DNA of 64,000 bases from Sphingobium sufflavum (GTDB taxonomy: Bacteria > Pseudomonadota > Alphaproteobacteria > Sphingomonadales > Sphingomonadaceae). This document shows positions 1-64,000 of this stretch, one piece after another (within the stretch, counting starts at the first letter, position 1; every line of letters starts with the position of its first letter). The stretch spans positions 124,001 through 188,000 of the forward strand of contig NZ_JAJSSH010000002.1 of NCBI RefSeq assembly GCF_021403115.1. Reading direction: 5' to 3'. Below the pieces are notes generated by a model. That model saw only the letters and a program-made list of their open reading frames with translations, did not search any database and was not told the origin of the DNA. The position numbers and the translations under genes are program-made.

Positions 1-2
1 CG

Positions 3-200
3 TCCGCTGCCTATGTCGACGGCAAGTACGGCCTTGATGGCCTGTATGTCGGCGTTCCGGTGGTCATCGGCGCCGGTGGTGTCGAGGAAGTCGTCGAAAT
101 CACGCTGGACGAGACGGCGAAGGCCGGCCTTCAGGTGTCGATCGACGCCGTCAAGGAGCTGCTTGTTGCCTGCAAGAGCATCGACCCCAGCCTGGCCTGA
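3..200 (+). CDS. mdh: malate dehydrogenase, C-terminal fragment (cut by window edge)
   Basis: The last 65 codons of a gene that begins before the window, read in the frame starting at base 3. The peptide carries the GLYVGVPVVIGAGGVEEVVE segment and ends in CKSIDPSLA, which matches the C-terminus of LDH-like NAD-dependent malate dehydrogenases of alphaproteobacteria. The enzyme oxidises malate to oxaloacetate in the TCA cycle. It sits 76 bases before sucD on the same strand, the usual mdh-suc arrangement of this class, so it is probably the first gene of the TCA cluster. The NAD-binding and catalytic parts lie outside the window and cannot be checked. Confidence 0.85.
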   Translation, partial: SAAYVDGKYGLDGLYVGVPVVIGAGGVEEVVEITLDETAKAGLQVSIDAVKELLVACKSIDPSLA

Positions 201-276
201 CGAACAAGGGGCGTCCGGTCCAGAAGGCCGGGCGCGCCTTTCCGCATAGACGTCACCGACCCGAAAAGGGGGATAT

Positions 277-1161
277 ATGTCCATTCTCATCGACAAGAAT
301 ACCAAGGTCATCACGCAGGGCATGACCGGCGCGACCGGCACCTTCCACACCGAGACCGCGCTGGCCTATGGCACGCAGATGGTTGGCGGCGTGACCCCCG
401 GCAAGGGTGGCACGACCCACATCGGTCTGCCCAACTTCAACACGGTCGCCGAAGCCAAGCACGCCACGGGCGCCAATGCTTCGGTCATCTATGTGCCGCC
501 GCCATTCGCGGCTGACTCCATCCTGGAAGCGATCGACGCGGAAATCCCGCTGATCGTCGCCATCACCGAGGGTATCCCGGTGCTCGACATGGTTCGCGTC
601 AAGCGCGCCCTGTCCGGTTCGAAGTCGCGCCTGATCGGCCCGAACTGCCCCGGCCTGTTGACCCCCAATGAGTGCAAGATCGGCATCATGCCCGGCAGCA
701 TCTTCAAAAAGGGTTCGGTCGGCGTCGTTTCGCGCTCTGGCACGCTGACCTATGAGGCGGTGTTCCAGACCACGAACGCAGGCCTGGGTCAGACCACGGC
801 TGTCGGCATCGGCGGCGATCCGGTCAACGGCACCAACTTCATCGACGTGCTGGAACTGTTCCTGGCCGACGACGAGACCAAGTCGATCATCATGATCGGC
901 GAAATCGGCGGCGACGCGGAAGAGCAGGCTGCACAGTTCCTGATCGACGAGGCCAAGCGTGGCCGCAAGAAGCCGATGGCTGGCTTCATCGCGGGCCGCA
1001 CGGCGCCTCCGGGCCGTCGTATGGGCCATGCCGGCGCGATCGTGTCGGGCGGCAAGGGCGATGCCGAGAGCAAGATTGCGGCGATGGAGGCAGCGGGCAT
1101 CCGCGTTTCCTCCAGCCCCAGCCTGCTTGGCGAAACGCTCGTCGAAGTGCTCAAGGGCTGA
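277..1161 (+). CDS. sucD: succinate-CoA ligase (ADP/GDP-forming) subunit alpha
   Basis: A 294-residue protein of the length usual for SucD. The N-terminal CoA-binding Rossmann domain has the segment [15 protein letters not shown], and the ligase domain has [20 protein letters not shown] and [20 protein letters not shown]; the last holds the histidine that is phosphorylated during catalysis (GHAGA). The alpha subunit pairs with SucC to interconvert succinyl-CoA and succinate with nucleotide triphosphate formation. The ATG is preceded by a GA-rich stretch (aaaaggggga). No sucC lies between mdh and this gene, so the beta subunit must be encoded upstream of mdh or elsewhere. Confidence 0.95.
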
Positions 1162-1168
1162 TCTGTCG

Positions 1169-1204
1169 GGTCGGAACCGCTGCCGCGGCGTGGCGGTTCC
1201 GACC
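1169..1204 (+). terminator. strong hairpin after sucD (terminator or processing site)
   Basis: Two perfectly complementary 12-base arms (1169-1180 and 1193-1204) flank a 12-base GC-rich loop, eight bases after the sucD stop. No T-run follows, so it may act as a 3' stabiliser or a Rho-assisted terminator rather than a classical intrinsic terminator. It lies in the 260-base gap before sucA and could set different expression of the mdh-sucD and sucA-sucB-lpd parts. Confidence 0.5.
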
Positions 1205-1422
1205 GGATGGCTGACGATGATCGGCAAGGCGGCGACAGGTGTTTGTCGCCTCGTGGCGCAAATGAAGCGGAAATGAGGGGCGCACGCGCGCACTCACCGG
1301 CCTTCGGGAAGGGGTCCGGTCCGCTCCATGGATGAACGGACGAACGGGGGCGAACCGCACGGCGGGTGACAGGTAAACAGGTTTACCATCATCGGCCCTA
1401 ACGCAGGCGATTGGAAACGGCA

Positions 1423-4242
1423 ATGGGATATGAAGGTCAGATAGGCGACGGATTGCCCGGTGCCGAAGTGGAGCAGGGGCCGAGCTGGGAACGGCGCGGG
1501 TGGCCGCTCGACACCACGGATGACCTGACGGCCGCGCTGGACCCGACCCAGATGGCGGTCGCGGTGAAGGCTGCCGCGAAAAAATCTGGCGCGCCGATCG
1601 GCGATGCCGATATCGCCGTCGCTGCGGCGGATGCGATCCGCGCGATGATGTTGATCCGCACCTATCGGGTGCGGGGCCATCTCGCGGCCAATCTCGATCC
1701 GCTGGGCCTGACCCAGCGTGAGTTGCCCGCGGATCTGACGCCCGAATATCATGGCTTTTCCGGTGCGGACATCGACCGCCGCGTCTATCTGGGCGGCCAT
1801 CTCGGTCTGGAGTGGGGCACGATCCGCGAGGTCGTGAACATCCTGCGCGCCAATTATTGCGGCAATGTCGGCCTAGAATATATGCATATCGCCGACGTGG
1901 AGGAGCGGGTGTTCCTTCAGGATCGGATGGAAGGCGCCGACAAGTCGATCGACTTCACGCCAGAGGGCAAGAAGGCGATCCTGTCGAAGGTCATCCACGG
2001 TGAGCAGTACGAAAAATTCCTGGGCCGCAAATATGTCGGCACCAAGCGTTTCGGCCTCGATGGTGGCGAGTCCATGATCCCCGCGCTCGAAGCGGTCATC
2101 AAATATGGTGGCCAGCAGGGCGTGCGCGAGATCGTCTATGGCATGGCCCATCGTGGCCGCCTGAACGTGCTGGCCAATGTGATGGCCAAGGGCTTCCGCG
2201 TCATCTTCCACGAATTTTCCGGTGGCACCGCCAACCCGGAAGATGTCGGCGGTTCGGGCGACGTGAAATATCATCTCGGCACCTCCACCGACCGCGAGTT
2301 CGACGGGGTGAAGGTGCATATGTCGCTGGTCCCCAACCCGTCGCATCTGGAGACGGTAGACCCCATCGTGCTGGGCAAGGTGCGCGCGCAGCAGGTGTTC
2401 CGCGATGACATCGGTACGCATAACCAGGTTCTGCCCGTGCTGATCCATGGTGACGCGGCCTTCGCCGGACAGGGCATTGTGTGGGAGTGCCTCGGCTTCT
2501 CCGGCGTGTCAGGCTATAACACCGGCGGCTGCATCCATTTCATCATCAACAACCAGATCGGCTTTACGACCAGCCCGCAATTCTCGCGCGGCTCGCCCTA
2601 TCCGAGCGACGTGGCGAAGGGCGTGCAGGCGCCGATCATCCACGTCAACGGCGACGACCCGGAAGCGGTGACCTTCGCGTGCAAGATTGCGATCGAATAT
2701 CGCCAGACGTTCCACCGCGACGTGGTGATCGACATGTGGTGCTATCGCCGCTTCGGCCATAATGAGGGCGATGAGCCGGGCTTCACCCAACCGCTGATGT
2801 ACCAGAAGATCCGCCAGCATCCGCCGGTGAGCGAAGTCTATGCCGCGCGCCTGACCGCCGAGGGCGTAATCGACGCGGGCTATTCGCAGGGCGTCACCGA
2901 CGCCTTTGTCGCGCAGCTGGAAGAAGAGTTCGACGCGGCCAAGAGCTACAAGGCGAATAAGGCCGACTGGTTCGCGGGTCGCTGGTCGGGCCTGCACCAG
3001 CCCGCCAACGCCGAAACCGCGCGCCAGAATGTGGAAACCGCGATCAATCCCAAGCTGTTCGACAGCCTGGGCAAGACGCTGACTACGGTGCCGGAGGGCG
3101 TGAACGTCCACAAGACGTTGCGCCGCATTCTCGACGCCAAGACGGAAATGTTCGCCAGCAGTGCCAATTTCGACTGGGCGACCGGTGAGGCGCTGGCCTT
3201 TGGTTCGCTCCTGTCGGAAGGCTATGGCGTTCGCCTGTCGGGTCAGGATTCGGGCCGCGGTACCTTCAGCCAGCGACATTCGGTCTGGGTCGACCAGAAT
3301 ACGGAGAGCAAATATATCCCGCTCTCCACCGTGCCGCATGGCCGGTTCGAGGTCCTGGACAGCCCGCTGAGCGAATATGGCGTGCTGGGTTTCGAATATG
3401 GTTTCGCCATGGCCGATCCCAAGACGCTGGTGCTGTGGGAAGCGCAGTTCGGCGACTTCGCCAACGGCGCGCAGATCGTCTTCGACCAATATATCGCCTC
3501 GTCGGAGAGCAAGTGGCTGCGCGCTAACGGCCTCGTCTGCCTGCTGCCGCACGGCTATGAGGGGCAGGGGCCGGAGCATAGCTCCGCGCGTCTGGAGCGG
3601 TTCCTGCAACTGTGCGCGGAGGGCAACATCCAGGTTGCCAACTGCACCACGCCTGCGAACTATTTCCACATCCTGCGCCGCCAGATGCTGCGTCCGTTCC
3701 GCAAGCCGCTGATCATCATGACGCCCAAGTCGCTGCTGCGCCACAAGCTGGCGGTGAGCAAGGCGTCGGACTTCCAGGGCGACACGCATTTCATGCGCCT
3801 GCTGTCGGACACCAATCCGGCACCAGACGTGGAGACGAAGCGTCTGGTGCTGTGCTCCGGCAAGGTCAGTTATGACCTGATCGAGGCGCGTGACGCGGCG
3901 GGGGACAAGAACACCCAGATCGTCCGCGTGGAACAGCTCTACCCCTTCCCGACCGAAGCCTTGGCGGTGCGTCTGTCGCGCATGCCGAATCTGGAAGAGG
4001 TGATCTGGTGCCAGGAGGAGCCGCGCAACAATGGCGGCTGGTTCTTCGTGGAACCGTTCATCGAGCAGGCGCTGGATGCCGCTGGCAAGGCGCCGATGCG
4101 CGCCCGCTATGCCGGTCGCAAGGCGTCGGCGTCGCCCGCCACGGGCCTCGCCAAGCGTCACCTTGCCGAACAGGGCGCTCTCATCGCCGACGCGCTGGGC
4201 CATAGTGTCCGCGACGAAATCAAACGCCAGAAGAAGGGCTGA
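1423..4242 (+). CDS. sucA: 2-oxoglutarate dehydrogenase E1 component
   Basis: A 939-residue thiamine-diphosphate enzyme, normal length for OdhA/SucA. The N-terminal segment after the first 30 residues ([12 protein letters not shown]) is typical of sphingomonad SucA. Further in are the [12 protein letters not shown] motif, the GDAAFAGQG ThDP/Mg segment followed by INNQIGFTT, and the C-terminal transketolase-like domain with the [20 protein letters not shown] motif. It decarboxylates 2-oxoglutarate and reductively succinylates the lipoyl group of SucB. The start is placed at the ATG at 1423; an in-frame TTG at 1411 would add four residues. It is followed after 8 bases by sucB, so the two are certainly co-transcribed. 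Confidence 0.96.
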
Positions 4243-4250
4243 TCATTCCC

Positions 4251-5483
4251 ATGGCTATCGAAGTCAAAGTGCCCGTTCTGGGCGAATCCGTGACCGAAGC
4301 GACCGTTGGACAGTGGCTGAAGAAGCCCGGCGACGTGGTGGCGGCGGATGAACCCATTGTCAGCCTGGAGACGGACAAGGTTGCGGTCGACGTGCCATCG
4401 CCCGTTGCGGGCGTGCTGAGCGCGCAGCTGGTCGCCGAAGGCGATACCGTCAACGTCGGCACCGTCATCGCCGCCATCGAGGAAGGCGGCGCGGGCGCAA
4501 AGCCCGTCGCTGCGGCTGCCGCACCCGCCAAGGCGGAAAGCGCCGCACCGGCGCCTGCCGCCTCCGCCCCGGCCGAGGATAACAACAGCGTCACCCTGTC
4601 CCCGGCAGTTCGCCGTCTGGTGCTGGAGCATGGCCTCGATCCCAGCAAGATCAAGGGCACCGGCAAGGACGGCCGTCTGACCAAGGATGACGTGACCGCC
4701 GCGATCGCGGACGGCTCGGCGGTTGCAGCGGCAGCTTCGGCTGCTGCGGTGGAGGCGGTCGCTGCTACTGCTGTCCCGGCCACGCGCAAGCAGGAGCGGG
4801 TCAAGATGACCCGCCTGCGCCAGACCGTCGCCAAGCGGCTGAAGAGCGCGCAGGAAACGGCGGCGCTGCTGACCACCTTCAACGATGTCGACATGACCAA
4901 TGTCATCGAGGCGCGGAACAAATATAAGGATTTGTTCGAGAAGAAGCATGGCGTCCGGCTGGGCTTCATGGGTTTCTTCACCAAGGCGGTGACGCTGGCC
5001 CTGCGCGATATTCCGGCGGTCAATGCGCAGATCGAGGGTGACGAGATCGTCTATAATGACTTCGCCGACATCTCGGTCGCGGTGTCCGCGCCCAACGGTC
5101 TGGTCGTTCCGGTCATCCGCGATGCGGAGAAGCTGAGCGTCGCCGAGATCGAGCGTACCATCGGCAATTTCGGCAAGAAGGCCAAGGAAGGCCAGTTGAC
5201 GATGGAAGATATGAAGGGCGGCACCTTCACCATCTCCAACGGCGGTGTGTTCGGTTCGCTGATGTCGACGCCGATCATCAACCCGCCGCAGTCCGCCGTG
5301 CTGGGCTTGCACCGCATCGAGGACCGCCCCGTGGTCCGCAACGGCCAGATCGTCATCCGTCCGATGATGTATCTCGCGCTCAGCTATGACCATCGCCTGA
5401 TCGACGGCCGCGAAGCCGTGACCTTCCTGGTCGCGGTCAAGAATGCGATCGAGGATCCGACGCGGTTGCTGATCGACCTTTGA
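4251..5483 (+). CDS. sucB: dihydrolipoyllysine-residue succinyltransferase (2-oxoglutarate dehydrogenase E2)
   Basis: A 410-residue E2 with a single N-terminal lipoyl domain (lipoylated Lys43 in the ETDKV motif), an Ala/Pro-rich linker (about residues 80-105), a peripheral E3-binding domain ([15 protein letters not shown], about 112-150), a second Ala-rich linker and the catalytic domain. The acyltransferase signature is DHRLIDG, with His381 and Asp385 as the catalytic pair. It transfers the succinyl group from lipoamide to CoA and forms the core of the complex. It lies directly after sucA (8-base gap). Confidence 0.96.
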
Positions 5484-5495
5484 GAATGAGCTTCG

Positions 5496-5516
5496 GGGCC
5501 GCGCATGTCGCGGCCC
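5496..5516 (+). terminator. hairpin between sucB and lpd
   Basis: An 8-bp perfect GC stem (5496-5503 with 5509-5516) with a 5-base loop lies in the 87-base sucB-lpd gap. There is no T-run after it, so partial termination or mRNA stabilisation is more likely than a full stop. Confidence 0.4.
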
Positions 5517-5570
5517 TGTCATTTGCACTATAGACAATGCCCCGTGGCGGAACGGGTGACGGAGTGAAAC

Positions 5571-6971
5571 ATGGCTGAGTTCGACTATGATGTCCTGGTG
5601 ATCGGCGCAGGCCCCGGCGGTTATGTCGCCGCGATCCGGGCCGCGCAGCTTGGCCTCAAGACCGCCTGCGCGGAGAGCCGGGCGACGCTGGGCGGCACCT
5701 GCCTCAACGTCGGCTGTATTCCGTCCAAGACGCTGCTCAACGCATCGGGCCTCTATCATGAGGCGGCATCGGGTGCGCTTGCCAAGCATGGCGTGAAGCT
5801 CGGCTCCGTCGAACTCGACCTGCCTGCCCTGATGGCGGACAAGAATGACGCGGTGAAGGGCCTGACCGGTGGCATCGAATATCTGTTCAAGAAGAACAAG
5901 GTCGACTGGCTGAAGGGCTTGGCCACCTTTACCGGCGCCCACACCGTCGAAGTGGGCGGCAAGAGCGTCACCGCGAAGAATATTGTCATCGCCACCGGTT
6001 CCAGCGTCACCCCTCTGCCCGGCGTGACCGTGGACAATGATGGCGGCGTGGTGGTGGATTCCACCGGCGCGCTGGCGCTCCCCGCCGTGCCCAAGAACCT
6101 TGTCGTGATCGGCGGCGGTGTCATCGGCCTCGAACTTGGTTCCGTCTGGGGCCGTCTGGGCGCGAAGGTGACGGTCGTCGAATTCCTCGACCAGATCCTG
6201 CCCGGTATGGACGGCGACGTCCGCGCCGAGGCGGCCAAGATTTTCAAGAAGCAGGGCTTCGACATCAAGACCTCGACCAAGGTCACGGGCGTTAGCGTCA
6301 AGGGCAAGACCGCCAGCGTCACTGTCGAACCCGCAGCGGGTGGAGAGGCGCAGACCCTGGAAGCCGATGCGGTGCTGGTCGCCATCGGCCGCCGCCCGAA
6401 TACGGAGGGGCTGGGCCTCGACGCCATCGGGTTGGCGCTCAATGCGCGCGGTCAGATTGAGACGGACCATGATTTCGCCACCAGCGTCCCCGGCGTGTGG
6501 GCGATCGGCGATGTGATCCCCGGCCCGATGCTCGCCCATAAGGCGGAGGATGAGGGCGTCGCCGTTGCGGAGAATATTGCGGGCCTGACCGGCATCGTGA
6601 ACCATGACGTGATCCCGTCCGTGGTCTACACCCACCCGGAAATCGCCGGCGTCGGCCTGACCGAGGAAGCGGCGAAGGCCAGGGGCGCGGTCAAGGTCGG
6701 CAAGTTCCCGATGATGGCGAACAGCCGGGCCAAGGCGATCAGCGACACCGACGGCTTCGTGAAGATCATCGCGGATGCCGAGACGGACAAGGTTCTGGGC
6801 GTCTGGATCATCGGTGCGCCCGCGGGCACGATGATCGCGCAGGCGGCACAGGCGATGGAGTTTGGCGCGTCGAGCGAGGACATCGCCTACACCTGCCATG
6901 CGCACCCCACGCACAGCGAAGCGATTAAGGAAGCGGCGATGGCCGTGCGGGGCAAGCCCATCCATATGTGA
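5571..6971 (+). CDS. lpdA: dihydrolipoyl dehydrogenase (E3)
   Basis: A 466-residue FAD flavoprotein. The FAD-binding GAGPGG motif is at residues 12-17, the redox-active disulfide at Cys44 and Cys49 (GGTCLNVGCIPSK), the NAD-binding GGGVIGLELGS motif near residue 180, and the C-terminal dimer interface has the HAHPTHSE motif with catalytic His445 and Glu450. It reoxidises dihydrolipoamide of the E2 component to make NADH. As the last gene of the sucAB cluster it most likely serves 2-oxoglutarate dehydrogenase; whether it also serves pyruvate dehydrogenase cannot be told from here. Confidence 0.95.
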   Translation: MAEFDYDVLVIGAGPGGYVAAIRAAQLGLKTACAESRATLGGTCLNVGCIPSKTLLNASGLYHEAASGALAKHGVKLGSVELDLPALMADKNDAVKGLTGGIEYLFKKNKVDWLKGLATFTGAHTVEVGGKSVTAKNIVIATGSSVTPLPGVTVDNDGGVVVDSTGALALPAVPKNLVVIGGGVIGLELGSVWGRLGAKVTVVEFLDQILPGMDGDVRAEAAKIFKKQGFDIKTSTKVTGVSVKGKTASVTVEPAAGGEAQTLEADAVLVAIGRRPNTEGLGLDAIGLALNARGQIETDHDFATSVPGVWAIGDVIPGPMLAHKAEDEGVAVAENIAGLTGIVNHDVIPSVVYTHPEIAGVGLTEEAAKARGAVKVGKFPMMANSRAKAISDTDGFVKIIADAETDKVLGVWIIGAPAGTMIAQAAQAMEFGASSEDIAYTCHAHPTHSEAIKEAAMAVRGKPIHM

Positions 6972-7135
6972 GCCATCCGTGCCCGTCCGTCCCTCTTTGG
7001 CAGGCTCGAAGGGGACGGGCGCGGACGGACTGTCCTGTTTCGGGATGGTTCCCGGTCGGGTACGACCTTGGTTGCGGTTCCCGTGGGACGCCGATGCGTC
7101 TAGGTGGGGACAAGCAAAAAGGTCGGAATTTCAAT

Positions 7136-7309
7136 ATGAATCGTTATTCCATCGCTGCCCTTGTGGTGGTCGCGGCGCTCTCGGCCATGTTGTCGACGGG
7201 CATGTCGGTCGATGTCCCCGTTGCGCAGGCGGTCGCTGCGGTCGGCATGGACCGGCATGCGGAGCAAGGTCTTCTCATCGCGCGGCATGACGGCTTGACG
7301 CAGCCCTGA
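7136..7309 (+). CDS. small secreted hypothetical protein (57 aa)
   Basis: I do not recognise this protein. It starts MNRYSIAALVVVAALSAML, a short basic N-region plus a hydrophobic core, with a possible signal peptidase site after VAQA (about residue 31). The remainder is a short polar tail of about 26 residues ending HDGLTQP. A weak ribosome-binding sequence (ggtcgga) precedes the ATG. It lies 164 bases after lpd on the same strand. It may be a small exported peptide, but with so little sequence it could also be a chance reading frame. Confidence 0.45.
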   Translation: MNRYSIAALVVVAALSAMLSTGMSVDVPVAQAVAAVGMDRHAEQGLLIARHDGLTQP

Positions 7310-7406
7310 TCCGGCGAAACCGCTCTGATATAGTTTCGCCCGCGCGATCGGAGCAGCGTGAAGCGGGTTGTTGGTTGATTGTCCCTACTTCGCCACATCT
7401 GTTGGG

Positions 7407-8096
7407 TTAGCAGGGGCACAGTTGCGGTCGACGTTTGGTTTCCGGTGCGGCTCTCCGCAGGGCATGATGGGTAGGCGGCATCCTGAACGATGTCCTTTCC
7501 GTGCGGATGCTCGGCTCACGGCAGAGCCTCCCAACTCCCGCTCTCCGACAGCGTTTGACGCCCTTTCTCGGCAGTCCGGTATCCCTATCCCCCAGCGCCC
7601 GCTGGAACAGTCCTACATCGACCCATGTGTTGAACTTCCAGCCGACCGCATTGTGGGTACCGGTCTGCCGAAAGCCACAGCGTCGATGCAGTGCGACGCT
7701 CGCAGGATTGGGCAGGGCAATCAGCGCGACGGCCTGCCGACACCCCAACTCCGCCAATATCTGGAGCAGCAGGTGATAGAGGCGCGTGCCTAGTCCCCGG
7801 CCGATTGCATCCCGTGCCAGATAGATGGTCGGCTCCACGGTGAAGCGATAGGCGTGCCGGGCATGGAAGGGTCCGGCATAGGCATAGCCAGCGATCCCGC
7901 CGTCCGTTTTCTCCGCCACGACCCAGGGCAGATGTTGTCCCAGTACGTCGGCGATTCGCGGTGTCATGGTCGCGCCGTCAGGCGGATCGGTCTCGAACGT
8001 GATCGCCGTATCGCGGACATAGGGTGCAGAAAGGGCGGCTAGGGCTGCGGCATCTTCTGGCCTTGTCCGACGCAGGATCACCGGTGGGCGCGCCAA
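7407..8096 (-). CDS. GNAT family N-acetyltransferase (phosphinothricin/methionine sulfone type) with C-terminal extension
   Basis: Residues 1-168 form a complete GNAT domain: ILRRTRPEDAAALAALSAPYV at the N-terminus, the acetyl-CoA-binding GRGLGTRLYHLLLQ motif, and the typical end NPASVALHRRCGFRQTG ... WVDVGLFQRAL. This resembles acetyltransferases that act on the amino group of phosphinothricin or methionine sulfoximine/sulfone. About 60 further residues rich in Arg and Pro follow, which the family normally lacks. The start codon is a TTG at 8096, one base after the sppA stop; a GTG at 8081 is also possible. It is probably co-transcribed with sppA. Confidence 0.8.
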   Translation of the reverse strand: MARPPVILRRTRPEDAAALAALSAPYVRDTAITFETDPPDGATMTPRIADVLGQHLPWVVAEKTDGGIAGYAYAGPFHARHAYRFTVEPTIYLARDAIGRGLGTRLYHLLLQILAELGCRQAVALIALPNPASVALHRRCGFRQTGTHNAVGWKFNTWVDVGLFQRALGDRDTGLPRKGVKRCRRAGVGRLCREPSIRTERTSFRMPPTHHALRRAAPETKRRPQLCPC

Positions 8097-8097
8097 T

Positions 8098-9990
8098 TTA
8101 CCGGGCGTTCAGCCACGCGCCCAGCCAGCCCCAGATCCCGCCGTTCGCGCCCGCCTTTGCGACGGTGGATGGTGGCCCGCCCAGCCCCCGGCACTCCAGA
8201 CAGTCCGCCCGGATCGCGGACCCGGACAGCATTGCCCGCGCCTGCACCAATGCCCCCTGCGCCGCCTGCTCCCGCCTGCGCGACTGGAGGGTCAGCCAGT
8301 CGAGCGCCGCCGGGCGTGCTTTCGTCCCGGCCCGTGCGCTGACCGACCCCAGAAATTGCGAGACAGGGTCGAGTGTGGGGTCCAGCCAGCGGGGACGGGC
8401 ATCGGTACCGGTCAGCTTGGCGCGCCGCGCCGCCTCCGCCACGGCATCGTCCAGCCCGCCGAACGCATCGACCAGCCGCAATTGCCGGGCAGAGCCGCCA
8501 TCCCACACCCGGCCCTCCGCGATTTTCTCTGCCTGATCGACGGGCAGATGCCGTGCGGAGGCGACCAGTCCCACGAACTGGCGATAGACATGCTCGACCG
8601 TGGACTGGGCGATGGCATTGAATGCGGGGCTGACCCCGCCCGTCACATCGGGTTCGCCGGACAGGGGCGTGGTGCGGACGCCGTCGCTGGTCACGCCGAT
8701 CTTGGCCAATGTCCCCTCGAAGCTGGGCAGGATACCGAACACCCCGATGGAACCGGTGATGGTGGACGGTTCGGCATAGATTTTTTGCCCCGCCGTGCTG
8801 ATCCAGTAGCCGCCGCTGGCCGCGACATTGCCCATGGAGATGACGACCGGCAATCCGGCTTTGCGGGCCTGCATCACCGACTGGCGGATCGCCTCCGCCG
8901 CTGTCACCGAGCCGCCGGGAGAATCGACGCGCACCACCAGCGCCTTGATCTTGTCATCGGCCAGCGCGTTGTCGATCAGGGCGGCGATGCTGTCACCGCC
9001 CGCGCTGCCCGGTCCGGCTTCGCCATCCACGATTTCACCCGCGACGGTCACGACGCCGACCTTGCCCTGATCGCGGCTGGCGGGATGACGGCGCAAATAG
9101 TCCTCCAGCGGGATGGAGGCATAGGTGCCGTCATTCTCCGGGTCTGCGCCGGCAATCTCCGTCACTCGGTCGTTGAAGCCATAGTCGTCGCCCAGCTTGT
9201 CCACGAGACCGCGCGAGAGGGCTGCCTTGGCCGCATCGCCCTTGAAATCGCGGGCGACGAGCATCGGGTCTGCGGCATAGGCGGCGACCTGCGCCTTGGG
9301 CCGGGCGCCGTGGACATTGGCGATCCAGTTGCTCCACAAAGAGGAAGCAAGCGCTTGTGCGGCCTCCTTGGCCGGAGGCGACTGGTCGGCGCGGATATAG
9401 GGTTCGACGAAGCTCTTGTAGGTGCCCACGCGGTAGATATGGGTTGTGACGCCCAGTCGGTCGATCAGTCCCTTGTAATAGAGCTGGCTGCCGCCCGGCC
9501 CCGCGATGGCCACGAAGCCGAAGGGGGATAGCCATACCTCGCTGGCATGGGCCGCGATCTGGTATCCGCTATCGTCATATTGCACGGCATAGGTGAGGAC
9601 CGGCTTGCCTGCGCGGCGCACCTTGTCCATCGCCGCGCCCAGCCGCTGCCCGGCGACATGGCCTGTGCCTGTGAAGCGCGACAGGTCGATGACCACAGCC
9701 TTGATCGCATCGTCGCCTGCCGCCGTCTCCACCGCATGCACCACGTCGCGCAGCCGGTATTCGGGCGCCGACTCCGGTGCGCCGATGACGCTGAGCGGAT
9801 CGGAACCGGCTGGCTGTTCGACCAGTGCACCGTCCAGACTGACATACAGTGCGCCCCGTGCCGGGGCGGGGGCGGGTCGCACCATGGAAATGGCGGCATA
9901 GATGGCGATGAAAAAGCCGATGAGGAACAACAGGACCAGTGCGTCCTTGACGACCATGAGGAGACGCCATGCGCCCTTGATGAATCCCAC
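8098..9990 (-). CDS. sppA: signal peptide peptidase SppA, 67K type
   Basis: A 630-residue inner-membrane serine protease with one N-terminal transmembrane segment (residues 15-36, VKDALVLLFLIGFFIAIYAAIS) and two tandem S49 peptidase domains. The catalytic lysine is in the N-terminal repeat (Lys192, GTYKSFVEP) and the nucleophile serine in the C-terminal repeat (Ser392, GNVAASGGYW), the arrangement known from E. coli SppA. It degrades signal-peptide remnants after export. The start is a GTG at 9990 with an aagga ribosome-binding site seven to eight bases upstream. Confidence 0.93.
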   Translation of the reverse strand: MGFIKGAWRLLMVVKDALVLLFLIGFFIAIYAAISMVRPAPAPARGALYVSLDGALVEQPAGSDPLSVIGAPESAPEYRLRDVVHAVETAAGDDAIKAVVIDLSRFTGTGHVAGQRLGAAMDKVRRAGKPVLTYAVQYDDSGYQIAAHASEVWLSPFGFVAIAGPGGSQLYYKGLIDRLGVTTHIYRVGTYKSFVEPYIRADQSPPAKEAAQALASSLWSNWIANVHGARPKAQVAAYAADPMLVARDFKGDAAKAALSRGLVDKLGDDYGFNDRVTEIAGADPENDGTYASIPLEDYLRRHPASRDQGKVGVVTVAGEIVDGEAGPGSAGGDSIAALIDNALADDKIKALVVRVDSPGGSVTAAEAIRQSVMQARKAGLPVVISMGNVAASGGYWISTAGQKIYAEPSTITGSIGVFGILPSFEGTLAKIGVTSDGVRTTPLSGEPDVTGGVSPAFNAIAQSTVEHVYRQFVGLVASARHLPVDQAEKIAEGRVWDGGSARQLRLVDAFGGLDDAVAEAARRAKLTGTDARPRWLDPTLDPVSQFLGSVSARAGTKARPAALDWLTLQSRRREQAAQGALVQARAMLSGSAIRADCLECRGLGGPPSTVAKAGANGGIWGWLGAWLNAR

Positions 9991-10131
9991 CCGTCATTCC
10001 TTCTGTCATCCGGCCGGATCATGGGGTTGGCCGATAGGGACCGATGTCTAGAACATGGCGTGTGCTGCCGCAATCGCCGCACGCTTCGTGTCAGGGAGGA
10101 TGCGGGCGGCAAAAAAATCTGGCAACCCGGC

Positions 10132-10159
10132 TTGACCCTCCGTTCCGGCGGCCCATATT
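10132..10159 (+). promoter_or_regulatory. groESL housekeeping promoter (-35 TTGACC, -10 CATATT)
   Basis: TTGACC at 10132-10137 and CATATT at 10154-10159 are separated by 16 bases, a good alphaproteobacterial sigma-70-like promoter. The predicted transcription start falls at the left edge of the CIRCE operator, the arrangement expected for HrcA repression. Confidence 0.65.
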
Positions 10160-10167
10160 GCGCCCTG

Positions 10168-10194
10168 TTAGCACTCTGACCCAATGAGTGCTAA
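10168..10194 (+). promoter_or_regulatory. CIRCE operator (HrcA binding site)
   Basis: The inverted repeat TTAGCACTC - 9 bases - GAGTGCTAA is a perfect match to the CIRCE consensus. It lies just downstream of the promoter and about 115 bases before groES. HrcA, encoded outside this window, is expected to repress groESL here at normal temperature. Confidence 0.95.
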
Positions 10195-10309
10195 GCATGG
10201 CTTTCGCGCCCGCGACACCACCGTTCGATTCCCTGTTCCCCGGCCTTAAGGCTGGCCAGGACAAGGGCGGACGGCGATCGCGGCGCCTGTTTAGGGAAAG
10301 GGAACTCAT

Positions 10310-10597
10310 ATGGCATTCCGTCCGCTGCACGACCGCGTGCTCGTTCGCCGCATCGAAGCTGAAGAGAAGACCGCTGGCGGCATCATCATCCCCGATACCG
10401 CCAAGGAAAAGCCGCAAGAGGGCGAGATCGTCTCCGTCGGCACCGGCACCAAGGCCGAAGATGGCAAGGTGACGCCGCTCGACGTCAAGGCTGGCGACCG
10501 CGTGCTGTTCGGCAAATGGTCGGGCACTGAGGTTAAGGTCGACGGCCAGGACCTACTCATCATGAAGGAAAGCGACATTCTCGGCGTCATCGGCTGA
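10310..10597 (+). CDS. groES: co-chaperonin GroES
   Basis: A 95-residue Hsp10 subunit of standard length. It begins [29 protein letters not shown], containing the family signature, includes the mobile loop region ([18 protein letters not shown]) that docks on GroEL, and ends in [10 protein letters not shown]. It forms the heptameric lid of the folding chamber in the cytoplasm. It is the first gene of the HrcA/CIRCE-controlled operon, with groEL starting 64 bases later. Confidence 0.97.
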
Positions 10598-10646
10598 TCC
10601 GCTGACCCGATTGTTGCAGTTTCAGATCCACAGTTTTTCAGACTAG

Positions 10647-12308
<1,662 letters not shown>

Positions 12309-12342
12309 TCGAAGTTCTGTCGGTCATTCGATCAAGAAAGAA

Positions 12343-12374
12343 GGGCCGGAGGAGCAATCCTCCGGTCCTTTTTC
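12343..12374 (+). terminator. intrinsic terminator of groESL
   Basis: A GC-rich stem (ggccggagga with tcctccggtcc) with a GCAA tetraloop is followed by five T residues, 35 bases after the groEL stop. The convergent esterase gene ends about 50 bases further on. Confidence 0.85.
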
Positions 12375-12425
12375 ATTAGTTGGCAGATAATGCGGCGCTG
12401 GCTGGAGAGGCCGCTGACCGCCGAT

Positions 12426-13130
12426 CTATTTCTCCAGCTTGTTCGCGACCATGGGCGACAGCCTGGCGACGATTGTCGCTACCCCTTTGGCGTTGGGGTG
12501 GATGCCGTCGGGCAGTTTCAGTTCCCGATGGTCGATCACCCCGTGGAGGAAGAAGGGATAGAGCGGTACGCCGAATTTCTTCGCAAGGTCGGGGTAGATG
12601 GGATTGAACGCCCCCGCATAATCCGGCCCCATATTGGGGGAGGCGAGCATCCCGGTGAGCATGACGGGCAGACCGCGCTTTTGCAATTCGGTGATTATGG
12701 CGGCGAGATTGGCGCGGGTCGCGTCCGGTTCCAGACCGCGCAGCATGTCGTTGCCGCCAAGACCGACCAGCACAAGGTCGGGCTTGCGGGGCAGGCCGTC
12801 GAGCGTGAAGGCAAGGCGGGCCAGACCCGCCGCGCTGGTATCGCCCGAAACGCCGCCATTCACCACGAGCGCCTTGAGCGATCCGGCGGTCAGGGCCTGT
12901 TCGAGGACAGGCGCCAATCCCTCCGACGGACCAAGATTATAGCCTGCATAGAGACTGTCGCCGAACACCAGAACCAGCTTCGTATCGGCCGGTACCGCAG
13001 TATCGGCGGAGGATATCGGTGCGGTGGCCATCACCCTATTGGACCCATTCTGCTCCGGTGCGGATGGCGAACAGGCGATGGCCAGTTGGACAAGCGCCAG
13101 ACAAGCTCCATATTGGCGAAATCTCGCCAT
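12426..13130 (-). CDS. tesA: arylesterase / TesA-like GDSL lipase, lipoprotein
   Basis: A 234-residue SGNH hydrolase. Block I is VFGDSLYAGYN (nucleophile Ser59), block III GGNDML, and block V DGIHPN (Asp208, His211). The N-terminus (MARFRQYGACLALVQLAIAC) looks like a lipoprotein signal with Cys20 as the lipid anchor, so it should be a periplasmic membrane-bound thioesterase/lysophospholipase/arylesterase. The ATG at 13130 is chosen because gaggag lies seven bases upstream; an open frame continues upstream but runs into the divergent transporter. Divergent arrangement with a ybbA-ybbP pair is the same as tesA-ybbAP in E. coli. Confidence 0.88.
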   Translation of the reverse strand: MARFRQYGACLALVQLAIACSPSAPEQNGSNRVMATAPISSADTAVPADTKLVLVFGDSLYAGYNLGPSEGLAPVLEQALTAGSLKALVVNGGVSGDTSAAGLARLAFTLDGLPRKPDLVLVGLGGNDMLRGLEPDATRANLAAIITELQKRGLPVMLTGMLASPNMGPDYAGAFNPIYPDLAKKFGVPLYPFFLHGVIDHRELKLPDGIHPNAKGVATIVARLSPMVANKLEK

Positions 13131-13137
13131 GACCAAT

Positions 13138-13149
13138 CTCCTCAAGGAG
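13138..13149. promoter_or_regulatory. palindromic ribosome-binding region shared by two divergent genes
   Basis: The sequence CTCCT-CA-AGGAG offers an AAGGAG to the plus-strand ATG at 13162 (12-base spacing) and, on the other strand, a GAGGAG to the minus-strand ATG at 13130 (7-base spacing). The two mRNAs must therefore overlap at their 5' ends. Confidence 0.6.
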
Positions 13150-13161
13150 CGCCCTTTCTTC

Positions 13162-13851
13162 ATGCACGCGACCATAGACCAGGCCCATATTGCGATCCGG
13201 GCGCGCAATGTCACCCTCTCGCTCGGCACGACCGCCATATTGAAAGGGGTCGACCTCGACATCGCCAAGGGGGAGAGCTTGGCGATCCTCGGCGCGTCAG
13301 GATCGGGCAAGTCGTCGCTGATGGCGGTTCTGTCCGGGCTGGAGCGGGCGAGCGGGGGATCGGTATCCATTGCGGGCGTCGATTTCGGCGCGCTGGACGA
13401 GGATGCATTGGCGCGAGCGCGCCGGGGACGGATCGGCATCATCCTCCAGTCCTTCCACCTCCTTCCCACCATGACGGCGCTGGAGAATGTGGCTGTTCCG
13501 CTGGAGCTGGCGGGGCATGACCATGCCTTTGTCCGTGCGGGGGAAGAATTGTCGGCGGTGGGGCTGGGTCATCGGATCGACCATTATCCGACGCAACTGT
13601 CGGGCGGCGAGCAGCAGCGTGTCGCCATCGCGCGCGCCATGGCGCCGGAGCCGGACATCCTTTTCGCCGACGAGCCGACCGGCAACCTTGACGCTACGAC
13701 GGGCGCGGCGGTGATCGACCTGTTGTTCACGCGGCAGCGGGCAGCGGGCGCGACCCTCCTCATCATCACCCATGATCCGGGGCTGGCGGAACGGTGCGAC
13801 CGCATCGTCGAGATGCGCGATGGGCAGATCGTGGCCGAGCGACGCCCGTGA
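13162..13851 (+). CDS. ybbA: ABC transporter ATP-binding protein, YbbA/LolD type
   Basis: A 229-residue ATPase with all motifs intact: Walker A GASGSGKS, Q-loop in ILQSFHLLPTMTALENV, signature LSGGEQQRVAIARAMA, Walker B ILFADEPTGNLD and the switch histidine in IITHD. It belongs to the MacB/LolD/YbbA group. The start at 13162 (MHATIDQAH) follows AAGGAG; an ATG at 13129 is in frame but lacks a ribosome-binding site and overlaps the start codon of the divergent esterase. It overlaps or abuts the large permease gene downstream and must be its ATPase. Confidence 0.9.
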   Translation: MHATIDQAHIAIRARNVTLSLGTTAILKGVDLDIAKGESLAILGASGSGKSSLMAVLSGLERASGGSVSIAGVDFGALDEDALARARRGRIGIILQSFHLLPTMTALENVAVPLELAGHDHAFVRAGEELSAVGLGHRIDHYPTQLSGGEQQRVAIARAMAPEPDILFADEPTGNLDATTGAAVIDLLFTRQRAAGATLLIITHDPGLAERCDRIVEMRDGQIVAERRP

Positions 13852-13862
13852 AGACGACGCCC

Positions 13863-16400
13863 ATGAAGACTTTGGGCTGGGGCGCCAGTTGGCGCATCGC
13901 ACGGCGAGACCTGCACGCGGGCTTTCGCGGCCTGCGCCTGCTTTTTCTCTGCCTGTTCCTGGGCGTGGGAACGCTGGCGGCGATCGGCAGCCTGACCGCC
14001 TCCATCACCGGTGAAATCGCGGCGCGGGGCCAGACCATCCTCGGCGGCGATATTGAGGTGCAACTGACGCAGCGGGAGCTGGACGCCGGGCATCGCGCCG
14101 CCCTTTCCAGACTGGGCGCGTTCAGCGAGACGATCCGCATGCGTGCCATGGCGCAGGAGGCCGGAGACGCGGGTAAGGGCAAGTCGCCCGCCGTGCTGAC
14201 CGAACTGAAGGGCGTCGATGGGGCCTACCCGCTTTATGGCGCGTTGGCCCTCCAGCATGGAACATACGCGCCGCTGCCTGCCGATCGCATTCTGATCGGC
14301 CCGGCGCTGGCCGAGCGGCTGGGCGTAGGGCGTGGTGACCGGCTACGCTATGGACAGGCGATTTTCACTATCGCCGACATTATCGTCGACGAACCGGATC
14401 GTGTCGGGGAGGGCTTTACCCTCGGCCCGGTCGGCATCGTGTCGATGGAGGGTCTGCGCCGCACCCAACTGATCCAGCCGGGCAGTCTGTTCAGCAGCAA
14501 ATATCGCATCCGGCTGTCTCCTGGCGAGGATGCCCATGCCCTGCGCGAGGGGCTGGAGAAACGCTACGCTACAGAAGGCTGGGAATATAAGGACCGGGAA
14601 CGGGCCGCGCCCGGCACCAACCGTTTCATCGAACGGATGGGGCAATTTCTGTCGCTGATCGGGCTGACCGCCCTGATCGTGGCGGGGATCGGCGTCAGCA
14701 ATGGTGTCGGCTCCTATCTGGCGCTCAAGCGCGGCAGTCTGGCCACGATGAAGATATTGGGTGCGACCTCGGCTGACATAGAGCGTATCTATCTGTTGCA
14801 ACTGGGCGCTGTGGCAGTGGTCGCGATCCTGCTGGGCTTGGGCGTGGGCGCGATTATGCCCCCGGCCATCGTCATGTTGGCGGGTGATGTGTTGCCGGTG
14901 CAGCCGGGGTTTCGGTTGCATGTCCAGCCACTGGTGACCAGTGCGGTCTATGGTCTGTTGATCGCCCTCATCTTTACCTTGCCGCCCCTTGCACGGGCAC
15001 GCACGGCACCTGCCGCCGCCCTGTTCCGTGCGGCGGTCGATCCCCGCCATGGACGGGACCGGCGCACGCTGATCGGCGTAGGTGGAGCGGCGCTGATGCT
15101 GGTTGCCATTGTGCTGGGTACAGCGCGGGAGCCATTGTTCGCGGCGGCGGTGTTGGGTGCGACGGGAGCGGTGTTGCTCCTGCTCCTGTTGCTCGGTCGG
15201 CTTGTCAGCCTGATCGCGCGGCGCGTGCCCTGGCCGCGGCGGCCGCTGCTGCGTCTTGCCATCGCGAATCTCTACCGCCCCGGTGCGCAGACCGGAGCCT
15301 TGGTGGTGGCGCTGGGACTGGCGCTGACTCTGTTCGTCACGCTGGCGGGTATCCAGACCAGCCTGAATGCGGAGATTGCCCGGACGGTGCCGAAGAAGGC
15401 GCCCAATCTCTTCATCCTCGACCTGCCCTCGCCCAGCGAAGCGGCCTTTCGCACCATAGTGGAGAAACAGAGCGCGGGCGCGAGGTTGAACATCGTACCC
15501 ACCTTGCGTGGCACGGTTGTCGCCTATGCCGGGCAGCGCGTCGCTGACCTGAAGGAACAACCGGAGGGCGCATGGATATTGCGCGGCGAGCGCGGGGTGA
15601 CCTACAGCGCGACCCTGCCCGAAGGCAGCGTTGTCACAGCCGGGCAATGGTGGCCCCGCGACTATAGTGGGCCCCCGCTGCTGTCCATCGACGAGGAACA
15701 GGCAAAGGCTCTGGGGGTCGGGGTCGGCGACAGCATGACGGTCAGCGTGCTGGGCCGGGAGATAGAGGCGCGCATCGCCTCGCTTCGCAAGGTCAATTGG
15801 GAGACGATGGGCTTCAACTATGTGCTGGTCTTCTCCCCCAACACATTGGCGACCGCTCCGCACAGCCTGACCGCGACGATCAGCATGGCGGCTGGCAAGG
15901 CCGGGGAGGCGCAGGAAAATGCGATGACCCGCGTGTTGCTCGGCGCGTTTCCCGGTGCGTCGGTGATCGCTGTGGGGGAAATGATCGGCCAGATCAGTGG
16001 ACTGCTCGACCAGATGACAGGCGCGATCCTGTGGGCGGCCTCCATCACCATTCTCGCGGGCATCGCCGTGCTGGTGGGCGCGATCGCCGCCTCCCGGCAG
16101 GCGCGCACCTATGACAGCGTGATCCTCAAGACGCTGGGCGCGACGCGGGCGCAGGTTCTGGGCACGCAGGCGCTGGAATATGGGTTGCTGGCGCTGATGC
16201 TGGCGGCGGTGTCGCTGTTGCTGGGAACCTTGGCGGCGTGGTTCGTGATCGTGCAGATATTTGCGTTCAACTGGTCACCGGACTGGGGCGTGGTACTCGG
16301 CACGCTGGCGGGCGGAGCGGTGCTGACGCTGGGGATCGGGCTGGCGGGGTCTATCCCGATGATGTCGGTTCGGCCGGCGCGGGCGTTGCGGCAGTTGTAG
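13863..16400 (+). CDS. ybbP: large ABC exporter permease, YbbP family (FtsX-like)
   Basis: An 845-residue protein with an N-terminal transmembrane segment (LRLLFLCLFLGVGTLAAIGSL), a MacB-like periplasmic region, and two FtsX permease modules with groups of transmembrane helices (about residues 255-430 and 715-840), ending MMSVRPARALRQL. This is the layout of YbbP, which with YbbA and TesA is thought to handle hydrophobic or lipid-derived compounds in the periplasm. The ATG at 13863 is used; a GTG at 13848 overlaps the ybbA stop (GTGA) and would suit translational coupling. Confidence 0.88.
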   Translation: MKTLGWGASWRIARRDLHAGFRGLRLLFLCLFLGVGTLAAIGSLTASITGEIAARGQTILGGDIEVQLTQRELDAGHRAALSRLGAFSETIRMRAMAQEAGDAGKGKSPAVLTELKGVDGAYPLYGALALQHGTYAPLPADRILIGPALAERLGVGRGDRLRYGQAIFTIADIIVDEPDRVGEGFTLGPVGIVSMEGLRRTQLIQPGSLFSSKYRIRLSPGEDAHALREGLEKRYATEGWEYKDRERAAPGTNRFIERMGQFLSLIGLTALIVAGIGVSNGVGSYLALKRGSLATMKILGATSADIERIYLLQLGAVAVVAILLGLGVGAIMPPAIVMLAGDVLPVQPGFRLHVQPLVTSAVYGLLIALIFTLPPLARARTAPAAALFRAAVDPRHGRDRRTLIGVGGAALMLVAIVLGTAREPLFAAAVLGATGAVLLLLLLLGRLVSLIARRVPWPRRPLLRLAIANLYRPGAQTGALVVALGLALTLFVTLAGIQTSLNAEIARTVPKKAPNLFILDLPSPSEAAFRTIVEKQSAGARLNIVPTLRGTVVAYAGQRVADLKEQPEGAWILRGERGVTYSATLPEGSVVTAGQWWPRDYSGPPLLSIDEEQAKALGVGVGDSMTVSVLGREIEARIASLRKVNWETMGFNYVLVFSPNTLATAPHSLTATISMAAGKAGEAQENAMTRVLLGAFPGASVIAVGEMIGQISGLLDQMTGAILWAASITILAGIAVLVGAIAASRQARTYDSVILKTLGATRAQVLGTQALEYGLLALMLAAVSLLLGTLAAWFVIVQIFAFNWSPDWGVVLGTLAGGAVLTLGIGLAGSIPMMSVRPARALRQL

Positions 16401-16512
16401 AGAGGAAGCGGGATGGCTGGCTGGTGGTCGGCTGTCCCGCTGCCATTCGATCCGCAGAATGAGTCGGAGAAATGTGCGGCGGGCCGGCCGGGGGAGTCGG
16501 TTGTTCGGCGCC

Positions 16513-17913
16513 CTACTGCCCAGCGGCTGTCGCCTGATCGCCACCGAGTGCGCGGTAAAGGGCGATGCGGTTGGCGACGAGGGTAAGGCGGGTGGCGATT
16601 TCCTGCTGCTGGGCGCTGTACAGGCTGCGCTGCGCGTCGAGATTTTCCAGATAGCTGTCCACCCCGCCGCGATAGCGCGCCTCGGTCAGGCGGGCGGTGT
16701 CGCTAGAGGCGGTGACGCGCGCGGTGGACGCGCGCATCTCATCTGCGATCGTGCCCTGCCGGGCCAGTGCGTCGGCGACTTCGCGGAAGGCGGTCTGGAT
16801 TGCCTTCTCATAGACCGCGAGGGCGGCGTCGCGCTGCGCCTTGCTGGCCGCTACGCCTGCGCGAACGCCGCCCGCGGAGAAGATCGCCTGGTTCGCATCG
16901 CCGCCGATATTGTTGTGGAACGACGCCGAGTCGAGAAGCGTGCGGAGAGAATCGCTGGCAAAGCCTAGCAGGCCGGTGAGCGTGATGCGCGGGAACAGCG
17001 CCGCGCGGGCCACGCCAATCTCCGCGTTGGCGGCGCGCAGGCCATATTCGGCTTCCAGCACATCCGGGCGACGCAATAATATGTCTGAGCTGGCGCCGGG
17101 CGGCAGCGTCGCCACGGTTCCTGCCACCTCATCCAGACGGGTCGGCAGCAGCGACGCATCCACCGGCGCACCGACGAGCAAGCGCAGCAGGTTTACATCC
17201 TGCGCCAGCGCGGTCGTTTGTGCCGCAACGTCGGCCTGTGCAGTCGCCAATATCTGCTCGGCTTGCCGCAGGTCGGTGCGGGGTGCGATACCACCTTTCA
17301 ATCGCGCGGCGGTCAGGCCGACGCTGCGCTGGGCGCTCGCGACGGTGTCTTGCGCAATGCGCAGCAGTTCGGCATCGGCGGCATGGGTCGACCAGGCATC
17401 GGCAATATCGGCGACGAGGCCGAGTCGGACGGTGCGTGCGGCTGCCTCCGTCGAGAGGGCGCGTTGCCGTTCTGCATCCGTGGCGTTGGCAAGGCGGCCG
17501 AACAGGTCCAATTCGAAGGCGCTGATCCCGGCGTCGAGCGCAAAGCTGCTGCTGGCGGCGCGGTTGGCGCCGCTGTCCCGGCTGGCGCTTAAGCCGGTGA
17601 CGATCTCCGGAAATTGCTGCGCGCGCTGGACACGTACTTGCGCGCGCGCGGCGGCGAGATTGGCGGCGGCTTCGCGCAGGTCGCGGTTGTTGGCCAGCGC
17701 CTGCTCCACCAGTGCCTGGAGCCGGGCATCGCGGAAGATGTCGCGGTAGGATATCGTCGGCACACCCGCCTCCGACCGGACCAGATAGGCATCGCCCACC
17801 GGCCAAGAGAGCGGCACGGGCGGTGCAGGCCGTTCATATCCGGGCGCCATCGAACAGGCCGATAGAGCGGTGGCAAGCAGGGGAGGAAGATGGCGGAGCG
17901 GCCGGCGGGTCAT
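16513..17913 (-). CDS. RND efflux system outer-membrane lipoprotein, NodT/OprM family
   Basis: A 466-residue TolC-like channel. The signal peptide ends in a lipobox (LLATALSACS), followed by the family's YERPAPPVP segment and two repeats of long helices and strands; the second half carries LLRRPDVLEAEYGLRAANAEIGVARAALFPRITLTG, diagnostic of NodT-family factors. It forms the exit duct for the RND pump encoded just upstream. Its ATG overlaps the permease stop by four bases (ATGA), so translation is coupled. Confidence 0.93.
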   Translation of the reverse strand: MTRRPLRHLPPLLATALSACSMAPGYERPAPPVPLSWPVGDAYLVRSEAGVPTISYRDIFRDARLQALVEQALANNRDLREAAANLAAARAQVRVQRAQQFPEIVTGLSASRDSGANRAASSSFALDAGISAFELDLFGRLANATDAERQRALSTEAAARTVRLGLVADIADAWSTHAADAELLRIAQDTVASAQRSVGLTAARLKGGIAPRTDLRQAEQILATAQADVAAQTTALAQDVNLLRLLVGAPVDASLLPTRLDEVAGTVATLPPGASSDILLRRPDVLEAEYGLRAANAEIGVARAALFPRITLTGLLGFASDSLRTLLDSASFHNNIGGDANQAIFSAGGVRAGVAASKAQRDAALAVYEKAIQTAFREVADALARQGTIADEMRASTARVTASSDTARLTEARYRGGVDSYLENLDAQRSLYSAQQQEIATRLTLVANRIALYRALGGDQATAAGQ

Positions 17914-20900
17914 GCGCGACCCTCCCGACCGAACCGGCGGCGCACTGCCTGCACTCCGTCGCGCACGCCCCGGCGGACCAGCACGAAGAACAGCGGGATA
18001 TAGAACACCGCCAACAATGTGCCGGTGACCATGCCGCCGATGACGGAGGTGCCGATGGCGACGCGGCTGTTGGCGCCCGCACCAGTCGCGATGGCCAGCG
18101 GCAGTACACCGAAGATGAAGGCGAAGCTGGTCATCAGGATTGGACGCAGGCGAATCCGCGCGGCCTCCAGCGCAGCCTCCAGCACGCCCCGGCCCTTGCG
18201 CTCCTCCTGCTCCGCGAACTCGACCATCAGGATGCCGTTCTTTGCCGCCAGACCCATGGTGGTGAGCAGGCCAATCTGGAGATAGACGTCATTCTCCAGC
18301 CCGCGCAGAACAACCGCCAGAATTGCCCCGATCAAGCCCAGGGGCACGATCAGCAGCACCGCCACCGGGATCGACCAGCTTTCATAGAGCGCCGCGAGGC
18401 ACAGGAAGACGACCAGTAGCGACAGGCCATAGAGCAGCGGCCCCTGTGCGCCAGCCTGCCGTTCCTCATAGGAAACGCCGGACCAGGCGACACTGGTGCC
18501 GGGCACTTTTGCCGCCAGATCCGCAATGGCATCCATCGCTTCGCCCGAACTCACGCCCGCGGCCGGTTGGCCCTGAAATTCAAAGGACGACATGCCCTGA
18601 AAGCGCGAGAGGCTGGCAGGCGCCGTGGACCAGCCGATGTGCGAGAAAGCGGAGAAGGGGGCCATCGCCCCGTCCGATCCGCGCACGAACCATTGGCCCA
18701 GACCGGAAGGATCGGAGCGATAGGGCGCATCGCCCTGCACATAGACGCGCTTCACACGGCCCAGTTCGATATAGTCGTTGACGTAGCGACCGCCCCACGC
18801 CGTCGACAGGGTCGCATTGACGTCCGACGGGCTGAGGCCGAGCGCCGTGACCTTCTGCTGGTCCACATCCACTTTCAGGGTGGCGAGGTCGTTGAGATCG
18901 GTCAGGCGGACGGCCTGAAGACGAGGGTCGTTGCTGGCCTCCTGCAACAAGGCGTCGCGCGCGGCGAGGAACTGCGCCCGGTCCATGCCGCTGTTATTCT
19001 GCAACTGCATGGTAAAGCCCGACGATTGGCCGAGGCCACGCACGGCGGGCGGCACGAGCGCGAAAATCTGTGCATCGCGAAGGCCCTTCACCGCGCCGGA
19101 TGTGCGCTGGGCCAGCGCATCCGCCGTGCGCTGCGCACCGGGCCGGTCCTTCCAGTCCACCAGGTTGAGGAAGCCCTGTCCGGTATTCTGGCCGGATGGC
19201 CCGCCGCCCCCGCCGCCGCCCGCGACGATGAAGAGGGTGCGGACGTTCGCTTTTTCCTGATCCAGCAGATAGCGTTCCACGGCGCGCTGCACCTCATAGG
19301 TGCGCTCCAGCGTGGCGCCGGGTGGGAGGCGGGTCTGGAGCGATACCACGCCCTGATCCTCCGTCGGCAGGAAGCCGCTGGGCAGGCGCAGGAACATGAC
19401 GCCCATTACCGCGACGATGAGGACATAAATGCCCAGAAAACGCCATTTGCGGTTAATCACCCGGCCACAGGTTGCGGCATAGCCTTCCTTGAGCCGGTCG
19501 AAACTGTCGTTGAACCAGATCGTCGCCCGCTGAAGCCCCTGTGCTACGCCGGGGAAGTGCCGTGCGAGCCAGCTTTCGCCATGGGCCTCCTCGTCGGGCC
19601 GACGCAGAAGGGTAGAGGTGAGCGCCGGGCTGAGGATCAGCGCAACCAGCACCGACAGCGCCATGGCCGCGATGATCGTGACCGCGAACTGGCGATAGAT
19701 GACACCGGTCGATCCGCCGAAGAAGGCCATGGGCAGGAACACCGCGCACAGGACCAGCGCGATGGCGACCAGCGCGACCTGAATCTCCTTCATTGACTCG
19801 ATCGTCGCTTCGCGCGGCGTCATGCCCGGATTTTCGTGCATCAGCCGCTCGACATTCTCCACCACGACGATGGCGTCGTCGACCAACAGGCCGATGGCGA
19901 GGACAAGGCCGAACAGCGTTAGCGTGTTGATGGAGAAGCCGGTGACATAGAAGACGGCAAAAGTGCCCAGCAGCACCACCGGCACGGCGATGGCGGGGAT
20001 CAGGGTCGCGCGCCAGCTTTGCAGGAACACGAACATGACGATGACGACCAGCGCGATCGCTTCGACCAGCGCCTTGACCACTTCCTCCACCGACAGAGTG
20101 ATGAAGGCGGTGGTGTCATTGGCATAGTCGTGGCTGAGGCCGTCGGGGAAACTGCGCGCCAGTTCGTCCACCTTGGCCTTCACCAGTTCGGCGGTCTTGA
20201 GCGCGTCGGCGCCGGGCGCGAGCGATACCGCCATACCGGCACCGGGATGGCCGTTGAATCGCGAAAGGCTGTTGTAATTTTCGGAGCCGACCTCGACCCG
20301 TGCGACGTCCTTGAGCCGGACGCTCGACCCGTCGGTCAGGGTCTTGAGGACGATGGCCTCGAACTGATCCGGTGTCTGGAGGCGGGCCTGCGCGGTGACG
20401 GTGGCGTTGAGCATCTGCCCCTTGGGCGACGGCAGGCCGCCGACGTCGCCCGCTGCGACCTCCGTGTTCTGTGCGGTGATGGCGGTGACGACATCGCCCG
20501 GCATCAAGGCCACGGCTGCCAGCTTTTGCGGGTTGAGCCATATGCGCATGGCATGGGACGCGCCGAACACATTGACTTCGCCGACGCCCTGCACGCGCGA
20601 CAGCGTGTCCTGGACGTTGGAGGCCAGATAGTCGGAAATTTCCTGATTGGACCGCAGGTTGTTCTTGTCGAAAATGGCGACGAGGAGCAGCGGATCGCTG
20701 TTAGACTTGGTGACACGCACGCCCTGCTGCTGCACCTGGGTCGGCAGGCGGGACACAGCGGCCTGCACCTGATTCTGGACCTGCACCTGCGCAATGTCGG
20801 GGTCGGTGCCCTTGCGGAAGATGGCGGAGATGTTGGCCTGACCGCGTGAACTCGACTGGGAACTGAAATAGAGCAGCCCGTCAAGGCCGGTCAGCGACTG

Positions 20901-21098
20901 CTCCAGCACCTGTGTAACGCTGTTCTCGACCGTCTGGGCATTGGCGCCGGGATAGCTGGCGCGCACATTGATCTGGGTCGGTGCGATGTCCGGATATTGG
21001 GCGATCGGCAGGGCCGATAGCGCGCCAAGGCCCGCAATCATCACGACGATGGCCAGCACCCATGCGAAGATCGGGCGTTCGATGAAGATGCGGGACAT
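17910..21098 (-). CDS. RND multidrug efflux permease, AcrB/MexB (HAE1) type
   Basis: A 1062-residue inner-membrane proton antiporter. The proton-relay aspartates are Asp407 and Asp408 in GLLVDDAIVVVENVER, as in AcrB, and the matching lysine is in LAAKNGILMVEFAE of TM10. The first helix (FAWVLAIVVMIAGLGALSALPIAQYP) and the porter repeats are complete. An oddity is a run of seven glycines at about residues 626-632, where AcrB has its switch loop. It exports drugs or hydrophobic compounds through the adaptor and channel encoded on either side. It is separated by eight bases from the adaptor gene. Confidence 0.94.
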   Translation of the reverse strand: MSRIFIERPIFAWVLAIVVMIAGLGALSALPIAQYPDIAPTQINVRASYPGANAQTVENSVTQVLEQSLTGLDGLLYFSSQSSSRGQANISAIFRKGTDPDIAQVQVQNQVQAAVSRLPTQVQQQGVRVTKSNSDPLLLVAIFDKNNLRSNQEISDYLASNVQDTLSRVQGVGEVNVFGASHAMRIWLNPQKLAAVALMPGDVVTAITAQNTEVAAGDVGGLPSPKGQMLNATVTAQARLQTPDQFEAIVLKTLTDGSSVRLKDVARVEVGSENYNSLSRFNGHPGAGMAVSLAPGADALKTAELVKAKVDELARSFPDGLSHDYANDTTAFITLSVEEVVKALVEAIALVVIVMFVFLQSWRATLIPAIAVPVVLLGTFAVFYVTGFSINTLTLFGLVLAIGLLVDDAIVVVENVERLMHENPGMTPREATIESMKEIQVALVAIALVLCAVFLPMAFFGGSTGVIYRQFAVTIIAAMALSVLVALILSPALTSTLLRRPDEEAHGESWLARHFPGVAQGLQRATIWFNDSFDRLKEGYAATCGRVINRKWRFLGIYVLIVAVMGVMFLRLPSGFLPTEDQGVVSLQTRLPPGATLERTYEVQRAVERYLLDQEKANVRTLFIVAGGGGGGGPSGQNTGQGFLNLVDWKDRPGAQRTADALAQRTSGAVKGLRDAQIFALVPPAVRGLGQSSGFTMQLQNNSGMDRAQFLAARDALLQEASNDPRLQAVRLTDLNDLATLKVDVDQQKVTALGLSPSDVNATLSTAWGGRYVNDYIELGRVKRVYVQGDAPYRSDPSGLGQWFVRGSDGAMAPFSAFSHIGWSTAPASLSRFQGMSSFEFQGQPAAGVSSGEAMDAIADLAAKVPGTSVAWSGVSYEERQAGAQGPLLYGLSLLVVFLCLAALYESWSIPVAVLLIVPLGLIGAILAVVLRGLENDVYLQIGLLTTMGLAAKNGILMVEFAEQEERKGRGVLEAALEAARIRLRPILMTSFAFIFGVLPLAIATGAGANSRVAIGTSVIGGMVTGTLLAVFYIPLFFVLVRRGVRDGVQAVRRRFGREGRA

Positions 21099-21106
21099 GG
21101 GTTGGT

Positions 21107-22303
21107 TCAGCCACCCTGCCTGCGAGGGGAGCCTTCAGTGCCGCTGTTCGCTCCCTTGGCGGGCGGTGCGATACGCTGCGGGCTGTTGGCGGGAACCGGG
21201 CGCACTGGCGCATCGGCGCGCAGGCCGCTGGTGCCTTGCGTGATGACCTTGTCACCCTGCTTCAGGCCATTGGTGATGACCCAGTTGGCGCCGCTGGTGC
21301 GATCCGCGGTGACGTTGCGGCGAACCACCTTGTCGCCCGGCCCGACGAGGAGGAGATAGGCGACACCGCCCAGATCCCGCTGCAAAGCCTGCTGCGGCAC
21401 CAGATAGGCGCTCGCGTCCATCGCCTGATCGAAGCGGGCCTGCACGAACATGCCCGGTAATAGCACGTCGCCCGGATTGGGGAAGCGCGCGCGCAGGGTG
21501 ACAGTCCCGGTCTGGGCGTTGACGGTCACTTCCGAGAATTCGACGCGGCCGACCGGGCCATAATCGCTGCCATCCTCCAGCCGCAGCCGTACCGCCGTGC
21601 TGCCGGGAAGTGCACCCCCGCTCGACAGCGCGCGGCGCATGGCGAGCAGTTCGCCGCTCGACTGCTGCATATCGACGAATACCGAATCGAGCCGCTGGAT
21701 CACGGCTAGCGGATCGACCTGATTGGCGCTGACCAGCGCGCCGACGGTGAACAGCGAACGACCGATCTTGCCCCCGATGGGTGCCGGAACGGTGGTAAAG
21801 CGCAGGTTGATGCGCGCGGTTTCCAGTTGCGCGCCGTTCTGCGCGACGGCGGCGCGGGCCTGCCGCGCCTGCGCCAGCGCATCGGTGTAATCCTGCTTCG
21901 CCACCGCTTCCATCTCAGCCAGCGGGCGATAGCGGTCGGCCTTTGTCGCCGCCGCTTCCGCAGAGGCGCGGGCGCTGGCGAGGTTGGCGGAAGCCTGCTC
22001 CACCGATGCGCGATACAGGCTGGGGTCGATCTCGAACAGCGGTTGCCCGGCGCGCACCGTCTGCCCCTCGGTAAAGAGTCGCTTGCGGATCAGGCCGGTG
22101 ATCTGGGGCCGGACTTCGCTCGTCTCCGCCGCGACGACACGGCCGGACAGGATGGTCTGGATCGGTACCGCCTGCGGGCGCATCACCACGAACCCGACCT
22201 GCGGCGTGGGTTTCTTGCGGGCGTCGGAATCACCTTTGCCGGAACAGCCGGACAGCAGCAGGCAGAAAGCGGTGGCGGGGAAAAGCAGGCGCGCGTGCAG
22301 CAT
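21107..22303 (-). CDS. RND efflux periplasmic adaptor subunit, AcrA/MexA type
   Basis: A 398-residue membrane-fusion protein. It has a lipoprotein signal with lipobox LLLSGCSG, a barrel-sandwich/lipoyl half (SGRVVAAETSEVRPQITGLIRKRL), an alpha-helical hairpin (about residues 100-165) and a second lipoyl half (TTVPAPIGGKIGRSLFTVG), then beta-barrel and membrane-proximal domains. It bridges pump and outer-membrane channel. It is the first gene of the three-gene operon; a palindrome about 50 bases upstream may be its operator. Confidence 0.93.
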   Translation of the reverse strand: MLHARLLFPATAFCLLLSGCSGKGDSDARKKPTPQVGFVVMRPQAVPIQTILSGRVVAAETSEVRPQITGLIRKRLFTEGQTVRAGQPLFEIDPSLYRASVEQASANLASARASAEAAATKADRYRPLAEMEAVAKQDYTDALAQARQARAAVAQNGAQLETARINLRFTTVPAPIGGKIGRSLFTVGALVSANQVDPLAVIQRLDSVFVDMQQSSGELLAMRRALSSGGALPGSTAVRLRLEDGSDYGPVGRVEFSEVTVNAQTGTVTLRARFPNPGDVLLPGMFVQARFDQAMDASAYLVPQQALQRDLGGVAYLLLVGPGDKVVRRNVTADRTSGANWVITNGLKQGDKVITQGTSGLRADAPVRPVPANSPQRIAPPAKGANSGTEGSPRRQGG

Positions 22304-22352
22304 GAAGGAAGGATGCTCTTTTTATCAGGCTAGTCGCGAGGAAGGAGCATAT

Positions 22353-22369
22353 CCTATTTCAGATATAGG
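22353..22369. promoter_or_regulatory. palindromic operator candidate upstream of the RND operon
   Basis: CCTATTTCAGATATAGG reads the same on both strands at 14 of 17 positions (arms CCTAT/ATAGG with TC/GA inside). It lies 50 bases before the adaptor start, a suitable place for repressor binding. Which regulator binds is unknown; the TetR protein encoded 400 bases away is one candidate. Confidence 0.4.
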
Positions 22370-22436
22370 GTGCGGCGCGCAAGCGTTTGGGCGTGGCTGC
22401 GACAAAATAGGACAATTATGGCTCGATAGCGGATGT

Positions 22437-22682
22437 CTATGGATGGTCTTCCACGGACAATCCCGCCGCGCGGGCGCGTTCAAGCAACGCGATGATCTCA
22501 TCCGGCATTGCCCCTTCCCAATGCAAGGTCACGGTGGCGGAGAATGTGGGCGGTGTCGGCAGAACCTGCACCGACTGGCCAAAGGGATTGTCCAGCCGAT
22601 AGCCGGGCGCGCCATCCCCGATGCGCTGGATCGTCATGCCGGTGAGGCGCGCCTCATCTTCCTTCGATGCTTCATCGCTCAT
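22437..22682 (-). CDS. small conserved-looking hypothetical protein (81 aa)
   Basis: I do not recognise a named family. The start MSDEASKEDEARLTGM is chosen because an aggat ribosome-binding site lies just upstream. The protein is soluble and acidic, with no signal peptide or membrane segment, and has the look of a small alpha/beta fold (TIQRIGDGAPGYRLDNPFGQ ... SATVTLHWEGAMPDEIIALLERARAAGL). It is 133 bases from the RND adaptor start on the same strand and divergent from the TetR gene (101-base gap). Confidence 0.6.
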   Translation of the reverse strand: MSDEASKEDEARLTGMTIQRIGDGAPGYRLDNPFGQSVQVLPTPPTFSATVTLHWEGAMPDEIIALLERARAAGLSVEDHP

Positions 22683-22783
22683 GATCCTGCTATCGCCCGG
22701 ATGCGCCTGTCTGGGCAACGGGGTTTTGAGAGCCGGGCATAAGCCATCGACAGGCCGCGCGCCGCTGGCTAGGCACGGGAGCC

Positions 22784-23395
22784 ATGGTACGGACCACAGG
22801 ATCATCGGGCATCAGAACCCTCGCCTCCGTGCGCGAAGCGGGCGTCGAGCTGATCTATACCCATGGTTATGAAGCGATGACGCTGCGCATGCTGGCGTCG
22901 GCGGTTGGGGTGCAGCCCGCATCGCTCTACAAATATTTCGACACCAAGCAGGGCCTGCTCTTCGCCCTGTTGCGGGATCATCTGGAGGCGCTGAATACCG
23001 CCCTGGCGGAGGCTTTGCCTGACGGTGGGACTGCTGCCCATCGGTTGGATGCCTTCGTCACATTCCATGTCGCCTATCATATGGAGCGTAAGCGCGAGGT
23101 CAGTCTCGCCAATTTCGAACTGCGATCTTTGAGCGACGAGAACAAGCCGGCCATCGTCGCGCTGCGCCGCGCCTATGAAGCGCCCCTGATCGCCATTCTG
23201 GAGGATGGCGTGGCGGAGGGGGCCTTTGTGCTGGCGGATAGCCATGTGACGGCCTTTGCGATGCTGTCCATGCTGACCGGGGTATGCACATGGTATGACA
23301 GGCATGGCCCACGGCAGCGCGACGAGATCATCGCCATGCATCTCGCCATGGCGCGCGGGATGGTAGGGTTGGCGCCGGGAACCGATGTGGGGTGA
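22784..23395 (+). CDS. TetR/AcrR family transcriptional regulator
   Basis: A 203-residue one-component repressor. The N-terminal helix-turn-helix is typical (IYTHGYEAMTLRMLASAVGVQPASLYKYFDTKQGLLFALL, about residues 23-62). The ligand-binding domain is helical, with AYHMERKREVSLANFELRSLSDENKPAIVALRRAYE matching the C-terminal domain of regulators that sit with acyl-CoA genes. It is convergent with the NTF2-like/acyl-CoA synthetase pair, so it may sense an acyl-CoA or control that pair; control of the RND operon on its other side is also possible. Confidence 0.85.
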   Translation: MVRTTGSSGIRTLASVREAGVELIYTHGYEAMTLRMLASAVGVQPASLYKYFDTKQGLLFALLRDHLEALNTALAEALPDGGTAAHRLDAFVTFHVAYHMERKREVSLANFELRSLSDENKPAIVALRRAYEAPLIAILEDGVAEGAFVLADSHVTAFAMLSMLTGVCTWYDRHGPRQRDEIIAMHLAMARGMVGLAPGTDVG

Positions 23396-23434
23396 CGACA
23401 GGGCGGACGTGCTGAAGGAGAGTAAGAGTAGCTC

Positions 23435-23818
23435 TTACTTGCTCCCCGCACCTGCAGGATTGTCCAGTCCGATCGGATAGGTGCCATGTCCCAGCCGCAC
23501 CTTGTCCCCGTCGAATGTCAGCACTTCGGACACGCTGATGCCCTTCTGATTGCGATACTGGATGACCAGCGTGTCGATACCCGCAAAAATGGCCTCTATC
23601 GTGAAATGCAGGTCGGGGATGCGGCGCAGCCCCTCAGTCCAATAGTGTTTCAGTGCGACCTTGCCTCTGACCTTGCCGCCCGACTCCGGCAATAGCCCCG
23701 CAGCCACCGGGGAGGTGAACAGCACATCGTCGTGGAAATGGTCGAGCAGGGCGTCGAGGTCATGCGCATTCCAGGCGGCGCACCAGTCCTCCGCAAAACC
23801 CTGCCAGTCTCGCGTCAC
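23435..23818 (-). CDS. nuclear transport factor 2 (SnoaL-like) family protein
   Basis: A 127-residue protein with the cone-shaped NTF2 fold pattern: an N-terminal helix WQGFAEDWCAAWNAHDLDALLDHFHDDVLFTSP, then VRGKVALKHYWTEGLRRIPDLHFTIEAIF and a final strand-rich part. These small proteins act as isomerases or ligand-binding enzymes. The start is a GTG. It begins four bases after the acyl-CoA synthetase stop, so the two form an operon and probably act on the same substrate. The exact reaction cannot be stated. Confidence 0.75.
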   Translation of the reverse strand: MTRDWQGFAEDWCAAWNAHDLDALLDHFHDDVLFTSPVAAGLLPESGGKVRGKVALKHYWTEGLRRIPDLHFTIEAIFAGIDTLVIQYRNQKGISVSEVLTFDGDKVRLGHGTYPIGLDNPAGAGSK

Positions 23819-23822
23819 GGGA

Positions 23823-25481
23823 TCAGCCCTTCGCGGCTTCGTCCGCGGCGATCAGGTCGGCGCGGATCTTGTGCTTCAGCACCTTGCCCGCATCGTTCTT
23901 GGGTAGGGATGGCCAGATTTCGATCCGCTCCGGGATCTTGAAGCGCGCCACGCCCTTCGCGTCGAGGAAGGCGAGTATGTCCTTGAGTGTCGGCGCAGCC
24001 TCCGGTCCCTCCACGATCACCGCACAAGCCTGCTCTCCGGTCCGCTCATGGGGAAGGCCGACGATGGCGATCTCGGTCACGCCGGGATGCTCGATGAGGA
24101 TGTCCTCGATTTCCTTCGGCGCGATATTCTCGCCGAAGCGGATGATGATGTCCTTCTTGCGCCCTTCGACCACCACATAGCCGCCGTCGAGCAGTCGTCC
24201 GGTGTCGCCGGTGCGGTAGAACCCTTCCTCATCGAACACGCTCGCCTCATGCTCGGCATGCATATAACCCGCCAGCATTTGCGGGCCGCGCGCGCAAATT
24301 TCGCCATCGGCGGCGATCTTCACCTCTGCAATACCGATGCGGCCATCGGTGTCGGCGGCATGATCGAGATCGTCGCGGCTGGGTGCGCCCACCGTCGTGA
24401 CTGGCACCTCGGTTGATCCATAGACGCGCGTGACGGCGGTGTGGGTGAGATAGGCCGACGCTTCCCGGATGATCGACGGGGGCACCGATGCGCCGCCGCA
24501 AATGAACACCTTGAGGTCGGGCAGGGTGGTGCCCGCCGCCTTTGCCGCAGCGAGCAACTGCTCCAGAAACGGGGTCGCGCCGGCCAGATGAGTGATCTTC
24601 TGGTCGACCATGATCTTCACCCCCTCGTCGGGATACCATTGGTCCATCAATATGACGCTGGTGCCGAGCAGCAACGGCCCTTCAAACGCATAGATGGAGC
24701 CGCCGATATGGCTGATTGGCGAGGGGACGAGGAAGGTGTCGCCGGGCGCGGCATGCCAGTGCTGCCCGATCTGGCGGAGCAGCGCGTGCAGCGAATTATG
24801 GGTATGCAGCACGCCCTTGGGGCTGCCCGTGGTGCCGGACGTGTACATGATCATCCGCACCGCGTCGGGATCGAGCGTGGGCAGGTCGCGCGGTTCCGCG
24901 CCGTCGAACAGGGAGGCATAGGCGATATGCGGGCCAGCCTCGCCGCGCAGCACGACCACCAACGGCGGATTGTCCGAGGCCTCCGCCACGCGGGTGAGCA
25001 TCGCGGCATAGTCATGCTTGCGGAAGGTTTCGGGGATGAAGATCATGCGGCTGTCGACATCCTTGAGCAGGAAGCCGAGGTCATGATCGCGCAGGGACGG
25101 CAGGATCGGATTGGCGACCATTCCGGCCAGCGTCGCGCCGAGATAGATTTCCGCCGCCTCGTGCCAGTTGGGCAGCATGAAGCTGATGACACTGCCGACC
25201 GGGATGCGCGCGAGCAGGGCGTGGGCCAAGGTCGTGGCGCGGGCGAGCAACGTGGCGGCGTCGATTCGCACATCGCCCTCCGACACCAGCACGCGGTTCG
25301 GTTCGGTGGCGGCGGCACGGGCGAGCGCATCGGCCAGTGTTTCCTTGACCCACAGGCCCTGCGCATAGGCAGCATCGGCCCGGCCCTGGTCCCAGCGAAT
25401 GGAGCGTCCGCCGACGATACGGCGGTCTGGCGCTGCGGTTTCGCCCGAACGCACTGCACTGGTCTGGTCGCTGCTGCTCAT
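23823..25481 (-). CDS. AMP-dependent acyl-CoA synthetase/ligase
   Basis: A 552-residue ANL-superfamily enzyme that activates a carboxylic acid as acyl-AMP and then as the CoA thioester. Core motifs are present: P-loop YTSGTTGSPKGV, VYGSTEVP, FYRTGDTGRL, the hinge GRKKDIIIRFGENIAPKEIED and the C-terminal catalytic lysine in PKNDAGKVLKHKI. Substrate range is not evident; it resembles cyclohexanecarboxylate/medium-chain type ligases. The ATG at 25481 gives normal length; the open frame runs much further upstream but there overlaps the divergent nadE. Confidence 0.88.
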   Translation of the reverse strand: MSSSDQTSAVRSGETAAPDRRIVGGRSIRWDQGRADAAYAQGLWVKETLADALARAAATEPNRVLVSEGDVRIDAATLLARATTLAHALLARIPVGSVISFMLPNWHEAAEIYLGATLAGMVANPILPSLRDHDLGFLLKDVDSRMIFIPETFRKHDYAAMLTRVAEASDNPPLVVVLRGEAGPHIAYASLFDGAEPRDLPTLDPDAVRMIMYTSGTTGSPKGVLHTHNSLHALLRQIGQHWHAAPGDTFLVPSPISHIGGSIYAFEGPLLLGTSVILMDQWYPDEGVKIMVDQKITHLAGATPFLEQLLAAAKAAGTTLPDLKVFICGGASVPPSIIREASAYLTHTAVTRVYGSTEVPVTTVGAPSRDDLDHAADTDGRIGIAEVKIAADGEICARGPQMLAGYMHAEHEASVFDEEGFYRTGDTGRLLDGGYVVVEGRKKDIIIRFGENIAPKEIEDILIEHPGVTEIAIVGLPHERTGEQACAVIVEGPEAAPTLKDILAFLDAKGVARFKIPERIEIWPSLPKNDAGKVLKHKIRADLIAADEAAKG

Positions 25482-25664
25482 GATCTTGTCCACATCCGTC
25501 TTGTCACTTGCCGCCCGCCGTATCGCGCCCGCGTGCCGCGCACAATGTCCGAGAGGTACAGATCGCCTTCCATCACCGGGACGAACGGCAAATCGCCTGA
25601 ACGCAGCGCTCGCCTCCGTCGGAGAGCGCGCTATTGTGGGCACGCTAGAAGACAGGAAGCCTTG

Positions 25665-27731
25665 ATGACCGCTGAGAATTTCGCGTCGATCCACCACCAT
25701 GGCCTCGTGCGGGTCGCCTGTGCGACGCCGCGGGCGAGCGTGGGGGACGTCGCCGCCAATGTGGACGCGATCCTTGCACAGGCGCGGGAGGGCGCAGCGG
25801 CGGGCGCGGACCTGATCCTCTACCCGGAACTCAGCATCTCCTCCTATGCCATCGACGACCTGCTGCACCAGGAGGCGTTGCTGGACGCGGTGGAGGTGGG
25901 AGTGGGGCGGTTGCTGGCGGAAAGCCGGGAGATTGCGCCTGTCCTGCTGGTCGGCGCGCCGGTGCGGCGGGCGGGGCGGCTGTATAATTGCGCGTTGGTT
26001 GTCGCGCGGGGAAAATTGCTGGGCGTGGTGCCCAAGAGTTTCCTGCCCAACTATCGGGAATATTATGAGAAAAGATGGTTCGCGTCGGGGGCGGGTTTTA
26101 CAGGATTACCAACCAAAATAGCCGGTGCAGAAGCGCCCTTTGGCACCGACCTGTTGTTTTCCGCAAGCAATTACAAGGACTTCACCTTCCACGTCGAGAT
26201 TTGCGAGGATATGTGGGCGCCGCTGCCGCCGTCCACCCATGGCGCGCTGGCGGGCGCGCATATCCTGTGCAACCTGTCCGCATCCAACATCACCATCGGT
26301 AAGGCGCGCGAGCGGCATGTGCTGTGCGCCGCCCAGTCCGCGCGCTGCATCGCGGCCTACGCCTATTCCGCCGCCGGGCCGGGCGAGAGCACCACCGACC
26401 TCGCCTGGGACGGGCAGGCGATGGTGCACGAAATGGGCCAGCTTTTGACCGAATCGACGCGTTTTGGCGACGAACCGGAGCTGATCTACGCCGATGTGGA
26501 CGTCCAGCGCATCCGTCTGGAGCGGCAGCGCAACGGCACCTTCCACGACTCCGCCGCCGCGGCGGGCCACCCCGAAACCCGCTTTCGCACCATCCCGTTC
26601 ATCCACCAGCCGCGCGACGCCGATGGGGCCCATCATGATCGCCTGCACCGCCCGCTCAGCCGCTTTCCCTTCGTCCCGGACGACCCGGCGCGGCTGGACG
26701 AGGATTGTTACGAGGCGTTCAACATCCAGGTGGAAGGGCTGGCCAAGCGGCTGCGCGCCACAGGCGGCCAGCATTTCGTCATCGGCATTTCCGGCGGCCT
26801 CGACAGCACCCATGCGCTGATCGTCGCGGCCAAGGCGTGCGACCGGATGGGCCTGCCCCGCGCCAGCATCCTGGGCTATACCATGCCCGGTTTCGCGACC
26901 GGTGAGGACACGAAGGGCAACGCCTGGGCGCTGATGAAGGCGCTGGGCATCAGCGGCGCGGAGATCGACATCCGCCCCGCCGCGCGCCAGATGCTGGGCG
27001 ACATGGGCCACCCCTTTGCGGATGGCGAGCCGCTGTACGACATCACGTTCGAAAATGTGCAGGCGGGGCTGCGCACCGACTATCTCTTCCGCTTGGCCAA
27101 CCAGCATGGCGGCATGGTGGTGGGAACGGGCGACCTGAGTGAACTGGCGCTGGGCTGGTGCACCTATGGCGTCGGCGACCAGATGAGCCATTATGCCGCC
27201 AATTGCGGCGTGCCCAAGACGCTGATCCAGTATCTGATCCGCTGGTGCGTGGAGACGGACCAGTTCGATGGCGAGACAGACCGCATCCTGACCGCGATCC
27301 TGAACACCGAAATCTCCCCCGAACTGGTGCCCGCCGACGCGGCGACCGGCGCGATCCAGAGCACGGAGAGCAAGATCGGCCCCTATGCGCTGAACGACTT
27401 TTTCCTGCACCATGTGGTGCGATACGGCCTGCCGCCGTCGAAGATCGCCTTCCTCGCATGGCATGCGTGGCGCGATGCGGAAGCGGGGGCATGGCCGGTC
27501 GCGTTCCCGGAGGCGAAAAAGCAGGGCTATGACCTGCCCACCATCCGGCACTGGTTGGAGAAATTCCTGTATCGCTTTTTCCAGATCAGCCAGTTCAAGC
27601 GGTCCGCCATCCCCAATGGGCCGAAAGTGTCGGCAGGCGGCGCCCTGTCACCGCGCGGGGACTGGCGCGCGCCGTCGGACGGGACGGCGCGGGTGTGGCT
27701 GGAGGAGTTGGCGGCGGGGGTGCCGGAGTGA
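25665..27731 (+). CDS. nadE: glutamine-dependent NAD+ synthetase, long form
   Basis: A 688-residue two-domain enzyme. The N-terminal nitrilase-type glutaminase has the catalytic Glu ([14 protein letters not shown]), Lys ([17 protein letters not shown]) and Cys (HVEICEDMW). The C-terminal synthetase has the pyrophosphate loop [17 protein letters not shown] and the [12 protein letters not shown] region. It amidates deamido-NAD with glutamine-derived ammonia. The size and the YEKRWFASG segment fit the long actinobacterial type. The ATG at 25665 is chosen since upstream sequence is antisense to the ligase gene. A second, shorter NAD+ synthetase lies at 41.9-43.6 kb. Confidence 0.92.
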
Positions 27732-27738
27732 GGGGATT

Positions 27739-27756
27739 TTGCGCAAAGTTGCGCAA
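27739..27756. promoter_or_regulatory. paired TTGCGCAA palindromes between nadE and the BLUF gene
   Basis: Two copies of the self-complementary octamer TTGCGCAA (27739-27746 and 27749-27756) sit one helical turn apart, eight bases after the nadE stop and 140 bases before the BLUF start. They look like a dimeric regulator site, although a role as an RNA hairpin after nadE is also possible. Confidence 0.35.
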
Positions 27757-27896
27757 TAGGCGGACATGCCAATAGCGTGATGCGATGGGCTGGAGCGGCT
27801 CCTGGCGGAGGCCGGTGTAACCCAGGTTAAACGGGTCGTTAATCGTCCCTTTGGTCTTCTCCCATAGGACGGGATGCACAGTCCCGGAGATCCACC

Positions 27897-28304
27897 ATGA
27901 AGCGCCTCCTCTATATCAGTACGGCTCGCTCACCCCTGCGCCCATCCGAACTGGAGGCGCTGCTGATGAAATCGCGCACGGCCAACAGCGCGGCGGACCT
28001 GACGGGGATGCTGGTCGTAGGCGGTCGTCGCTTTCTACAGGTTCTGGAAGGCCCCGATCAGGCTGTCACGACGACTTTTGAGCGGATCGCGCGCGACCCC
28101 CGTCATTTTGCCCTGGTCAAGCTTCATGACAAGGAGGTCGCTGCACGGTCATTTGCATCCTGGGCCATGGGATTTGAGCAAGGCGGCGTGTCAGCGGCAT
28201 CCGCAACGCTGGAGGAGCAGGTAAATGCCCTGGTCGCGCCCATCGCCGATCCCACGCTGCGCGCCTATTTCACCGGCTTTGCCAAAACCCATACATCGGC
28301 TTAA
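27897..28304 (+). CDS. BLUF-domain blue-light photoreceptor, single domain
   Basis: A 135-residue protein that is almost only a BLUF domain (residues 1-93) plus a short helical tail. The flavin-site residues are Tyr6 (LLYISTA), Asn30 (RTANSAADLTG), Gln48 (FLQVLEG) and the Trp-x-Met of FASWAMGF. Tyr and Gln form the hydrogen-bond switch of this family. The first of the two flavin-binding Asn positions of PixD-type proteins aligns with Ala29 here. With no output domain it must signal through a partner protein. It stands alone between nadE and the convergent transglutaminase genes. Confidence 0.9.
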   Translation: MKRLLYISTARSPLRPSELEALLMKSRTANSAADLTGMLVVGGRRFLQVLEGPDQAVTTTFERIARDPRHFALVKLHDKEVAARSFASWAMGFEQGGVSAASATLEEQVNALVAPIADPTLRAYFTGFAKTHTSA

Positions 28305-28373
28305 GCGACTGACGGCTTTACGGGCATGGGTGGTGCGCCCGAAGTGTCGGGAACCGGCGTCCCCCCCCCCCGC

Positions 28374-29186
28374 TCACCCCACCCGCACCTCTTCCGTAAC
28401 AATCTCGAACTGCGACAATATCATATTCCCGAAACTGGTCGTCAGGGCGGTGTCGGTGGCGTCACGGCCGCGCGCCATCAGGATGCGGCCGATGCGGGGG
28501 TGGCGGTGGCGCGCGTCGAAGACGTGCCAGGCGTCGCCCAGCCAGACCTCGAACCAGGCGGAAAAGTCCATGGGGGCATCGGCGGGAGGCACGCCGATGT
28601 CGCCCAGATAGCCGGTGCAGTAGCGCGCGGGGATGTTCATGCAGCGGCACAGCGTGACGGCGAGGTGGGCGAAGTCGCGGCACACGCCCCGCTGTTCCTG
28701 ATAGGCGTCCCATGCCGTGCGGTTGGAACGGGCGTGGTGATAGCCGAACTCGATATGGCCATGGGTGAAGGCGGCGATAGCCTGCACCTTCTCCCACCCC
28801 GACTGGATATGGCCGAACAGCGACCATGCGGTTTCGGAAAGGCGATCCGTTTCGCAATAGCGGCTGCCCAGCAGGTAGAGCAGCGCTTCGTCCGGCAGAT
28901 CCTCGATCGGGTGCTGCACCGCGTCCGGGGTCGCGGGGTCGGGCTGGCCGCTGTCCTGCATGGTGAATTCGCACGAAAGGGTGAAGCCACCGGGCGGCAC
29001 GGTGACGCGTGAGCAGACATTGCCATAGGCGTCGTGATAATCGTAGATCGGCACCTGCGGCAGGGTGAGGATATGGTGGGGCGTCACCAGATCCTTGTTC
29101 CGCGACGGATGGATGCTGAGCATCGCCAGCATCGGCGTCGGTACCTCGCACTCGAACCTGATGCTGTAGCCGGCACGAATCAACAT
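28374..29186 (-). CDS. transglutaminase-like cysteine protease family protein
   Basis: A 270-residue protein with a transglutaminase core: catalytic Cys in QRGVCRDFAHLAVTLCR, His in SAWFEVWLGDAWHVFDARHR with the following Asp. An N-terminal beta-rich region (about residues 1-110) precedes it. Bacterial members are mostly uncharacterised peptidases or amidases. The ATG at 29186 has a gggag site seven bases upstream; an ATG at 29204 overlaps the stop of the upstream gene. It follows a second transglutaminase-like gene, so the two are an operon and a duplicated pair. Confidence 0.85.
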   Translation of the reverse strand: MLIRAGYSIRFECEVPTPMLAMLSIHPSRNKDLVTPHHILTLPQVPIYDYHDAYGNVCSRVTVPPGGFTLSCEFTMQDSGQPDPATPDAVQHPIEDLPDEALLYLLGSRYCETDRLSETAWSLFGHIQSGWEKVQAIAAFTHGHIEFGYHHARSNRTAWDAYQEQRGVCRDFAHLAVTLCRCMNIPARYCTGYLGDIGVPPADAPMDFSAWFEVWLGDAWHVFDARHRHPRIGRILMARGRDATDTALTTSFGNMILSQFEIVTEEVRVG

Positions 29187-29200
29187 GGCGTTACTCCCTG

Positions 29201-30106
29201 TCATGCCGATAGCTGGGTTTCGGATGGCGCGCCTTGATCCACATGTATGTCGACGGACACGTTCATCCCCTGATAGCTGCCCGGAAAGCCGGACCAGGTG
29301 CCGCTGATCGGCACCGCCTGATAGATGTCGCGGGCGATGGCGACGCGGATCAGGCCGTTGGTGCCGACGATGTCGTTGGTGGGGTCGAACTCCACCCAGC
29401 CCGAACCGGGGAGGTAGACGCGGACCCACGCATGGGTGTTGCCCCCGCCCAGCGTGGCGCGGCGGCGGCCGGTGGGGTTATAGACATAGCCCGACACGAA
29501 GCGCGCGGCGAGGCCCAGCGCCCGCACCGCCTCGATCATCAGCATGGCATAGTCGCGGCAGGTGCCCTTGCCCCGGTCCAGCGTCTCGATAGGGGTCTGC
29601 GTGCCCTTCTGCTGGCGCGGGACATAGGTGAATTCGCGGCGGATGGCGGCGGTCATGTCCGTCAGCATCCCCAGCGTCCCCTGATCCCCACGGTTGCGGA
29701 CGAAGCGGCGCGCCCAGTCGTCGATGCGGCGGTGGGGGTCGTGATGCTGGCGCTCGATGGAGCGCAGCAGGTCGGGCATCTCCTCCGACGCATAGGTGAA
29801 GGGATAGTCGCGGGCATAATCCTCGATATGCACGTCCTGCAACTCGGACGGCTTGTGGAGGACGCGCGCCTGGCTCTCGATCCGCAGTTCCTTCGCCCGC
29901 TTGTGGAAGGTTGCGATGGCGACGCTGTTGCCGAAGACGTCGTGGAGCCAACGGACCTCGCGCGGTTCGGGGTCGATGATGAGTTCGGCGGTGATGAGAT
30001 GCTGGTCGAAGCTCTCGCGCGGGCGGACCATCAGCCGATGCTCGCCAAAGGCGGCGGGCTGGCTGTATTCATAGGTCGTGATATGGGTGACGTTTACAAA
30101 CGGCAT
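29201..30106 (-). CDS. transglutaminase family protein with N-terminal bacterial transglutaminase domain
   Basis: A 301-residue protein. The N-terminal domain has VTHITTYEYSQPAAFGEHRLMVRPRE and ends before the core; the core has catalytic Cys in DRGKGTCRDYAMLMIEAVRALG, His in GGGNTHAWVRVYLPGSGWVEFDPTND and the Asp of the same segment. This two-domain form is widespread in proteobacteria, often beside circularly permuted ATP-grasp/alpha-E genes, which are absent here. The ATG at 30106 is used; an in-frame ATG at 30124 would overlap the start codon of the divergent gene. Confidence 0.85.
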   Translation of the reverse strand: MPFVNVTHITTYEYSQPAAFGEHRLMVRPRESFDQHLITAELIIDPEPREVRWLHDVFGNSVAIATFHKRAKELRIESQARVLHKPSELQDVHIEDYARDYPFTYASEEMPDLLRSIERQHHDPHRRIDDWARRFVRNRGDQGTLGMLTDMTAAIRREFTYVPRQQKGTQTPIETLDRGKGTCRDYAMLMIEAVRALGLAARFVSGYVYNPTGRRRATLGGGNTHAWVRVYLPGSGWVEFDPTNDIVGTNGLIRVAIARDIYQAVPISGTWSGFPGSYQGMNVSVDIHVDQGAPSETQLSA

Positions 30107-30122
30107 CGGGCATCCCGCAGTC

Positions 30123-30899
30123 ATGGACTCAGAACGAAGCCAGCCCCTGATCGGGCCGGACGATCCGCCGCCTGTCCGCGTCACTAACCCCGGCGGGCGG
30201 TCATCGTTCCTTCTGATCGGGGATCATGCGGGCCGGGCGATCCCGGCGCGGCTGGGATCGCTGGGGTTGGGGCAGGCCGATCTGGCCCGGCACATCGCCT
30301 GCGACATCGGCGTGGCGGGGCTGGGGCGGCGGCTGGCGGGGGAGTTGAACGCCTGCTTCATCGAACAGGTCTATTCCCGCCTCGTCATCGACTGCAACCG
30401 GCCGGAAGGGCATGGCGAGGCGTTCGTGGAGGAAAGCGACGGGACCGTCATAACGGGCAATGGCTCGCTGGACGCGCGCGCGCGGGCGGAGCGGCGGGCG
30501 GCCATCGCCACGCCCTATCAGGCGGCCATCGCGGCGGAACTGGCGCGTCGGGACGCGCAGGGGACGGCGACGGTGCTGGTGGCGCTGCACAGCTTCACGC
30601 CCGTGATGCAGGGGGTGGCCCGGCCATGGGACATCGGCGTGCTGCATGACGGCGGGGACACGGGCTTTGCGCGGGCGCTGCTGGCGCGGTTGCGCGGGGC
30701 GGGCGGCGTGGTGGTGGGGGATAATGAACCCTATCGGATGGACGCGACGGACCATAGCGTCCCGCTCCACGCCTATGCGGCGCGGCGGCCCTATGCGGAA
30801 CTGGAGGTGCGGCAGGACCATCTATCCGATGCGGCGGGCCAGTCGCTGTGGGCGGCGCGGCTGGCGGCGGCGCTGCAAGGGGCGCTGGCGGATGGGTGA
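30123..30899 (+). CDS. N-formylglutamate amidohydrolase family protein
   Basis: A 258-residue protein of the FGase family. The metal-site histidine segment is LLIGDHAGRAIPARLG, followed by the HIACDIGVAGLGRRLA motif, the YSRLVIDCNRP motif and a later LVALHSFTPVM histidine. Family members hydrolyse N-formyl-L-glutamate in histidine breakdown, but many paralogues have unknown substrates, and no hut gene is nearby. Its start codon overlaps on the opposite strand with a possible start of the transglutaminase gene. It overlaps the downstream kinase by eight bases. Confidence 0.8.
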   Translation: MDSERSQPLIGPDDPPPVRVTNPGGRSSFLLIGDHAGRAIPARLGSLGLGQADLARHIACDIGVAGLGRRLAGELNACFIEQVYSRLVIDCNRPEGHGEAFVEESDGTVITGNGSLDARARAERRAAIATPYQAAIAAELARRDAQGTATVLVALHSFTPVMQGVARPWDIGVLHDGGDTGFARALLARLRGAGGVVVGDNEPYRMDATDHSVPLHAYAARRPYAELEVRQDHLSDAAGQSLWAARLAAALQGALADG

Positions 30900-31812
30900 G
30901 GGGGCGGGAGCGGGCGAGCGCGAGCGCGAGCGCCTCTATGGCTGTGTGGAGGCGGGGGGCACGAAGATGGTGCTGGGCATCGCCAGCGGCGCGGGCGCGG
31001 TGCTGGACAGCCTGACCATCCCGACGACGCTGCCCGACGAAACGATCGGCGCGGCGGTGGCATGGCTGGACAGGGCGGCGCGGCCTTATGGCGCGCTGTC
31101 CGCCATCGGCATCGCGAGTTTTGGCCCGGCGGGGATCGACCGGGGCGGGGCCGACTGGGGCCGCATCACCGCGACGCCCAAGCCGGGCTGGCGCGATTGC
31201 GACATGGCGGGGCCGTTCGCCCGCGCGCTGAACCTGCCGATAGGTTTCGACACGGACGTCAACGCCGCCGCGCTGGCGGAGCATCGCTGGGGCGCGGCGC
31301 AGGGGGAACGGGTCGCCGCCTATGTCACGCTGGGCACCGGGATCGGCGGCGGCGTGGTGATCGACGGACGGCCGCTGCACGGGCGCACCCACCCGGAGAT
31401 GGGGCATGTCCGGGTGCGGCGCGACCCCGCCGACGGGGATTTCGGCGGCATCTGCCCCTTTCATGGCGACTGCCTGGAGGGGCTGGCGAGCGGCCCGGCG
31501 ATCCTCGCGCGCTGGGGCGTGTCGCTGTCCGACCTGCCCGCCGACCACCCCGGTCCTGCGATAATCGCGGGCTATGTCGCGCAACTGTGCATCGCGCTGG
31601 AGGCCATGATGGCGCCGGGGCGGATCGTGATCGGCGGCGGCGTGGCGAAGACACCGGGCCTGCTGGCGCGCATCCGGGCAGCGGCGGAGGGGCTGGCGGG
31701 CGGCTATTTCCCCGGCTTCGACGGTGCGCGGATCGTGGCGCCGGGGCTGGGCGAGCGGTCCGGGCTGCTGGGCGCGCTGGTGCTGGCTGAGGGGGTGGTG
31801 GGGATGCGGTAG
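30892..31812 (+). CDS. ROK family sugar kinase (fructokinase-like)
   Basis: A 306-residue kinase. The ATP phosphate motif is near the N-terminus (GCVEAGGTKMVLGIA), the catalytic Asp is in GFDTDVNAAALAEHRWGAA, the ROK signature continues through TLGTGIGGGVVIDGRPLHG, and the zinc-binding segment is GHVRVRRD ... CPFHGDCLEGLASGPA. This form matches fructokinase/glucokinase-like ROK enzymes. It overlaps the preceding amidohydrolase gene, so the two are co-translated, yet no sugar transporter or regulator accompanies them. The first ten residues (GAGERERER) are low complexity and may be a poorly chosen start. Confidence 0.85.
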   Translation: MGEGAGAGERERERLYGCVEAGGTKMVLGIASGAGAVLDSLTIPTTLPDETIGAAVAWLDRAARPYGALSAIGIASFGPAGIDRGGADWGRITATPKPGWRDCDMAGPFARALNLPIGFDTDVNAAALAEHRWGAAQGERVAAYVTLGTGIGGGVVIDGRPLHGRTHPEMGHVRVRRDPADGDFGGICPFHGDCLEGLASGPAILARWGVSLSDLPADHPGPAIIAGYVAQLCIALEAMMAPGRIVIGGGVAKTPGLLARIRAAAEGLAGGYFPGFDGARIVAPGLGERSGLLGALVLAEGVVGMR

Positions 31813-31875
31813 GGGTGGCGAGGCAGATGGCGAAGCGGCGCTGGGGACGGAAGCCCCCGGCCGCTTCGCACAGGG

Positions 31876-32796
31876 TCAGAACTTCACGGAGGCTTCCAGG
31901 GAACCGAAGCCATAGGTCCGGTGGTAATCATTCGCATCCACGTTTGAATTGCGCACCTGATAGCGCAGTCCGGCGTTGCCTGCGAAATCTATGCCATGGA
32001 TGTCGAACGTGACTTCGACCCCGCCGCTCGTCTTGTAACTCCAGTCCTTACGGTCTTTGACGAGCTGCGGAACGCTGTCGAAACTGCGCCGGGACACATC
32101 GAATTTTGCAAACAGATTGAATTTGGCTGTCAGGTCGAGGGAGGGGGTTATTCCTTTCACCGACGCTTTCGTCTGCCAATAGCGTTGCGTGCCGTCGGAC
32201 GACCAGTTTCGCGCTATGTCAGCCCCTATGATGAGCTTCCAGTTGCTTTTGCAGACGCCATCCTCGATGGCCGAGCAATGCCATGGATTATTGGTGGTAT
32301 AGGAGAAACCGCCGCTCAGATTGTCGTCATATCTTTTGTGACCATCGATAAATCCCGACTGTCCGTCAGTATGTCGAAAGAGAAAATAGGGTTTGATCTT
32401 CCCTTCATATTTTTTGACATGCCTTTTCAGCAGGGTGTTTCGCTGCAACAAGTCATCCAAATTCTTGGCCGTATTGCCTAACCCGATCTCGGCATAGGTC
32501 GCACTACTGGGATCCTGATCGTCAAAGGCCTGGGGAGAGTAGGTGGCGCCGCCTTTGAAACGCAGGGGCCAGGTCTTGAAGAGAAAATCGGATTTCACGA
32601 TTTCGATACTGACCTCATGCTCGCCTTCGTCGACCAAATCCTGCGCACTGCCTTTTGGAAGGCGTGCAGCGTTGAAACCAATACCCATTGTCGCGGTCGC
32701 TTCCCACTGTGGTGGTGGGGTCAGGGTCGAGTCAGCTTGCGCAAATGTCGGATAGCAAGACAAGGCGGCGGCCGAAAATATCCTCAGATTCTTCAT
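31876..32796 (-). CDS. putative outer-membrane protein of unknown family
   Basis: I do not recognise this 306-residue protein. It has a signal peptide (MKNLRIFSAAALSCYPTFAQA) and a mature part with alternating strand-like segments (ATYAEIGLGN, KPYFLFRHTDG, GGFSYTTN, LTAKFNLFAKFDVS), ending GSLEASVKF with a terminal Phe, the hallmark of a beta-barrel inserted by BAM. It contains one likely disulfide pair (CSAIEDGVC). Codon and base use are clearly more AT-rich than all neighbours, and the AT-rich character continues about 150 bases upstream, which suggests recent acquisition. It is flanked by unrelated genes. Confidence 0.75.
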   Translation of the reverse strand: MKNLRIFSAAALSCYPTFAQADSTLTPPPQWEATATMGIGFNAARLPKGSAQDLVDEGEHEVSIEIVKSDFLFKTWPLRFKGGATYSPQAFDDQDPSSATYAEIGLGNTAKNLDDLLQRNTLLKRHVKKYEGKIKPYFLFRHTDGQSGFIDGHKRYDDNLSGGFSYTTNNPWHCSAIEDGVCKSNWKLIIGADIARNWSSDGTQRYWQTKASVKGITPSLDLTAKFNLFAKFDVSRRSFDSVPQLVKDRKDWSYKTSGGVEVTFDIHGIDFAGNAGLRYQVRNSNVDANDYHRTYGFGSLEASVKF

Positions 32797-32967
32797 AATG
32801 GTCCCCTTTTTGCCATTTACTTATAGTAATGGTTGAAATCGGGGAGATGGAATTTGAAACGAAATGAATTATTCAGAAAAACTTTGGGTGAATCCGGGCA
32901 AGAAGTTTCCATAGCCACTAGGAATATTTATAATCCGGTCTGCGTGTCGTCGGAAACAGTTCCCCCC

Positions 32968-33681
32968 TTATACCACCGCGTCCAGCAGCGTCATCGTGCC
33001 CGCCCATGCCAGCTTCGCGGACAGTGCGTCATAGGCGATGCCCTCGCGGCCCATCTCGTCGGCGTGCGGGTCGGTGAAGCTGTGGAACGCCTGCCCGAAG
33101 ATGGTGATGGCATAGTCGGCTTCCGCCGCGATCATCTCCGCGCGCAGGGCGTCCACGTCGGAGAGGGGGGCGTAGGGGTCGCGCCCGCCGGTGTAGACGG
33201 CGACCTTGCCCTTGACCGCGCCGGGCTGCGCCGGGGCGGCGGTCTTCAATATGCCATGGTAGCTGATGATGGCGCGGGCGTCCGCGCCGCCGCGCGCCAG
33301 TTCCAGCACGCACATCCCGCCGAAGCAATAGCCGATGGCGGCGACGCGGGCCGGATCGACGCCGGGCAGGGTCTTGAGATGCTCATACCAGGCGGTGACG
33401 CGGGCGCGCAGGCGGCCGGGCGTGCCGACGAGGCTGGAGAAAGGCTCGCCCGCATCCTCCGGCGCGCCATAATGGATGCCGCCGCCATACATGTCCGCCG
33501 CCAGCGCGATATAGCCCGCGTCGGCGAGGATTTGCGCGCGCTCATGCATGGCGGGGCCGATGCCATGAGCGTTGTGGACGACCAGCACGGCGGGATGCGG
33601 TCCCGGCCCGGCCGGTACGGCGATCCGCCCGATCAGGTCCGCGCCCTCGTGATGCAACGCAATCGCCGCCAGTTCCGCCAT
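32968..33681 (-). CDS. dienelactone hydrolase family protein
   Basis: A 237-residue alpha/beta hydrolase. The nucleophile is Cys119 in AAIGYCFGGMCVLEL, as in dienelactone hydrolase, with Asp in YTGGRDPYAPL and His in FGQAFHSFTDP completing the triad. The family opens dienelactones in chloroaromatic breakdown, but many members act on other esters, and no aromatic pathway genes are nearby. A hairpin with CGTCAT/ATGACG ends lies just upstream of its start. Confidence 0.85.
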   Translation of the reverse strand: MAELAAIALHHEGADLIGRIAVPAGPGPHPAVLVVHNAHGIGPAMHERAQILADAGYIALAADMYGGGIHYGAPEDAGEPFSSLVGTPGRLRARVTAWYEHLKTLPGVDPARVAAIGYCFGGMCVLELARGGADARAIISYHGILKTAAPAQPGAVKGKVAVYTGGRDPYAPLSDVDALRAEMIAAEADYAITIFGQAFHSFTDPHADEMGREGIAYDALSAKLAWAGTMTLLDAVV

Positions 33682-33694
33682 GCTGTCCTCTCCC

Positions 33695-33727
33695 CGTCAT
33701 GCCGCGCCGGTGCGGCGCAGGATGACG
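33695..33727. repeat. REP-like hairpin element
   Basis: CGTCAT at the left and ATGACG at the right enclose complementary GC-rich arms (gccgcgcc with ggtgcggcgc). It shares its ends with similar elements near 40.4, 57.0 and 61.95 kb. Confidence 0.5.
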
Positions 33728-33915
33728 AGAGCGTTGCCCCATCGGGCGAAAAGCTTCGTCATTCTGATGCCGCATCGTCCAGGCCGTCGACCGGAACGGT
33801 CAACGGGAAAGGGCACTAGAGCAGCAAGGGGGACGAGACAATCGCCTGCCGGAACGGGGCGCCTGCCCGATCGTCCAATGGGCATGGCCGGTCGTCCGGG
33901 CGGAGTCCGGGCCGG

Positions 33916-33955
33916 GCAAGGCAAGGCAAGGCAAGGCAAGGCAAGGCAAGGCAAG
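33916..33955 (+). repeat. pentanucleotide microsatellite (GCAAG)8
   Basis: Eight perfect tandem copies of GCAAG. A five-base unit changes reading frame with each gain or loss, so such tracts can switch genes on and off. Here it lies in non-coding sequence, about 180 bases downstream of the LysR stop and 235 bases before the dienelactone hydrolase start. Confidence 0.9.
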
Positions 33956-34133
33956 GTGGGGGTGTGGAGGCCATGGGCCGCCATCCCGAAAGGGACGCGG
34001 GATAGCGTCGCGGAGCGCCATCGCGCCCGCTGTGTGGGAGGGGTGTCGATTGTCCTCCGCATCAGGGGGCGGCTGGCGGCTGGCGGCTGGCGGAGACGCG
34101 GGAAAGGGAGAGGCGGGCGCCGCTCACGCGGCG

Positions 34134-35012
34134 CTATGGACGGGGGGACAGGCCGCCCGCGATGCTGCGCAGCCACTCCATCACCGCCACGACCCGCGCG
34201 ACGCGGCGCAGGTCGGCATGGACCACCATCCAGTAGGTGCGGTTGATGACGATCTCCGGCAGGATCGGCACCAGCGTCGGATCGTCGTGCGCCATGAAAT
34301 GATGCAGCACGCACAACCCCACGCCGCTGCGCGTCATGGCGTGCTGCACGGCGATGCTGCTGCTGGTGATCGTCGCGCCCAGCGCGGGGTCGATCTCCTC
34401 CAGATAGCGCAGCGCGTCCCAGAAGATGAAGTCGGGGATATAGCCGATGAGGGTGCGGGTGCGCAGGTCGGCAAGGTCCGTCACCATGCCGTGCCGCTCG
34501 ATATAGCTGCGGCTGGCGTAAAGGCCGAGTCGATAGTCGCCGATCCGGGACACGATCAGGCTGCCGCTGGCTGGGCGATTGAGCATGATGGCGATGTCCG
34601 CCTCCCGCTTCGACGGGTTGAGGAAGCCATGGGTGCTGGCCAGTTCCAGCGCGATGCCCGGATGGGCGGCGTGGAAGGCGGGCAGGGTGGGCGCGACAAG
34701 GGCGGTGGCAAACCCTTCGGGCAGGCTGATCCGCACCGTGCCCGCCAGCCGGTTGCTCTCCCCGGTCAGGTCGCCGCTGGCCGCGAGGATGGACCGCTCC
34801 ACCTCCTCCGCATGATGGCGCAGTTTCTCGCCCGCGTCGGTCAGGCGGTGGCCCTGCGGCCCGGCCTCGAACAGCGCGGCGTTGAGCGCATGGGACAGCC
34901 GTTCCACCCGGCGGCCCACCGTGGTCGCATCCACGCCCAACCGCGCCGCCGCCCCGCTGAGCGTCCCCGCGCGCTCTACGGCCAAGAAAAAACGCAGATC
35001 GTCCCACTGCAT
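34134..35012 (-). CDS. LysR family transcriptional regulator
   Basis: A 292-residue regulator. The N-terminal winged helix has WDDLRFFLAVERAGTLSGAAARLGVDATTVGRRVERL, and the co-inducer domain follows (TVRISLPEGFATALVAPTLPAFHAAHPGIALEL). It is divergent from mmsA with a 105-base gap that carries a perfect inverted repeat, so it is probably the regulator of the valine/isobutyrate degradation genes and of itself. The inducer is not known; a pathway intermediate such as 3-hydroxyisobutyrate is plausible inference. Confidence 0.9.
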   Translation of the reverse strand: MQWDDLRFFLAVERAGTLSGAAARLGVDATTVGRRVERLSHALNAALFEAGPQGHRLTDAGEKLRHHAEEVERSILAASGDLTGESNRLAGTVRISLPEGFATALVAPTLPAFHAAHPGIALELASTHGFLNPSKREADIAIMLNRPASGSLIVSRIGDYRLGLYASRSYIERHGMVTDLADLRTRTLIGYIPDFIFWDALRYLEEIDPALGATITSSSIAVQHAMTRSGVGLCVLHHFMAHDDPTLVPILPEIVINRTYWMVVHADLRRVARVVAVMEWLRSIAGGLSPRP

Positions 35013-35023
35013 ATCGTCACAAT

Positions 35024-35039
35024 CCTGCAAAAATGCAGG
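35024..35039. promoter_or_regulatory. inverted repeat between lysR and mmsA (operator candidate)
   Basis: CCTGCA-AAAA-TGCAGG is a perfect 6-bp inverted repeat with a 4-base AT spacer, 11 bases before the LysR start and 79 bases before mmsA. Position and symmetry fit a LysR-type autoregulatory site. Confidence 0.5.
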
Positions 35040-35117
35040 TCGGCAATGCAACATCTCCTCTTTCTCCGCAACCATACAGGGTCTAAGACGCCGCCATCCC
35101 CATTGACGAGGTTTCCC

Positions 35118-36611
35118 ATGCGGCAGATCGACCATTTCCTGAGCGGCGGCGCGTCCTTCGCTCCGAAGCGCACCAGCGATGTTTTCAACCCCAGCACCGG
35201 CCAGGTGCAGGCGCAGGTCGCGCTGGGCGACCAGGCTGTGCTCGACGCCGCCGTGGCGAACGCGCAGGCGGTGCAGCCCAAGTGGGCCGCGATGAACCCG
35301 CAGCGCCGCGCCCGCGTGATGTTCAAGTTCAAGGAACTGATCGAGAAGAACATGCAGTCGCTGGCCGAGATGCTGGCCGCCGAGCATGGCAAGGTCGTGG
35401 ACGACGCCAAGGGCGACATCCAGCGCGGTCTGGAAGTCGTGGAATTCTGCGCCGGCATCCCGCACGCGCTGAAGGGCGAATATTCGCAGGGCGCAGGCCC
35501 CGGCATCGACGTCTATTCCATGCGGCAGGCGCTGGGCGTGGGCGCGGGCATCACCCCGTTCAACTTCCCCGCGATGATCCCGCTGTGGATGGCGGCCCCC
35601 GCGATCGCGGTCGGCAACACCTTCATCCTGAAGCCGTCGGAGCGTGACCCCTCGGTCCCCAACCGCCTGGCCGAACTGTTCCTGGAAGCCGGCGCGCCCG
35701 AAGGTGTGTTGCAGGTCGTCCATGGCGACAAGGAAATGGTGGACGCGATCCTCGACCACCCCGGCATCGCCGCCGTCAGCTTCGTCGGGTCGTCCGACAT
35801 CGCGCAATATGTCTACAGCCGCGGCGTCGCCTCCGGCAAGCGCGTGCAGGCGATGGGCGGGGCCAAGAACCACGCCATCGTCATGCCCGACGCGGACCTG
35901 GACCAGACCGTCAACGACATCATGGGCGCAGCCTATGGTTCGGCGGGCGAGCGCTGCATGGCCCTGCCCGTCGCCGTGCCGGTCGGTGAGGAAACCGCCG
36001 AGCGCCTGCGCGAGAAGCTGATCGCCGCCATCGACAAGCTGAAGGTCGGCATCTCCACCGATCCCGAAGCGCAATATGGCCCGGTCGTCACCGCCATCCA
36101 CAAGCAGAAGATCGAGAACTGGATCCAGACCGGCGTCGACGAGGGCGCGGAACTGGTCGTCGACGGTCGCGGCTTCTCGCTTCAGGGCTATGAGGAAGGC
36201 TTCTTTGTCGGCCCCAGCCTGTTCGACCATGTCACCACCGACATGAGCGCGTACAAGGAGGAAATCTTCGGCCCGGTCCTCCAGATCGTCCGCGCCAAGG
36301 ATTTCGAGGAGGCGCTGGAGCTGCCCACCCGCCACCAATATGGAAATGGCGTCGCCATCTTCACGCGCAACGGCCATGCGGCCCGCGAATTCGCGCAGCG
36401 CGTGCAGGTCGGCATGGTCGGCATCAACGTGCCGATCCCGGTGCCGGTCAGCTACCACAGCTTTGGCGGCTGGAAGCGGTCCGCGTTCGGCGACCATAAC
36501 CAGTATGGCATGGAAGGCATCCGCTTCTGGACCAAGACCAAGCTGGTCACGCAGCGTTGGCCGGACGGCGGCGCGGGCGACAGCGCCTTCATCATCCCCA
36601 CCATGGGGTGA
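35118..36611 (+). CDS. mmsA: CoA-acylating methylmalonate-semialdehyde dehydrogenase
   Basis: A 497-residue aldehyde dehydrogenase. The catalytic Cys280 lies in GSAGERCMALPVAV, the wording specific to MmsA, with GITPFNFPAM (oxyanion Asn149) and the family C-terminus (TKTKLVTQRWP). It converts methylmalonate semialdehyde with CoA and NAD to propionyl-CoA, the last step of valine catabolism here. It is the first plus-strand gene after the LysR regulator, and the rest of the pathway follows on the same strand. Confidence 0.95.
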   Translation: MRQIDHFLSGGASFAPKRTSDVFNPSTGQVQAQVALGDQAVLDAAVANAQAVQPKWAAMNPQRRARVMFKFKELIEKNMQSLAEMLAAEHGKVVDDAKGDIQRGLEVVEFCAGIPHALKGEYSQGAGPGIDVYSMRQALGVGAGITPFNFPAMIPLWMAAPAIAVGNTFILKPSERDPSVPNRLAELFLEAGAPEGVLQVVHGDKEMVDAILDHPGIAAVSFVGSSDIAQYVYSRGVASGKRVQAMGGAKNHAIVMPDADLDQTVNDIMGAAYGSAGERCMALPVAVPVGEETAERLREKLIAAIDKLKVGISTDPEAQYGPVVTAIHKQKIENWIQTGVDEGAELVVDGRGFSLQGYEEGFFVGPSLFDHVTTDMSAYKEEIFGPVLQIVRAKDFEEALELPTRHQYGNGVAIFTRNGHAAREFAQRVQVGMVGINVPIPVPVSYHSFGGWKRSAFGDHNQYGMEGIRFWTKTKLVTQRWPDGGAGDSAFIIPTMG

Positions 36612-36668
36612 CAGGCCCCTGATGGGCCGGCAGGTCCATGATGGCGTAACAGGCCCATGATAGCGTAA
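36612..36668 (+). repeat. three tandem 19-base repeats after mmsA
   Basis: Copies at 36612-36630, 36631-36649 and 36650-36668; the second and third differ at two positions and the first is more diverged. All begin CAGG and carry a TGAT core. The array starts directly after the stop codon. Confidence 0.75.
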
Positions 36669-36723
36669 CAGGGAGGGCGGCCCGGCAATCGCCGGGTCGC
36701 CCGCCATGGCACGGGAGGACAGG

Positions 36724-37017
36724 ATGGGACGGACAGCTCTGCTCGCGGGGATCGCGCTTCTGGCGGGATGCGCCCCGAAAACGGCGACGATCCCGCCCCT
36801 TCCCCGTCCGCCCGGAGACTGTGTGGCCGCGCCCGCGCAGACCCGGATCGGCGCAAAATGGTCCGAGGCGCTGGGCGCGGAGCTGCTGACGCTCACAGGC
36901 TCCCGCACGCTGCGCGCGCTGGGACCGGGCATGGCGGCGACAATGGATTTCAGGCCCGATCGACTGACCGTGGCCTATGACGAGAATCAGGTAATCGTCA
37001 GGATCGGCTGCGGCTGA
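36724..37017 (+). CDS. I78 family peptidase inhibitor, lipoprotein
   Basis: A 97-residue protein with a lipoprotein signal (MGRTALLAGIALLAGC) and a mature domain that matches the I78 inhibitor family: a first Cys in GDCVAAPAQ, then the IGAKWSEALGAELLTLTG segment, the RALGPGMAATMDFRPDRLTV motif and the final IVRIGCG, so the two outer cysteines probably form a disulfide. It should inhibit serine peptidases in the periplasm. The ATG at 36724 follows a gggagg site. It sits between mmsA and the acyl-CoA dehydrogenase without an obvious link to valine breakdown. Confidence 0.8.
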   Translation: MGRTALLAGIALLAGCAPKTATIPPLPRPPGDCVAAPAQTRIGAKWSEALGAELLTLTGSRTLRALGPGMAATMDFRPDRLTVAYDENQVIVRIGCG

Positions 37018-37059
37018 TACGCGGACGGATCGACCTTTTGAGAGGATGCAGGGTTTAGT

Positions 37060-38202
37060 ATGACCGGACAATTTTCCCTCACCGAAGACCAGCTCGCCAT
37101 TCAGGAGATGGCCCGCCGGTTCACCGCCGAGCAGATCACCCCCTTTGCAGCGGAGTGGGACGAGAAGCACCATTACCCCGTCGATGTGTGGAAGGCCGCC
37201 GGGCAGCTCGGCTTTGGCGCCATCTATGCGTCGGAGGAGAATGGCGGCACGGGGCTGGGTCGTCTGGAGGCGGCGCTGATCTTTGAGGCGCTGTCCTATG
37301 GCTGCCCGGCGACGGCCGCCTATATCTCCGTCCATAATATGGCGACGTGGATCGTCGACAGCTTTGCCGACGACCAGTTGAAGCAGCGCTATCTGCCCGG
37401 CCTGACCAGCATGGACCTGCTCGGCGGATATTGCCTGACGGAGCCGGGTTCGGGGTCCGACGCCGCCGCGCTCAAGACGACCGCACGGCTGGAGGGCGAC
37501 CATTATGTCGTCAACGGCACCAAGCAGTTCATCACCGGTGGCGGCGTCAACGACGTCTATGTCGTGATGGTCCGCACCGGCGACGATGGCCCCAGGGGGA
37601 TCAGCGCGCTGGTCATCGAAAAGGGCTGGGAGGGCGTCAGCTTCGGCGCGCCGGAGAAGAAGCTGGGCTGGAACGCCTCGCCCACCGCGCAGGTCATCCT
37701 GGACAATGTGAAGGTGCCGGTCGCCAACCGCCTGGGCAAGGAAGGCGATGGCTTCAAATTCGCGATGGCGGGCCTCGACGGGGGCCGGGTGAACATCGGC
37801 GCCTGCTCGCTGGGCGGGGCGCAGCGGTGCCTCGACGAGGCGGTGGGTTACGTCAAGGATCGCAGCCAGTTCGGCAAGACGCTGGCCGAGTTCCAGAACA
37901 CCCAGTTCACGCTGGCCGACATGGCGACCGACCTGGAGGCGGCGCGCGCGCTCCTCTATATTGCCGCCGACAAGGTGACGTCGGGTGCGCCGGACAAGAC
38001 GCGCTTTGCCGCCATGGCCAAGAAGCTGGCGTCCGACAATGGATCGCAGATCGTGGACAAGGCGCTCCAGATGTTCGGCGGCTATGGCTATCTCCGGGAC
38101 TATCCGATCGAGCGTTTCTGGCGCGACCTGCGCGTCCATCGCATCCTGGAGGGCGCGAACGAGATCATGCGCCTCGTCATCGGGCGCGACCTGCTGAAAT
38201 GA
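37060..38202 (+). CDS. acyl-CoA dehydrogenase, probable isobutyryl-CoA dehydrogenase
   Basis: A 380-residue flavoenzyme of normal length. Family segments are YCLTEPGSGSDAAALKTTA (FAD/substrate site), QFGKTLAEFQNTQFTLADMATDLEAARALLY and the C-terminal LEGANEIMRLVIGRDLL with the catalytic base Glu364. Its place among mmsA, a hydroxyisobutyryl-CoA hydrolase and mmsB points to oxidation of isobutyryl-CoA to methacrylyl-CoA (inference from context). Electrons go to ETF. Confidence 0.9.
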   Translation: MTGQFSLTEDQLAIQEMARRFTAEQITPFAAEWDEKHHYPVDVWKAAGQLGFGAIYASEENGGTGLGRLEAALIFEALSYGCPATAAYISVHNMATWIVDSFADDQLKQRYLPGLTSMDLLGGYCLTEPGSGSDAAALKTTARLEGDHYVVNGTKQFITGGGVNDVYVVMVRTGDDGPRGISALVIEKGWEGVSFGAPEKKLGWNASPTAQVILDNVKVPVANRLGKEGDGFKFAMAGLDGGRVNIGACSLGGAQRCLDEAVGYVKDRSQFGKTLAEFQNTQFTLADMATDLEAARALLYIAADKVTSGAPDKTRFAAMAKKLASDNGSQIVDKALQMFGGYGYLRDYPIERFWRDLRVHRILEGANEIMRLVIGRDLLK

Positions 38203-38301
38203 CCGGACGGCGGGCGGCCCGGTGTCGCCCGTCCTCCCCGTTCGACGGACCGCGCAGGGGCGCGGCCGCGATGATGAAGTGCGCCAGAGAGAGGATGCCC
38301 G

Positions 38302-39372
38302 ATGAGCGATGAAGTGCTGTTCCGCGTCGAGGGCAAGGCCGGTATCGTCAGCCTGAACAGGCCGCACACCATCCATGCGCTGACCCACGGCATGGTGCTG
38401 GCCATGACGGACAGGCTGGCGGCGTGGGCGAATGACCCGGCGGTGGCGATCGTCCTGATCGACCATGCCGTCGATCCGGCGGGCGACCCGAAATTGTCGC
38501 GCGGTTTCTGTTCGGGCGGCGACATCAATCTGGTCCGCACCTCCGTGCTGGAGGATGGCGGCGCGGCGGGGCGGCAATTCTTCTTCGACGAATATCGGCT
38601 GAACCATCTGATGTTCAGCTATGCCAAGCCGATCGTGGCGTTCATGGACGGCATCACCATGGGCGGCGGCGTGGGCATCTCCCAGCCCGCGCGGTTCCGC
38701 GTCGCGACGGAAAAGACGCGCTTCGCCATGCCGGAGACGGGCATCGGCCTGTTCCCGGACGTGGGCGGCGGCTGGTATCTGTCGCGCCTTGCCGGGCGGC
38801 TGGGCCGTTATCTGGGCCTGACCGGGGCGCGGATCGACGGGGCGGATTGCGTCGCGGTGGGGCTGGCCACGCACTATCTGCCGTCCGAAGCGCTGGACGA
38901 GGCGAAGCGCCGCATCGCGCAGCAGCCGGACGATGCGGCGGCGATCCTCGACGATCTGTCCATCGCGCCGCCGGACGCCGGGATCGGCACGCACCTTGCC
39001 GCCATCGACCGGCTGTTCGCGTCGGACCGGCTGGAGGAGATCGTCGCGGCGCTGGCCGCCGACGAGAGCGATTTCGCGCGGGAGACGCTGGCGACGCTGC
39101 GCTCCAAAAGCCCGCAGACATGCAAGGTGGCGCTGCGCCAGTTGCGGCTGGGCGGGGAGGCGACGAGCTTTGCGGACAATATGGCGATGGAGTATCGCAT
39201 CGCCAGCCGCGCCCTCGACCGCCCCGATTTCGTGGAGGGGGTGCGCGCGGTGCTGGTCGACAAGGACCATGCCCCGCAATGGAACCCCGCCACGCCGGAA
39301 GGGGTGAGCGAGGAATTGCTCGACAGCATATTCGCGCCCCTGCCCGCCGACCGGGAGTGGCGGCCGCTCTGA
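38302..39372 (+). CDS. enoyl-CoA hydratase/isomerase family, probable 3-hydroxyisobutyryl-CoA hydrolase
   Basis: A 356-residue crotonase-fold protein, longer than hydratases (about 260) and equal to 3-hydroxyisobutyryl-CoA hydrolases. It has the oxyanion-hole segment RGFCSGGDI, GITMGGGVGISQPARFRVATEKTRFAMPETGIGLFPDVGG with the catalytic Glu, and the C-terminal RALDRPDFVEGVRAVLVDKD typical of HIBYL-CoA hydrolases. It frees 3-hydroxyisobutyrate from CoA. The start has an agagagga ribosome-binding site. It follows the acyl-CoA dehydrogenase after 99 bases. Confidence 0.9.
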   Translation: MSDEVLFRVEGKAGIVSLNRPHTIHALTHGMVLAMTDRLAAWANDPAVAIVLIDHAVDPAGDPKLSRGFCSGGDINLVRTSVLEDGGAAGRQFFFDEYRLNHLMFSYAKPIVAFMDGITMGGGVGISQPARFRVATEKTRFAMPETGIGLFPDVGGGWYLSRLAGRLGRYLGLTGARIDGADCVAVGLATHYLPSEALDEAKRRIAQQPDDAAAILDDLSIAPPDAGIGTHLAAIDRLFASDRLEEIVAALAADESDFARETLATLRSKSPQTCKVALRQLRLGGEATSFADNMAMEYRIASRALDRPDFVEGVRAVLVDKDHAPQWNPATPEGVSEELLDSIFAPLPADREWRPL

Positions 39373-39434
39373 TGCAGACCCGTCCCTGAAGGGCGGACCA
39401 GCCCGGACAGGGCGGACCCCATGGAGAGTTGACT

Positions 39435-40334
39435 ATGAAGATCGCGATCATCGGCCTGGGCAACATGGGCGGCGGGATGGCCGCGAACCTCGTGAAGGGA
39501 GGGCATGAGGTCCATGCCTTCGACCTCTCCGATGCGGCGCTGCTGAAAGCGCGGGCGAATGGCGCGACGCCGCATCGCGACGTGCGCACCGCGGTGGAGG
39601 GCGTGGCGGTGGTCGTCACCATGCTGCCCAATGGCAAGATCGTGGAGAGCGTCTACACCGCCGACGTGATCGGCCAGGCGCCCACGGGCGCGCTGTTCAT
39701 CGACTGTTCGACCATCGATGTCGCCACCGCCAAGGCCGTGGCGTCGGCGGCCGTCACGGCGGGCTATGCGATGGTGGACGCGCCCGTCTCCGGCGGGATC
39801 GCGGCGGCGAACGGCGGCACGCTGACCTTCATGGTGGGCGGCGACGATGCGGCCTTTGCGGCGGCGGAGCCGGTGTTGCAGGCGATGGGCAAGGCGGTGA
39901 TCCATGCGGGCGCGAGCGGCGCGGGGCAGGTCGCCAAGATGTGCAACAACATGCTGCTGGCCTCCACCATGATCGCGACGTGCGAGACGTTCGCGCTGGC
40001 GGAGAAGCTGGGGCTGGACCTCCAGACCTTCTACGATATTTCGTCCAAGGCGACGGGGCAGAGCTGGTCCATGACCAGCTATTGCCCCGTGCCCGGCGTG
40101 GGGCCGCAAAGCCCGGCGGACAATGGCTATCAGGGTGGGTTCGCGACGGCGTTGATGCTGAAGGATCTGGGGATCGCCATGGACGCGGCGCAGGGCGTCG
40201 GCGCGTCCACGCCGATGGGGACGCGGGCGGCGGCGCTGTACCGCCTGTTCAACGATGCGGGCCATGGCGAGATGGATTTTTCCGCGATCATCGCCGCGAT
40301 CAAGGATGGGGCGTTCGGGGACGTGGGGGCGTAG
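39435..40334 (+). CDS. mmsB: 3-hydroxyisobutyrate dehydrogenase
   Basis: A 299-residue beta-hydroxyacid dehydrogenase. The NAD motif is GLGNMGGGMAANL at the N-terminus, the substrate-binding segment DAPVSGGIAAANGGTLTFMVGG near residue 115-136, and the catalytic Lys168 in GQVAKMCNNML. It oxidises 3-hydroxyisobutyrate to methylmalonate semialdehyde, the substrate of MmsA at the other end of the cluster. The ATG at 39435 is preceded by tggagag; a TTG six bases earlier is less likely. Confidence 0.95.
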   Translation: MKIAIIGLGNMGGGMAANLVKGGHEVHAFDLSDAALLKARANGATPHRDVRTAVEGVAVVVTMLPNGKIVESVYTADVIGQAPTGALFIDCSTIDVATAKAVASAAVTAGYAMVDAPVSGGIAAANGGTLTFMVGGDDAAFAAAEPVLQAMGKAVIHAGASGAGQVAKMCNNMLLASTMIATCETFALAEKLGLDLQTFYDISSKATGQSWSMTSYCPVPGVGPQSPADNGYQGGFATALMLKDLGIAMDAAQGVGASTPMGTRAAALYRLFNDAGHGEMDFSAIIAAIKDGAFGDVGA

Positions 40335-40389
40335 GGTTTTCGGGCAGGGTGGGGGTGGTTGTCCGATCCCGCTTCCTCCACCCATATTC

Positions 40390-40480
40390 CGTCACCCCGG
40401 CCCCGATCCAGGGTTTGGCTTTTCCTTCACGCGGCGGAATTGAGGTAGCAAGCGGGATCCCGGATCACGTCCGGGATGAC
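40390..40480. repeat. REP-like repeat element in the mmsB-gltX gap
   Basis: It begins CGTCACCCCGG and ends CCCGGATCACGTCCGGGATGAC, the last part forming a compact hairpin. Elements with these ends are dispersed in this window. It lies between the convergent mmsB and gltX genes and could double as a bidirectional terminator. Confidence 0.55.
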
Positions 40481-40505
40481 AGGCAGAAAGGTTGGTCCGT
40501 CGGGT

Positions 40506-41864
40506 TCAGGAGACGCCCGCCAGCCGCGCCAATGCCCGCTCCCGCCCGATCAGCGGCAGCAGGGCCGCCATGTCGGGACCATGGTCGCGGCCGGTCAGGG
40601 CGCGGCGCAGCGGCAGGAACAGGGTCTTGCCCTTGCGGCCCGTCTGCTCCTTCAGCGCGGCGGTGAGGCTGGACCACAGCGTATCGGCGGTCGCCCAGTC
40701 GAGGGTCGCGGCGACCTGTGCGGCGAGGGTGCAATAGGCGCGGTCGTCCGCGTCCAGATCGGGGGCAAGGCCGGAGCCGTCGCCCGTCACCACGGCCCAC
40801 CAGTCGGCGGCCTGTCCGACCACCTCCAGATTGGGACGGATCGCGGCCCATGCCGCCTCATCCATGCCGATGGGCAGGCGGTCGGCCACGGTGGCATAGG
40901 GGAGCTGGTGGACGATCTTCTGGTTCAGGGTGGCGAGTTCCGTATCGTCGAACCGGGCGGGTGCACGGCCAAAGCGGGCGAAGTCGAAGGTGGCGATCAG
41001 GGGGGCGATGTCCGTCACCGGCTCCACCGGGTCGCTGGTGCCGATGCGCGCCAGCAGGGCGGTGATGGCGACCGGCTCGATACCCTGTTCGCGGAAGGCG
41101 TTGCAGCCGAGCGAGCCGATCCGCTTGGACAGCTTGCCCTCGCTGCCGACCAGCAGCGCCTCATGCGCCAGATGTGGCGGCTGTGCGCCCAGCGCGGCGA
41201 ACATCTGCACCTGTGTCGCGGTGTTGGACACATGGTCCTCCCCCCGCACGATATGGGTCACGCCCATCTCCACATCGTCGATGGCGGAGGGCAGCATGTA
41301 GAGCCAGCTACCGTCCGCGCGGCGGATGACGGGGTCGGAGAGGTTGGCGGGGTTGAATGTCTGCTCGCCCCGGATCAGGTCGTGCCAGACGATCGGCTGG
41401 TCATGGTCGAGGCGGAAACGCCAGTGGGGCTGGCGCCCTTCCGCCTCATGCGCGGCGATCTGGTCTGCGGTCAGGGTCAGGGCGCTGCGATCATAGACGG
41501 GCGGCAGGCCGCGCCCCAGCAGCACCTTGCGCTTGAGGTCCAGCTCCTGCGCGGTTTCATAGGCGGGATAGATGCGGCCCGCCGCGACCAGCGCGGTAAA
41601 ATGCGTCTCGTAGAGCGCGAACCGCTCCGACTGGCGTGCGCCGCCGTCGATGTCGAGGCCGAGCCAGTCGAGGTCGGCGCGGATCGCATCCCCATACTCC
41701 TCCCGGCTGCGTTCGGCGTCGGTGTCGTCGATGCGCAGCAGGAAGCGCCCGCCATGCCGCCGCGCCCACATCCAGTTGTGGAGGGCGGTGCGGATGTTGC
41801 CGACGTGCAGGCGGCCGGTGGGCGACGGGGCGAAGCGGGTGACGACGGGCTGGTCGAGGGTCAT
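40506..41864 (-). CDS. gltX: glutamate-tRNA ligase
   Basis: A 452-residue class I aminoacyl-tRNA synthetase. The HIGH-type motif is in RFAPSPTGRLHVGNIRTAL, the catalytic core has LLRIDDTDAERS and SDPVIRRADGSWLYMLPSAIDDVEMGVTHIVRGEDH, and the KMSKS-type loop is GKLSKRIGS. It charges tRNA-Glu, and in organisms with GatCAB also tRNA-Gln. The variant signature (SLGCNAFREQGIEPVAI) fits the second GluRS type found in many alphaproteobacteria, so a further gltX may exist elsewhere. It follows nadE on the same strand with a 4-base gap. Confidence 0.93.
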   Translation of the reverse strand: MTLDQPVVTRFAPSPTGRLHVGNIRTALHNWMWARRHGGRFLLRIDDTDAERSREEYGDAIRADLDWLGLDIDGGARQSERFALYETHFTALVAAGRIYPAYETAQELDLKRKVLLGRGLPPVYDRSALTLTADQIAAHEAEGRQPHWRFRLDHDQPIVWHDLIRGEQTFNPANLSDPVIRRADGSWLYMLPSAIDDVEMGVTHIVRGEDHVSNTATQVQMFAALGAQPPHLAHEALLVGSEGKLSKRIGSLGCNAFREQGIEPVAITALLARIGTSDPVEPVTDIAPLIATFDFARFGRAPARFDDTELATLNQKIVHQLPYATVADRLPIGMDEAAWAAIRPNLEVVGQAADWWAVVTGDGSGLAPDLDADDRAYCTLAAQVAATLDWATADTLWSSLTAALKEQTGRKGKTLFLPLRRALTGRDHGPDMAALLPLIGRERALARLAGVS

Positions 41865-41868
41865 GGAA

Positions 41869-43587
41869 TCACGCGGTCCTGAAGGCGTTGCTGATCGGAT
41901 AGCGGCGGTCGCGGCCGAAATTGCGCCCGCCCAGCTTCACGCCCGGCGGCGACTGGCGGCGCTTATATTCCGCCACATACAGCAACCGTTCGATGCGGAC
42001 CACCGTGTCGCGGTCGAAGCCCATGGCGGCAAGGTCGTCCACGGACTTTTCCTGCTCCACCAGCCCATAGAGGATGGGGTCGAGGACGGAATAGGGCGGC
42101 AGGCTGTCCTCGTCCTTCTGGTCCTCGCGCAGTTCGGCGGAGGGTGGTTTGGTGATGACCCGCTGCGGCATGACCGCGCCGTCGGGGCCGAGGGCGAAGG
42201 ACGGGCGGGCGGTGTTGCGCCATTCGGACAGGTCGAACACCGTGGTTTTGTACGCATCCTTCAGCACCGAATAGCCGCCGGCCATGTCGCCATAGAGGGT
42301 GGCGTAGCCGACGCTCATCTCGCTCTTGTTGCCGGTGGTCAGGACCATATGCCCATATTTGTTGGACAGCGCCATCAGGGTGACGCCCCGGATGCGCGAC
42401 TGGATATTCTCCTCCGTCAGGTCCGCCGTGCGGCCCGCGAAGGCGGGGGCGAGCATGGCGTCGAACGTCTCCACCGCCGCGCCGATGGGGATGGTGTCGA
42501 GCCGCACGCCCAGCAGGCGCGCACATTCCGCCGCATCCTCAAGGCTCTCGGCGCTGGTGAAGCGGGACGGCATCATCACGCACCACACCCGGTCCGCGCC
42601 CAGCGCATCGACCGCGACGGCGGCGGACAGCGCGCTGTCGATGCCGCCCGACAGGCCCAGCACCACGCCGGGGAAATGGTTGCGCTCCACATAATCGCGC
42701 AGGCCGACCAGCATGGCGCAGTAAATGTCGGCGGGATGATCCTGCACCTCCACCACGGGCGCGGGCAGGCACAGCCACTGGCCGCCGTCGCCCTGCTGCC
42801 ATTCGGTGACGAGCAACACCTCCTCCCACTCCGGCAGGCGGCAGGCGATCTGCCCCTCCGCATCCATGACGAAGCTGGCGCCGTCGAACACCAGTTCGTC
42901 CTGCCCGCCGACGCGGTTGAGGTAGATGATGGGCAGGCCCGTCTCATGCACGCGCGCGGCGCACACGCCGTTGCGGCGGCGGGTGTCCTTGGCGACCTCA
43001 TAGGGGCTGCCGTTGATGTTGATGAGAATCTCCGCGCCGCGATCGCGCAGATGCGCGGTGACGAAGGGGAGCCAGATATCCTCGCAGATCGGCAGGCCCA
43101 GTTTCACCCCGCGAAATTCCACCGGATCGGGCAGGGGACCGGGGGTGAACAGGCGCTTTTCATCGAATGTGCCATAATTGGGCAGTTCGCGCTTCTGGCT
43201 GACCGCCGCGATGGCGCCGCCGTCGAGCAGGGCGACGCAATTATACAGATGGCCGCCCGCCTCGATCACCGTGCCGATCAGCATGGCGGGGCCGCCGTCG
43301 CCGGTCGCCTCCGCCAGCCGCACCAGCTCCGCCTCGGCCCGTTCGACCAGCGCGGGTTTCAGCACCAGATCCTCCGGCGGGTAGCCGATCAGTTGCAGTT
43401 CGGGAAAGACGATCAGGTCCGCCCCCTCCGCCGCCGCCTGCGCCCGCCAGGCCAGCATCCCCTCCGCATTGGCGGACAGGTCGCCCATCGCCTGGTTGGC
43501 CTGCGCCAGCGCGATGCGGAGGCGGGACGGGGCGTGCGTATGGGCGTGGGTATGGGTGTGGGGGGCGGGGGAGGAGGATTGGGTCAT
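41869..43587 (-). CDS. nadE: glutamine-dependent NAD+ synthetase, short form, with His-rich N-terminus
   Basis: A 572-residue enzyme. The nitrilase-type glutaminase has Glu in FPELQLIGYPPEDL, Lys in KRELPNYGTFDEKRLF and Cys in LPICEDIWLP; the synthetase domain has LGLSGGIDSALSAAVAVDAL and LTTGNKSEMSVGYATLYGDM. It makes NAD+ from deamido-NAD, ATP and glutamine. Residues 10-19 read HTHTHAHTHA, an alternating His run before the domain starts near residue 22. It is the second NAD+ synthetase in the window and is only distantly similar to the 688-residue one at 25.7 kb. It is followed closely by gltX and is divergent from prs. Confidence 0.93.
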   Translation of the reverse strand: MTQSSSPAPHTHTHAHTHAPSRLRIALAQANQAMGDLSANAEGMLAWRAQAAAEGADLIVFPELQLIGYPPEDLVLKPALVERAEAELVRLAEATGDGGPAMLIGTVIEAGGHLYNCVALLDGGAIAAVSQKRELPNYGTFDEKRLFTPGPLPDPVEFRGVKLGLPICEDIWLPFVTAHLRDRGAEILININGSPYEVAKDTRRRNGVCAARVHETGLPIIYLNRVGGQDELVFDGASFVMDAEGQIACRLPEWEEVLLVTEWQQGDGGQWLCLPAPVVEVQDHPADIYCAMLVGLRDYVERNHFPGVVLGLSGGIDSALSAAVAVDALGADRVWCVMMPSRFTSAESLEDAAECARLLGVRLDTIPIGAAVETFDAMLAPAFAGRTADLTEENIQSRIRGVTLMALSNKYGHMVLTTGNKSEMSVGYATLYGDMAGGYSVLKDAYKTTVFDLSEWRNTARPSFALGPDGAVMPQRVITKPPSAELREDQKDEDSLPPYSVLDPILYGLVEQEKSVDDLAAMGFDRDTVVRIERLLYVAEYKRRQSPPGVKLGGRNFGRDRRYPISNAFRTA

Positions 43588-43751
43588 GCCGTTCCCCTAT
43601 GCGACCGACCGATGCACGACAACCACATCCGGTCAGTTAAGCGCACGGTTGGACCCCGACCCGTGGTTGCGGGCCTTTTCGGATCGGGATTCACGCGCTA
43701 AAGGCGCTCGCGCAGGGTAGCGGCACCATCAGCATAGAGCGGGGAAGCGAC

Positions 43752-44687
43752 ATGAAGATTATTTCGGGCAACGGCAATCTGCCGCTGGCAAAGGCGATCG
43801 CACAATATGTCGAACTGCCGCTGACCGACGCGAGTGTCCGCCGTTTCGCCGACGAGGAAGTGTTCGTCGAAATCCACGAGAATGTGCGCGGCGAGGATGT
43901 GTTCGTCATCCAGTCGACCAGCTATCCGTGCAACGACAACCTCATGGAACTGCTCATCATGATCGACGCGCTGAAGCGCGCATCGGCCAAGCGGATCACG
44001 GCGGTCGTCCCCTATTTCGGCTATGCCCGGCAGGACCGCAAGCCCGGCCCGCGCACGCCGATCTCCGCCAAGCTGGTCGCCAACCTCATCACCACGGCGG
44101 GTGCGGACCGCGTGCTGTCGGTCGATCTCCACGCCGGGCAGATCCAGGGCTTTTTCGACATTCCGACCGACAATCTGTTCGGTGCGCCGGTCATGTCGGC
44201 GGACATCCAGGCGCGCTTCTCCGGCAAGAACATCATGGTCGTGTCGCCCGACGTGGGCGGCGTGGTGCGCGCCCGCGCGCTGGCCAAGCGGCTGGACAAC
44301 GCCCCCCTCGCCATCGTCGACAAGCGGCGTGAGCGGGCGGGCGAATCGGAAGTGATGAATATCATCGGCGACGTGAAGGGCCGCTTTTGCGTCCTGATCG
44401 ACGATATTGTCGATTCGGCGGGCACGCTGTGCAACGCGGCGGCCGCGCTGAAAGCGGCGGGCGCGGAGGATGTGGTCGCCTATGTCACGCACGGCGTCCT
44501 GTCGGGCGGCGCGGTGGCGCGGGTCGACGGATCGGAACTGAAGGAACTGGTCATCACCGATTCGATCCTGGCGACCGACGCGGTGGGCGTTTCCACCAAG
44601 ATCCGCCAACTGCCCATCGCCCCCCTGCTGGGCGAGGCGGTGAAGCGGATCGCGGACGAAAGCTCGGTCTCGTCGCTGTTCGATTGA
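43752..44687 (+). CDS. prs: ribose-phosphate pyrophosphokinase
   Basis: A 311-residue PRPP synthetase. It starts [20 protein letters not shown] and holds the ATP site ([25 protein letters not shown]), the catalytic [20 protein letters not shown] segment, the KRR flexible loop and the PRPP-binding [19 protein letters not shown]. It makes PRPP for purine, pyrimidine, histidine, tryptophan and NAD synthesis, which gives a loose link to the divergent NAD+ synthetase gene. Confidence 0.96.
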
Positions 44688-44704
44688 TCCCCGGTCGCAA
44701 CGAT

Positions 44705-44729
44705 TGAACTCTCGGCCCGCTTCGGCGTT
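44705..44729 (+). promoter_or_regulatory. candidate EcfG-type stress promoter before the entericidin gene
   Basis: TGAAC at 44705-44709 and CGTT at 44726-44729 are 16 bases apart, one mismatch from the GGAAC-N16/17-CGTT consensus of the alphaproteobacterial general stress sigma factor. The gene starts 45 bases downstream. Confidence 0.4.
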
Positions 44730-44773
44730 GGGAGAGGTTGTTCCGTTCGGGAAAAGAGTTTGAGGAGGCCGGC

Positions 44774-44938
44774 ATGAAGAAAGACAGGCTTGTGCAGGAG
44801 GCGGTGCGGGGCGCCCTGATGACGGGTGCGCTGGCTGTGGGCGTGCTGGCGCTGAGCGGCTGCGCGACCGTGAAGGGCGTCGGCCGGGACATCACCTCCG
44901 TCGGTCAGGCCGGATCGGACGCGATCAACGGGCGCTGA
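44774..44938 (+). CDS. entericidin A/B family lipoprotein
   Basis: A 54-residue peptide. After a charged start it has a hydrophobic signal with lipobox LALSGCATV, and the mature part VKGVGRDITSVGQAGSDAIN follows the entericidin pattern (C-x-T-x-x-G-x-G-x-D-x-x-x-x-G). These small membrane lipoproteins are induced under stress or in stationary phase in many proteobacteria. The ATG at 44774 has a gaggagg site eight bases upstream. It follows prs by 86 bases but probably has its own promoter. Confidence 0.8.
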   Translation: MKKDRLVQEAVRGALMTGALAVGVLALSGCATVKGVGRDITSVGQAGSDAINGR

Positions 44939-45076
44939 GCCGGGATGCGGGCCGGGCGGATGCGCTAATTTTCTCCGCATTTTCCGGGCCAGCCGATGAT
45001 GCCATCCGCTTCGGAAATGCTGCAGGTCCGGGTGCGCGAACGCACTGGCAGGCTGCAGGAGAGTGACCGGAAACAG

Positions 45077-45112
45077 GAAGGGGAAGCGCCGTATGGCGGC
45101 TTCCCCTTTTTC
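45077..45112 (+). terminator. intrinsic terminator (plus strand)
   Basis: A near-perfect stem (ggggaagcgcc with ggcggcttcccc, one bulged base) around a GTAT loop is followed by five T residues. It is 140 bases after the entericidin stop, so either that mRNA has a long 3' end or a small RNA ends here. Confidence 0.8.
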
Positions 45113-45163
45113 ATTCGCCTGTCTCTGTGTCGTGGCCTGTCATGGGCCTGTGCGGTCTGCGGG

Positions 45164-45316
45164 TCAGGCGTGCGCGGTTTCGTCCGCCGCGATCAGCTTT
45201 TGCAGCACCGCCACACGCTCACGCTCCGTCGACCAGTCGCGGGAGGGCTGGGCCTCCATCTGGGTGAGCAGGACTTTCAGTTCCTTGCGGCGGTCTTCCG
45301 TGGTGGTTCCGTCCAT
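45164..45316 (-). CDS. small hypothetical protein (50 aa)
   Basis: Not recognised. The start MDGTTTEDRRKELKVLL is chosen for the agagagga site upstream; a longer open frame upstream is low complexity. The peptide is helical and charged (EDRRKELKVLLTQMEAQPSRDWSTERERVAVLQKLIAADE), with no signal or membrane segment, and looks like a short coiled or two-helix protein. It is convergent with the terminator of the preceding plus-strand unit. Confidence 0.5.
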   Translation of the reverse strand: MDGTTTEDRRKELKVLLTQMEAQPSRDWSTERERVAVLQKLIAADETAHA

Positions 45317-45505
45317 GATGCGATCCTCTCTCTGCACTAGCGGGGCAGGTGGAGGGGCAACGTTTCGGGCGGCATGAGGTTTCGTCGGCGGCGGAATTTC
45401 TCGGTCGCCTGTGCCCCTATGCGGCGCTCTTGCGTGCCGTGGCCCGGCCTTCACACAGGCGCACAGGAATTGGCTCCGCGACAGGGGCGCGGAGCCAGTC
45501 CGTCC

Positions 45506-46564
45506 TTATTCCGCCGCGATCCCCGCGCGCTTGAACATATCCTCGCCCAGATCGCCGTCCACGGTCAGGCCGACATCGTTCGCGCGGGCGTTCTTGCGGC
45601 TGTCGAAATTCTCCCACACGTCGTTCCACGAGCCGCGCGTCGCGCCCTTCGAATATTCGGTCGCGCGGGTTTCGAAGAAGTTGGCATGTTCCACGCCGTT
45701 GAGCAGCGGGGTCAGCCAGGGGAGCGGGTGATCCTCGATCATGTAGATGGCGGGCAGGCCGAGTTGACCCAGGCGCCAGTCCGCGATGAAGCGGATATAC
45801 CGCTTGATCTCCTTGGCGGTCATGCCGGGCACCGGACCCTGCTCGAACGCCAAGTCGATGAAGGCATCCTCCAGCCGCACCGTCTTCTGGCAGGTGTCGA
45901 TAATGTCTTCCTTGACCGCCTTGGTCAGGCACTGCCGCTCCTTCACGAATTCGTGGAAGAGGCGGATGACGCCTTCGCAATGCAGCGTTTCGTCGCGGAC
46001 GGACCAGGTGACGATCTGGCCCATGCCCTTCATCTTGTTGAAGCGCGGGAAGTTCATCAGCATGGCGAAGGAGGCGAACAGTTGCATCCCCTCCGTAAAG
46101 CCGCCGAACATGGCCAGCGTGCGCGCGATGTCCTCGTCATTGTCCACGCCGAACTTCTGCATATAGTCATGCTTGTCGCGCATCTCCTGATATTCCAGGA
46201 ACATGCTATACTCGCTCTCCGGCATGCCGATGGTGTCGAGCAGGTGGGAATAGGCGGCGATGTGGATCGTCTCCATGTTGCTGAACGCGGTCAGCATCAT
46301 CTTGACTTCGGTGGGCTTGAACACGCGGCCGTACTTGTCGTGGTAGCAGTCCTGCACCTCGACATCCGCCTGGGTGAAGAAGCGGAAGATCTGGGTCAGC
46401 AGGTTGCGCTCATGATCGGACAGCTTCTGCGCCCAGTCGCGGCAATCCTCGCCCAGGGGCACTTCCTCCGGCATCCAGTGGACCTGCTGCTGGCGCTTCC
46501 AATAGTCATAGGCCCAGGGATATTCGAAGGGCTTATAGACCTTGCTGGCTTTGAGAAGGGACAT
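45506..46564 (-). CDS. nrdB: ribonucleoside-diphosphate reductase beta subunit (class Ia)
   Basis: A 352-residue R2 protein. The diiron and radical residues are visible: Asp67, and Glu98-x-x-His101-x-x-x-Tyr105 in METIHIAAYSHLL, where Tyr105 matches the radical tyrosine of E. coli (Tyr122). The second iron half-site is in SVRDETLHCEGV. It supplies the tyrosyl radical to NrdA for dNTP synthesis. Unusually it is about 2.4 kb away from nrdA, behind a GST and a cupin gene on the same strand (12-base gap to the GST). It has no added ATP-cone. Confidence 0.95.
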   Translation of the reverse strand: MSLLKASKVYKPFEYPWAYDYWKRQQQVHWMPEEVPLGEDCRDWAQKLSDHERNLLTQIFRFFTQADVEVQDCYHDKYGRVFKPTEVKMMLTAFSNMETIHIAAYSHLLDTIGMPESEYSMFLEYQEMRDKHDYMQKFGVDNDEDIARTLAMFGGFTEGMQLFASFAMLMNFPRFNKMKGMGQIVTWSVRDETLHCEGVIRLFHEFVKERQCLTKAVKEDIIDTCQKTVRLEDAFIDLAFEQGPVPGMTAKEIKRYIRFIADWRLGQLGLPAIYMIEDHPLPWLTPLLNGVEHANFFETRATEYSKGATRGSWNDVWENFDSRKNARANDVGLTVDGDLGEDMFKRAGIAAE

Positions 46565-46576
46565 GGATCGAGCCTT

Positions 46577-47332
46577 TCAGCGAGAGATTGCGGAATAGTC
46601 GGCGGCCGGCATATCGGGTGTCCGGCCAAAAAAACGGTCGAGGTCGTCCGGCGTCGAGCTGTGCCGCGCGGCGGTCGACGGGGTGGTGAAGGCGGCCTGC
46701 GTCCGCTCCAGCATCCGTATGGCGGCGGGGCGGGCGGCGATGCGGTCACGCCAGCGGATCAGCGCGGGATGCGCCTGCGGCTCCAGCCCATGCTGTTCAA
46801 GATATGTCGCCCAGGGCCAGGTGGCAATGTCCGCGATGCTATAGGCGTCGCCCGCGATCCACTCCCGGCTGGCGAGGCGGTCGTCGAGCAGGCGGTAGAG
46901 GCGGCGGGCGGCCTCCGTAAAGCGGCCCAGCGCATAGGCGTGGCCGATGCTGCCCGGCCCGTCGGCGCCCTGATCCTGCATCTGGAAATGGTTGAGCTGG
47001 CCCAGTTGCGGGCCGACATTGGCCATCTGCACCATCACCCATTGCATCACTTCGGCGCGGGCGGGCTGGACGGTGGGCAGCAACTGGCCGTGCGCCTCCG
47101 CCAGATAGAGGAGGATCGCGCCCGATTCCGCCAGCGGCATGCCCAGCGCGGGATCGACCAGCACCGGCACCTTGCCCAGCGGGTTGAGCGCGAGGAATTC
47201 GGGCGAGAACTGTTCCCCCCTGAACACGGCGACATGCTCCAGCGCATAGGGGAGGGCAAGCTCCTCCAGCATCAGCGCGACCTTGCGCACATTGGGGCTG
47301 TTCATGCCGTACAGGGTGAGGGCGGCGGTCAT
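46577..47332 (-). CDS. glutathione S-transferase family protein
   Basis: A 251-residue protein with an N-terminal thioredoxin-like GST domain (LYGMNSPNVRKVALMLEELALPYALEHV ... GKVPVLVDPALGMPLAESGAILLYLAE) and a helical C-terminal domain (YSIADIATWPWATYLEQHGL). It resembles the Ure2p/YghU-like or nu-class group. The substrate is unknown. Its start codon overlaps the stop of the upstream cupin gene (TGATG), so translation is coupled. It is followed by nrdB. Confidence 0.88.
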   Translation of the reverse strand: MTAALTLYGMNSPNVRKVALMLEELALPYALEHVAVFRGEQFSPEFLALNPLGKVPVLVDPALGMPLAESGAILLYLAEAHGQLLPTVQPARAEVMQWVMVQMANVGPQLGQLNHFQMQDQGADGPGSIGHAYALGRFTEAARRLYRLLDDRLASREWIAGDAYSIADIATWPWATYLEQHGLEPQAHPALIRWRDRIAARPAAIRMLERTQAAFTTPSTAARHSSTPDDLDRFFGRTPDMPAADYSAISR

Positions 47333-47793
47333 CAGATGGTCGCGCCCTTGCCCACCGGCAGCGCGGGCAGGGTGATGCTGGCCATCGTCGCCACATCCGG
47401 TCCGTCGTTGCGCCAGGCATGGACGGTGCCGCGCTGGACCACGCAGTCGCCCGCGCGGAGGGTCGCCTCGCCCACCTCCATCTCCAGCACGATCGTCCCC
47501 TTGAGGATGACCAGATAGTCGAGCGTGTCGGTGGCGTGCAGGAAGCGGCCCATGCCGACCGGCAGTTCCGTGACGGAGAAAGTGGCGCTACCGTCCTTGA
47601 GATGCTCCATCGCGAAGGGGACGGAGGCGTCCTCACCCCCGCCATTGTCGGCGGGGAGGGCGGGCGCGCGCCAGATGAGCTGGTTGCCCCGCTCCGTACG
47701 CGGCACGGGGCCGTCGATGAGGATGCAGGAGCGCCCCTGTTCATCGAGACCGGTGACGATGCGGCGCGGCCCGGTGGTGGTGGTGTCTGTCAT
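47332..47793 (-). CDS. cupin domain-containing protein
   Basis: A 153-residue protein with one cupin barrel: the first motif around GRFLHATDTLDYLVILKGTIVLEME and the second in AGDCVVQRGTVHAWRN. It keeps metal-binding His and Glu positions in part (HATDTLDY, HAW). Such proteins include small dioxygenases, isomerases and binding proteins; the role here is unknown. The ATG at 47793 is used; three more codons upstream are possible. It heads the cupin-GST-nrdB run. Confidence 0.8.
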   Translation of the reverse strand: MTDTTTTGPRRIVTGLDEQGRSCILIDGPVPRTERGNQLIWRAPALPADNGGGEDASVPFAMEHLKDGSATFSVTELPVGMGRFLHATDTLDYLVILKGTIVLEMEVGEATLRAGDCVVQRGTVHAWRNDGPDVATMASITLPALPVGKGATI

Positions 47794-47821
47794 TGGTCGC
47801 ACCCCGAATGAGACGAGCCGC

Positions 47822-47847
47822 GGAACGCGCAGGGCCGCCTCGCCGTT
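47822..47847 (+). promoter_or_regulatory. EcfG-type general stress promoter
   Basis: GGAAC at 47822-47826 and CGTT at 47844-47847 with exactly 17 bases between them, a full match to the consensus of EcfG (PhyR-NepR controlled) promoters. The DUF2171 gene starts 39 bases downstream. Confidence 0.7.
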
Positions 47848-47885
47848 GAAGCTCCAGAAGCAACATGGACGAGAGGATCATCATC

Positions 47886-48269
47886 ATGTTCGAGAAATTG
47901 CGCATCAAGCAGCATATGGAAGTCACCAACGCCAGCGGCCAGCATGTCGGCACGGTGGACGAGGTCGACGGCGACACGATCAAGCTGACGCGGAGCGACA
48001 GCAACGACGGCCAGCATCATTACCTCGACTTCGAGGCGGTGGACCGCATCGAGGATAACCGCGTCTACCTCAAAGTCGGCGCCAGCCCGCAGGCGCACGT
48101 GGCCGAGCAGCAGCACCAGTCGGGCGTGCAGCAGCCGCAGGTCGGCGGTGCTGCCAGCCAGATCGACCCGGCCACCTACGCCCCCGGCACCACGCCCGGC
48201 GCGAGCGATCCCGCCAACCCGCCGCTGTTCGGTACCGGGCATACGAGCGGGGAGCGCGCGAAATTCTGA
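47886..48269 (+). CDS. DUF2171 domain-containing protein
   Basis: A 127-residue protein. The first 65 residues match the DUF2171/PRC-like small beta-barrel (LRIKQHMEVTNASGQHVGTVDEVDGDTIKLTRSDS ... YLDFEAVDRIEDNRVYLKV). The rest is a Gln/Pro/Gly-rich, probably disordered tail (AEQQHQSGVQQPQVGGAAS). The ATG at 47886 follows a gagagg site. The EcfG promoter marks it as a general stress gene. Molecular function is unknown. Confidence 0.8.
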   Translation: MFEKLRIKQHMEVTNASGQHVGTVDEVDGDTIKLTRSDSNDGQHHYLDFEAVDRIEDNRVYLKVGASPQAHVAEQQHQSGVQQPQVGGAASQIDPATYAPGTTPGASDPANPPLFGTGHTSGERAKF

Positions 48270-48419
48270 TCGCGCGATCCGACGCGTTGCCCCGGCAAGG
48301 GTGCGGCGCACAGAGCTAGCAGCGCGGGGCATGCGACCATGTCCGACGCGCTCGGCCCCGGTGGACATCCGTGCCACCGGGGTTTCTCTTGTCCGTGAAG
48401 GGAGCGGGGTTGCCATTCC

Positions 48420-48911
48420 CTAGCCCTTTTCAGGCGTGAAGACCGGGTCGGTTCGGGTGAACTCGACCGGCACGCCATCGGAGGGGGAATAGACATGAAC
48501 CCAGAAATGCGCCTGCGCCGCGCGGGGTTGGACCCGTTCGGGAGCCAGCCGATAGGTTTCGACCATCTTCTGGCAAAGCTGGTTGGATATGTCCGGCGCG
48601 GACTGGCTCATCAGCACTTCGCAGGATAGCGCGCGCGGCGACCCTGCCGCAAACGCCATGTTGACCTGCATGCTGGCGGTGCGATCCGCGGGCGTCGTCG
48701 GCCGTTCCCTGTCCGTCGCAATCCGCGGCGCATCGGGATTGAAAAACCACAGGGGGAGCGTGGCGCCGAGCTGCTTGAGCCGGTCCATCGAAATCGGCAC
48801 GGTGGCCGTCACGGACACCCCTTGATAGGCGCCGATGATCTGTGCGGAGGCCGTGGGGGCGATCGACAAGAGTGTCAACGCCCCCGCGAGGATGGGACTA
48901 TAGCGGATCAT
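48420..48911 (-). CDS. secreted hypothetical protein (163 aa)
   Basis: Not recognised. It has a clear signal peptide (MIRYSPILAGALTLLSIAPTASAQ) and a mature beta-rich domain (GVSVTATVPISMDRLKQLGATLPLWFFNPDAPRI ... AHFWVHVYSPSDGVPVEFT), with two cysteines (CEVLM and QLCQKM) that may pair. It should be periplasmic. It lies just downstream of nrdA on the same strand (20-base gap) and may be read from the nrdA transcript, with no evident functional link. Confidence 0.65.
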   Translation of the reverse strand: MIRYSPILAGALTLLSIAPTASAQIIGAYQGVSVTATVPISMDRLKQLGATLPLWFFNPDAPRIATDRERPTTPADRTASMQVNMAFAAGSPRALSCEVLMSQSAPDISNQLCQKMVETYRLAPERVQPRAAQAHFWVHVYSPSDGVPVEFTRTDPVFTPEKG

Positions 48912-48931
48912 GGCGCGCGCACGTCCGCCCG

Positions 48932-50890
48932 TCACTGACAGGCGAGACATTCGTCATAGTCGGTGGTCGTCGCCAGTTCGATGCGGGGCGCGTCGGGCGT
49001 GTTGTCCGCCTCCACACCGCCCGCGAAACCGGCGCGCTGGATCGACTTGGAGCGCAGGTAATAGAGCGACTTGATGCCCAGTTCCCATGCGCGGAAGTGC
49101 AGCATGAGCAAATCCCACTTCTCCACGTCCGCCGGGATGAACAGGTTCAGCGACTGCGCCTGGTCGATATAGGGCGTGCGGTCGGCGGCCAGTTCGAGCA
49201 GCCAGCGCTGGTCGATCTCGAAGCTGGTCTTGAACGTGTCCTTCTCGTCTGGCGTCAGGAAGTCGAGGTGCTGGACCGAACCGCCCTTCTCCAGGATCGA
49301 GTTCCAGACGTTGGTCGAATCCTTCGACTTCGCCTGGAGGATCTTCTCCAGATAGGGGTTCTTGACGATGAAGCTGCCCGACAGCGTCTTGTGCGTGTAG
49401 ATGTTCGCCGGGATCGGTTCGATGCAGGCCGACGTGCCGCCGCAGATGATACTGATCGACGCGGTGGGCGCGATCGCCATCTTGCAGGAGAAACGCTCCA
49501 TCACGCCCTGATCGGCGGCGTCGGGGCAGGGGCCGCGCTCCTGCGCCAGCATCATCGATGCCTCGTTCGCCTTGGCGTTGATATGCTTGAAGATCTTGAG
49601 GTTCCACGACTTCGCCAGCGCGCTCTCGAACGGGATGTTGCGCTGTTGCAGGAAACTGTGGAAACCCATGATGCCCATGCCGACCGACCGTTCGCGCGTC
49701 GCCGAATATTTGGCGCGGGCCATCTCTTCCGGTGCGCGGTCGATATAGTCCTGAAGCACATTGTCGAGGAAGCGCATCACATCCTCGATGAACAGCTTGT
49801 CGTCCTTCCACTCTTCCCACGTCTCGATGTTGAGCGAGGACAGGCAGCAGACGGCGGTGCGATCATTGCCGAGATGGTCGCGGCCAGTGGGCAGCGTGAT
49901 CTCGGAACACAGGTTGGAGGTGGAAACCTTCAGCCCCACGTCGCGGTGATGCTTGGGCATCATGCGGTTCACCGTGTCGGAGAAGACGATGTACGGCTCA
50001 CCCGTGGCGAGGCGGTTCTCGACGATCTTCTGGAACAAGCTGCGCGCATCGACGGTGTTGCGGACGCTGTTGTCCTTTGGCGAACGCAGCGCGAACTCCT
50101 TGCCGTCGCGCACCGCCTCCATGAACTCGTCGGTGATGAGCACGCCATGGTGCAGGTTCAGCGCCTTGCGGTTGAAGTCGCCGGACGGCTTGCGGATTTC
50201 GAGGAACTCCTCAATCTCCGGGTGGCTGATGTCGAGATAGCAGGCGGCCGAGCCACGGCGCAGCGAACCCTGCGAAATGGCGAGGGTAAGGCTGTCCATG
50301 ACGCGCACGAAGGGGATGATGCCACTGGTCTTGCCGTTGAGGCCGACCGGCTCGCCGATGCCGCGCACCGCGCCCCAATAGGTGCCGATGCCGCCGCCGC
50401 GCGAGGCGAGCCAGACATTCTCGTTCCAGGTGTTCACAATGCCCTGAAGGCTGTCGTCGACCTGGTTGAGGAAGCAGGAGATGGGCAGGCCGCGCCCGGT
50501 GCCACCGTTGGACAGCACCGGCGTCGCGGGCATGAACCACAGGCGCGAGATATAGTCATAGATACGCTGGGCATGCGCCTGATCGTCGGAATAGGCGGAG
50601 GCGACGCGGGCGAACAGATCCTGATAGCTTTCGCCGGGCAGGAGGTAGCGGTCGTTCAGCGTGTCCTTGCCGAATTCGGTCAGCAGCGCGTCGCGCGACG
50701 AATCGGTGACGATGTCGAAGCGACGCTCCGCCACGGCGTTGGACGCCAGCGGTTTCGCGGCGGCGGGCGCAGGCGCGCCGGTGGCGCCTGTTTCCGAAGC
50801 CGCGGCGGCCTCCGAAGCGGCGGGCGAGGGAGCGGGACGGGTTTCCAGCACGGTGTCGTCAGTTCCTGTCTGCATATCGCGAAAATCCAC
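48932..50890 (-). CDS. nrdA: ribonucleoside-diphosphate reductase alpha subunit, without ATP-cone
   Basis: A 652-residue class I R1 protein, about 110 shorter than E. coli NrdA. The reductase barrel is complete: FMPATPVLSNGG, the active-site cysteine segment STSNLCSEI, MGIMGFHSFLQQR, PTASISIICGGTSACIEP and the C-terminal redox pair CLAC. The N-terminal ATP-cone activity-control domain is missing; an Ala/Pro-rich stretch of about 45 residues stands there instead. It starts with a GTG at 50890 (ggggg site upstream); an ATG at 50875 is possible. Two NrdR boxes lie upstream. Confidence 0.94.
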   Translation of the reverse strand: MDFRDMQTGTDDTVLETRPAPSPAASEAAAASETGATGAPAPAAAKPLASNAVAERRFDIVTDSSRDALLTEFGKDTLNDRYLLPGESYQDLFARVASAYSDDQAHAQRIYDYISRLWFMPATPVLSNGGTGRGLPISCFLNQVDDSLQGIVNTWNENVWLASRGGGIGTYWGAVRGIGEPVGLNGKTSGIIPFVRVMDSLTLAISQGSLRRGSAACYLDISHPEIEEFLEIRKPSGDFNRKALNLHHGVLITDEFMEAVRDGKEFALRSPKDNSVRNTVDARSLFQKIVENRLATGEPYIVFSDTVNRMMPKHHRDVGLKVSTSNLCSEITLPTGRDHLGNDRTAVCCLSSLNIETWEEWKDDKLFIEDVMRFLDNVLQDYIDRAPEEMARAKYSATRERSVGMGIMGFHSFLQQRNIPFESALAKSWNLKIFKHINAKANEASMMLAQERGPCPDAADQGVMERFSCKMAIAPTASISIICGGTSACIEPIPANIYTHKTLSGSFIVKNPYLEKILQAKSKDSTNVWNSILEKGGSVQHLDFLTPDEKDTFKTSFEIDQRWLLELAADRTPYIDQAQSLNLFIPADVEKWDLLMLHFRAWELGIKSLYYLRSKSIQRAGFAGGVEADNTPDAPRIELATTTDYDECLACQ

Positions 50891-51024
50891 TTTGCGCCCC
50901 CAACTTGCTCATTATCCGTTCGATCCGGTCTCTACCGACAGCTCCGGCGACAGTTTCGGCACCCCTGAAGGATGGCAAACGGCGCGAAAGGCCCCATGAC
51001 GGAAAGCGATGCTCCCGCCCTGCG

Positions 51025-51040
51025 ACACAATCTGTAGAGT
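51025..51040. promoter_or_regulatory. NrdR box 1 upstream of nrdA
   Basis: ACACAATCTGTAGAGT matches the 16-base NrdR consensus (acaCwAtATaTwGtgt) at 13 positions. It lies 135 bases before the nrdA start, and its left end is 32 bases from that of box 2. Confidence 0.7.
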
Positions 51041-51056
51041 GCTCCCCTTACTCCGA

Positions 51057-51072
51057 ACACTATGGATAGTGC
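51057..51072. promoter_or_regulatory. NrdR box 2 upstream of nrdA
   Basis: ACACTATGGATAGTGC matches the NrdR consensus at 13 of 16 positions. The 32-base offset from box 1 (three helical turns) is the spacing known for NrdR operators of ribonucleotide reductase genes. Confidence 0.72.
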
Positions 51073-51247
51073 CACAGCCGAATCTCGACGCAAGAGGATA
51101 AACGCAGGATTAACGGCTCGGTTCACCGCTGAAAAGACTCGCCTCATGGAGGGGGCGAGGGGGGTGACAGGGCGCGACGCGCGGACTTTCCTGCACTTGG
51201 GAGCGGTGCAAGGGAAAAAATGGCCCGGCGCGGGGAAAAATTAAAAC

Positions 51248-51256
51248 TGTGGATAA
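51248..51256 (-). promoter_or_regulatory. consensus DnaA box
   Basis: TGTGGATAA on the plus strand is the complement of TTATCCACA, a perfect DnaA box, next to an AT-rich run (aaaaattaaaa). It lies about 360 bases upstream of nrdA. DnaA controls nrdAB in E. coli, so a similar role is possible; a single box may also be chance. Confidence 0.4.
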
Positions 51257-51497
51257 GGGGGAGGAGGGTGCCGTCCGGCGCGCAGGACGGTCATCGAGGA
51301 CCGTCATTCTGCAGGGTTCGACCGACACGCGGAAAGGGCCGGACGAGAGGGGATTCGAGTCCCCTTTCCCATCCAGCCCCCGCGCCCGAGGCATCCTCCT
51401 CCGTTCATTGCGAAGATGGAATATTCGGCTTAATTTTTTATGTATCCGGCAGGGAAAATCCCACTTTTCCGAGCTTTATGGATAGCGGTGCAGGCTG

Positions 51498-52091
51498 TCA
51501 GCGGTCGCGGCGCAGGATGATGTAGAGCGCGCCGTCGCCGCCATGGCGCGGATGGGCGACGCGCACGCTGGCGATGCGGTCGGCATGGGGGGAGCGTTCG
51601 AGCCAGTGGCCGATCTCCGCCCGGATCGCGCCGCGTCCTTCGGGGGCGATGCGGCCGGGCCGGGGCTTGCCGGTGACGACCAGCAGCACCCGCACCCCGT
51701 CGCGCCGGGCGGCCCCCAGCGCGGTGTCGAGCGTGGCATGGGCGCCCGCCAGATTATGGCCGTGGAGGTCGACGCTGCGTTCCGGCTGGAGCGTGCCGGA
51801 CCGGATGCGCTTCTCCCACCCGCTGTCGAGCGTTGCGACCGGCTCCCGCCGGGCGGGTGGCGGCGGGGGGGCGGGCGCGGGACGGAGCGGGGGCACGCGG
51901 CCCTTCACCCGCGCGGCGGGCGCGGGCGGCGGGGGGGGCAGGTCGGGAAGGGGTGGCGCGGGGCGCGGCGCGGCGGTGCGGGCCGGGGCGGCGTCACGGC
52001 GCAGCAGGCGGACGCTGCGCGCCAGATGCTGCCACAGCAACTCCTCCTCCGGGCTGAGCGGGCGTCCGCCACCGGGGCGGCGCGGGGTCAT
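51498..52091 (-). CDS. smr: Smr/MutS2 domain protein
   Basis: A 197-residue protein. The N-terminal half is Pro/Arg-rich and probably disordered (PLPDLPPPPPAPAARVKGRVPPL); the C-terminal half is a Smr domain with the DLHGHNLAGAHATLD motif and LLVVTGKPRPG. Smr domains are nucleases acting on DNA or RNA. It begins a minus-strand set after mltA and timA, an order conserved in alphaproteobacteria near secB. Confidence 0.85.
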   Translation of the reverse strand: MTPRRPGGGRPLSPEEELLWQHLARSVRLLRRDAAPARTAAPRPAPPLPDLPPPPPAPAARVKGRVPPLRPAPAPPPPPARREPVATLDSGWEKRIRSGTLQPERSVDLHGHNLAGAHATLDTALGAARRDGVRVLLVVTGKPRPGRIAPEGRGAIRAEIGHWLERSPHADRIASVRVAHPRHGGDGALYIILRRDR

Positions 52092-52256
52092 GTCAGCGGC
52101 CCGGCAGGAGGGTGATGAGGTGCGCCAACGGATTTGGCGCCGGCACGGACGGAACAGGCGACAGGGACAGCGGTATGCGCGATGGCGATGGGGCTGGCAG
52201 CGACCGGTGGGTGCGCGACAGAGGTGTCAGCGGGGACGGCATCGGCGCGGGTGGCA

Positions 52257-53519
52257 TCAGCGCGGGGCGAGGCGCGCGGCGGTGCCGATGGGGAGCAGCA
52301 GCCAGGCGTTCCCCCGCGCCGACATGCCGCCCGCGATGGTGCGCGCGTCGGACCCTGCGCCCCAGAAGGTATCGAAGCGGTTCGACCCCTTGATCGCGCC
52401 GCCGGTATCCTGCGCCACCCACAGGCCGTTGGCCTCATCCCGGTCCATAGTCAGGAGGACGGGCGCGCCCAGCGGCACATATTTGGGATCGGCGGCGACG
52501 GTGGCGCGCGGCGTGACCGCAATGCCCAGCGCGCCAAGCGGCCCGGCCCCGGTCAGTTCGCGGAAGAAGATATAGCTGCGATTCTCGTTCATGATCCGGC
52601 GACCATCGACGGGGTTGGCGCGCAGCCACTGCATGATGTCCTGCATCGACCCGGCCTTGATGAGGCCGCGATCCTTCATCAACTTGCCGATGCCGGTATA
52701 GTCGCGGCCATTCTGCCCGGCATAGCCGACGCGCAGGATGCTGCCGTCGGGCTGGCGCAGGCGGCCCGATCCCTGAACCTCCAGGAAGAACAGCTCGATG
52801 GGGTCGTTGGCATAGGCGATTTCGAGGCCGCGCCCGCTGAGCGACCCGGCGGTGATCTCCGCCCGCTCGTCAAAGGGGATGAAGTTGGTGCCCGACACTT
52901 TGCCCCGGATGGTCTTGCCCTTGAGCGCCTCGCTGAACTTGCCGAGGTCGACGTCGATCAGATTGTCGGGACGGCGATAGAGGGGCGTGGCGCAACTGGC
53001 GGTGGGCGTGCGGCAGCCGGCGATCTCCGGCTCATAATAGCCGGTGGCATAGGCGCGGCCATCGGCGATCTGCACCGCTTCGAAATTGCGGCGGAAGAAT
53101 TCGCGGGCCTGTCCGTCGCTCCAGCTCGCGGCGTTGCTGCACGCGGATTGCCAGTCGCTGCCCGCGGTCAGGCCGGACGTGTCGGTGCGGCGCATCAGCG
53201 AAGGGCAGGTGGCGCGGAAGGCGCGGAGCGCATCGGCCAGACGCGCCGAATCGGCGGGCAGCAGCGTGTCGAGGTCGGGGCCGAGGATCACGCCGGCCGA
53301 AGCCGCCATGCCGTCGGTGACGGGTGTCGTCGCGGTGGAGGGCGATAGGGGAGCGGGGGTGGGCCGGGGTGTCGTCGGTACAGGCGCGGGTGCGGGCCGG
53401 GGCGCAGGCCGGGGCCGGGTTGACGGAGTCGCGGGCGTGCGGGCCGATTCCGGGATGACGGTGCAGGCACTGATGGCAAAGGCCAGCGCGGAGATCGCGG
53501 CCAGATGGCTCCAGCGCAT
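52257..53519 (-). CDS. mltA: membrane-bound lytic murein transglycosylase A
   Basis: A 420-residue lipoprotein (signal with SACTVIPES) with a Pro/Thr-rich linker of about 45 residues, a MltA domain (FRRNFEAVQIADGRAYATGYYEPEIAG) and the C-terminal 3D domain with AQDTGGAIKGSNRFDTFWGAG, which holds the catalytic Asp. It cleaves the glycan strands of peptidoglycan, making 1,6-anhydromuramic ends. It is followed after 165 bases by smr and preceded by timA. The ATG has an aggggaag site. Confidence 0.93.
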   Translation of the reverse strand: MRWSHLAAISALAFAISACTVIPESARTPATPSTRPRPAPRPAPAPVPTTPRPTPAPLSPSTATTPVTDGMAASAGVILGPDLDTLLPADSARLADALRAFRATCPSLMRRTDTSGLTAGSDWQSACSNAASWSDGQAREFFRRNFEAVQIADGRAYATGYYEPEIAGCRTPTASCATPLYRRPDNLIDVDLGKFSEALKGKTIRGKVSGTNFIPFDERAEITAGSLSGRGLEIAYANDPIELFFLEVQGSGRLRQPDGSILRVGYAGQNGRDYTGIGKLMKDRGLIKAGSMQDIMQWLRANPVDGRRIMNENRSYIFFRELTGAGPLGALGIAVTPRATVAADPKYVPLGAPVLLTMDRDEANGLWVAQDTGGAIKGSNRFDTFWGAGSDARTIAGGMSARGNAWLLLPIGTAARLAPR

Positions 53520-53651
53520 GGTCTTCCCCTTTTTGTCCCGGACGATCCCGGCAGCGAATGAAAAGGAACCGGACCGGATCGGTACATCCGGTCAGGCGAT
53601 CAGATGGCGCGGTACAGGGAGCACGTCGCGATAAACCCTGACGCCAAGGCC

Positions 53652-54302
53652 TCAAACCTCGTCGGTGGCGACCAGAATCCAGTCGGGCGAGCGGCTGCGC
53701 AGGTCGCGCGCGAAGGTCCAGATTTCCCGCGTGGGAATGGCGTCCTCCAGCGAACCGGCGATCATCACGCCATCCGCATCGCGGGTAACGGCGGCGATGT
53801 CCGCTTCGAACTGCACGGTGATCTGGGCGGTGCTGCCGTTCAGCACGGCCTCGCCGATGCGGGCGGTGTCGATGCGGACCAGTCGGTTTTCAAGGCTGTG
53901 GCCTGCGGTGACGCGGTCGTCGATGGCGGTGGCGAAGGCGCCATAGACATCGTCGTCGCACAGCGCGCGCAGGCGGTCCTTATCACCCTGCCAGAAGGCT
54001 TCGAGGATCATGCCATAGGCGGCGCGCGCGCCGACGAGGAAGCGGGTCACGTCGAAACTGCGGTCGATTGCGATGATCGCGCGGATCCCGCCCTGCGCGT
54101 CGGGGGCCATCAGCGCATCACCGACGCGGACCGGATCGGGCCGGGCGTCGACGGCGGGACGCGCGGCGGACAGCGGCACCGCCGGACGGTCGTCGGCGGG
54201 GGCAGGCATCTGCTGCTCATGACCCGTGCGCTTGCCCAGCACCGAATAAAGGCGCAGCGCCAGAAGCGCGAAAATCATGGCAAGAATGACGATGACGGTC
54301 AC
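53652..54302 (-). CDS. timA: Tim44/TimA family putative adaptor protein
   Basis: A 216-residue protein with one N-terminal transmembrane helix (VIVILAMIFALLALRLYSVLG), a short linker, and a Tim44-like domain (FLVGARAAYGMILEAFWQGDKDRLRALCDDDVYGAF ... TREIWTFARDLRSRSPDWILVATDEV). It is the bacterial relative of the mitochondrial import motor subunit and occurs beside mltA in alphaproteobacteria. Its partner is not established. It starts with a GTG after a gggagc site. Confidence 0.88.
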   Translation of the reverse strand: MTVIVILAMIFALLALRLYSVLGKRTGHEQQMPAPADDRPAVPLSAARPAVDARPDPVRVGDALMAPDAQGGIRAIIAIDRSFDVTRFLVGARAAYGMILEAFWQGDKDRLRALCDDDVYGAFATAIDDRVTAGHSLENRLVRIDTARIGEAVLNGSTAQITVQFEADIAAVTRDADGVMIAGSLEDAIPTREIWTFARDLRSRSPDWILVATDEV

Positions 54303-54657
54303 GACGCTCCCAAACCTTCCTGTGCTGCAAATCCGGCGACCGTGGTTCGGTCATGCGTGCAGCCAACCGTTGACATAGGCAATTTATGCGCGGGATTCAA
54401 ATAGACTGGCCCGCTATTGTTCGTTTCCGGCACGATAGCCCGGCTTGTCGCGGCGAACATGGGTGCGAACCGTTCGGCGCGCGGGGGTGAAGGGGGGCGA
54501 AAGGCGGACGTCATGATCGCCCTAACGGGTGAGGGCCGCGGTGGTTTCATCGGGCGTAACGAATCCTGTCACCGGGGGGACAAATCGCAGACCGGAAGGG
54601 GGCAGGTTCGCGAGAATCAGGCCCGTGAGGATAGAAGCAGCCGCGCGTGGCCCGCCT
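54303..54657. other. gap between timA and the alpha/beta hydrolase gene
   Basis: A 355-base stretch. It has a TTGACA at 54370-54375 with no good -10, and on the minus strand TTGAAT-17-TATGTC, which could be a weak timA promoter. I see no gene, RNA or repeat in it. Confidence 0.5.
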
Positions 54658-55530
54658 TCAGAGAAACTCCGTCAGCGAGGCGATGAAATCGTCGAAGCGG
54701 TCGTGGTGGACCCAATGGCCCGCGCCGTCATAGACGATGGTGCGATGGTCGCGCAGGTGCCGGGCGCGGCCGTCCTCCTCCGGGTCGGTGGTCCAGCTTT
54801 CGGTGCCATAATAGAGGAGGGTGGGGACGGTGACGCCCTGCCAGAAGGCTTCGCCGCCGACCGCGAAGTCGTGGGGCGCGAACATCTGAACGCGCGGATC
54901 GAACTTCCACGACCAGCCATCGGGATGCTGGCGCGCGCCATGGATGGCGAGGTGCCGGGCCTGTTCCGCGCTGAGGTGCGGATTGCCCTTTGCCATGCGC
55001 TCGACCATCTCCTCGATGGTGGCGAAGCGGCGCTGCGACGTGGCGCGCGGGTTGCGGCGTTTTTCCACCCATTCCCGCAGCCGGACGACGGGGCCGACCG
55101 CATCCCAGCCAGCGATGGCGTTGGGCGCGGGGCCGAGACCGTCGACCACCACCAGCTTCTCCACCCGGTCGGGATACAGCGCGGCATAGTGCCAACTGAT
55201 GTTGCCGCCGAAGCTGTGGCCGAGGATCGTCACCTTGTCCGCCCCCAGATGATCGACCAGTTCGACCAGATCGAGGACATGATAGGGGGCGAGATAGCCG
55301 CCGTCCGCCGACCAGTCGCTGTCCCCATGGCCGCGCAGGTCCATCGCGACGACATGGAAACGGTCGCGCAGCGCGCGCGCCGTCCAGTCCCAGCTGCGCG
55401 CATGGTCCGCATTGCCGTGCAACAGGATCAGCACCGGCGCGCCCGCATTACCCCAGTCGAGATAATGGATGGCCAGCCCCTGCGAATCGATGGTGCGGGA
55501 GACGGGTTCGGGGGAAAGGCTCTGGGTCAT
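54658..55530 (-). CDS. alpha/beta fold hydrolase
   Basis: A 290-residue enzyme of the epoxide-hydrolase/haloalkane-dehalogenase-like group. It has the oxyanion segment LLHGNADHARSWDWTARAL, the nucleophile elbow ILGHSFGGNISWHYAAL (Ser), a cap domain rich in Arg and Trp, and the C-terminal His in VYDGAGHWVHHDRFDDFI. No signal peptide. The substrate is not evident; serine at the elbow favours an esterase or lipase over a dehalogenase. It stands alone. Confidence 0.88.
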   Translation of the reverse strand: MTQSLSPEPVSRTIDSQGLAIHYLDWGNAGAPVLILLHGNADHARSWDWTARALRDRFHVVAMDLRGHGDSDWSADGGYLAPYHVLDLVELVDHLGADKVTILGHSFGGNISWHYAALYPDRVEKLVVVDGLGPAPNAIAGWDAVGPVVRLREWVEKRRNPRATSQRRFATIEEMVERMAKGNPHLSAEQARHLAIHGARQHPDGWSWKFDPRVQMFAPHDFAVGGEAFWQGVTVPTLLYYGTESWTTDPEEDGRARHLRDHRTIVYDGAGHWVHHDRFDDFIASLTEFL

Positions 55531-55649
55531 GGAGGCCAGCGTATCAGGCCCGGCGGGCGATGCGCCAGTGGGGGCGGACGCATAGCGCGGTGGCGATGCG
55601 CCGTCGGCCCCGCTCTCTGTCTCGCCCTGTCTTGCCCATTGGCGGCAGG

Positions 55650-56231
55650 CTATGCGGCGATGCGCGCCGCCCTGGCCCGGCCTACGCGCCGTTGCCAGCG
55701 CAGAAGGGCATAGGTGAGGGTGACGATCCCCGCCATCATCGTGGAAAACAGGCTTTCCGATCCGCGCCGCCGCTCCATGGCCCTGTCGTCGTCCAGCAGG
55801 CTGCGATAGGAAGCCGCCGAGGCGTGGAGCAGGTTGAGCATGTCCTTACGCTCCCGCAATATCCGCCCCGACTTCAGCCGGATTTCGGTGGCATAGCGCG
55901 TCCCGTCCAGCGTGATGACGTCGATGGCGGCGATGTGCGGCTGGGCGTCCTTCCACGCTTCCACCGGGCATCGCAGGCAATAGAGATAGTGCCGCTCGCC
56001 ATCCTTGCGATAGTAGAAATAGTTCGATCCCTTGCCCCGTCGCCGGTTGAAGGTCACGCCGCTGACCGTCTGCTCCGGCGCCTCCAGTGCGTGGAGGTAG
56101 AGAAGCAGCGCCGCATTATAGGTGCGGACATCGTCGGCGCGGCTGGGGGAGGGGAGCGATTGCACCAGCGCGAAGGTGCCGATGAAGACCAGCGTATAGC
56201 GGGCGATCCTGCGTATCATCCTGCCCATCAT
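55650..56231 (-). CDS. membrane-anchored hypothetical protein (193 aa)
   Basis: Not recognised. A likely signal peptide or first membrane segment (RYTLVFIGTFALVQSLPSPSRA) is followed by a soluble domain with YNAALLLYLHALEAPEQTVSGVTFNRRRGKGSNYFYYRKDGERHYLYCLRCPVEAW, including a CLRC pair that could bind metal or form a disulfide, then a second membrane segment near the C-terminus (STMMAGIVTLTYALLRW). It is divergent from secB, whose neighbourhood is otherwise conserved. Confidence 0.6.
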   Translation of the reverse strand: MMGRMIRRIARYTLVFIGTFALVQSLPSPSRADDVRTYNAALLLYLHALEAPEQTVSGVTFNRRRGKGSNYFYYRKDGERHYLYCLRCPVEAWKDAQPHIAAIDVITLDGTRYATEIRLKSGRILRERKDMLNLLHASAASYRSLLDDDRAMERRRGSESLFSTMMAGIVTLTYALLRWQRRVGRARAARIAA

Positions 56232-56426
56232 CCTGGCTGCCCCTACCCCCGTTATCGCCCTGCCCTATGGCAATATCCGCCGCTCTGCGAAAGGGCGGAG
56301 GGGGCGGCGGCGGCGCGGCGGGGGATCGTCCGCGGGGGACTGGCATTTTGCCGAGAATCGTCTAATCGCCGGGCGACGCGCCCGTTCGTGCGCGACCCAT
56401 TTTCGCAGGCAGGAAAGACGACTCGC

Positions 56427-56936
56427 ATGACCGACGCAATCGACAACGGCCTCAACGGCGACAACAGCCCCAATGGCGCGGACGACCTGCCGCAGGTCGG
56501 CCTGATCGCGCAATATGTGAAGGACCTGTCCTTCGAAAACCCCAATGCGCCCGCCGTGTATAGCTGGCAGACCCAGCCGCAGATCGACATCCAGTTCAAC
56601 ATCTCGACCGGATCGCCCGGCGACGATGTGCATGAGGTCGCGCTGAAGATCACCGCCAAGGCCGTGGCGGACGAGGGCACGACCTTCGCTGTCGAGCTGG
56701 TCTATGCGGGCCTGTTCGGCCTGCGCAACATCCCCGAAGACCAGCTCCAGCCCTTCCTGCTGGCGGAGGCTCCGCGCCTGCTCTTCCCGTTCGCGCGCCG
56801 CGTGCTGGCCGACACGGTGCAGGATGGCGGCTTCCCGCCCTTGCTGCTCGACCCCATCGATTTCGGGGCGCTGTACCTCCAGCAGCAGGCCGGCGTCGAC
56901 GGCATCGCCAATGCGGAGCCGGCTGGCCACGCCTGA
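56427..56936 (+). CDS. secB: protein-export chaperone SecB
   Basis: A 169-residue SecB, with the family core LIAQYVKDLSFENPNAPAVYS, the strand-rich middle EVALKITAKAVADEGTTFAVELVYAGLFGLRNIPEDQ and the C-terminal RVLADTVQDGGFPPLLLDPIDFGALYLQQ. The tetramer keeps preproteins unfolded and hands them to SecA. The ATG at 56427 has an aggaaag site; the open frame extends upstream without support. Its neighbourhood (timA, mltA, smr) is that of alphaproteobacterial secB, here with two extra genes between. Confidence 0.95.
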   Translation: MTDAIDNGLNGDNSPNGADDLPQVGLIAQYVKDLSFENPNAPAVYSWQTQPQIDIQFNISTGSPGDDVHEVALKITAKAVADEGTTFAVELVYAGLFGLRNIPEDQLQPFLLAEAPRLLFPFARRVLADTVQDGGFPPLLLDPIDFGALYLQQQAGVDGIANAEPAGHA

Positions 56937-56944
56937 TTGAGAGT

Positions 56945-56975
56945 GCCGGGGTGGCGTCAACTTCGCCATCCCGGC
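56945..56975 (+). terminator. hairpin terminator candidate after secB
   Basis: Arms gccggggtggcg (56945-56956) and cgccatcccggc (56964-56975) pair over 12 positions with one G-U pair and a 7-base loop, eight bases after the secB stop. Only a weak T content follows. Confidence 0.5.
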
Positions 56976-56981
56976 CTCGTT

Positions 56982-57062
56982 CGTCATCCCGGCGAAGGCC
57001 GGGATCTCTCACGACCGGGCACGATCTTGTCTCACCCGATCCCAGCCTGCGCTGGGATGACG
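56982..57062. repeat. REP-like repeat element between secB and murJ
   Basis: It begins CGTCATCCCGGCGAAGGCC, whose arms fold to a hairpin, and ends CCCAGCCTGCGCTGGGATGACG with a second hairpin. The CGTCATCCC/GGGATGACG ends recur in other gaps of this window and are a common intergenic repeat type in sphingomonads. Confidence 0.7.
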
Positions 57063-57129
57063 AGAAGGATAGGGCGAAAAGCCCGTCTGCGCCGACTTTC
57101 CCGTGCGCGGGAATGAACGGGAGGACGCC

Positions 57130-58716
57130 ATGAACCTTCTCAAGGCCACCGGAACCATCGGCGGGTTGACGCTGGTCAGCCGCATCCTCGGCATGGTGCG
57201 CGACATGTTGATGGCGCGCTATGTCGGCGCGGGTTTTGCGTCCGACGCCTTCCTGATCGCCTGGCGCCTGCCCAACCTGTTCCGCGCCCTGTTCGCGGAA
57301 GGGGCCTTCTCCGCCGCCTTCGTGCCGATGTTCAACCGGGTGATGGCGCAGAATGTCGACCCGGACGATCCACTGGCGGGGCAGCGGTGCGCGGTGATCT
57401 TTGCCGGGCAAGTCCTGTCCGTGCTGGTGCCGTTCCTGACAGTGTTCACCGTGCTGATGATGCTGGCCGCCGGTCCCATCGTCTATGCGATGACGGGGGG
57501 CTTTCCGGAAGGCGGCGCGGAAAAATTCGACCTTGCCCGGCACCTGACGCTCATCACCTTTCCGTATCTGGGCCTCATCTCGCTCACGTCGCTGCTGGGC
57601 GGTATCCTCAACAGCCTGAACCGTTTCTGGGTCAATGCGGCCGCGCCGGTGCTGCTCAACATCTGCATGATTGTTGCGATCGTCTTCCTCCGGGGCGACA
57701 GCGAGGTCGCGACGGCGGTGACGCAGGCGATTGCGGTCACCATCTCCGGCGCGATACAGTTGCTGTGGCTGATCTGGTCCTGCCGGCGGGCGGGGGTCGT
57801 GCTGCGCCTCGGCCCGCCGCGCCTGACGCCCGATGTGCGCCGGATGCTGGCCGTCATCGGTCCCGCCGCGATCGGGCAGGGGGCGATCCAGTTCAACCTG
57901 CTGATCTCCACCAGCCTCGCCGCGCGCTTCCTGCCGCAGGGCGCGGTCAGCTATATCTATTATGCGGACCGGCTGAACCAGTTGCCACTGGGCCTGATCG
58001 GCATCGGCGTGGGCACCGCGATCCTGCCCGCCCTGTCGCGCCAGATCGGCGGCGGCGATCCCAAGGCCGCCAGCCATACGCAGAATCGCGCGATGGAGCT
58101 GGCGCTGTTCCTGGCCCTGCCCGCCGCCATTGCCCTGTTCGTGTCAGCGATGCCGATCATCCGGGGTGTGTTGCAACATGGCGCGTTTACCGCCGCCGAC
58201 ACGCTGGGCAGTGCGGCGGTGCTGGCCGCCTTTGCGCCGGGCGTGCCCGCCTATGTGTTCATCAAGGTGCTGACCCCCGGCTTCTACGCGCGGCAGGATA
58301 CGCGGACGCCGGTGCGGATCGCCTTCATCGCGATGCTGGTCAATCTGGTCGGCAACCTTGCGCTGATCTGGCCGCTGGGCGCGGTCGGCATCGCCTTGTC
58401 CACGGCGATTTCGGCGTGGGTCAATGTGCTGCTGCTCTATGGCGCGCTGCACCGGGCCGATCATCTGAAGATGGACGCGCGGTTCCGGGGCAAGGCGCTG
58501 CGCATCGTGGCGGCGGGCGTGGCGATGGGGGCGGCGCTGTGGGGCCTCAATATCCTGCTCGACCCCTATATGGCGGCGGGCTTCTGGGAGCGGATCGGCG
58601 CTCTCGGTTTGCTATGCGGTGGCGGTGCGGTGGTTTATGCAGTGGCGTCCTTCCTGTTTGGCGCGTATCGGCTCTCCGAACTCAAGGGGCAGTTCCGGCG
58701 CCCCGCCCGTAAATAG
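57130..58716 (+). CDS. murJ: lipid II flippase MurJ
   Basis: A 528-residue polytopic membrane protein of the MviN/MurJ family (14 predicted helices). It has the N-terminal signature LLKATGTIGGLTLVSRILGMVRDMLMARYVGAG, NLFRALFAEGAFSAAFVPMFN and the Arg/Asp-bearing central helices, all typical of MurJ. It flips lipid II across the inner membrane for peptidoglycan synthesis. The ATG at 57130 has a gggagga site. trpS follows after 13 bases. Confidence 0.95.
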   Translation: MNLLKATGTIGGLTLVSRILGMVRDMLMARYVGAGFASDAFLIAWRLPNLFRALFAEGAFSAAFVPMFNRVMAQNVDPDDPLAGQRCAVIFAGQVLSVLVPFLTVFTVLMMLAAGPIVYAMTGGFPEGGAEKFDLARHLTLITFPYLGLISLTSLLGGILNSLNRFWVNAAAPVLLNICMIVAIVFLRGDSEVATAVTQAIAVTISGAIQLLWLIWSCRRAGVVLRLGPPRLTPDVRRMLAVIGPAAIGQGAIQFNLLISTSLAARFLPQGAVSYIYYADRLNQLPLGLIGIGVGTAILPALSRQIGGGDPKAASHTQNRAMELALFLALPAAIALFVSAMPIIRGVLQHGAFTAADTLGSAAVLAAFAPGVPAYVFIKVLTPGFYARQDTRTPVRIAFIAMLVNLVGNLALIWPLGAVGIALSTAISAWVNVLLLYGALHRADHLKMDARFRGKALRIVAAGVAMGAALWGLNILLDPYMAAGFWERIGALGLLCGGGAVVYAVASFLFGAYRLSELKGQFRRPARK

Positions 58717-58729
58717 GAAGTAGGAAGCG

Positions 58730-59734
58730 ATGCGTATCCTGTCCGGCATCCAGCCGACCGGCAATCTCCACCTCGGCAATTACCTCGGCGCGATCCGCAA
58801 CTGGGTGGCGATGCAGGATGCGATGGGGCCGGAGGACGAGTGTTTCTTCTTCCTCGCCGACATGCACAGCATCACCGTGCATGAGGAGCGGGCGCAGCGC
58901 ATCGCCAATGTGCGCGACATGGCGGCCGCGCTGGTCGCGTGCGGCATCGACCCGGACCGCTCCACCCTGTTCAACCAGGCGCGCGTACCCGCCCATGCGG
59001 AGCTGCAATGGCTGCTGAACGGCACCGCGCGCATCGGCTGGCTGAACCGCATGACCCAGTTCAAGGACAAGGCGGGCAAGAATCGCGAGGGCGTGTCCAT
59101 CGGCCTCTATGTCTATCCGGTGCTGCAAGCCGCCGACGTGCTGCTGTATCAGGCGACGCATGTGCCGGTGGGGGAGGACCAGAAGCAGCATCTGGAGCTG
59201 ACCCGCGACATTGCGGTCAAGTTCAACACGGATTTCGGCGTCGATCTGTTCACCCTGCCCGACCCGATCATCCCCAAGGAATCGGCGCGGATCATGTCCC
59301 TGCGGGACGGCAGTGCGAAAATGTCCAAGTCGGACCCCAGCGATATGAGCCGCATCAACCTGACCGATGATGACGACACCATCATGCAGAAGGTGAAGAA
59401 GGCCAAGAGCGACCCGGACCTGTTCCCCGAAACGGCGGCGGGCCTCGCGGAGCGGCCGGAGGCGCGCAATCTGGTCGGTATTTACGCGGTGCTGGCGGGG
59501 ACCACCCCCGATGCCGTATGCGCGCAGTTCGCCGGGCAGGGCTTTGGCGCGTTCAAGCCCGCGCTGGCCGAGGTGCTGGTGGAGAGCCTGCGCCCGATCC
59601 GGGAGCGGTATCAGGCGCTGCGCGGTGACGATGCGGCGCTGGACGCCATCCTCGTCAAGGGTGCGCAGCGGGCGGCGGCGGCGGCGGAACCGACGCTGCG
59701 CGGGGCCTATGACGCATTGGGCCTGATGCGATAG
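58730..59734 (+). CDS. trpS: tryptophan-tRNA ligase
   Basis: A 334-residue class Ic synthetase. It has the HIGH-type motif in SGIQPTGNLHLGNYLGAI, the tryptophan pocket segment GLYVYPVLQAADVLLYQATHVPVGEDQKQHLELTRDIA and the KMSKS loop GSAKMSKSDPSDMSRI. It charges tRNA-Trp. It lies directly downstream of murJ, an order common in alphaproteobacteria. Confidence 0.96.
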   Translation: MRILSGIQPTGNLHLGNYLGAIRNWVAMQDAMGPEDECFFFLADMHSITVHEERAQRIANVRDMAAALVACGIDPDRSTLFNQARVPAHAELQWLLNGTARIGWLNRMTQFKDKAGKNREGVSIGLYVYPVLQAADVLLYQATHVPVGEDQKQHLELTRDIAVKFNTDFGVDLFTLPDPIIPKESARIMSLRDGSAKMSKSDPSDMSRINLTDDDDTIMQKVKKAKSDPDLFPETAAGLAERPEARNLVGIYAVLAGTTPDAVCAQFAGQGFGAFKPALAEVLVESLRPIRERYQALRGDDAALDAILVKGAQRAAAAAEPTLRGAYDALGLMR

Positions 59735-60065
59735 GCGGGATCGACCTGCCGGTGGTCGAACCCCGGAAGGTCTGAGGCCGGACGGTCGCATGGGCGCGGT
59801 TTCGGCCTTTCCGTCGTCCTGACGAGCACCAACAGAATGAGGGGTGGCGAGCGGAAAGATGCTCGCCAAAAGCCCACCCCGGCAGTCCGGTGGAGATAGG
59901 TGACGGTCGGGGGTAAAGAGAGGATCGCCGGGACCGGCCCTCCCCACCCTGACTCCCAGCGCCCGCCTGATCCGCGCGGCATCGGCTATTGCGGGGGCTG
60001 CTTCGGGGTCTGTTTCTGGCCAATTCCCATAGTTCCGATTCCGCAACGATAATAATGTTAACGGC
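59735..60065. other. gap between trpS and the GGDEF gene
   Basis: A 331-base stretch without a gene. A 6-bp hairpin (tcgacc/ggtcga) lies just after trpS, and the last 60 bases before the next gene are AT-richer, as expected for a promoter, but no clear -35/-10 pair stands out. Confidence 0.5.
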
Positions 60066-61874
60066 ATGGCAACCCGATACTGGCATTGCCGGTCCATGGA
60101 ATGGCGCCTCAACAGATCGGCCCGATCACTGTGCTTCGGTGGTCTCTGGGCGCCTTTGATCGTTGGTGTCTGCTATACGCTGCTGGTCGGCGCGACCCTG
60201 TATTTCGCCAGCGCCGTCCATGCCGTTTCGGTGCTGTGGCCCGCCAATTCGCTGCCACTGGCGCTCGCCATGCTGCGCCCGCGCCGCCAGTGGTGGGCGA
60301 TCATGCTGTTCACCTTCCTGGGCGTGATCATTGCAACCTTCACGGTGCGGGGCGTGTCGCTGGCGCCCGTCTTCCTGGGCCTGGCCAATATGTCGGAAGT
60401 GCTGCTGGCGGCATGGCTCACCAATTTTTCCCGCATGGGCGACGGTATCGGCGGCAGCGCGCGCAGCATGGTGCGCTTTACCATCGGTGCCGGCGTGGCG
60501 GCCCCGGCGTTCAGTTCGCTGATCGGCGGGGCGACCTTCGCCCTGTTCTTCGGCAGGGATTTCCTGGGCAGCGCGCTGATCTGGTTCTTTGCGGACTCGC
60601 TGGGCATCCTGATCTTCGCTCCCGTCTTCTACACGCTGCTGGCGGGCCAATATGGCCGGGCGTGGCAGGAGGCGACGGTGGCGCGGCGCTGGGAGGCGGG
60701 CGGGCTGGTGCTGCTGACCTCCCTGGTCGCGATGCTCGTGTTCACGGCGGAGCGGCCGCTGGTCTTCCTCGTCATCATGCCGACCATGCTGGTTGCTTTC
60801 CGCCTTGGCTGGATGGGGGTGAAGGTCGCGGTGATGATGGTCGCGGTGATCGGCACCCTGTCCACCATGAATGGCCATGGCCCCATCGTCCCGCTCAGCG
60901 AGGATGTGCAACTGCGGGCCTATTTCCTGCAGATTTTCATCGCCGCCCAGTTGATGACGCAATGGCCGGTCGTCGTCGCGCTGGCCGCGCGTGACCGGGT
61001 GATGCAGGAACTGGCGAAGAGCGAGCAGTCGCTGCGCCTGCTGGCCGCCCGTTCCGCCGTGCTGATGCTGACCTTCGACGTCGGCGGCCGCTGCCGCAAG
61101 GCGATCGGCGCGATCGAGCTGCTGCATGGCCATGCGATGGACGACCTGCCCGGCCTGTTGATCGAGGAACTGGTGGAGAATGGTGGAGCCACCCTGCGAC
61201 CGGCGCATGAAATGGCGCTGGACGTGCCTGATGCGGTGCACAGCGTCGAACTGCGTATCTGGGCCGGGGAGGAACGCTGGCTGGAGGCGAGCTTCCGCGC
61301 GTTGGAAGATGAGGGCGGGCGTTGCCCCGGCACGCTGATGACGCTGCACGATGTCTCCACCCGCAAGGCGCAGACGATGGCGCTGGCCCGGTCGGCCTAT
61401 ACCGACAGCCTGACCGGCCTGCTCAACCGCGCCGGTTTCCTGTTGCGGCTGGAGCGGGCATTGGCCGGGCGGACGGAGGGGCTGGTCCTCGCCATGATCG
61501 ACGTGGACCGCTTCAAGCTCATCAACGACAATTGCGGGCACCAGACCGGCGACGCCGTGCTGGAGGAGATTGCGCGGCGTATCTCCGGCCAGTTGCGCGT
61601 GACCGATTCGGTGGGGCGGATGGGCGGCGACGAGTTCGTCATCCTGCTCGACACCACCGAATGGGACAGCGCGCAGGAGATTTGCCGGCGGCTGGTGGAT
61701 GCGGTCAGCGCCCAGCCGGTGCGCCTTGCGTCTGGCCAGACCATCGCCGCCGCTATCAGTTGCGGCGTGGTGCGCCACCGGGTGGGGATGAGCGCGGACC
61801 ATTTCCTCCACGACGCCGACGTGGCGCTGTACGAGGCAAAGCGGGGCGGCCGGAACCGGGTGGTCGCGGCCTGA
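60066..61874 (+). CDS. MASE1-GGDEF diguanylate cyclase
   Basis: A 602-residue sensor. The N-terminal part is a MASE1 domain of about eight to ten membrane helices (first LWAPLIVGVCYTLLVGATLYF, with the SVLWPANSLPLALAML signature), followed by a PAS-like linker (about residues 320-425) and a GGDEF domain with an intact GGDEF motif at residues 520-524 and an RVTD inhibitory site (511-514) five residues before it. It should make cyclic di-GMP in response to a signal sensed in or near the membrane. A start at 60096 is also possible. Confidence 0.92.
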   Translation: MATRYWHCRSMEWRLNRSARSLCFGGLWAPLIVGVCYTLLVGATLYFASAVHAVSVLWPANSLPLALAMLRPRRQWWAIMLFTFLGVIIATFTVRGVSLAPVFLGLANMSEVLLAAWLTNFSRMGDGIGGSARSMVRFTIGAGVAAPAFSSLIGGATFALFFGRDFLGSALIWFFADSLGILIFAPVFYTLLAGQYGRAWQEATVARRWEAGGLVLLTSLVAMLVFTAERPLVFLVIMPTMLVAFRLGWMGVKVAVMMVAVIGTLSTMNGHGPIVPLSEDVQLRAYFLQIFIAAQLMTQWPVVVALAARDRVMQELAKSEQSLRLLAARSAVLMLTFDVGGRCRKAIGAIELLHGHAMDDLPGLLIEELVENGGATLRPAHEMALDVPDAVHSVELRIWAGEERWLEASFRALEDEGGRCPGTLMTLHDVSTRKAQTMALARSAYTDSLTGLLNRAGFLLRLERALAGRTEGLVLAMIDVDRFKLINDNCGHQTGDAVLEEIARRISGQLRVTDSVGRMGGDEFVILLDTTEWDSAQEICRRLVDAVSAQPVRLASGQTIAAAISCGVVRHRVGMSADHFLHDADVALYEAKRGGRNRVVAA

Positions 61875-61943
61875 CGGGGCGCGCGGGCGGGGCGCCGTCC
61901 CGGTGCGGACGCCTTTGTCCGATGGCTTGAAACCGGACGGCAG

Positions 61944-61973
61944 CGGGGCCGCGGATCAGGTCCGGGGTGACGA
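61944..61973. repeat. partial REP-like element
   Basis: The segment GGATCAGGTCCGGGGTGACG resembles the right end of the element at 40390-40480. It lies in the 234-base gap after the GGDEF gene; the left half is degenerate. Confidence 0.4.
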
Positions 61974-62108
61974 GGGCGCGTTGCGGGTCGCCGTTCCCAC
62001 CGTTTCGCTTTTCCCTTCCCGTTGCACCGCCCCTTGATCCCTCCGCCGTGCCGCCATAAGCCATGCGCCAGCCGGTGCGCGTCGCGCCGCGCGGCAGGGA
62101 CATGATGC

Positions 62109-63215
62109 ATGAAGCGCGGAGAAGACAGGTTTTTCGTGGCGCTGGTCGTCGGTGTCACCCTCGCGCTGGCGCTCATCATCCGCCCCTTCTTTGGCGCGAT
62201 CCTGTGGGCGCTGGTCGCGGCGCTGATGTTCGAGCCGCTGATGAACCGGCTGGTCCACAAGCTGGGCGGGCGGCGCAGCCTGGCCGCGTCGCTGACCCTG
62301 CTGGCGATCATCGTCATGGTGGTGGTGCCCGCGCTGATCCTGGGGATGTTCATCGCGCGGGAGGTGGTGGCCCTGTACGGGCAGATTTCCACCGGCAACC
62401 TCGACATCAACAGCATCTTCGGCAAATTTCAGGCGCTGCTGCCCAACTGGGCGACGCAGATGCTGGAACGCTATGGCCTGTCGGACCTCGACGCGCTGCG
62501 CCAACGGGCGACCACCGCCATTGCGGGCAGTTTCCAGACGCTGGCCGGGCAGGCTTTCAACATCAGCCAGAGCGCGTTCGGCTTCATCCTGACGCTGGGC
62601 GTGATGCTGTACCTCGCCTATTTCCTGCTGCGCGACGGGCAGAAGCTGGCGCAGAGGATCGAACAATCCATTCCCCTCCAGCCGACGCTGCGCCGCCAGT
62701 TGCTGGACAAGGTGGCGACGGTGATCCGCGCCACCATCAAGGGCAGTCTGGTCGTCGCCATATTGCAGGGGCTGATCGGCGGGGTGATCTTCTGGATGCT
62801 GGGCGTGGGTGGCGCCTTGCTGTGGGGCATCGCGATGGGCTTCCTGTCGCTGGTGCCCGCCATAGGCACCGGCCTGATCTGGGTGCCGGTCGCCATCTAC
62901 CTGCTGATTTCGGGCGCGATCTGGCAGGGTATCGTGCTGATCGCCTGCGGCATCCTCGTCATCGGCATGGTCGATAATGTGGTGCGCCCGGTGCTGGTTG
63001 GCCGCGATACGCAGATGCCGGACTATGTCGTCCTGATCTCCACCCTGGGCGGGCTGGAGCTGTTCGGCTTCAACGGTTTCGTCATCGGCCCGGTGATCGC
63101 CGCGCTGTTCATGGCGGTGTGGGAGATTTTCGCCAAGGCGCGGCGGCGCGGGACATCCGGCGATGCGGCGGACGGAGGGGCGGCAGGGGAACAAGCGCCG
63201 GTGCCGGGCGTCTGA
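62109..63215 (+). CDS. AI-2E family transporter (PerM/YdiK-like)
   Basis: A 368-residue membrane protein. The two halves of helices enclose a soluble insert (about residues 75-150), and the conserved second half has GFILTLGVMLYLAYFLLRDG, LVPAIGTGLIWVPVAIYLLISG and the VVRPVLVGRDTQMPDYVVLISTLGGLELFGFNGFVIGPVI signature. Some members export autoinducer-2, others are antiporters; which applies here is unknown. The C-terminus is a polar Gly/Ala-rich tail. Confidence 0.88.
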   Translation: MKRGEDRFFVALVVGVTLALALIIRPFFGAILWALVAALMFEPLMNRLVHKLGGRRSLAASLTLLAIIVMVVVPALILGMFIAREVVALYGQISTGNLDINSIFGKFQALLPNWATQMLERYGLSDLDALRQRATTAIAGSFQTLAGQAFNISQSAFGFILTLGVMLYLAYFLLRDGQKLAQRIEQSIPLQPTLRRQLLDKVATVIRATIKGSLVVAILQGLIGGVIFWMLGVGGALLWGIAMGFLSLVPAIGTGLIWVPVAIYLLISGAIWQGIVLIACGILVIGMVDNVVRPVLVGRDTQMPDYVVLISTLGGLELFGFNGFVIGPVIAALFMAVWEIFAKARRRGTSGDAADGGAAGEQAPVPGV

Positions 63216-63250
63216 AACCTTGTCCCGACAGGGGATGAGGAGAAACCATA

Positions 63251-63754
63251 ATGGCGCAACCAGTGTTTAGCGACGCCATCGCGTTGCTGAAGGCCGACCA
63301 TCGCACGGTCGAGGCTCTGTTCGAACAGTTTGAGAAAGCGCGCGACGCGACCCGCAAGAAGGAGATCGCGCACAAGATCTGCCTCGAACTCAAGATCCAC
63401 ACGACGATAGAGGAAGAGATTTTCTATCCGGCCTTCCGCGGCAAGATCGAGGACGGCACGCTGGACGAAGCCTATGTCGAGCATGACGGCGCCAAGCTGC
63501 TCATCAACGACATAGAGGCGTCGGGACCGGAGGCGGATTATTTCGACGCCAAGGTCAAGGTGCTGTCGGAAGAGATCAAGCATCATGTCCATGAGGAGGA
63601 AGCGCGGGGCGAAGGCATGTTCGCCCAGTGCCGTCGGGCCGATGTGGATCTGGTGGCGTTGCGCGACCGGATGCTGGCCCGCCAGCAGGAACTGAAGGCG
63701 GAGGGCGACCTGCCCCCCGCGAAGACGACGGCGCTGCATCTGGTCGCCGCCTGA
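63251..63754 (+). CDS. hemerythrin-like HHE domain protein
   Basis: A 167-residue four-helix protein. The likely diiron ligands are His17 (KADHRTVEALF), His50 and Glu54 (KIHTTIEEEIFYPAF), His78 (YVEHDGAKLLI) and His112 with Glu116 (EEIKHHVHEEEARGEGMF). HHE proteins bind oxygen or act in stress and metal handling. The start has a gaggag site ten bases upstream. It is 35 bases after the transporter gene and may be co-transcribed. Confidence 0.88.
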   Translation: MAQPVFSDAIALLKADHRTVEALFEQFEKARDATRKKEIAHKICLELKIHTTIEEEIFYPAFRGKIEDGTLDEAYVEHDGAKLLINDIEASGPEADYFDAKVKVLSEEIKHHVHEEEARGEGMFAQCRRADVDLVALRDRMLARQQELKAEGDLPPAKTTALHLVAA

Positions 63755-64000
63755 CGCCGGTACGCTGTCTGCCCCGGTGGTTCTGTACCGGGGCGGACAG
63801 TGGCTTGGTCGCCCGTCATATTGCCCGTCACACCGATGGCGATCGGCACGGCCGTTGCGGGTGGAAGGCGCTTTCAAAAAGCTCGCCCAGCCGTCTGCCC
63901 AAGAGGCCGAAGCTCGCCATGGCCTGACGCCGGAACATAGGACAGGGCGTGGCGGTTGATCGTTCAATTGCCGTTCACAGATGAGGACGTAATGTCCGTA

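Follow-up and report, generated by a model that had tools for sequence, protein, structure and literature searches.

Paired NrdR boxes predicted upstream of nrdA in Sphingobium sufflavum and their loss together with nrdR in the Sphingomonadaceae

The ribonucleotide reductase gene nrdA of Sphingobium sufflavum is preceded by two boxes that very probably form an NrdR operator at the nrdA promoter, which would shut off nrdA when dATP is high. Both are imperfect palindromes of 16 bp that resemble the NrdR consensus, as expected of such an operator, and lie on the reverse strand of the 64,000-nucleotide stretch of DNA analyzed here (hereafter, the window): box 1, the upstream (distal) half, at 51057-51072, and box 2, the downstream (proximal) half, at 51025-51040. 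The sequences ACACAATCTGTAGAGT at 51025-51040 and ACACTATGGATAGTGC at 51057-51072 each showed 3 mismatches in 16 against ACACWATATWTWGTGT, which we took to be the NrdR consensus for scoring; with the family matrix described below, box 1 scored 16.8 and box 2 scored 15.7. The left ends are 32 bp apart and the spacer is 16 bp, which places the box centres three helical turns apart, and 134 bp separate box 2 from the nrdA start (GTG, 50890). An earlier note on this DNA had described two 16-base sites matching at 13 positions each with left ends 32 bases apart, and this was confirmed. Its remark that the spacing is typical of NrdR operators also held: according to passages of PMC12051234, spacers of 15-17 bp gave the best binding in four NrdR proteins tested.

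We then compared the matches with chance levels. Counted by strand, the window contained 4 consensus matches at two places, whereas 0.11 were expected from 100 dinucleotide shuffles, none of which reached 4. In the whole 4.43-Mb genome, 19 strand-wise single matches were found against 18 for the reversed pattern at the same cut-off, which is the background level; one box alone would therefore mean little, and it is the pairing that carries the signal. Among 13 distinct consensus places genome-wide, a partner at 30-34 or 41-43 bp was present only for the two nrdA boxes (partner scores 15.7 and 16.8). No partner was found at the remaining 11, the best partner score of any other consensus place being 2.4, and the strongest match in the genome (GCACAATATATTGTGC at C23:443098) was unpaired. 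A weaker pair at 55975 on the forward strand of the window scored 14.9 with the first matrices and lies within a predicted gene.

The genome encodes an intact NrdR of 153 aa that exceeded the TIGR00244 cut-off, contains a Zn-ribbon and an ATP-cone, and aligned over residues 1-144 or more to the solved NrdR chains 9fvr and 7p37; absence of nrdR, which the earlier note had named as counting against the operator, was thus not what we found. Rodionov and Gelfand are said to have described NrdR control by phylogenetic profiling in 2005. Within 3.1 kb around nrdR no box pair was detected, a likeness to the proteobacterial regulogs of PMC5343134, whose passages record NrdR in 186 genomes, with regulogs for 20 of 21 proteobacterial groups, and report no autoregulation; these passages name no genes or arrangements for Sphingomonadales and no treatment of split nrdA and nrdB. 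Our literature search, with most subscription journals outside its coverage, returned nothing on NrdR in Sphingomonas, and none of the titles listed for NrdR with Alphaproteobacteria, Caulobacter or regulons dealt with split nrdA and nrdB.

The genus alignment suggested where the operator would act. A predicted -35-like hexamer of the nrdA promoter (TTGCGT, 51088-51093, reverse strand) is followed after 16 bp by a predicted -10-like hexamer (CACTAT, 51066-51071, reverse strand) inside box 1. Counted by eye, 29 of the 30 genus loci (all but G132) have the element CTTGCG or CTTGCA before box 1, so box 1 would cover the predicted -10 element. A consensus promoter scan did not call this placement. 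At high dATP, NrdR loaded with ATP and dATP would form a tetramer, as shown in other species, and this tetramer would grip both boxes, whose centres are three helical turns apart; the bound protein would cover the predicted -10 element at box 1 and the early transcribed region at box 2, turning nrdA off.

Passages of PMC12051234, PMC12176259 and PMC9110341 describe two NrdR boxes set three helical turns apart as the usual operator, and the nrdA operator itself is an ordinary switch of this known type. Like the operators studied in Streptomyces coelicolor, E. coli, Listeria and Streptococcus, it has a spacer of about 16 bp between its two palindromes and precedes a reductase gene, and the promoter overlap predicted here has reported counterparts at E. 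coli nrdAB and S. pneumoniae nrdDG. Unlike in those studied operators, the box version is less A+T-rich, with GCACTATCNNTNGT at the place of box 1 in most of the 30 genus loci, and the pair in this genome stands at nrdA only. The family also departs from them in spacing: left-to-left distances were 31-34 bp in 109 genomes and 30 bp in one, with 32 bp the commonest (47 of 110 paired genomes) and an 18-bp spacer in 27 of the 110.

Other elements near nrdA were also examined. Control of nrdA by DnaA was considered on account of a perfect box, TTATCCACA, at 51256-51248 on the reverse strand and was rejected as a family feature: TT(A/T)TCCACA occurred upstream of nrdA in 7 of 116 family genomes at variable positions, a count above chance in view of the controls (3 of 118 at nrdB; shuffles with a mean of 0.9 and a maximum of 2). 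An Rfam search of 45000-55000 at gathering thresholds gave no match to a structured leader RNA, and ARAGORN found no tRNA in the whole window. The 600-bp region upstream of nrdA contains a hairpin resembling a tRNA T-arm (GGGGA-TTCGAG-TCCCC, 51349-51364), and genes with an Smr domain, MltA and Tim44-like stand in a row further upstream (51498-54302).

To evaluate conservation, we used a family sample of 119 genomes at least 90% complete, in which nrdA and nrdB were each found in 118. The 116 genomes scored exclude G092, which had no match to nrdA or nrdB, as well as G059 and G030, in which contig ends left less than 300 bp upstream. With a symmetric matrix, a pair scoring at least 12 was present at nrdA in 110 of the 116, a count that is partly circular because 83 of these genomes served to train the matrix. 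The six genomes below 12 were four without nrdR, G032, and, narrowly, G048 (10.9). When only loci with 600 bp upstream were counted, the pair was found in 109 of 115. Under stricter leave-one-out scoring, with matrices refined on the nrdA upstream regions, 108 of 117 genomes exceeded 9.7, the maximum of 585 shuffled regions; the nine below it were the four nrdR-less genomes, G059 at its contig end, and the nrdR-bearing G005, G032, G041 and G047. Genus loci, named loci, and G307 with its sister genomes come mostly from genomes other than the training set. In the genus, for which 30 nrdA and 30 nrdB loci were fetched from 61 genomes, the nrdA pair was present in all 30 loci (lowest score 17.8). 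Among named Sphingomonadaceae, it was present in 80 of 80 loci, some possibly of the same species (lowest 16.3); these 80 are the top-listed of 595 named records ranked by NrdA and are mostly Sphingobium. The boxes are therefore conserved in related nrdA upstream regions, the second point on which the earlier note had made the operator depend.

The joint loss of nrdR and the pair is the best evidence that NrdR reads the pair, a relationship that these genome comparisons strongly support. In the 119-genome sample, nrdR was missing from six. Four of these are near-complete, G006 and G095 of one genus and G016 and G100 of another, and all four lacked the pair; of the other two, G021 (380 contigs) had a pair at nrdA though nrdR was not found, and G092 is fragmentary with no nrdA match. 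In a protein tree that excludes G118, G075, G061, G059 and G030, the two nrdR-less genera came out as two distinct pairs with good support, and one of these pairs is nested in a supported nrdR-bearing clade, so that at least two losses are needed. We extended the survey to 327 genomes at least 99% complete, of which ten lacked nrdR: eight of the first genus (G006, G095, G210, G253, G283, G326, G342 and G358) and two of the other (G016 and G100). G307, of the same genus as the eight, keeps nrdR. Since only the 21 best first-look candidates per genome were scored, the absence of nrdR is a little less certain for the six added genomes than for those of the 119-genome search. A prediction fixed before scoring was borne out, with a pair of 23.9 in G307 and scores of -5.6 to 0.1 in the six nrdR-less sister genomes. 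Overall, the pair was present in 120 of 122 nrdR-bearing genomes versus 1 of 11 nrdR-less genomes, with relatedness ignored and G048 (10.9) counted as paired; at a cut-off of 12, G048 fails and the former count becomes 119 of 122. The two nrdR-bearing exceptions, G032 and G392, belong to one genus, in which the other eight members examined were paired, plus G113 under leave-one-out scoring. The nrdB gene of G032, about 73 kb distant, has a modest pair of its own (13.5).

The reductase genes themselves are split in this genome. The alpha-subunit gene nrdA (48932-50890, reverse strand) encodes 652 aa with PF02867 and PF00317 and exceeded the NCBIfam NF006577 cut-off; its N-terminus, MDFR, was also read in G312 and G363. 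The beta subunit, which generates the radical, is encoded by nrdB (45506-46564, reverse strand; 352 aa, PF00268, NF007186 over cut-off). These are the sole PF02867 and PF00268 matches in the genome. The nrdB gene closes a run that begins with a cupin-like gene (47332-47802, reverse strand; Cupin_2 at 27.1 bits, just below the cut-off of 27.2) and continues with a glutathione S-transferase (GST) family gene (46577-47332, reverse strand; PF02798 and others); cupin and GST overlap by one base, and nrdB starts 12 bp after GST. The separate cupin-GST-nrdB run 2.4 kb from nrdA is thus as had been described, the exact gap being 2370 bp. This gap contains a 176-aa ORF of no known family that overlaps the nrdA stop (48420-48950, reverse strand) and a forward-strand DUF2171 gene (47865-48269; PF09939). 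An opposite-strand gene between co-directional nrdA and nrdB is the layout of a noncontiguous operon. Among the family nrdA-nrdB gaps searched, those above 200 bp, an inverted DUF2171 gene occurred in 41 of 106, a GST of this type only in this genome, and a cupin match only here and in G112; the 176-aa ORF was likewise found only in this genome (G000) among the family gaps searched. In Novosphingobium sp. PC22D (L332), relatives of the cupin (50%) and the GST (58%) follow nrdA but are encoded on the other strand, which puts the two genes near nrdA in a second layout. A plasmid origin of nrdA or nrdB was rejected, as only six and seven plasmid records matched and none covered 80% of the query.

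The statement that nrdB has no site directly upstream proved correct for this genome, and the search extended to the region before the cupin gene gave a best pair score of 0.1 anywhere in the 2370-bp gap. Across the family, 106 of 118 genomes have nrdA and nrdB on the same strand and no more than 16 kb apart, with gaps from 63 bp to 12.5 kb. When the nrdA matrix was applied to the stretch of 600 bp before nrdB, pairs reaching 12 were found in 7 of 12 genomes with a detached or other-contig nrdB, in 8 of 55 with a linked nrdB and a gap above 1 kb, and in none of the 51 with gaps below 1 kb (32 of them under 400 bp, 19 at 400-1000 bp). The presence of the pair at detached nrdB indicates that the motif tracks the reductase genes. 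The lowest of these scores are marginal, because a control of 1,180 first-order resamplings of the nrdB upstream stretches gave a 99.9th percentile of 12.8 and a maximum of 14.0. Several additional irregularities were noted in the family. G177, of the same genus, had no nrdB match, and its only two NrdA-like matches were distant, at 26-27% identity in frames of 748 and 770 aa; it is reported as 100% complete with a contamination of 5 and possibly relies on another reductase class. In G007, an additional nrdB copy contains one in-frame stop (G007:C1:393834-394856), and the nrdB match of G120 falls into two pieces with an in-frame stop (G120:C44:100289-101367).

Closer relatives were divided. 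A pair at nrdB was found in 5 of 30 genus nrdB loci (G072, G150, G156, G158 and G171) and in 3 of 67 named loci with nrdB in reach; the congeners with a pair at nrdB further comprise G176 and two with a linked nrdB, SYK-6 (gap 2137 bp) and S. subterraneum (873 bp). A similar nrdB promoter, CGCTAGACATTGTGG...TAGCAT...CCCCTTCATCTTG, is present in G072, G150, G156, G171, G176 and SYK-6, and the pairs of G158 and S. subterraneum differ from this form. No relic of it was detected in the present genome, which matched at 21 of 45 bases versus 33-43 of 45 in the six genomes from which the motif was derived. In a tree of 26 chosen rows, this genome fell in a group of 15 rows with weak support (77/99); of the others in the group, six have nrdB boxes, and eight of adjacent arrangement without them form one well-supported clade.

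These data bear on several explanations. That the boxes are chance matches or the site of another regulator is highly improbable: single consensus matches do occur at the background frequency of the genome, but the pairing is unique and conserved, it recurs at detached nrdB, and its loss together with nrdR makes such a reading very unlikely by itself. For nrdB, we see roughly even chances that NrdR restrains the enzyme solely via its alpha subunit, there being no operator at nrdB itself. Judged from the sequence comparisons, nrdB may have escaped NrdR control in this lineage, and it is plausible, as the earlier note had supposed, that nrdA and nrdB are regulated differently. Against control through alpha alone stand the absence of nrdB boxes from 98 of 106 linked family genomes and a tree group that is both weak and mixed. 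This absence would be explained by read-through from nrdA, in which both genes form one transcription unit: RNA from the nrdA promoter would cross the opposite-strand DUF2171 gene into cupin-GST-nrdB, and one operator would serve both. We give this account a somewhat less than even chance.

Read-through agrees with the preserved co-stranded arrangement and with the contrast between gaps below 1 kb and detached nrdB, as if the nrdA operator served both genes while they are linked; 35 of the 41 gaps with an inverted DUF2171 gene also lacked an nrdB pair of at least 12. Within 45300-51600 a single terminator-like site was called, inside the 176-aa ORF, against a mean of 3.6 in shuffled sequences, and noncontiguous operons have been described in passages of PMC7154746. 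However, the RNA would have 2.4 kb to cross, including an antisense gene, the orientation would also be kept after mere gene insertion, and SYK-6 and S. subterraneum have nrdB pairs though linked. A linked arrangement kept with read-through is about as likely as the loss of nrdB from NrdR control. It is unlikely that NrdR acts on nrdB at a site diverged beyond recognition, or one inside GST or cupin; some relatives do pair a strong with a weak box at nrdB (12.2 and 1.2 in G072), but no pair above 0.1 occurs in the 2370-bp gap and no trace of the congeners' nrdB promoter is left.

A Pfam search found no ATP-cone (PF03477) in NrdA of this genome, whose best solved-structure match is the 585-aa alpha chain 6dqw, and NrdB has none either; the sole ATP-cone of the genome, located by domain search with its position checked, lies within nrdR. 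In the 119 family genomes, ATP-cone matches numbered one in 111, two in G020 and G104, and zero in exactly the six without nrdR; that the single cone is that of NrdR was checked by position for this genome, and elsewhere the counts agree. The second cones (G020:C7:330182-330448 and G104:C1:1136797-1137063) lie in frames of 677 and 675 aa about 10 kb from nrdA. For the label class Ia, given in the earlier note, the picture is mixed: NrdB has the Tyr of ETIHIAAY, read by eye, which we presume to correspond to E. coli Y122 and which would fit, whereas NrdA lacks the ATP-cone of the E. coli class Ia enzyme. Class I reductases without an ATP-cone are described as NrdE, NrdAi and NrdAk in passages of PMC5794259, and the present enzyme differs from these in that its beta subunit has no cone either; we place it no more finely than class I. 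NrdR is probably the only ATP-cone dATP sensor of the reductase and may be its only dATP sensor of any kind. With no cone on either subunit and the only one in NrdR, feedback by dATP on the enzyme probably acts mainly through this operator.

A broader scenario, which we offer tentatively and consider doubtful as a whole, would link these observations. The class I reductase of Sphingomonadaceae would have lost direct dATP inhibition through an ATP-cone, leaving the ATP-cone of NrdR as the only dATP brake; the operator would follow the subunit genes, appearing at nrdB when it is detached. In this genome nrdB, behind cupin and GST, would have left the regulon, with feedback through alpha alone, and two other lineages would be left without any known dATP feedback on the reductase, having lost nrdR and the operator and, in the four genomes searched, every ATP-cone as well. 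In Caulobacter, passages of PMC12186491 report a mild phenotype of an nrdR deletion, attributed by the authors to raised dNTPs.

The points of interest are that nrdB, once detached, can have an operator and that the ATP-cone is missing; with an enzyme that lacks the cone, transcription may be the only dATP feedback. What is unusual in this genome is that nrdB lies 2.4 kb off without an NrdR site, although several relatives have one. The family represents a clean natural experiment, in which nrdR and the operator were lost together and nrdB moved in and out of the neighbourhood of nrdA, and it raises the questions of whether control of one subunit suffices for dNTP pools and how nrdR-less lineages avoid dATP overproduction.
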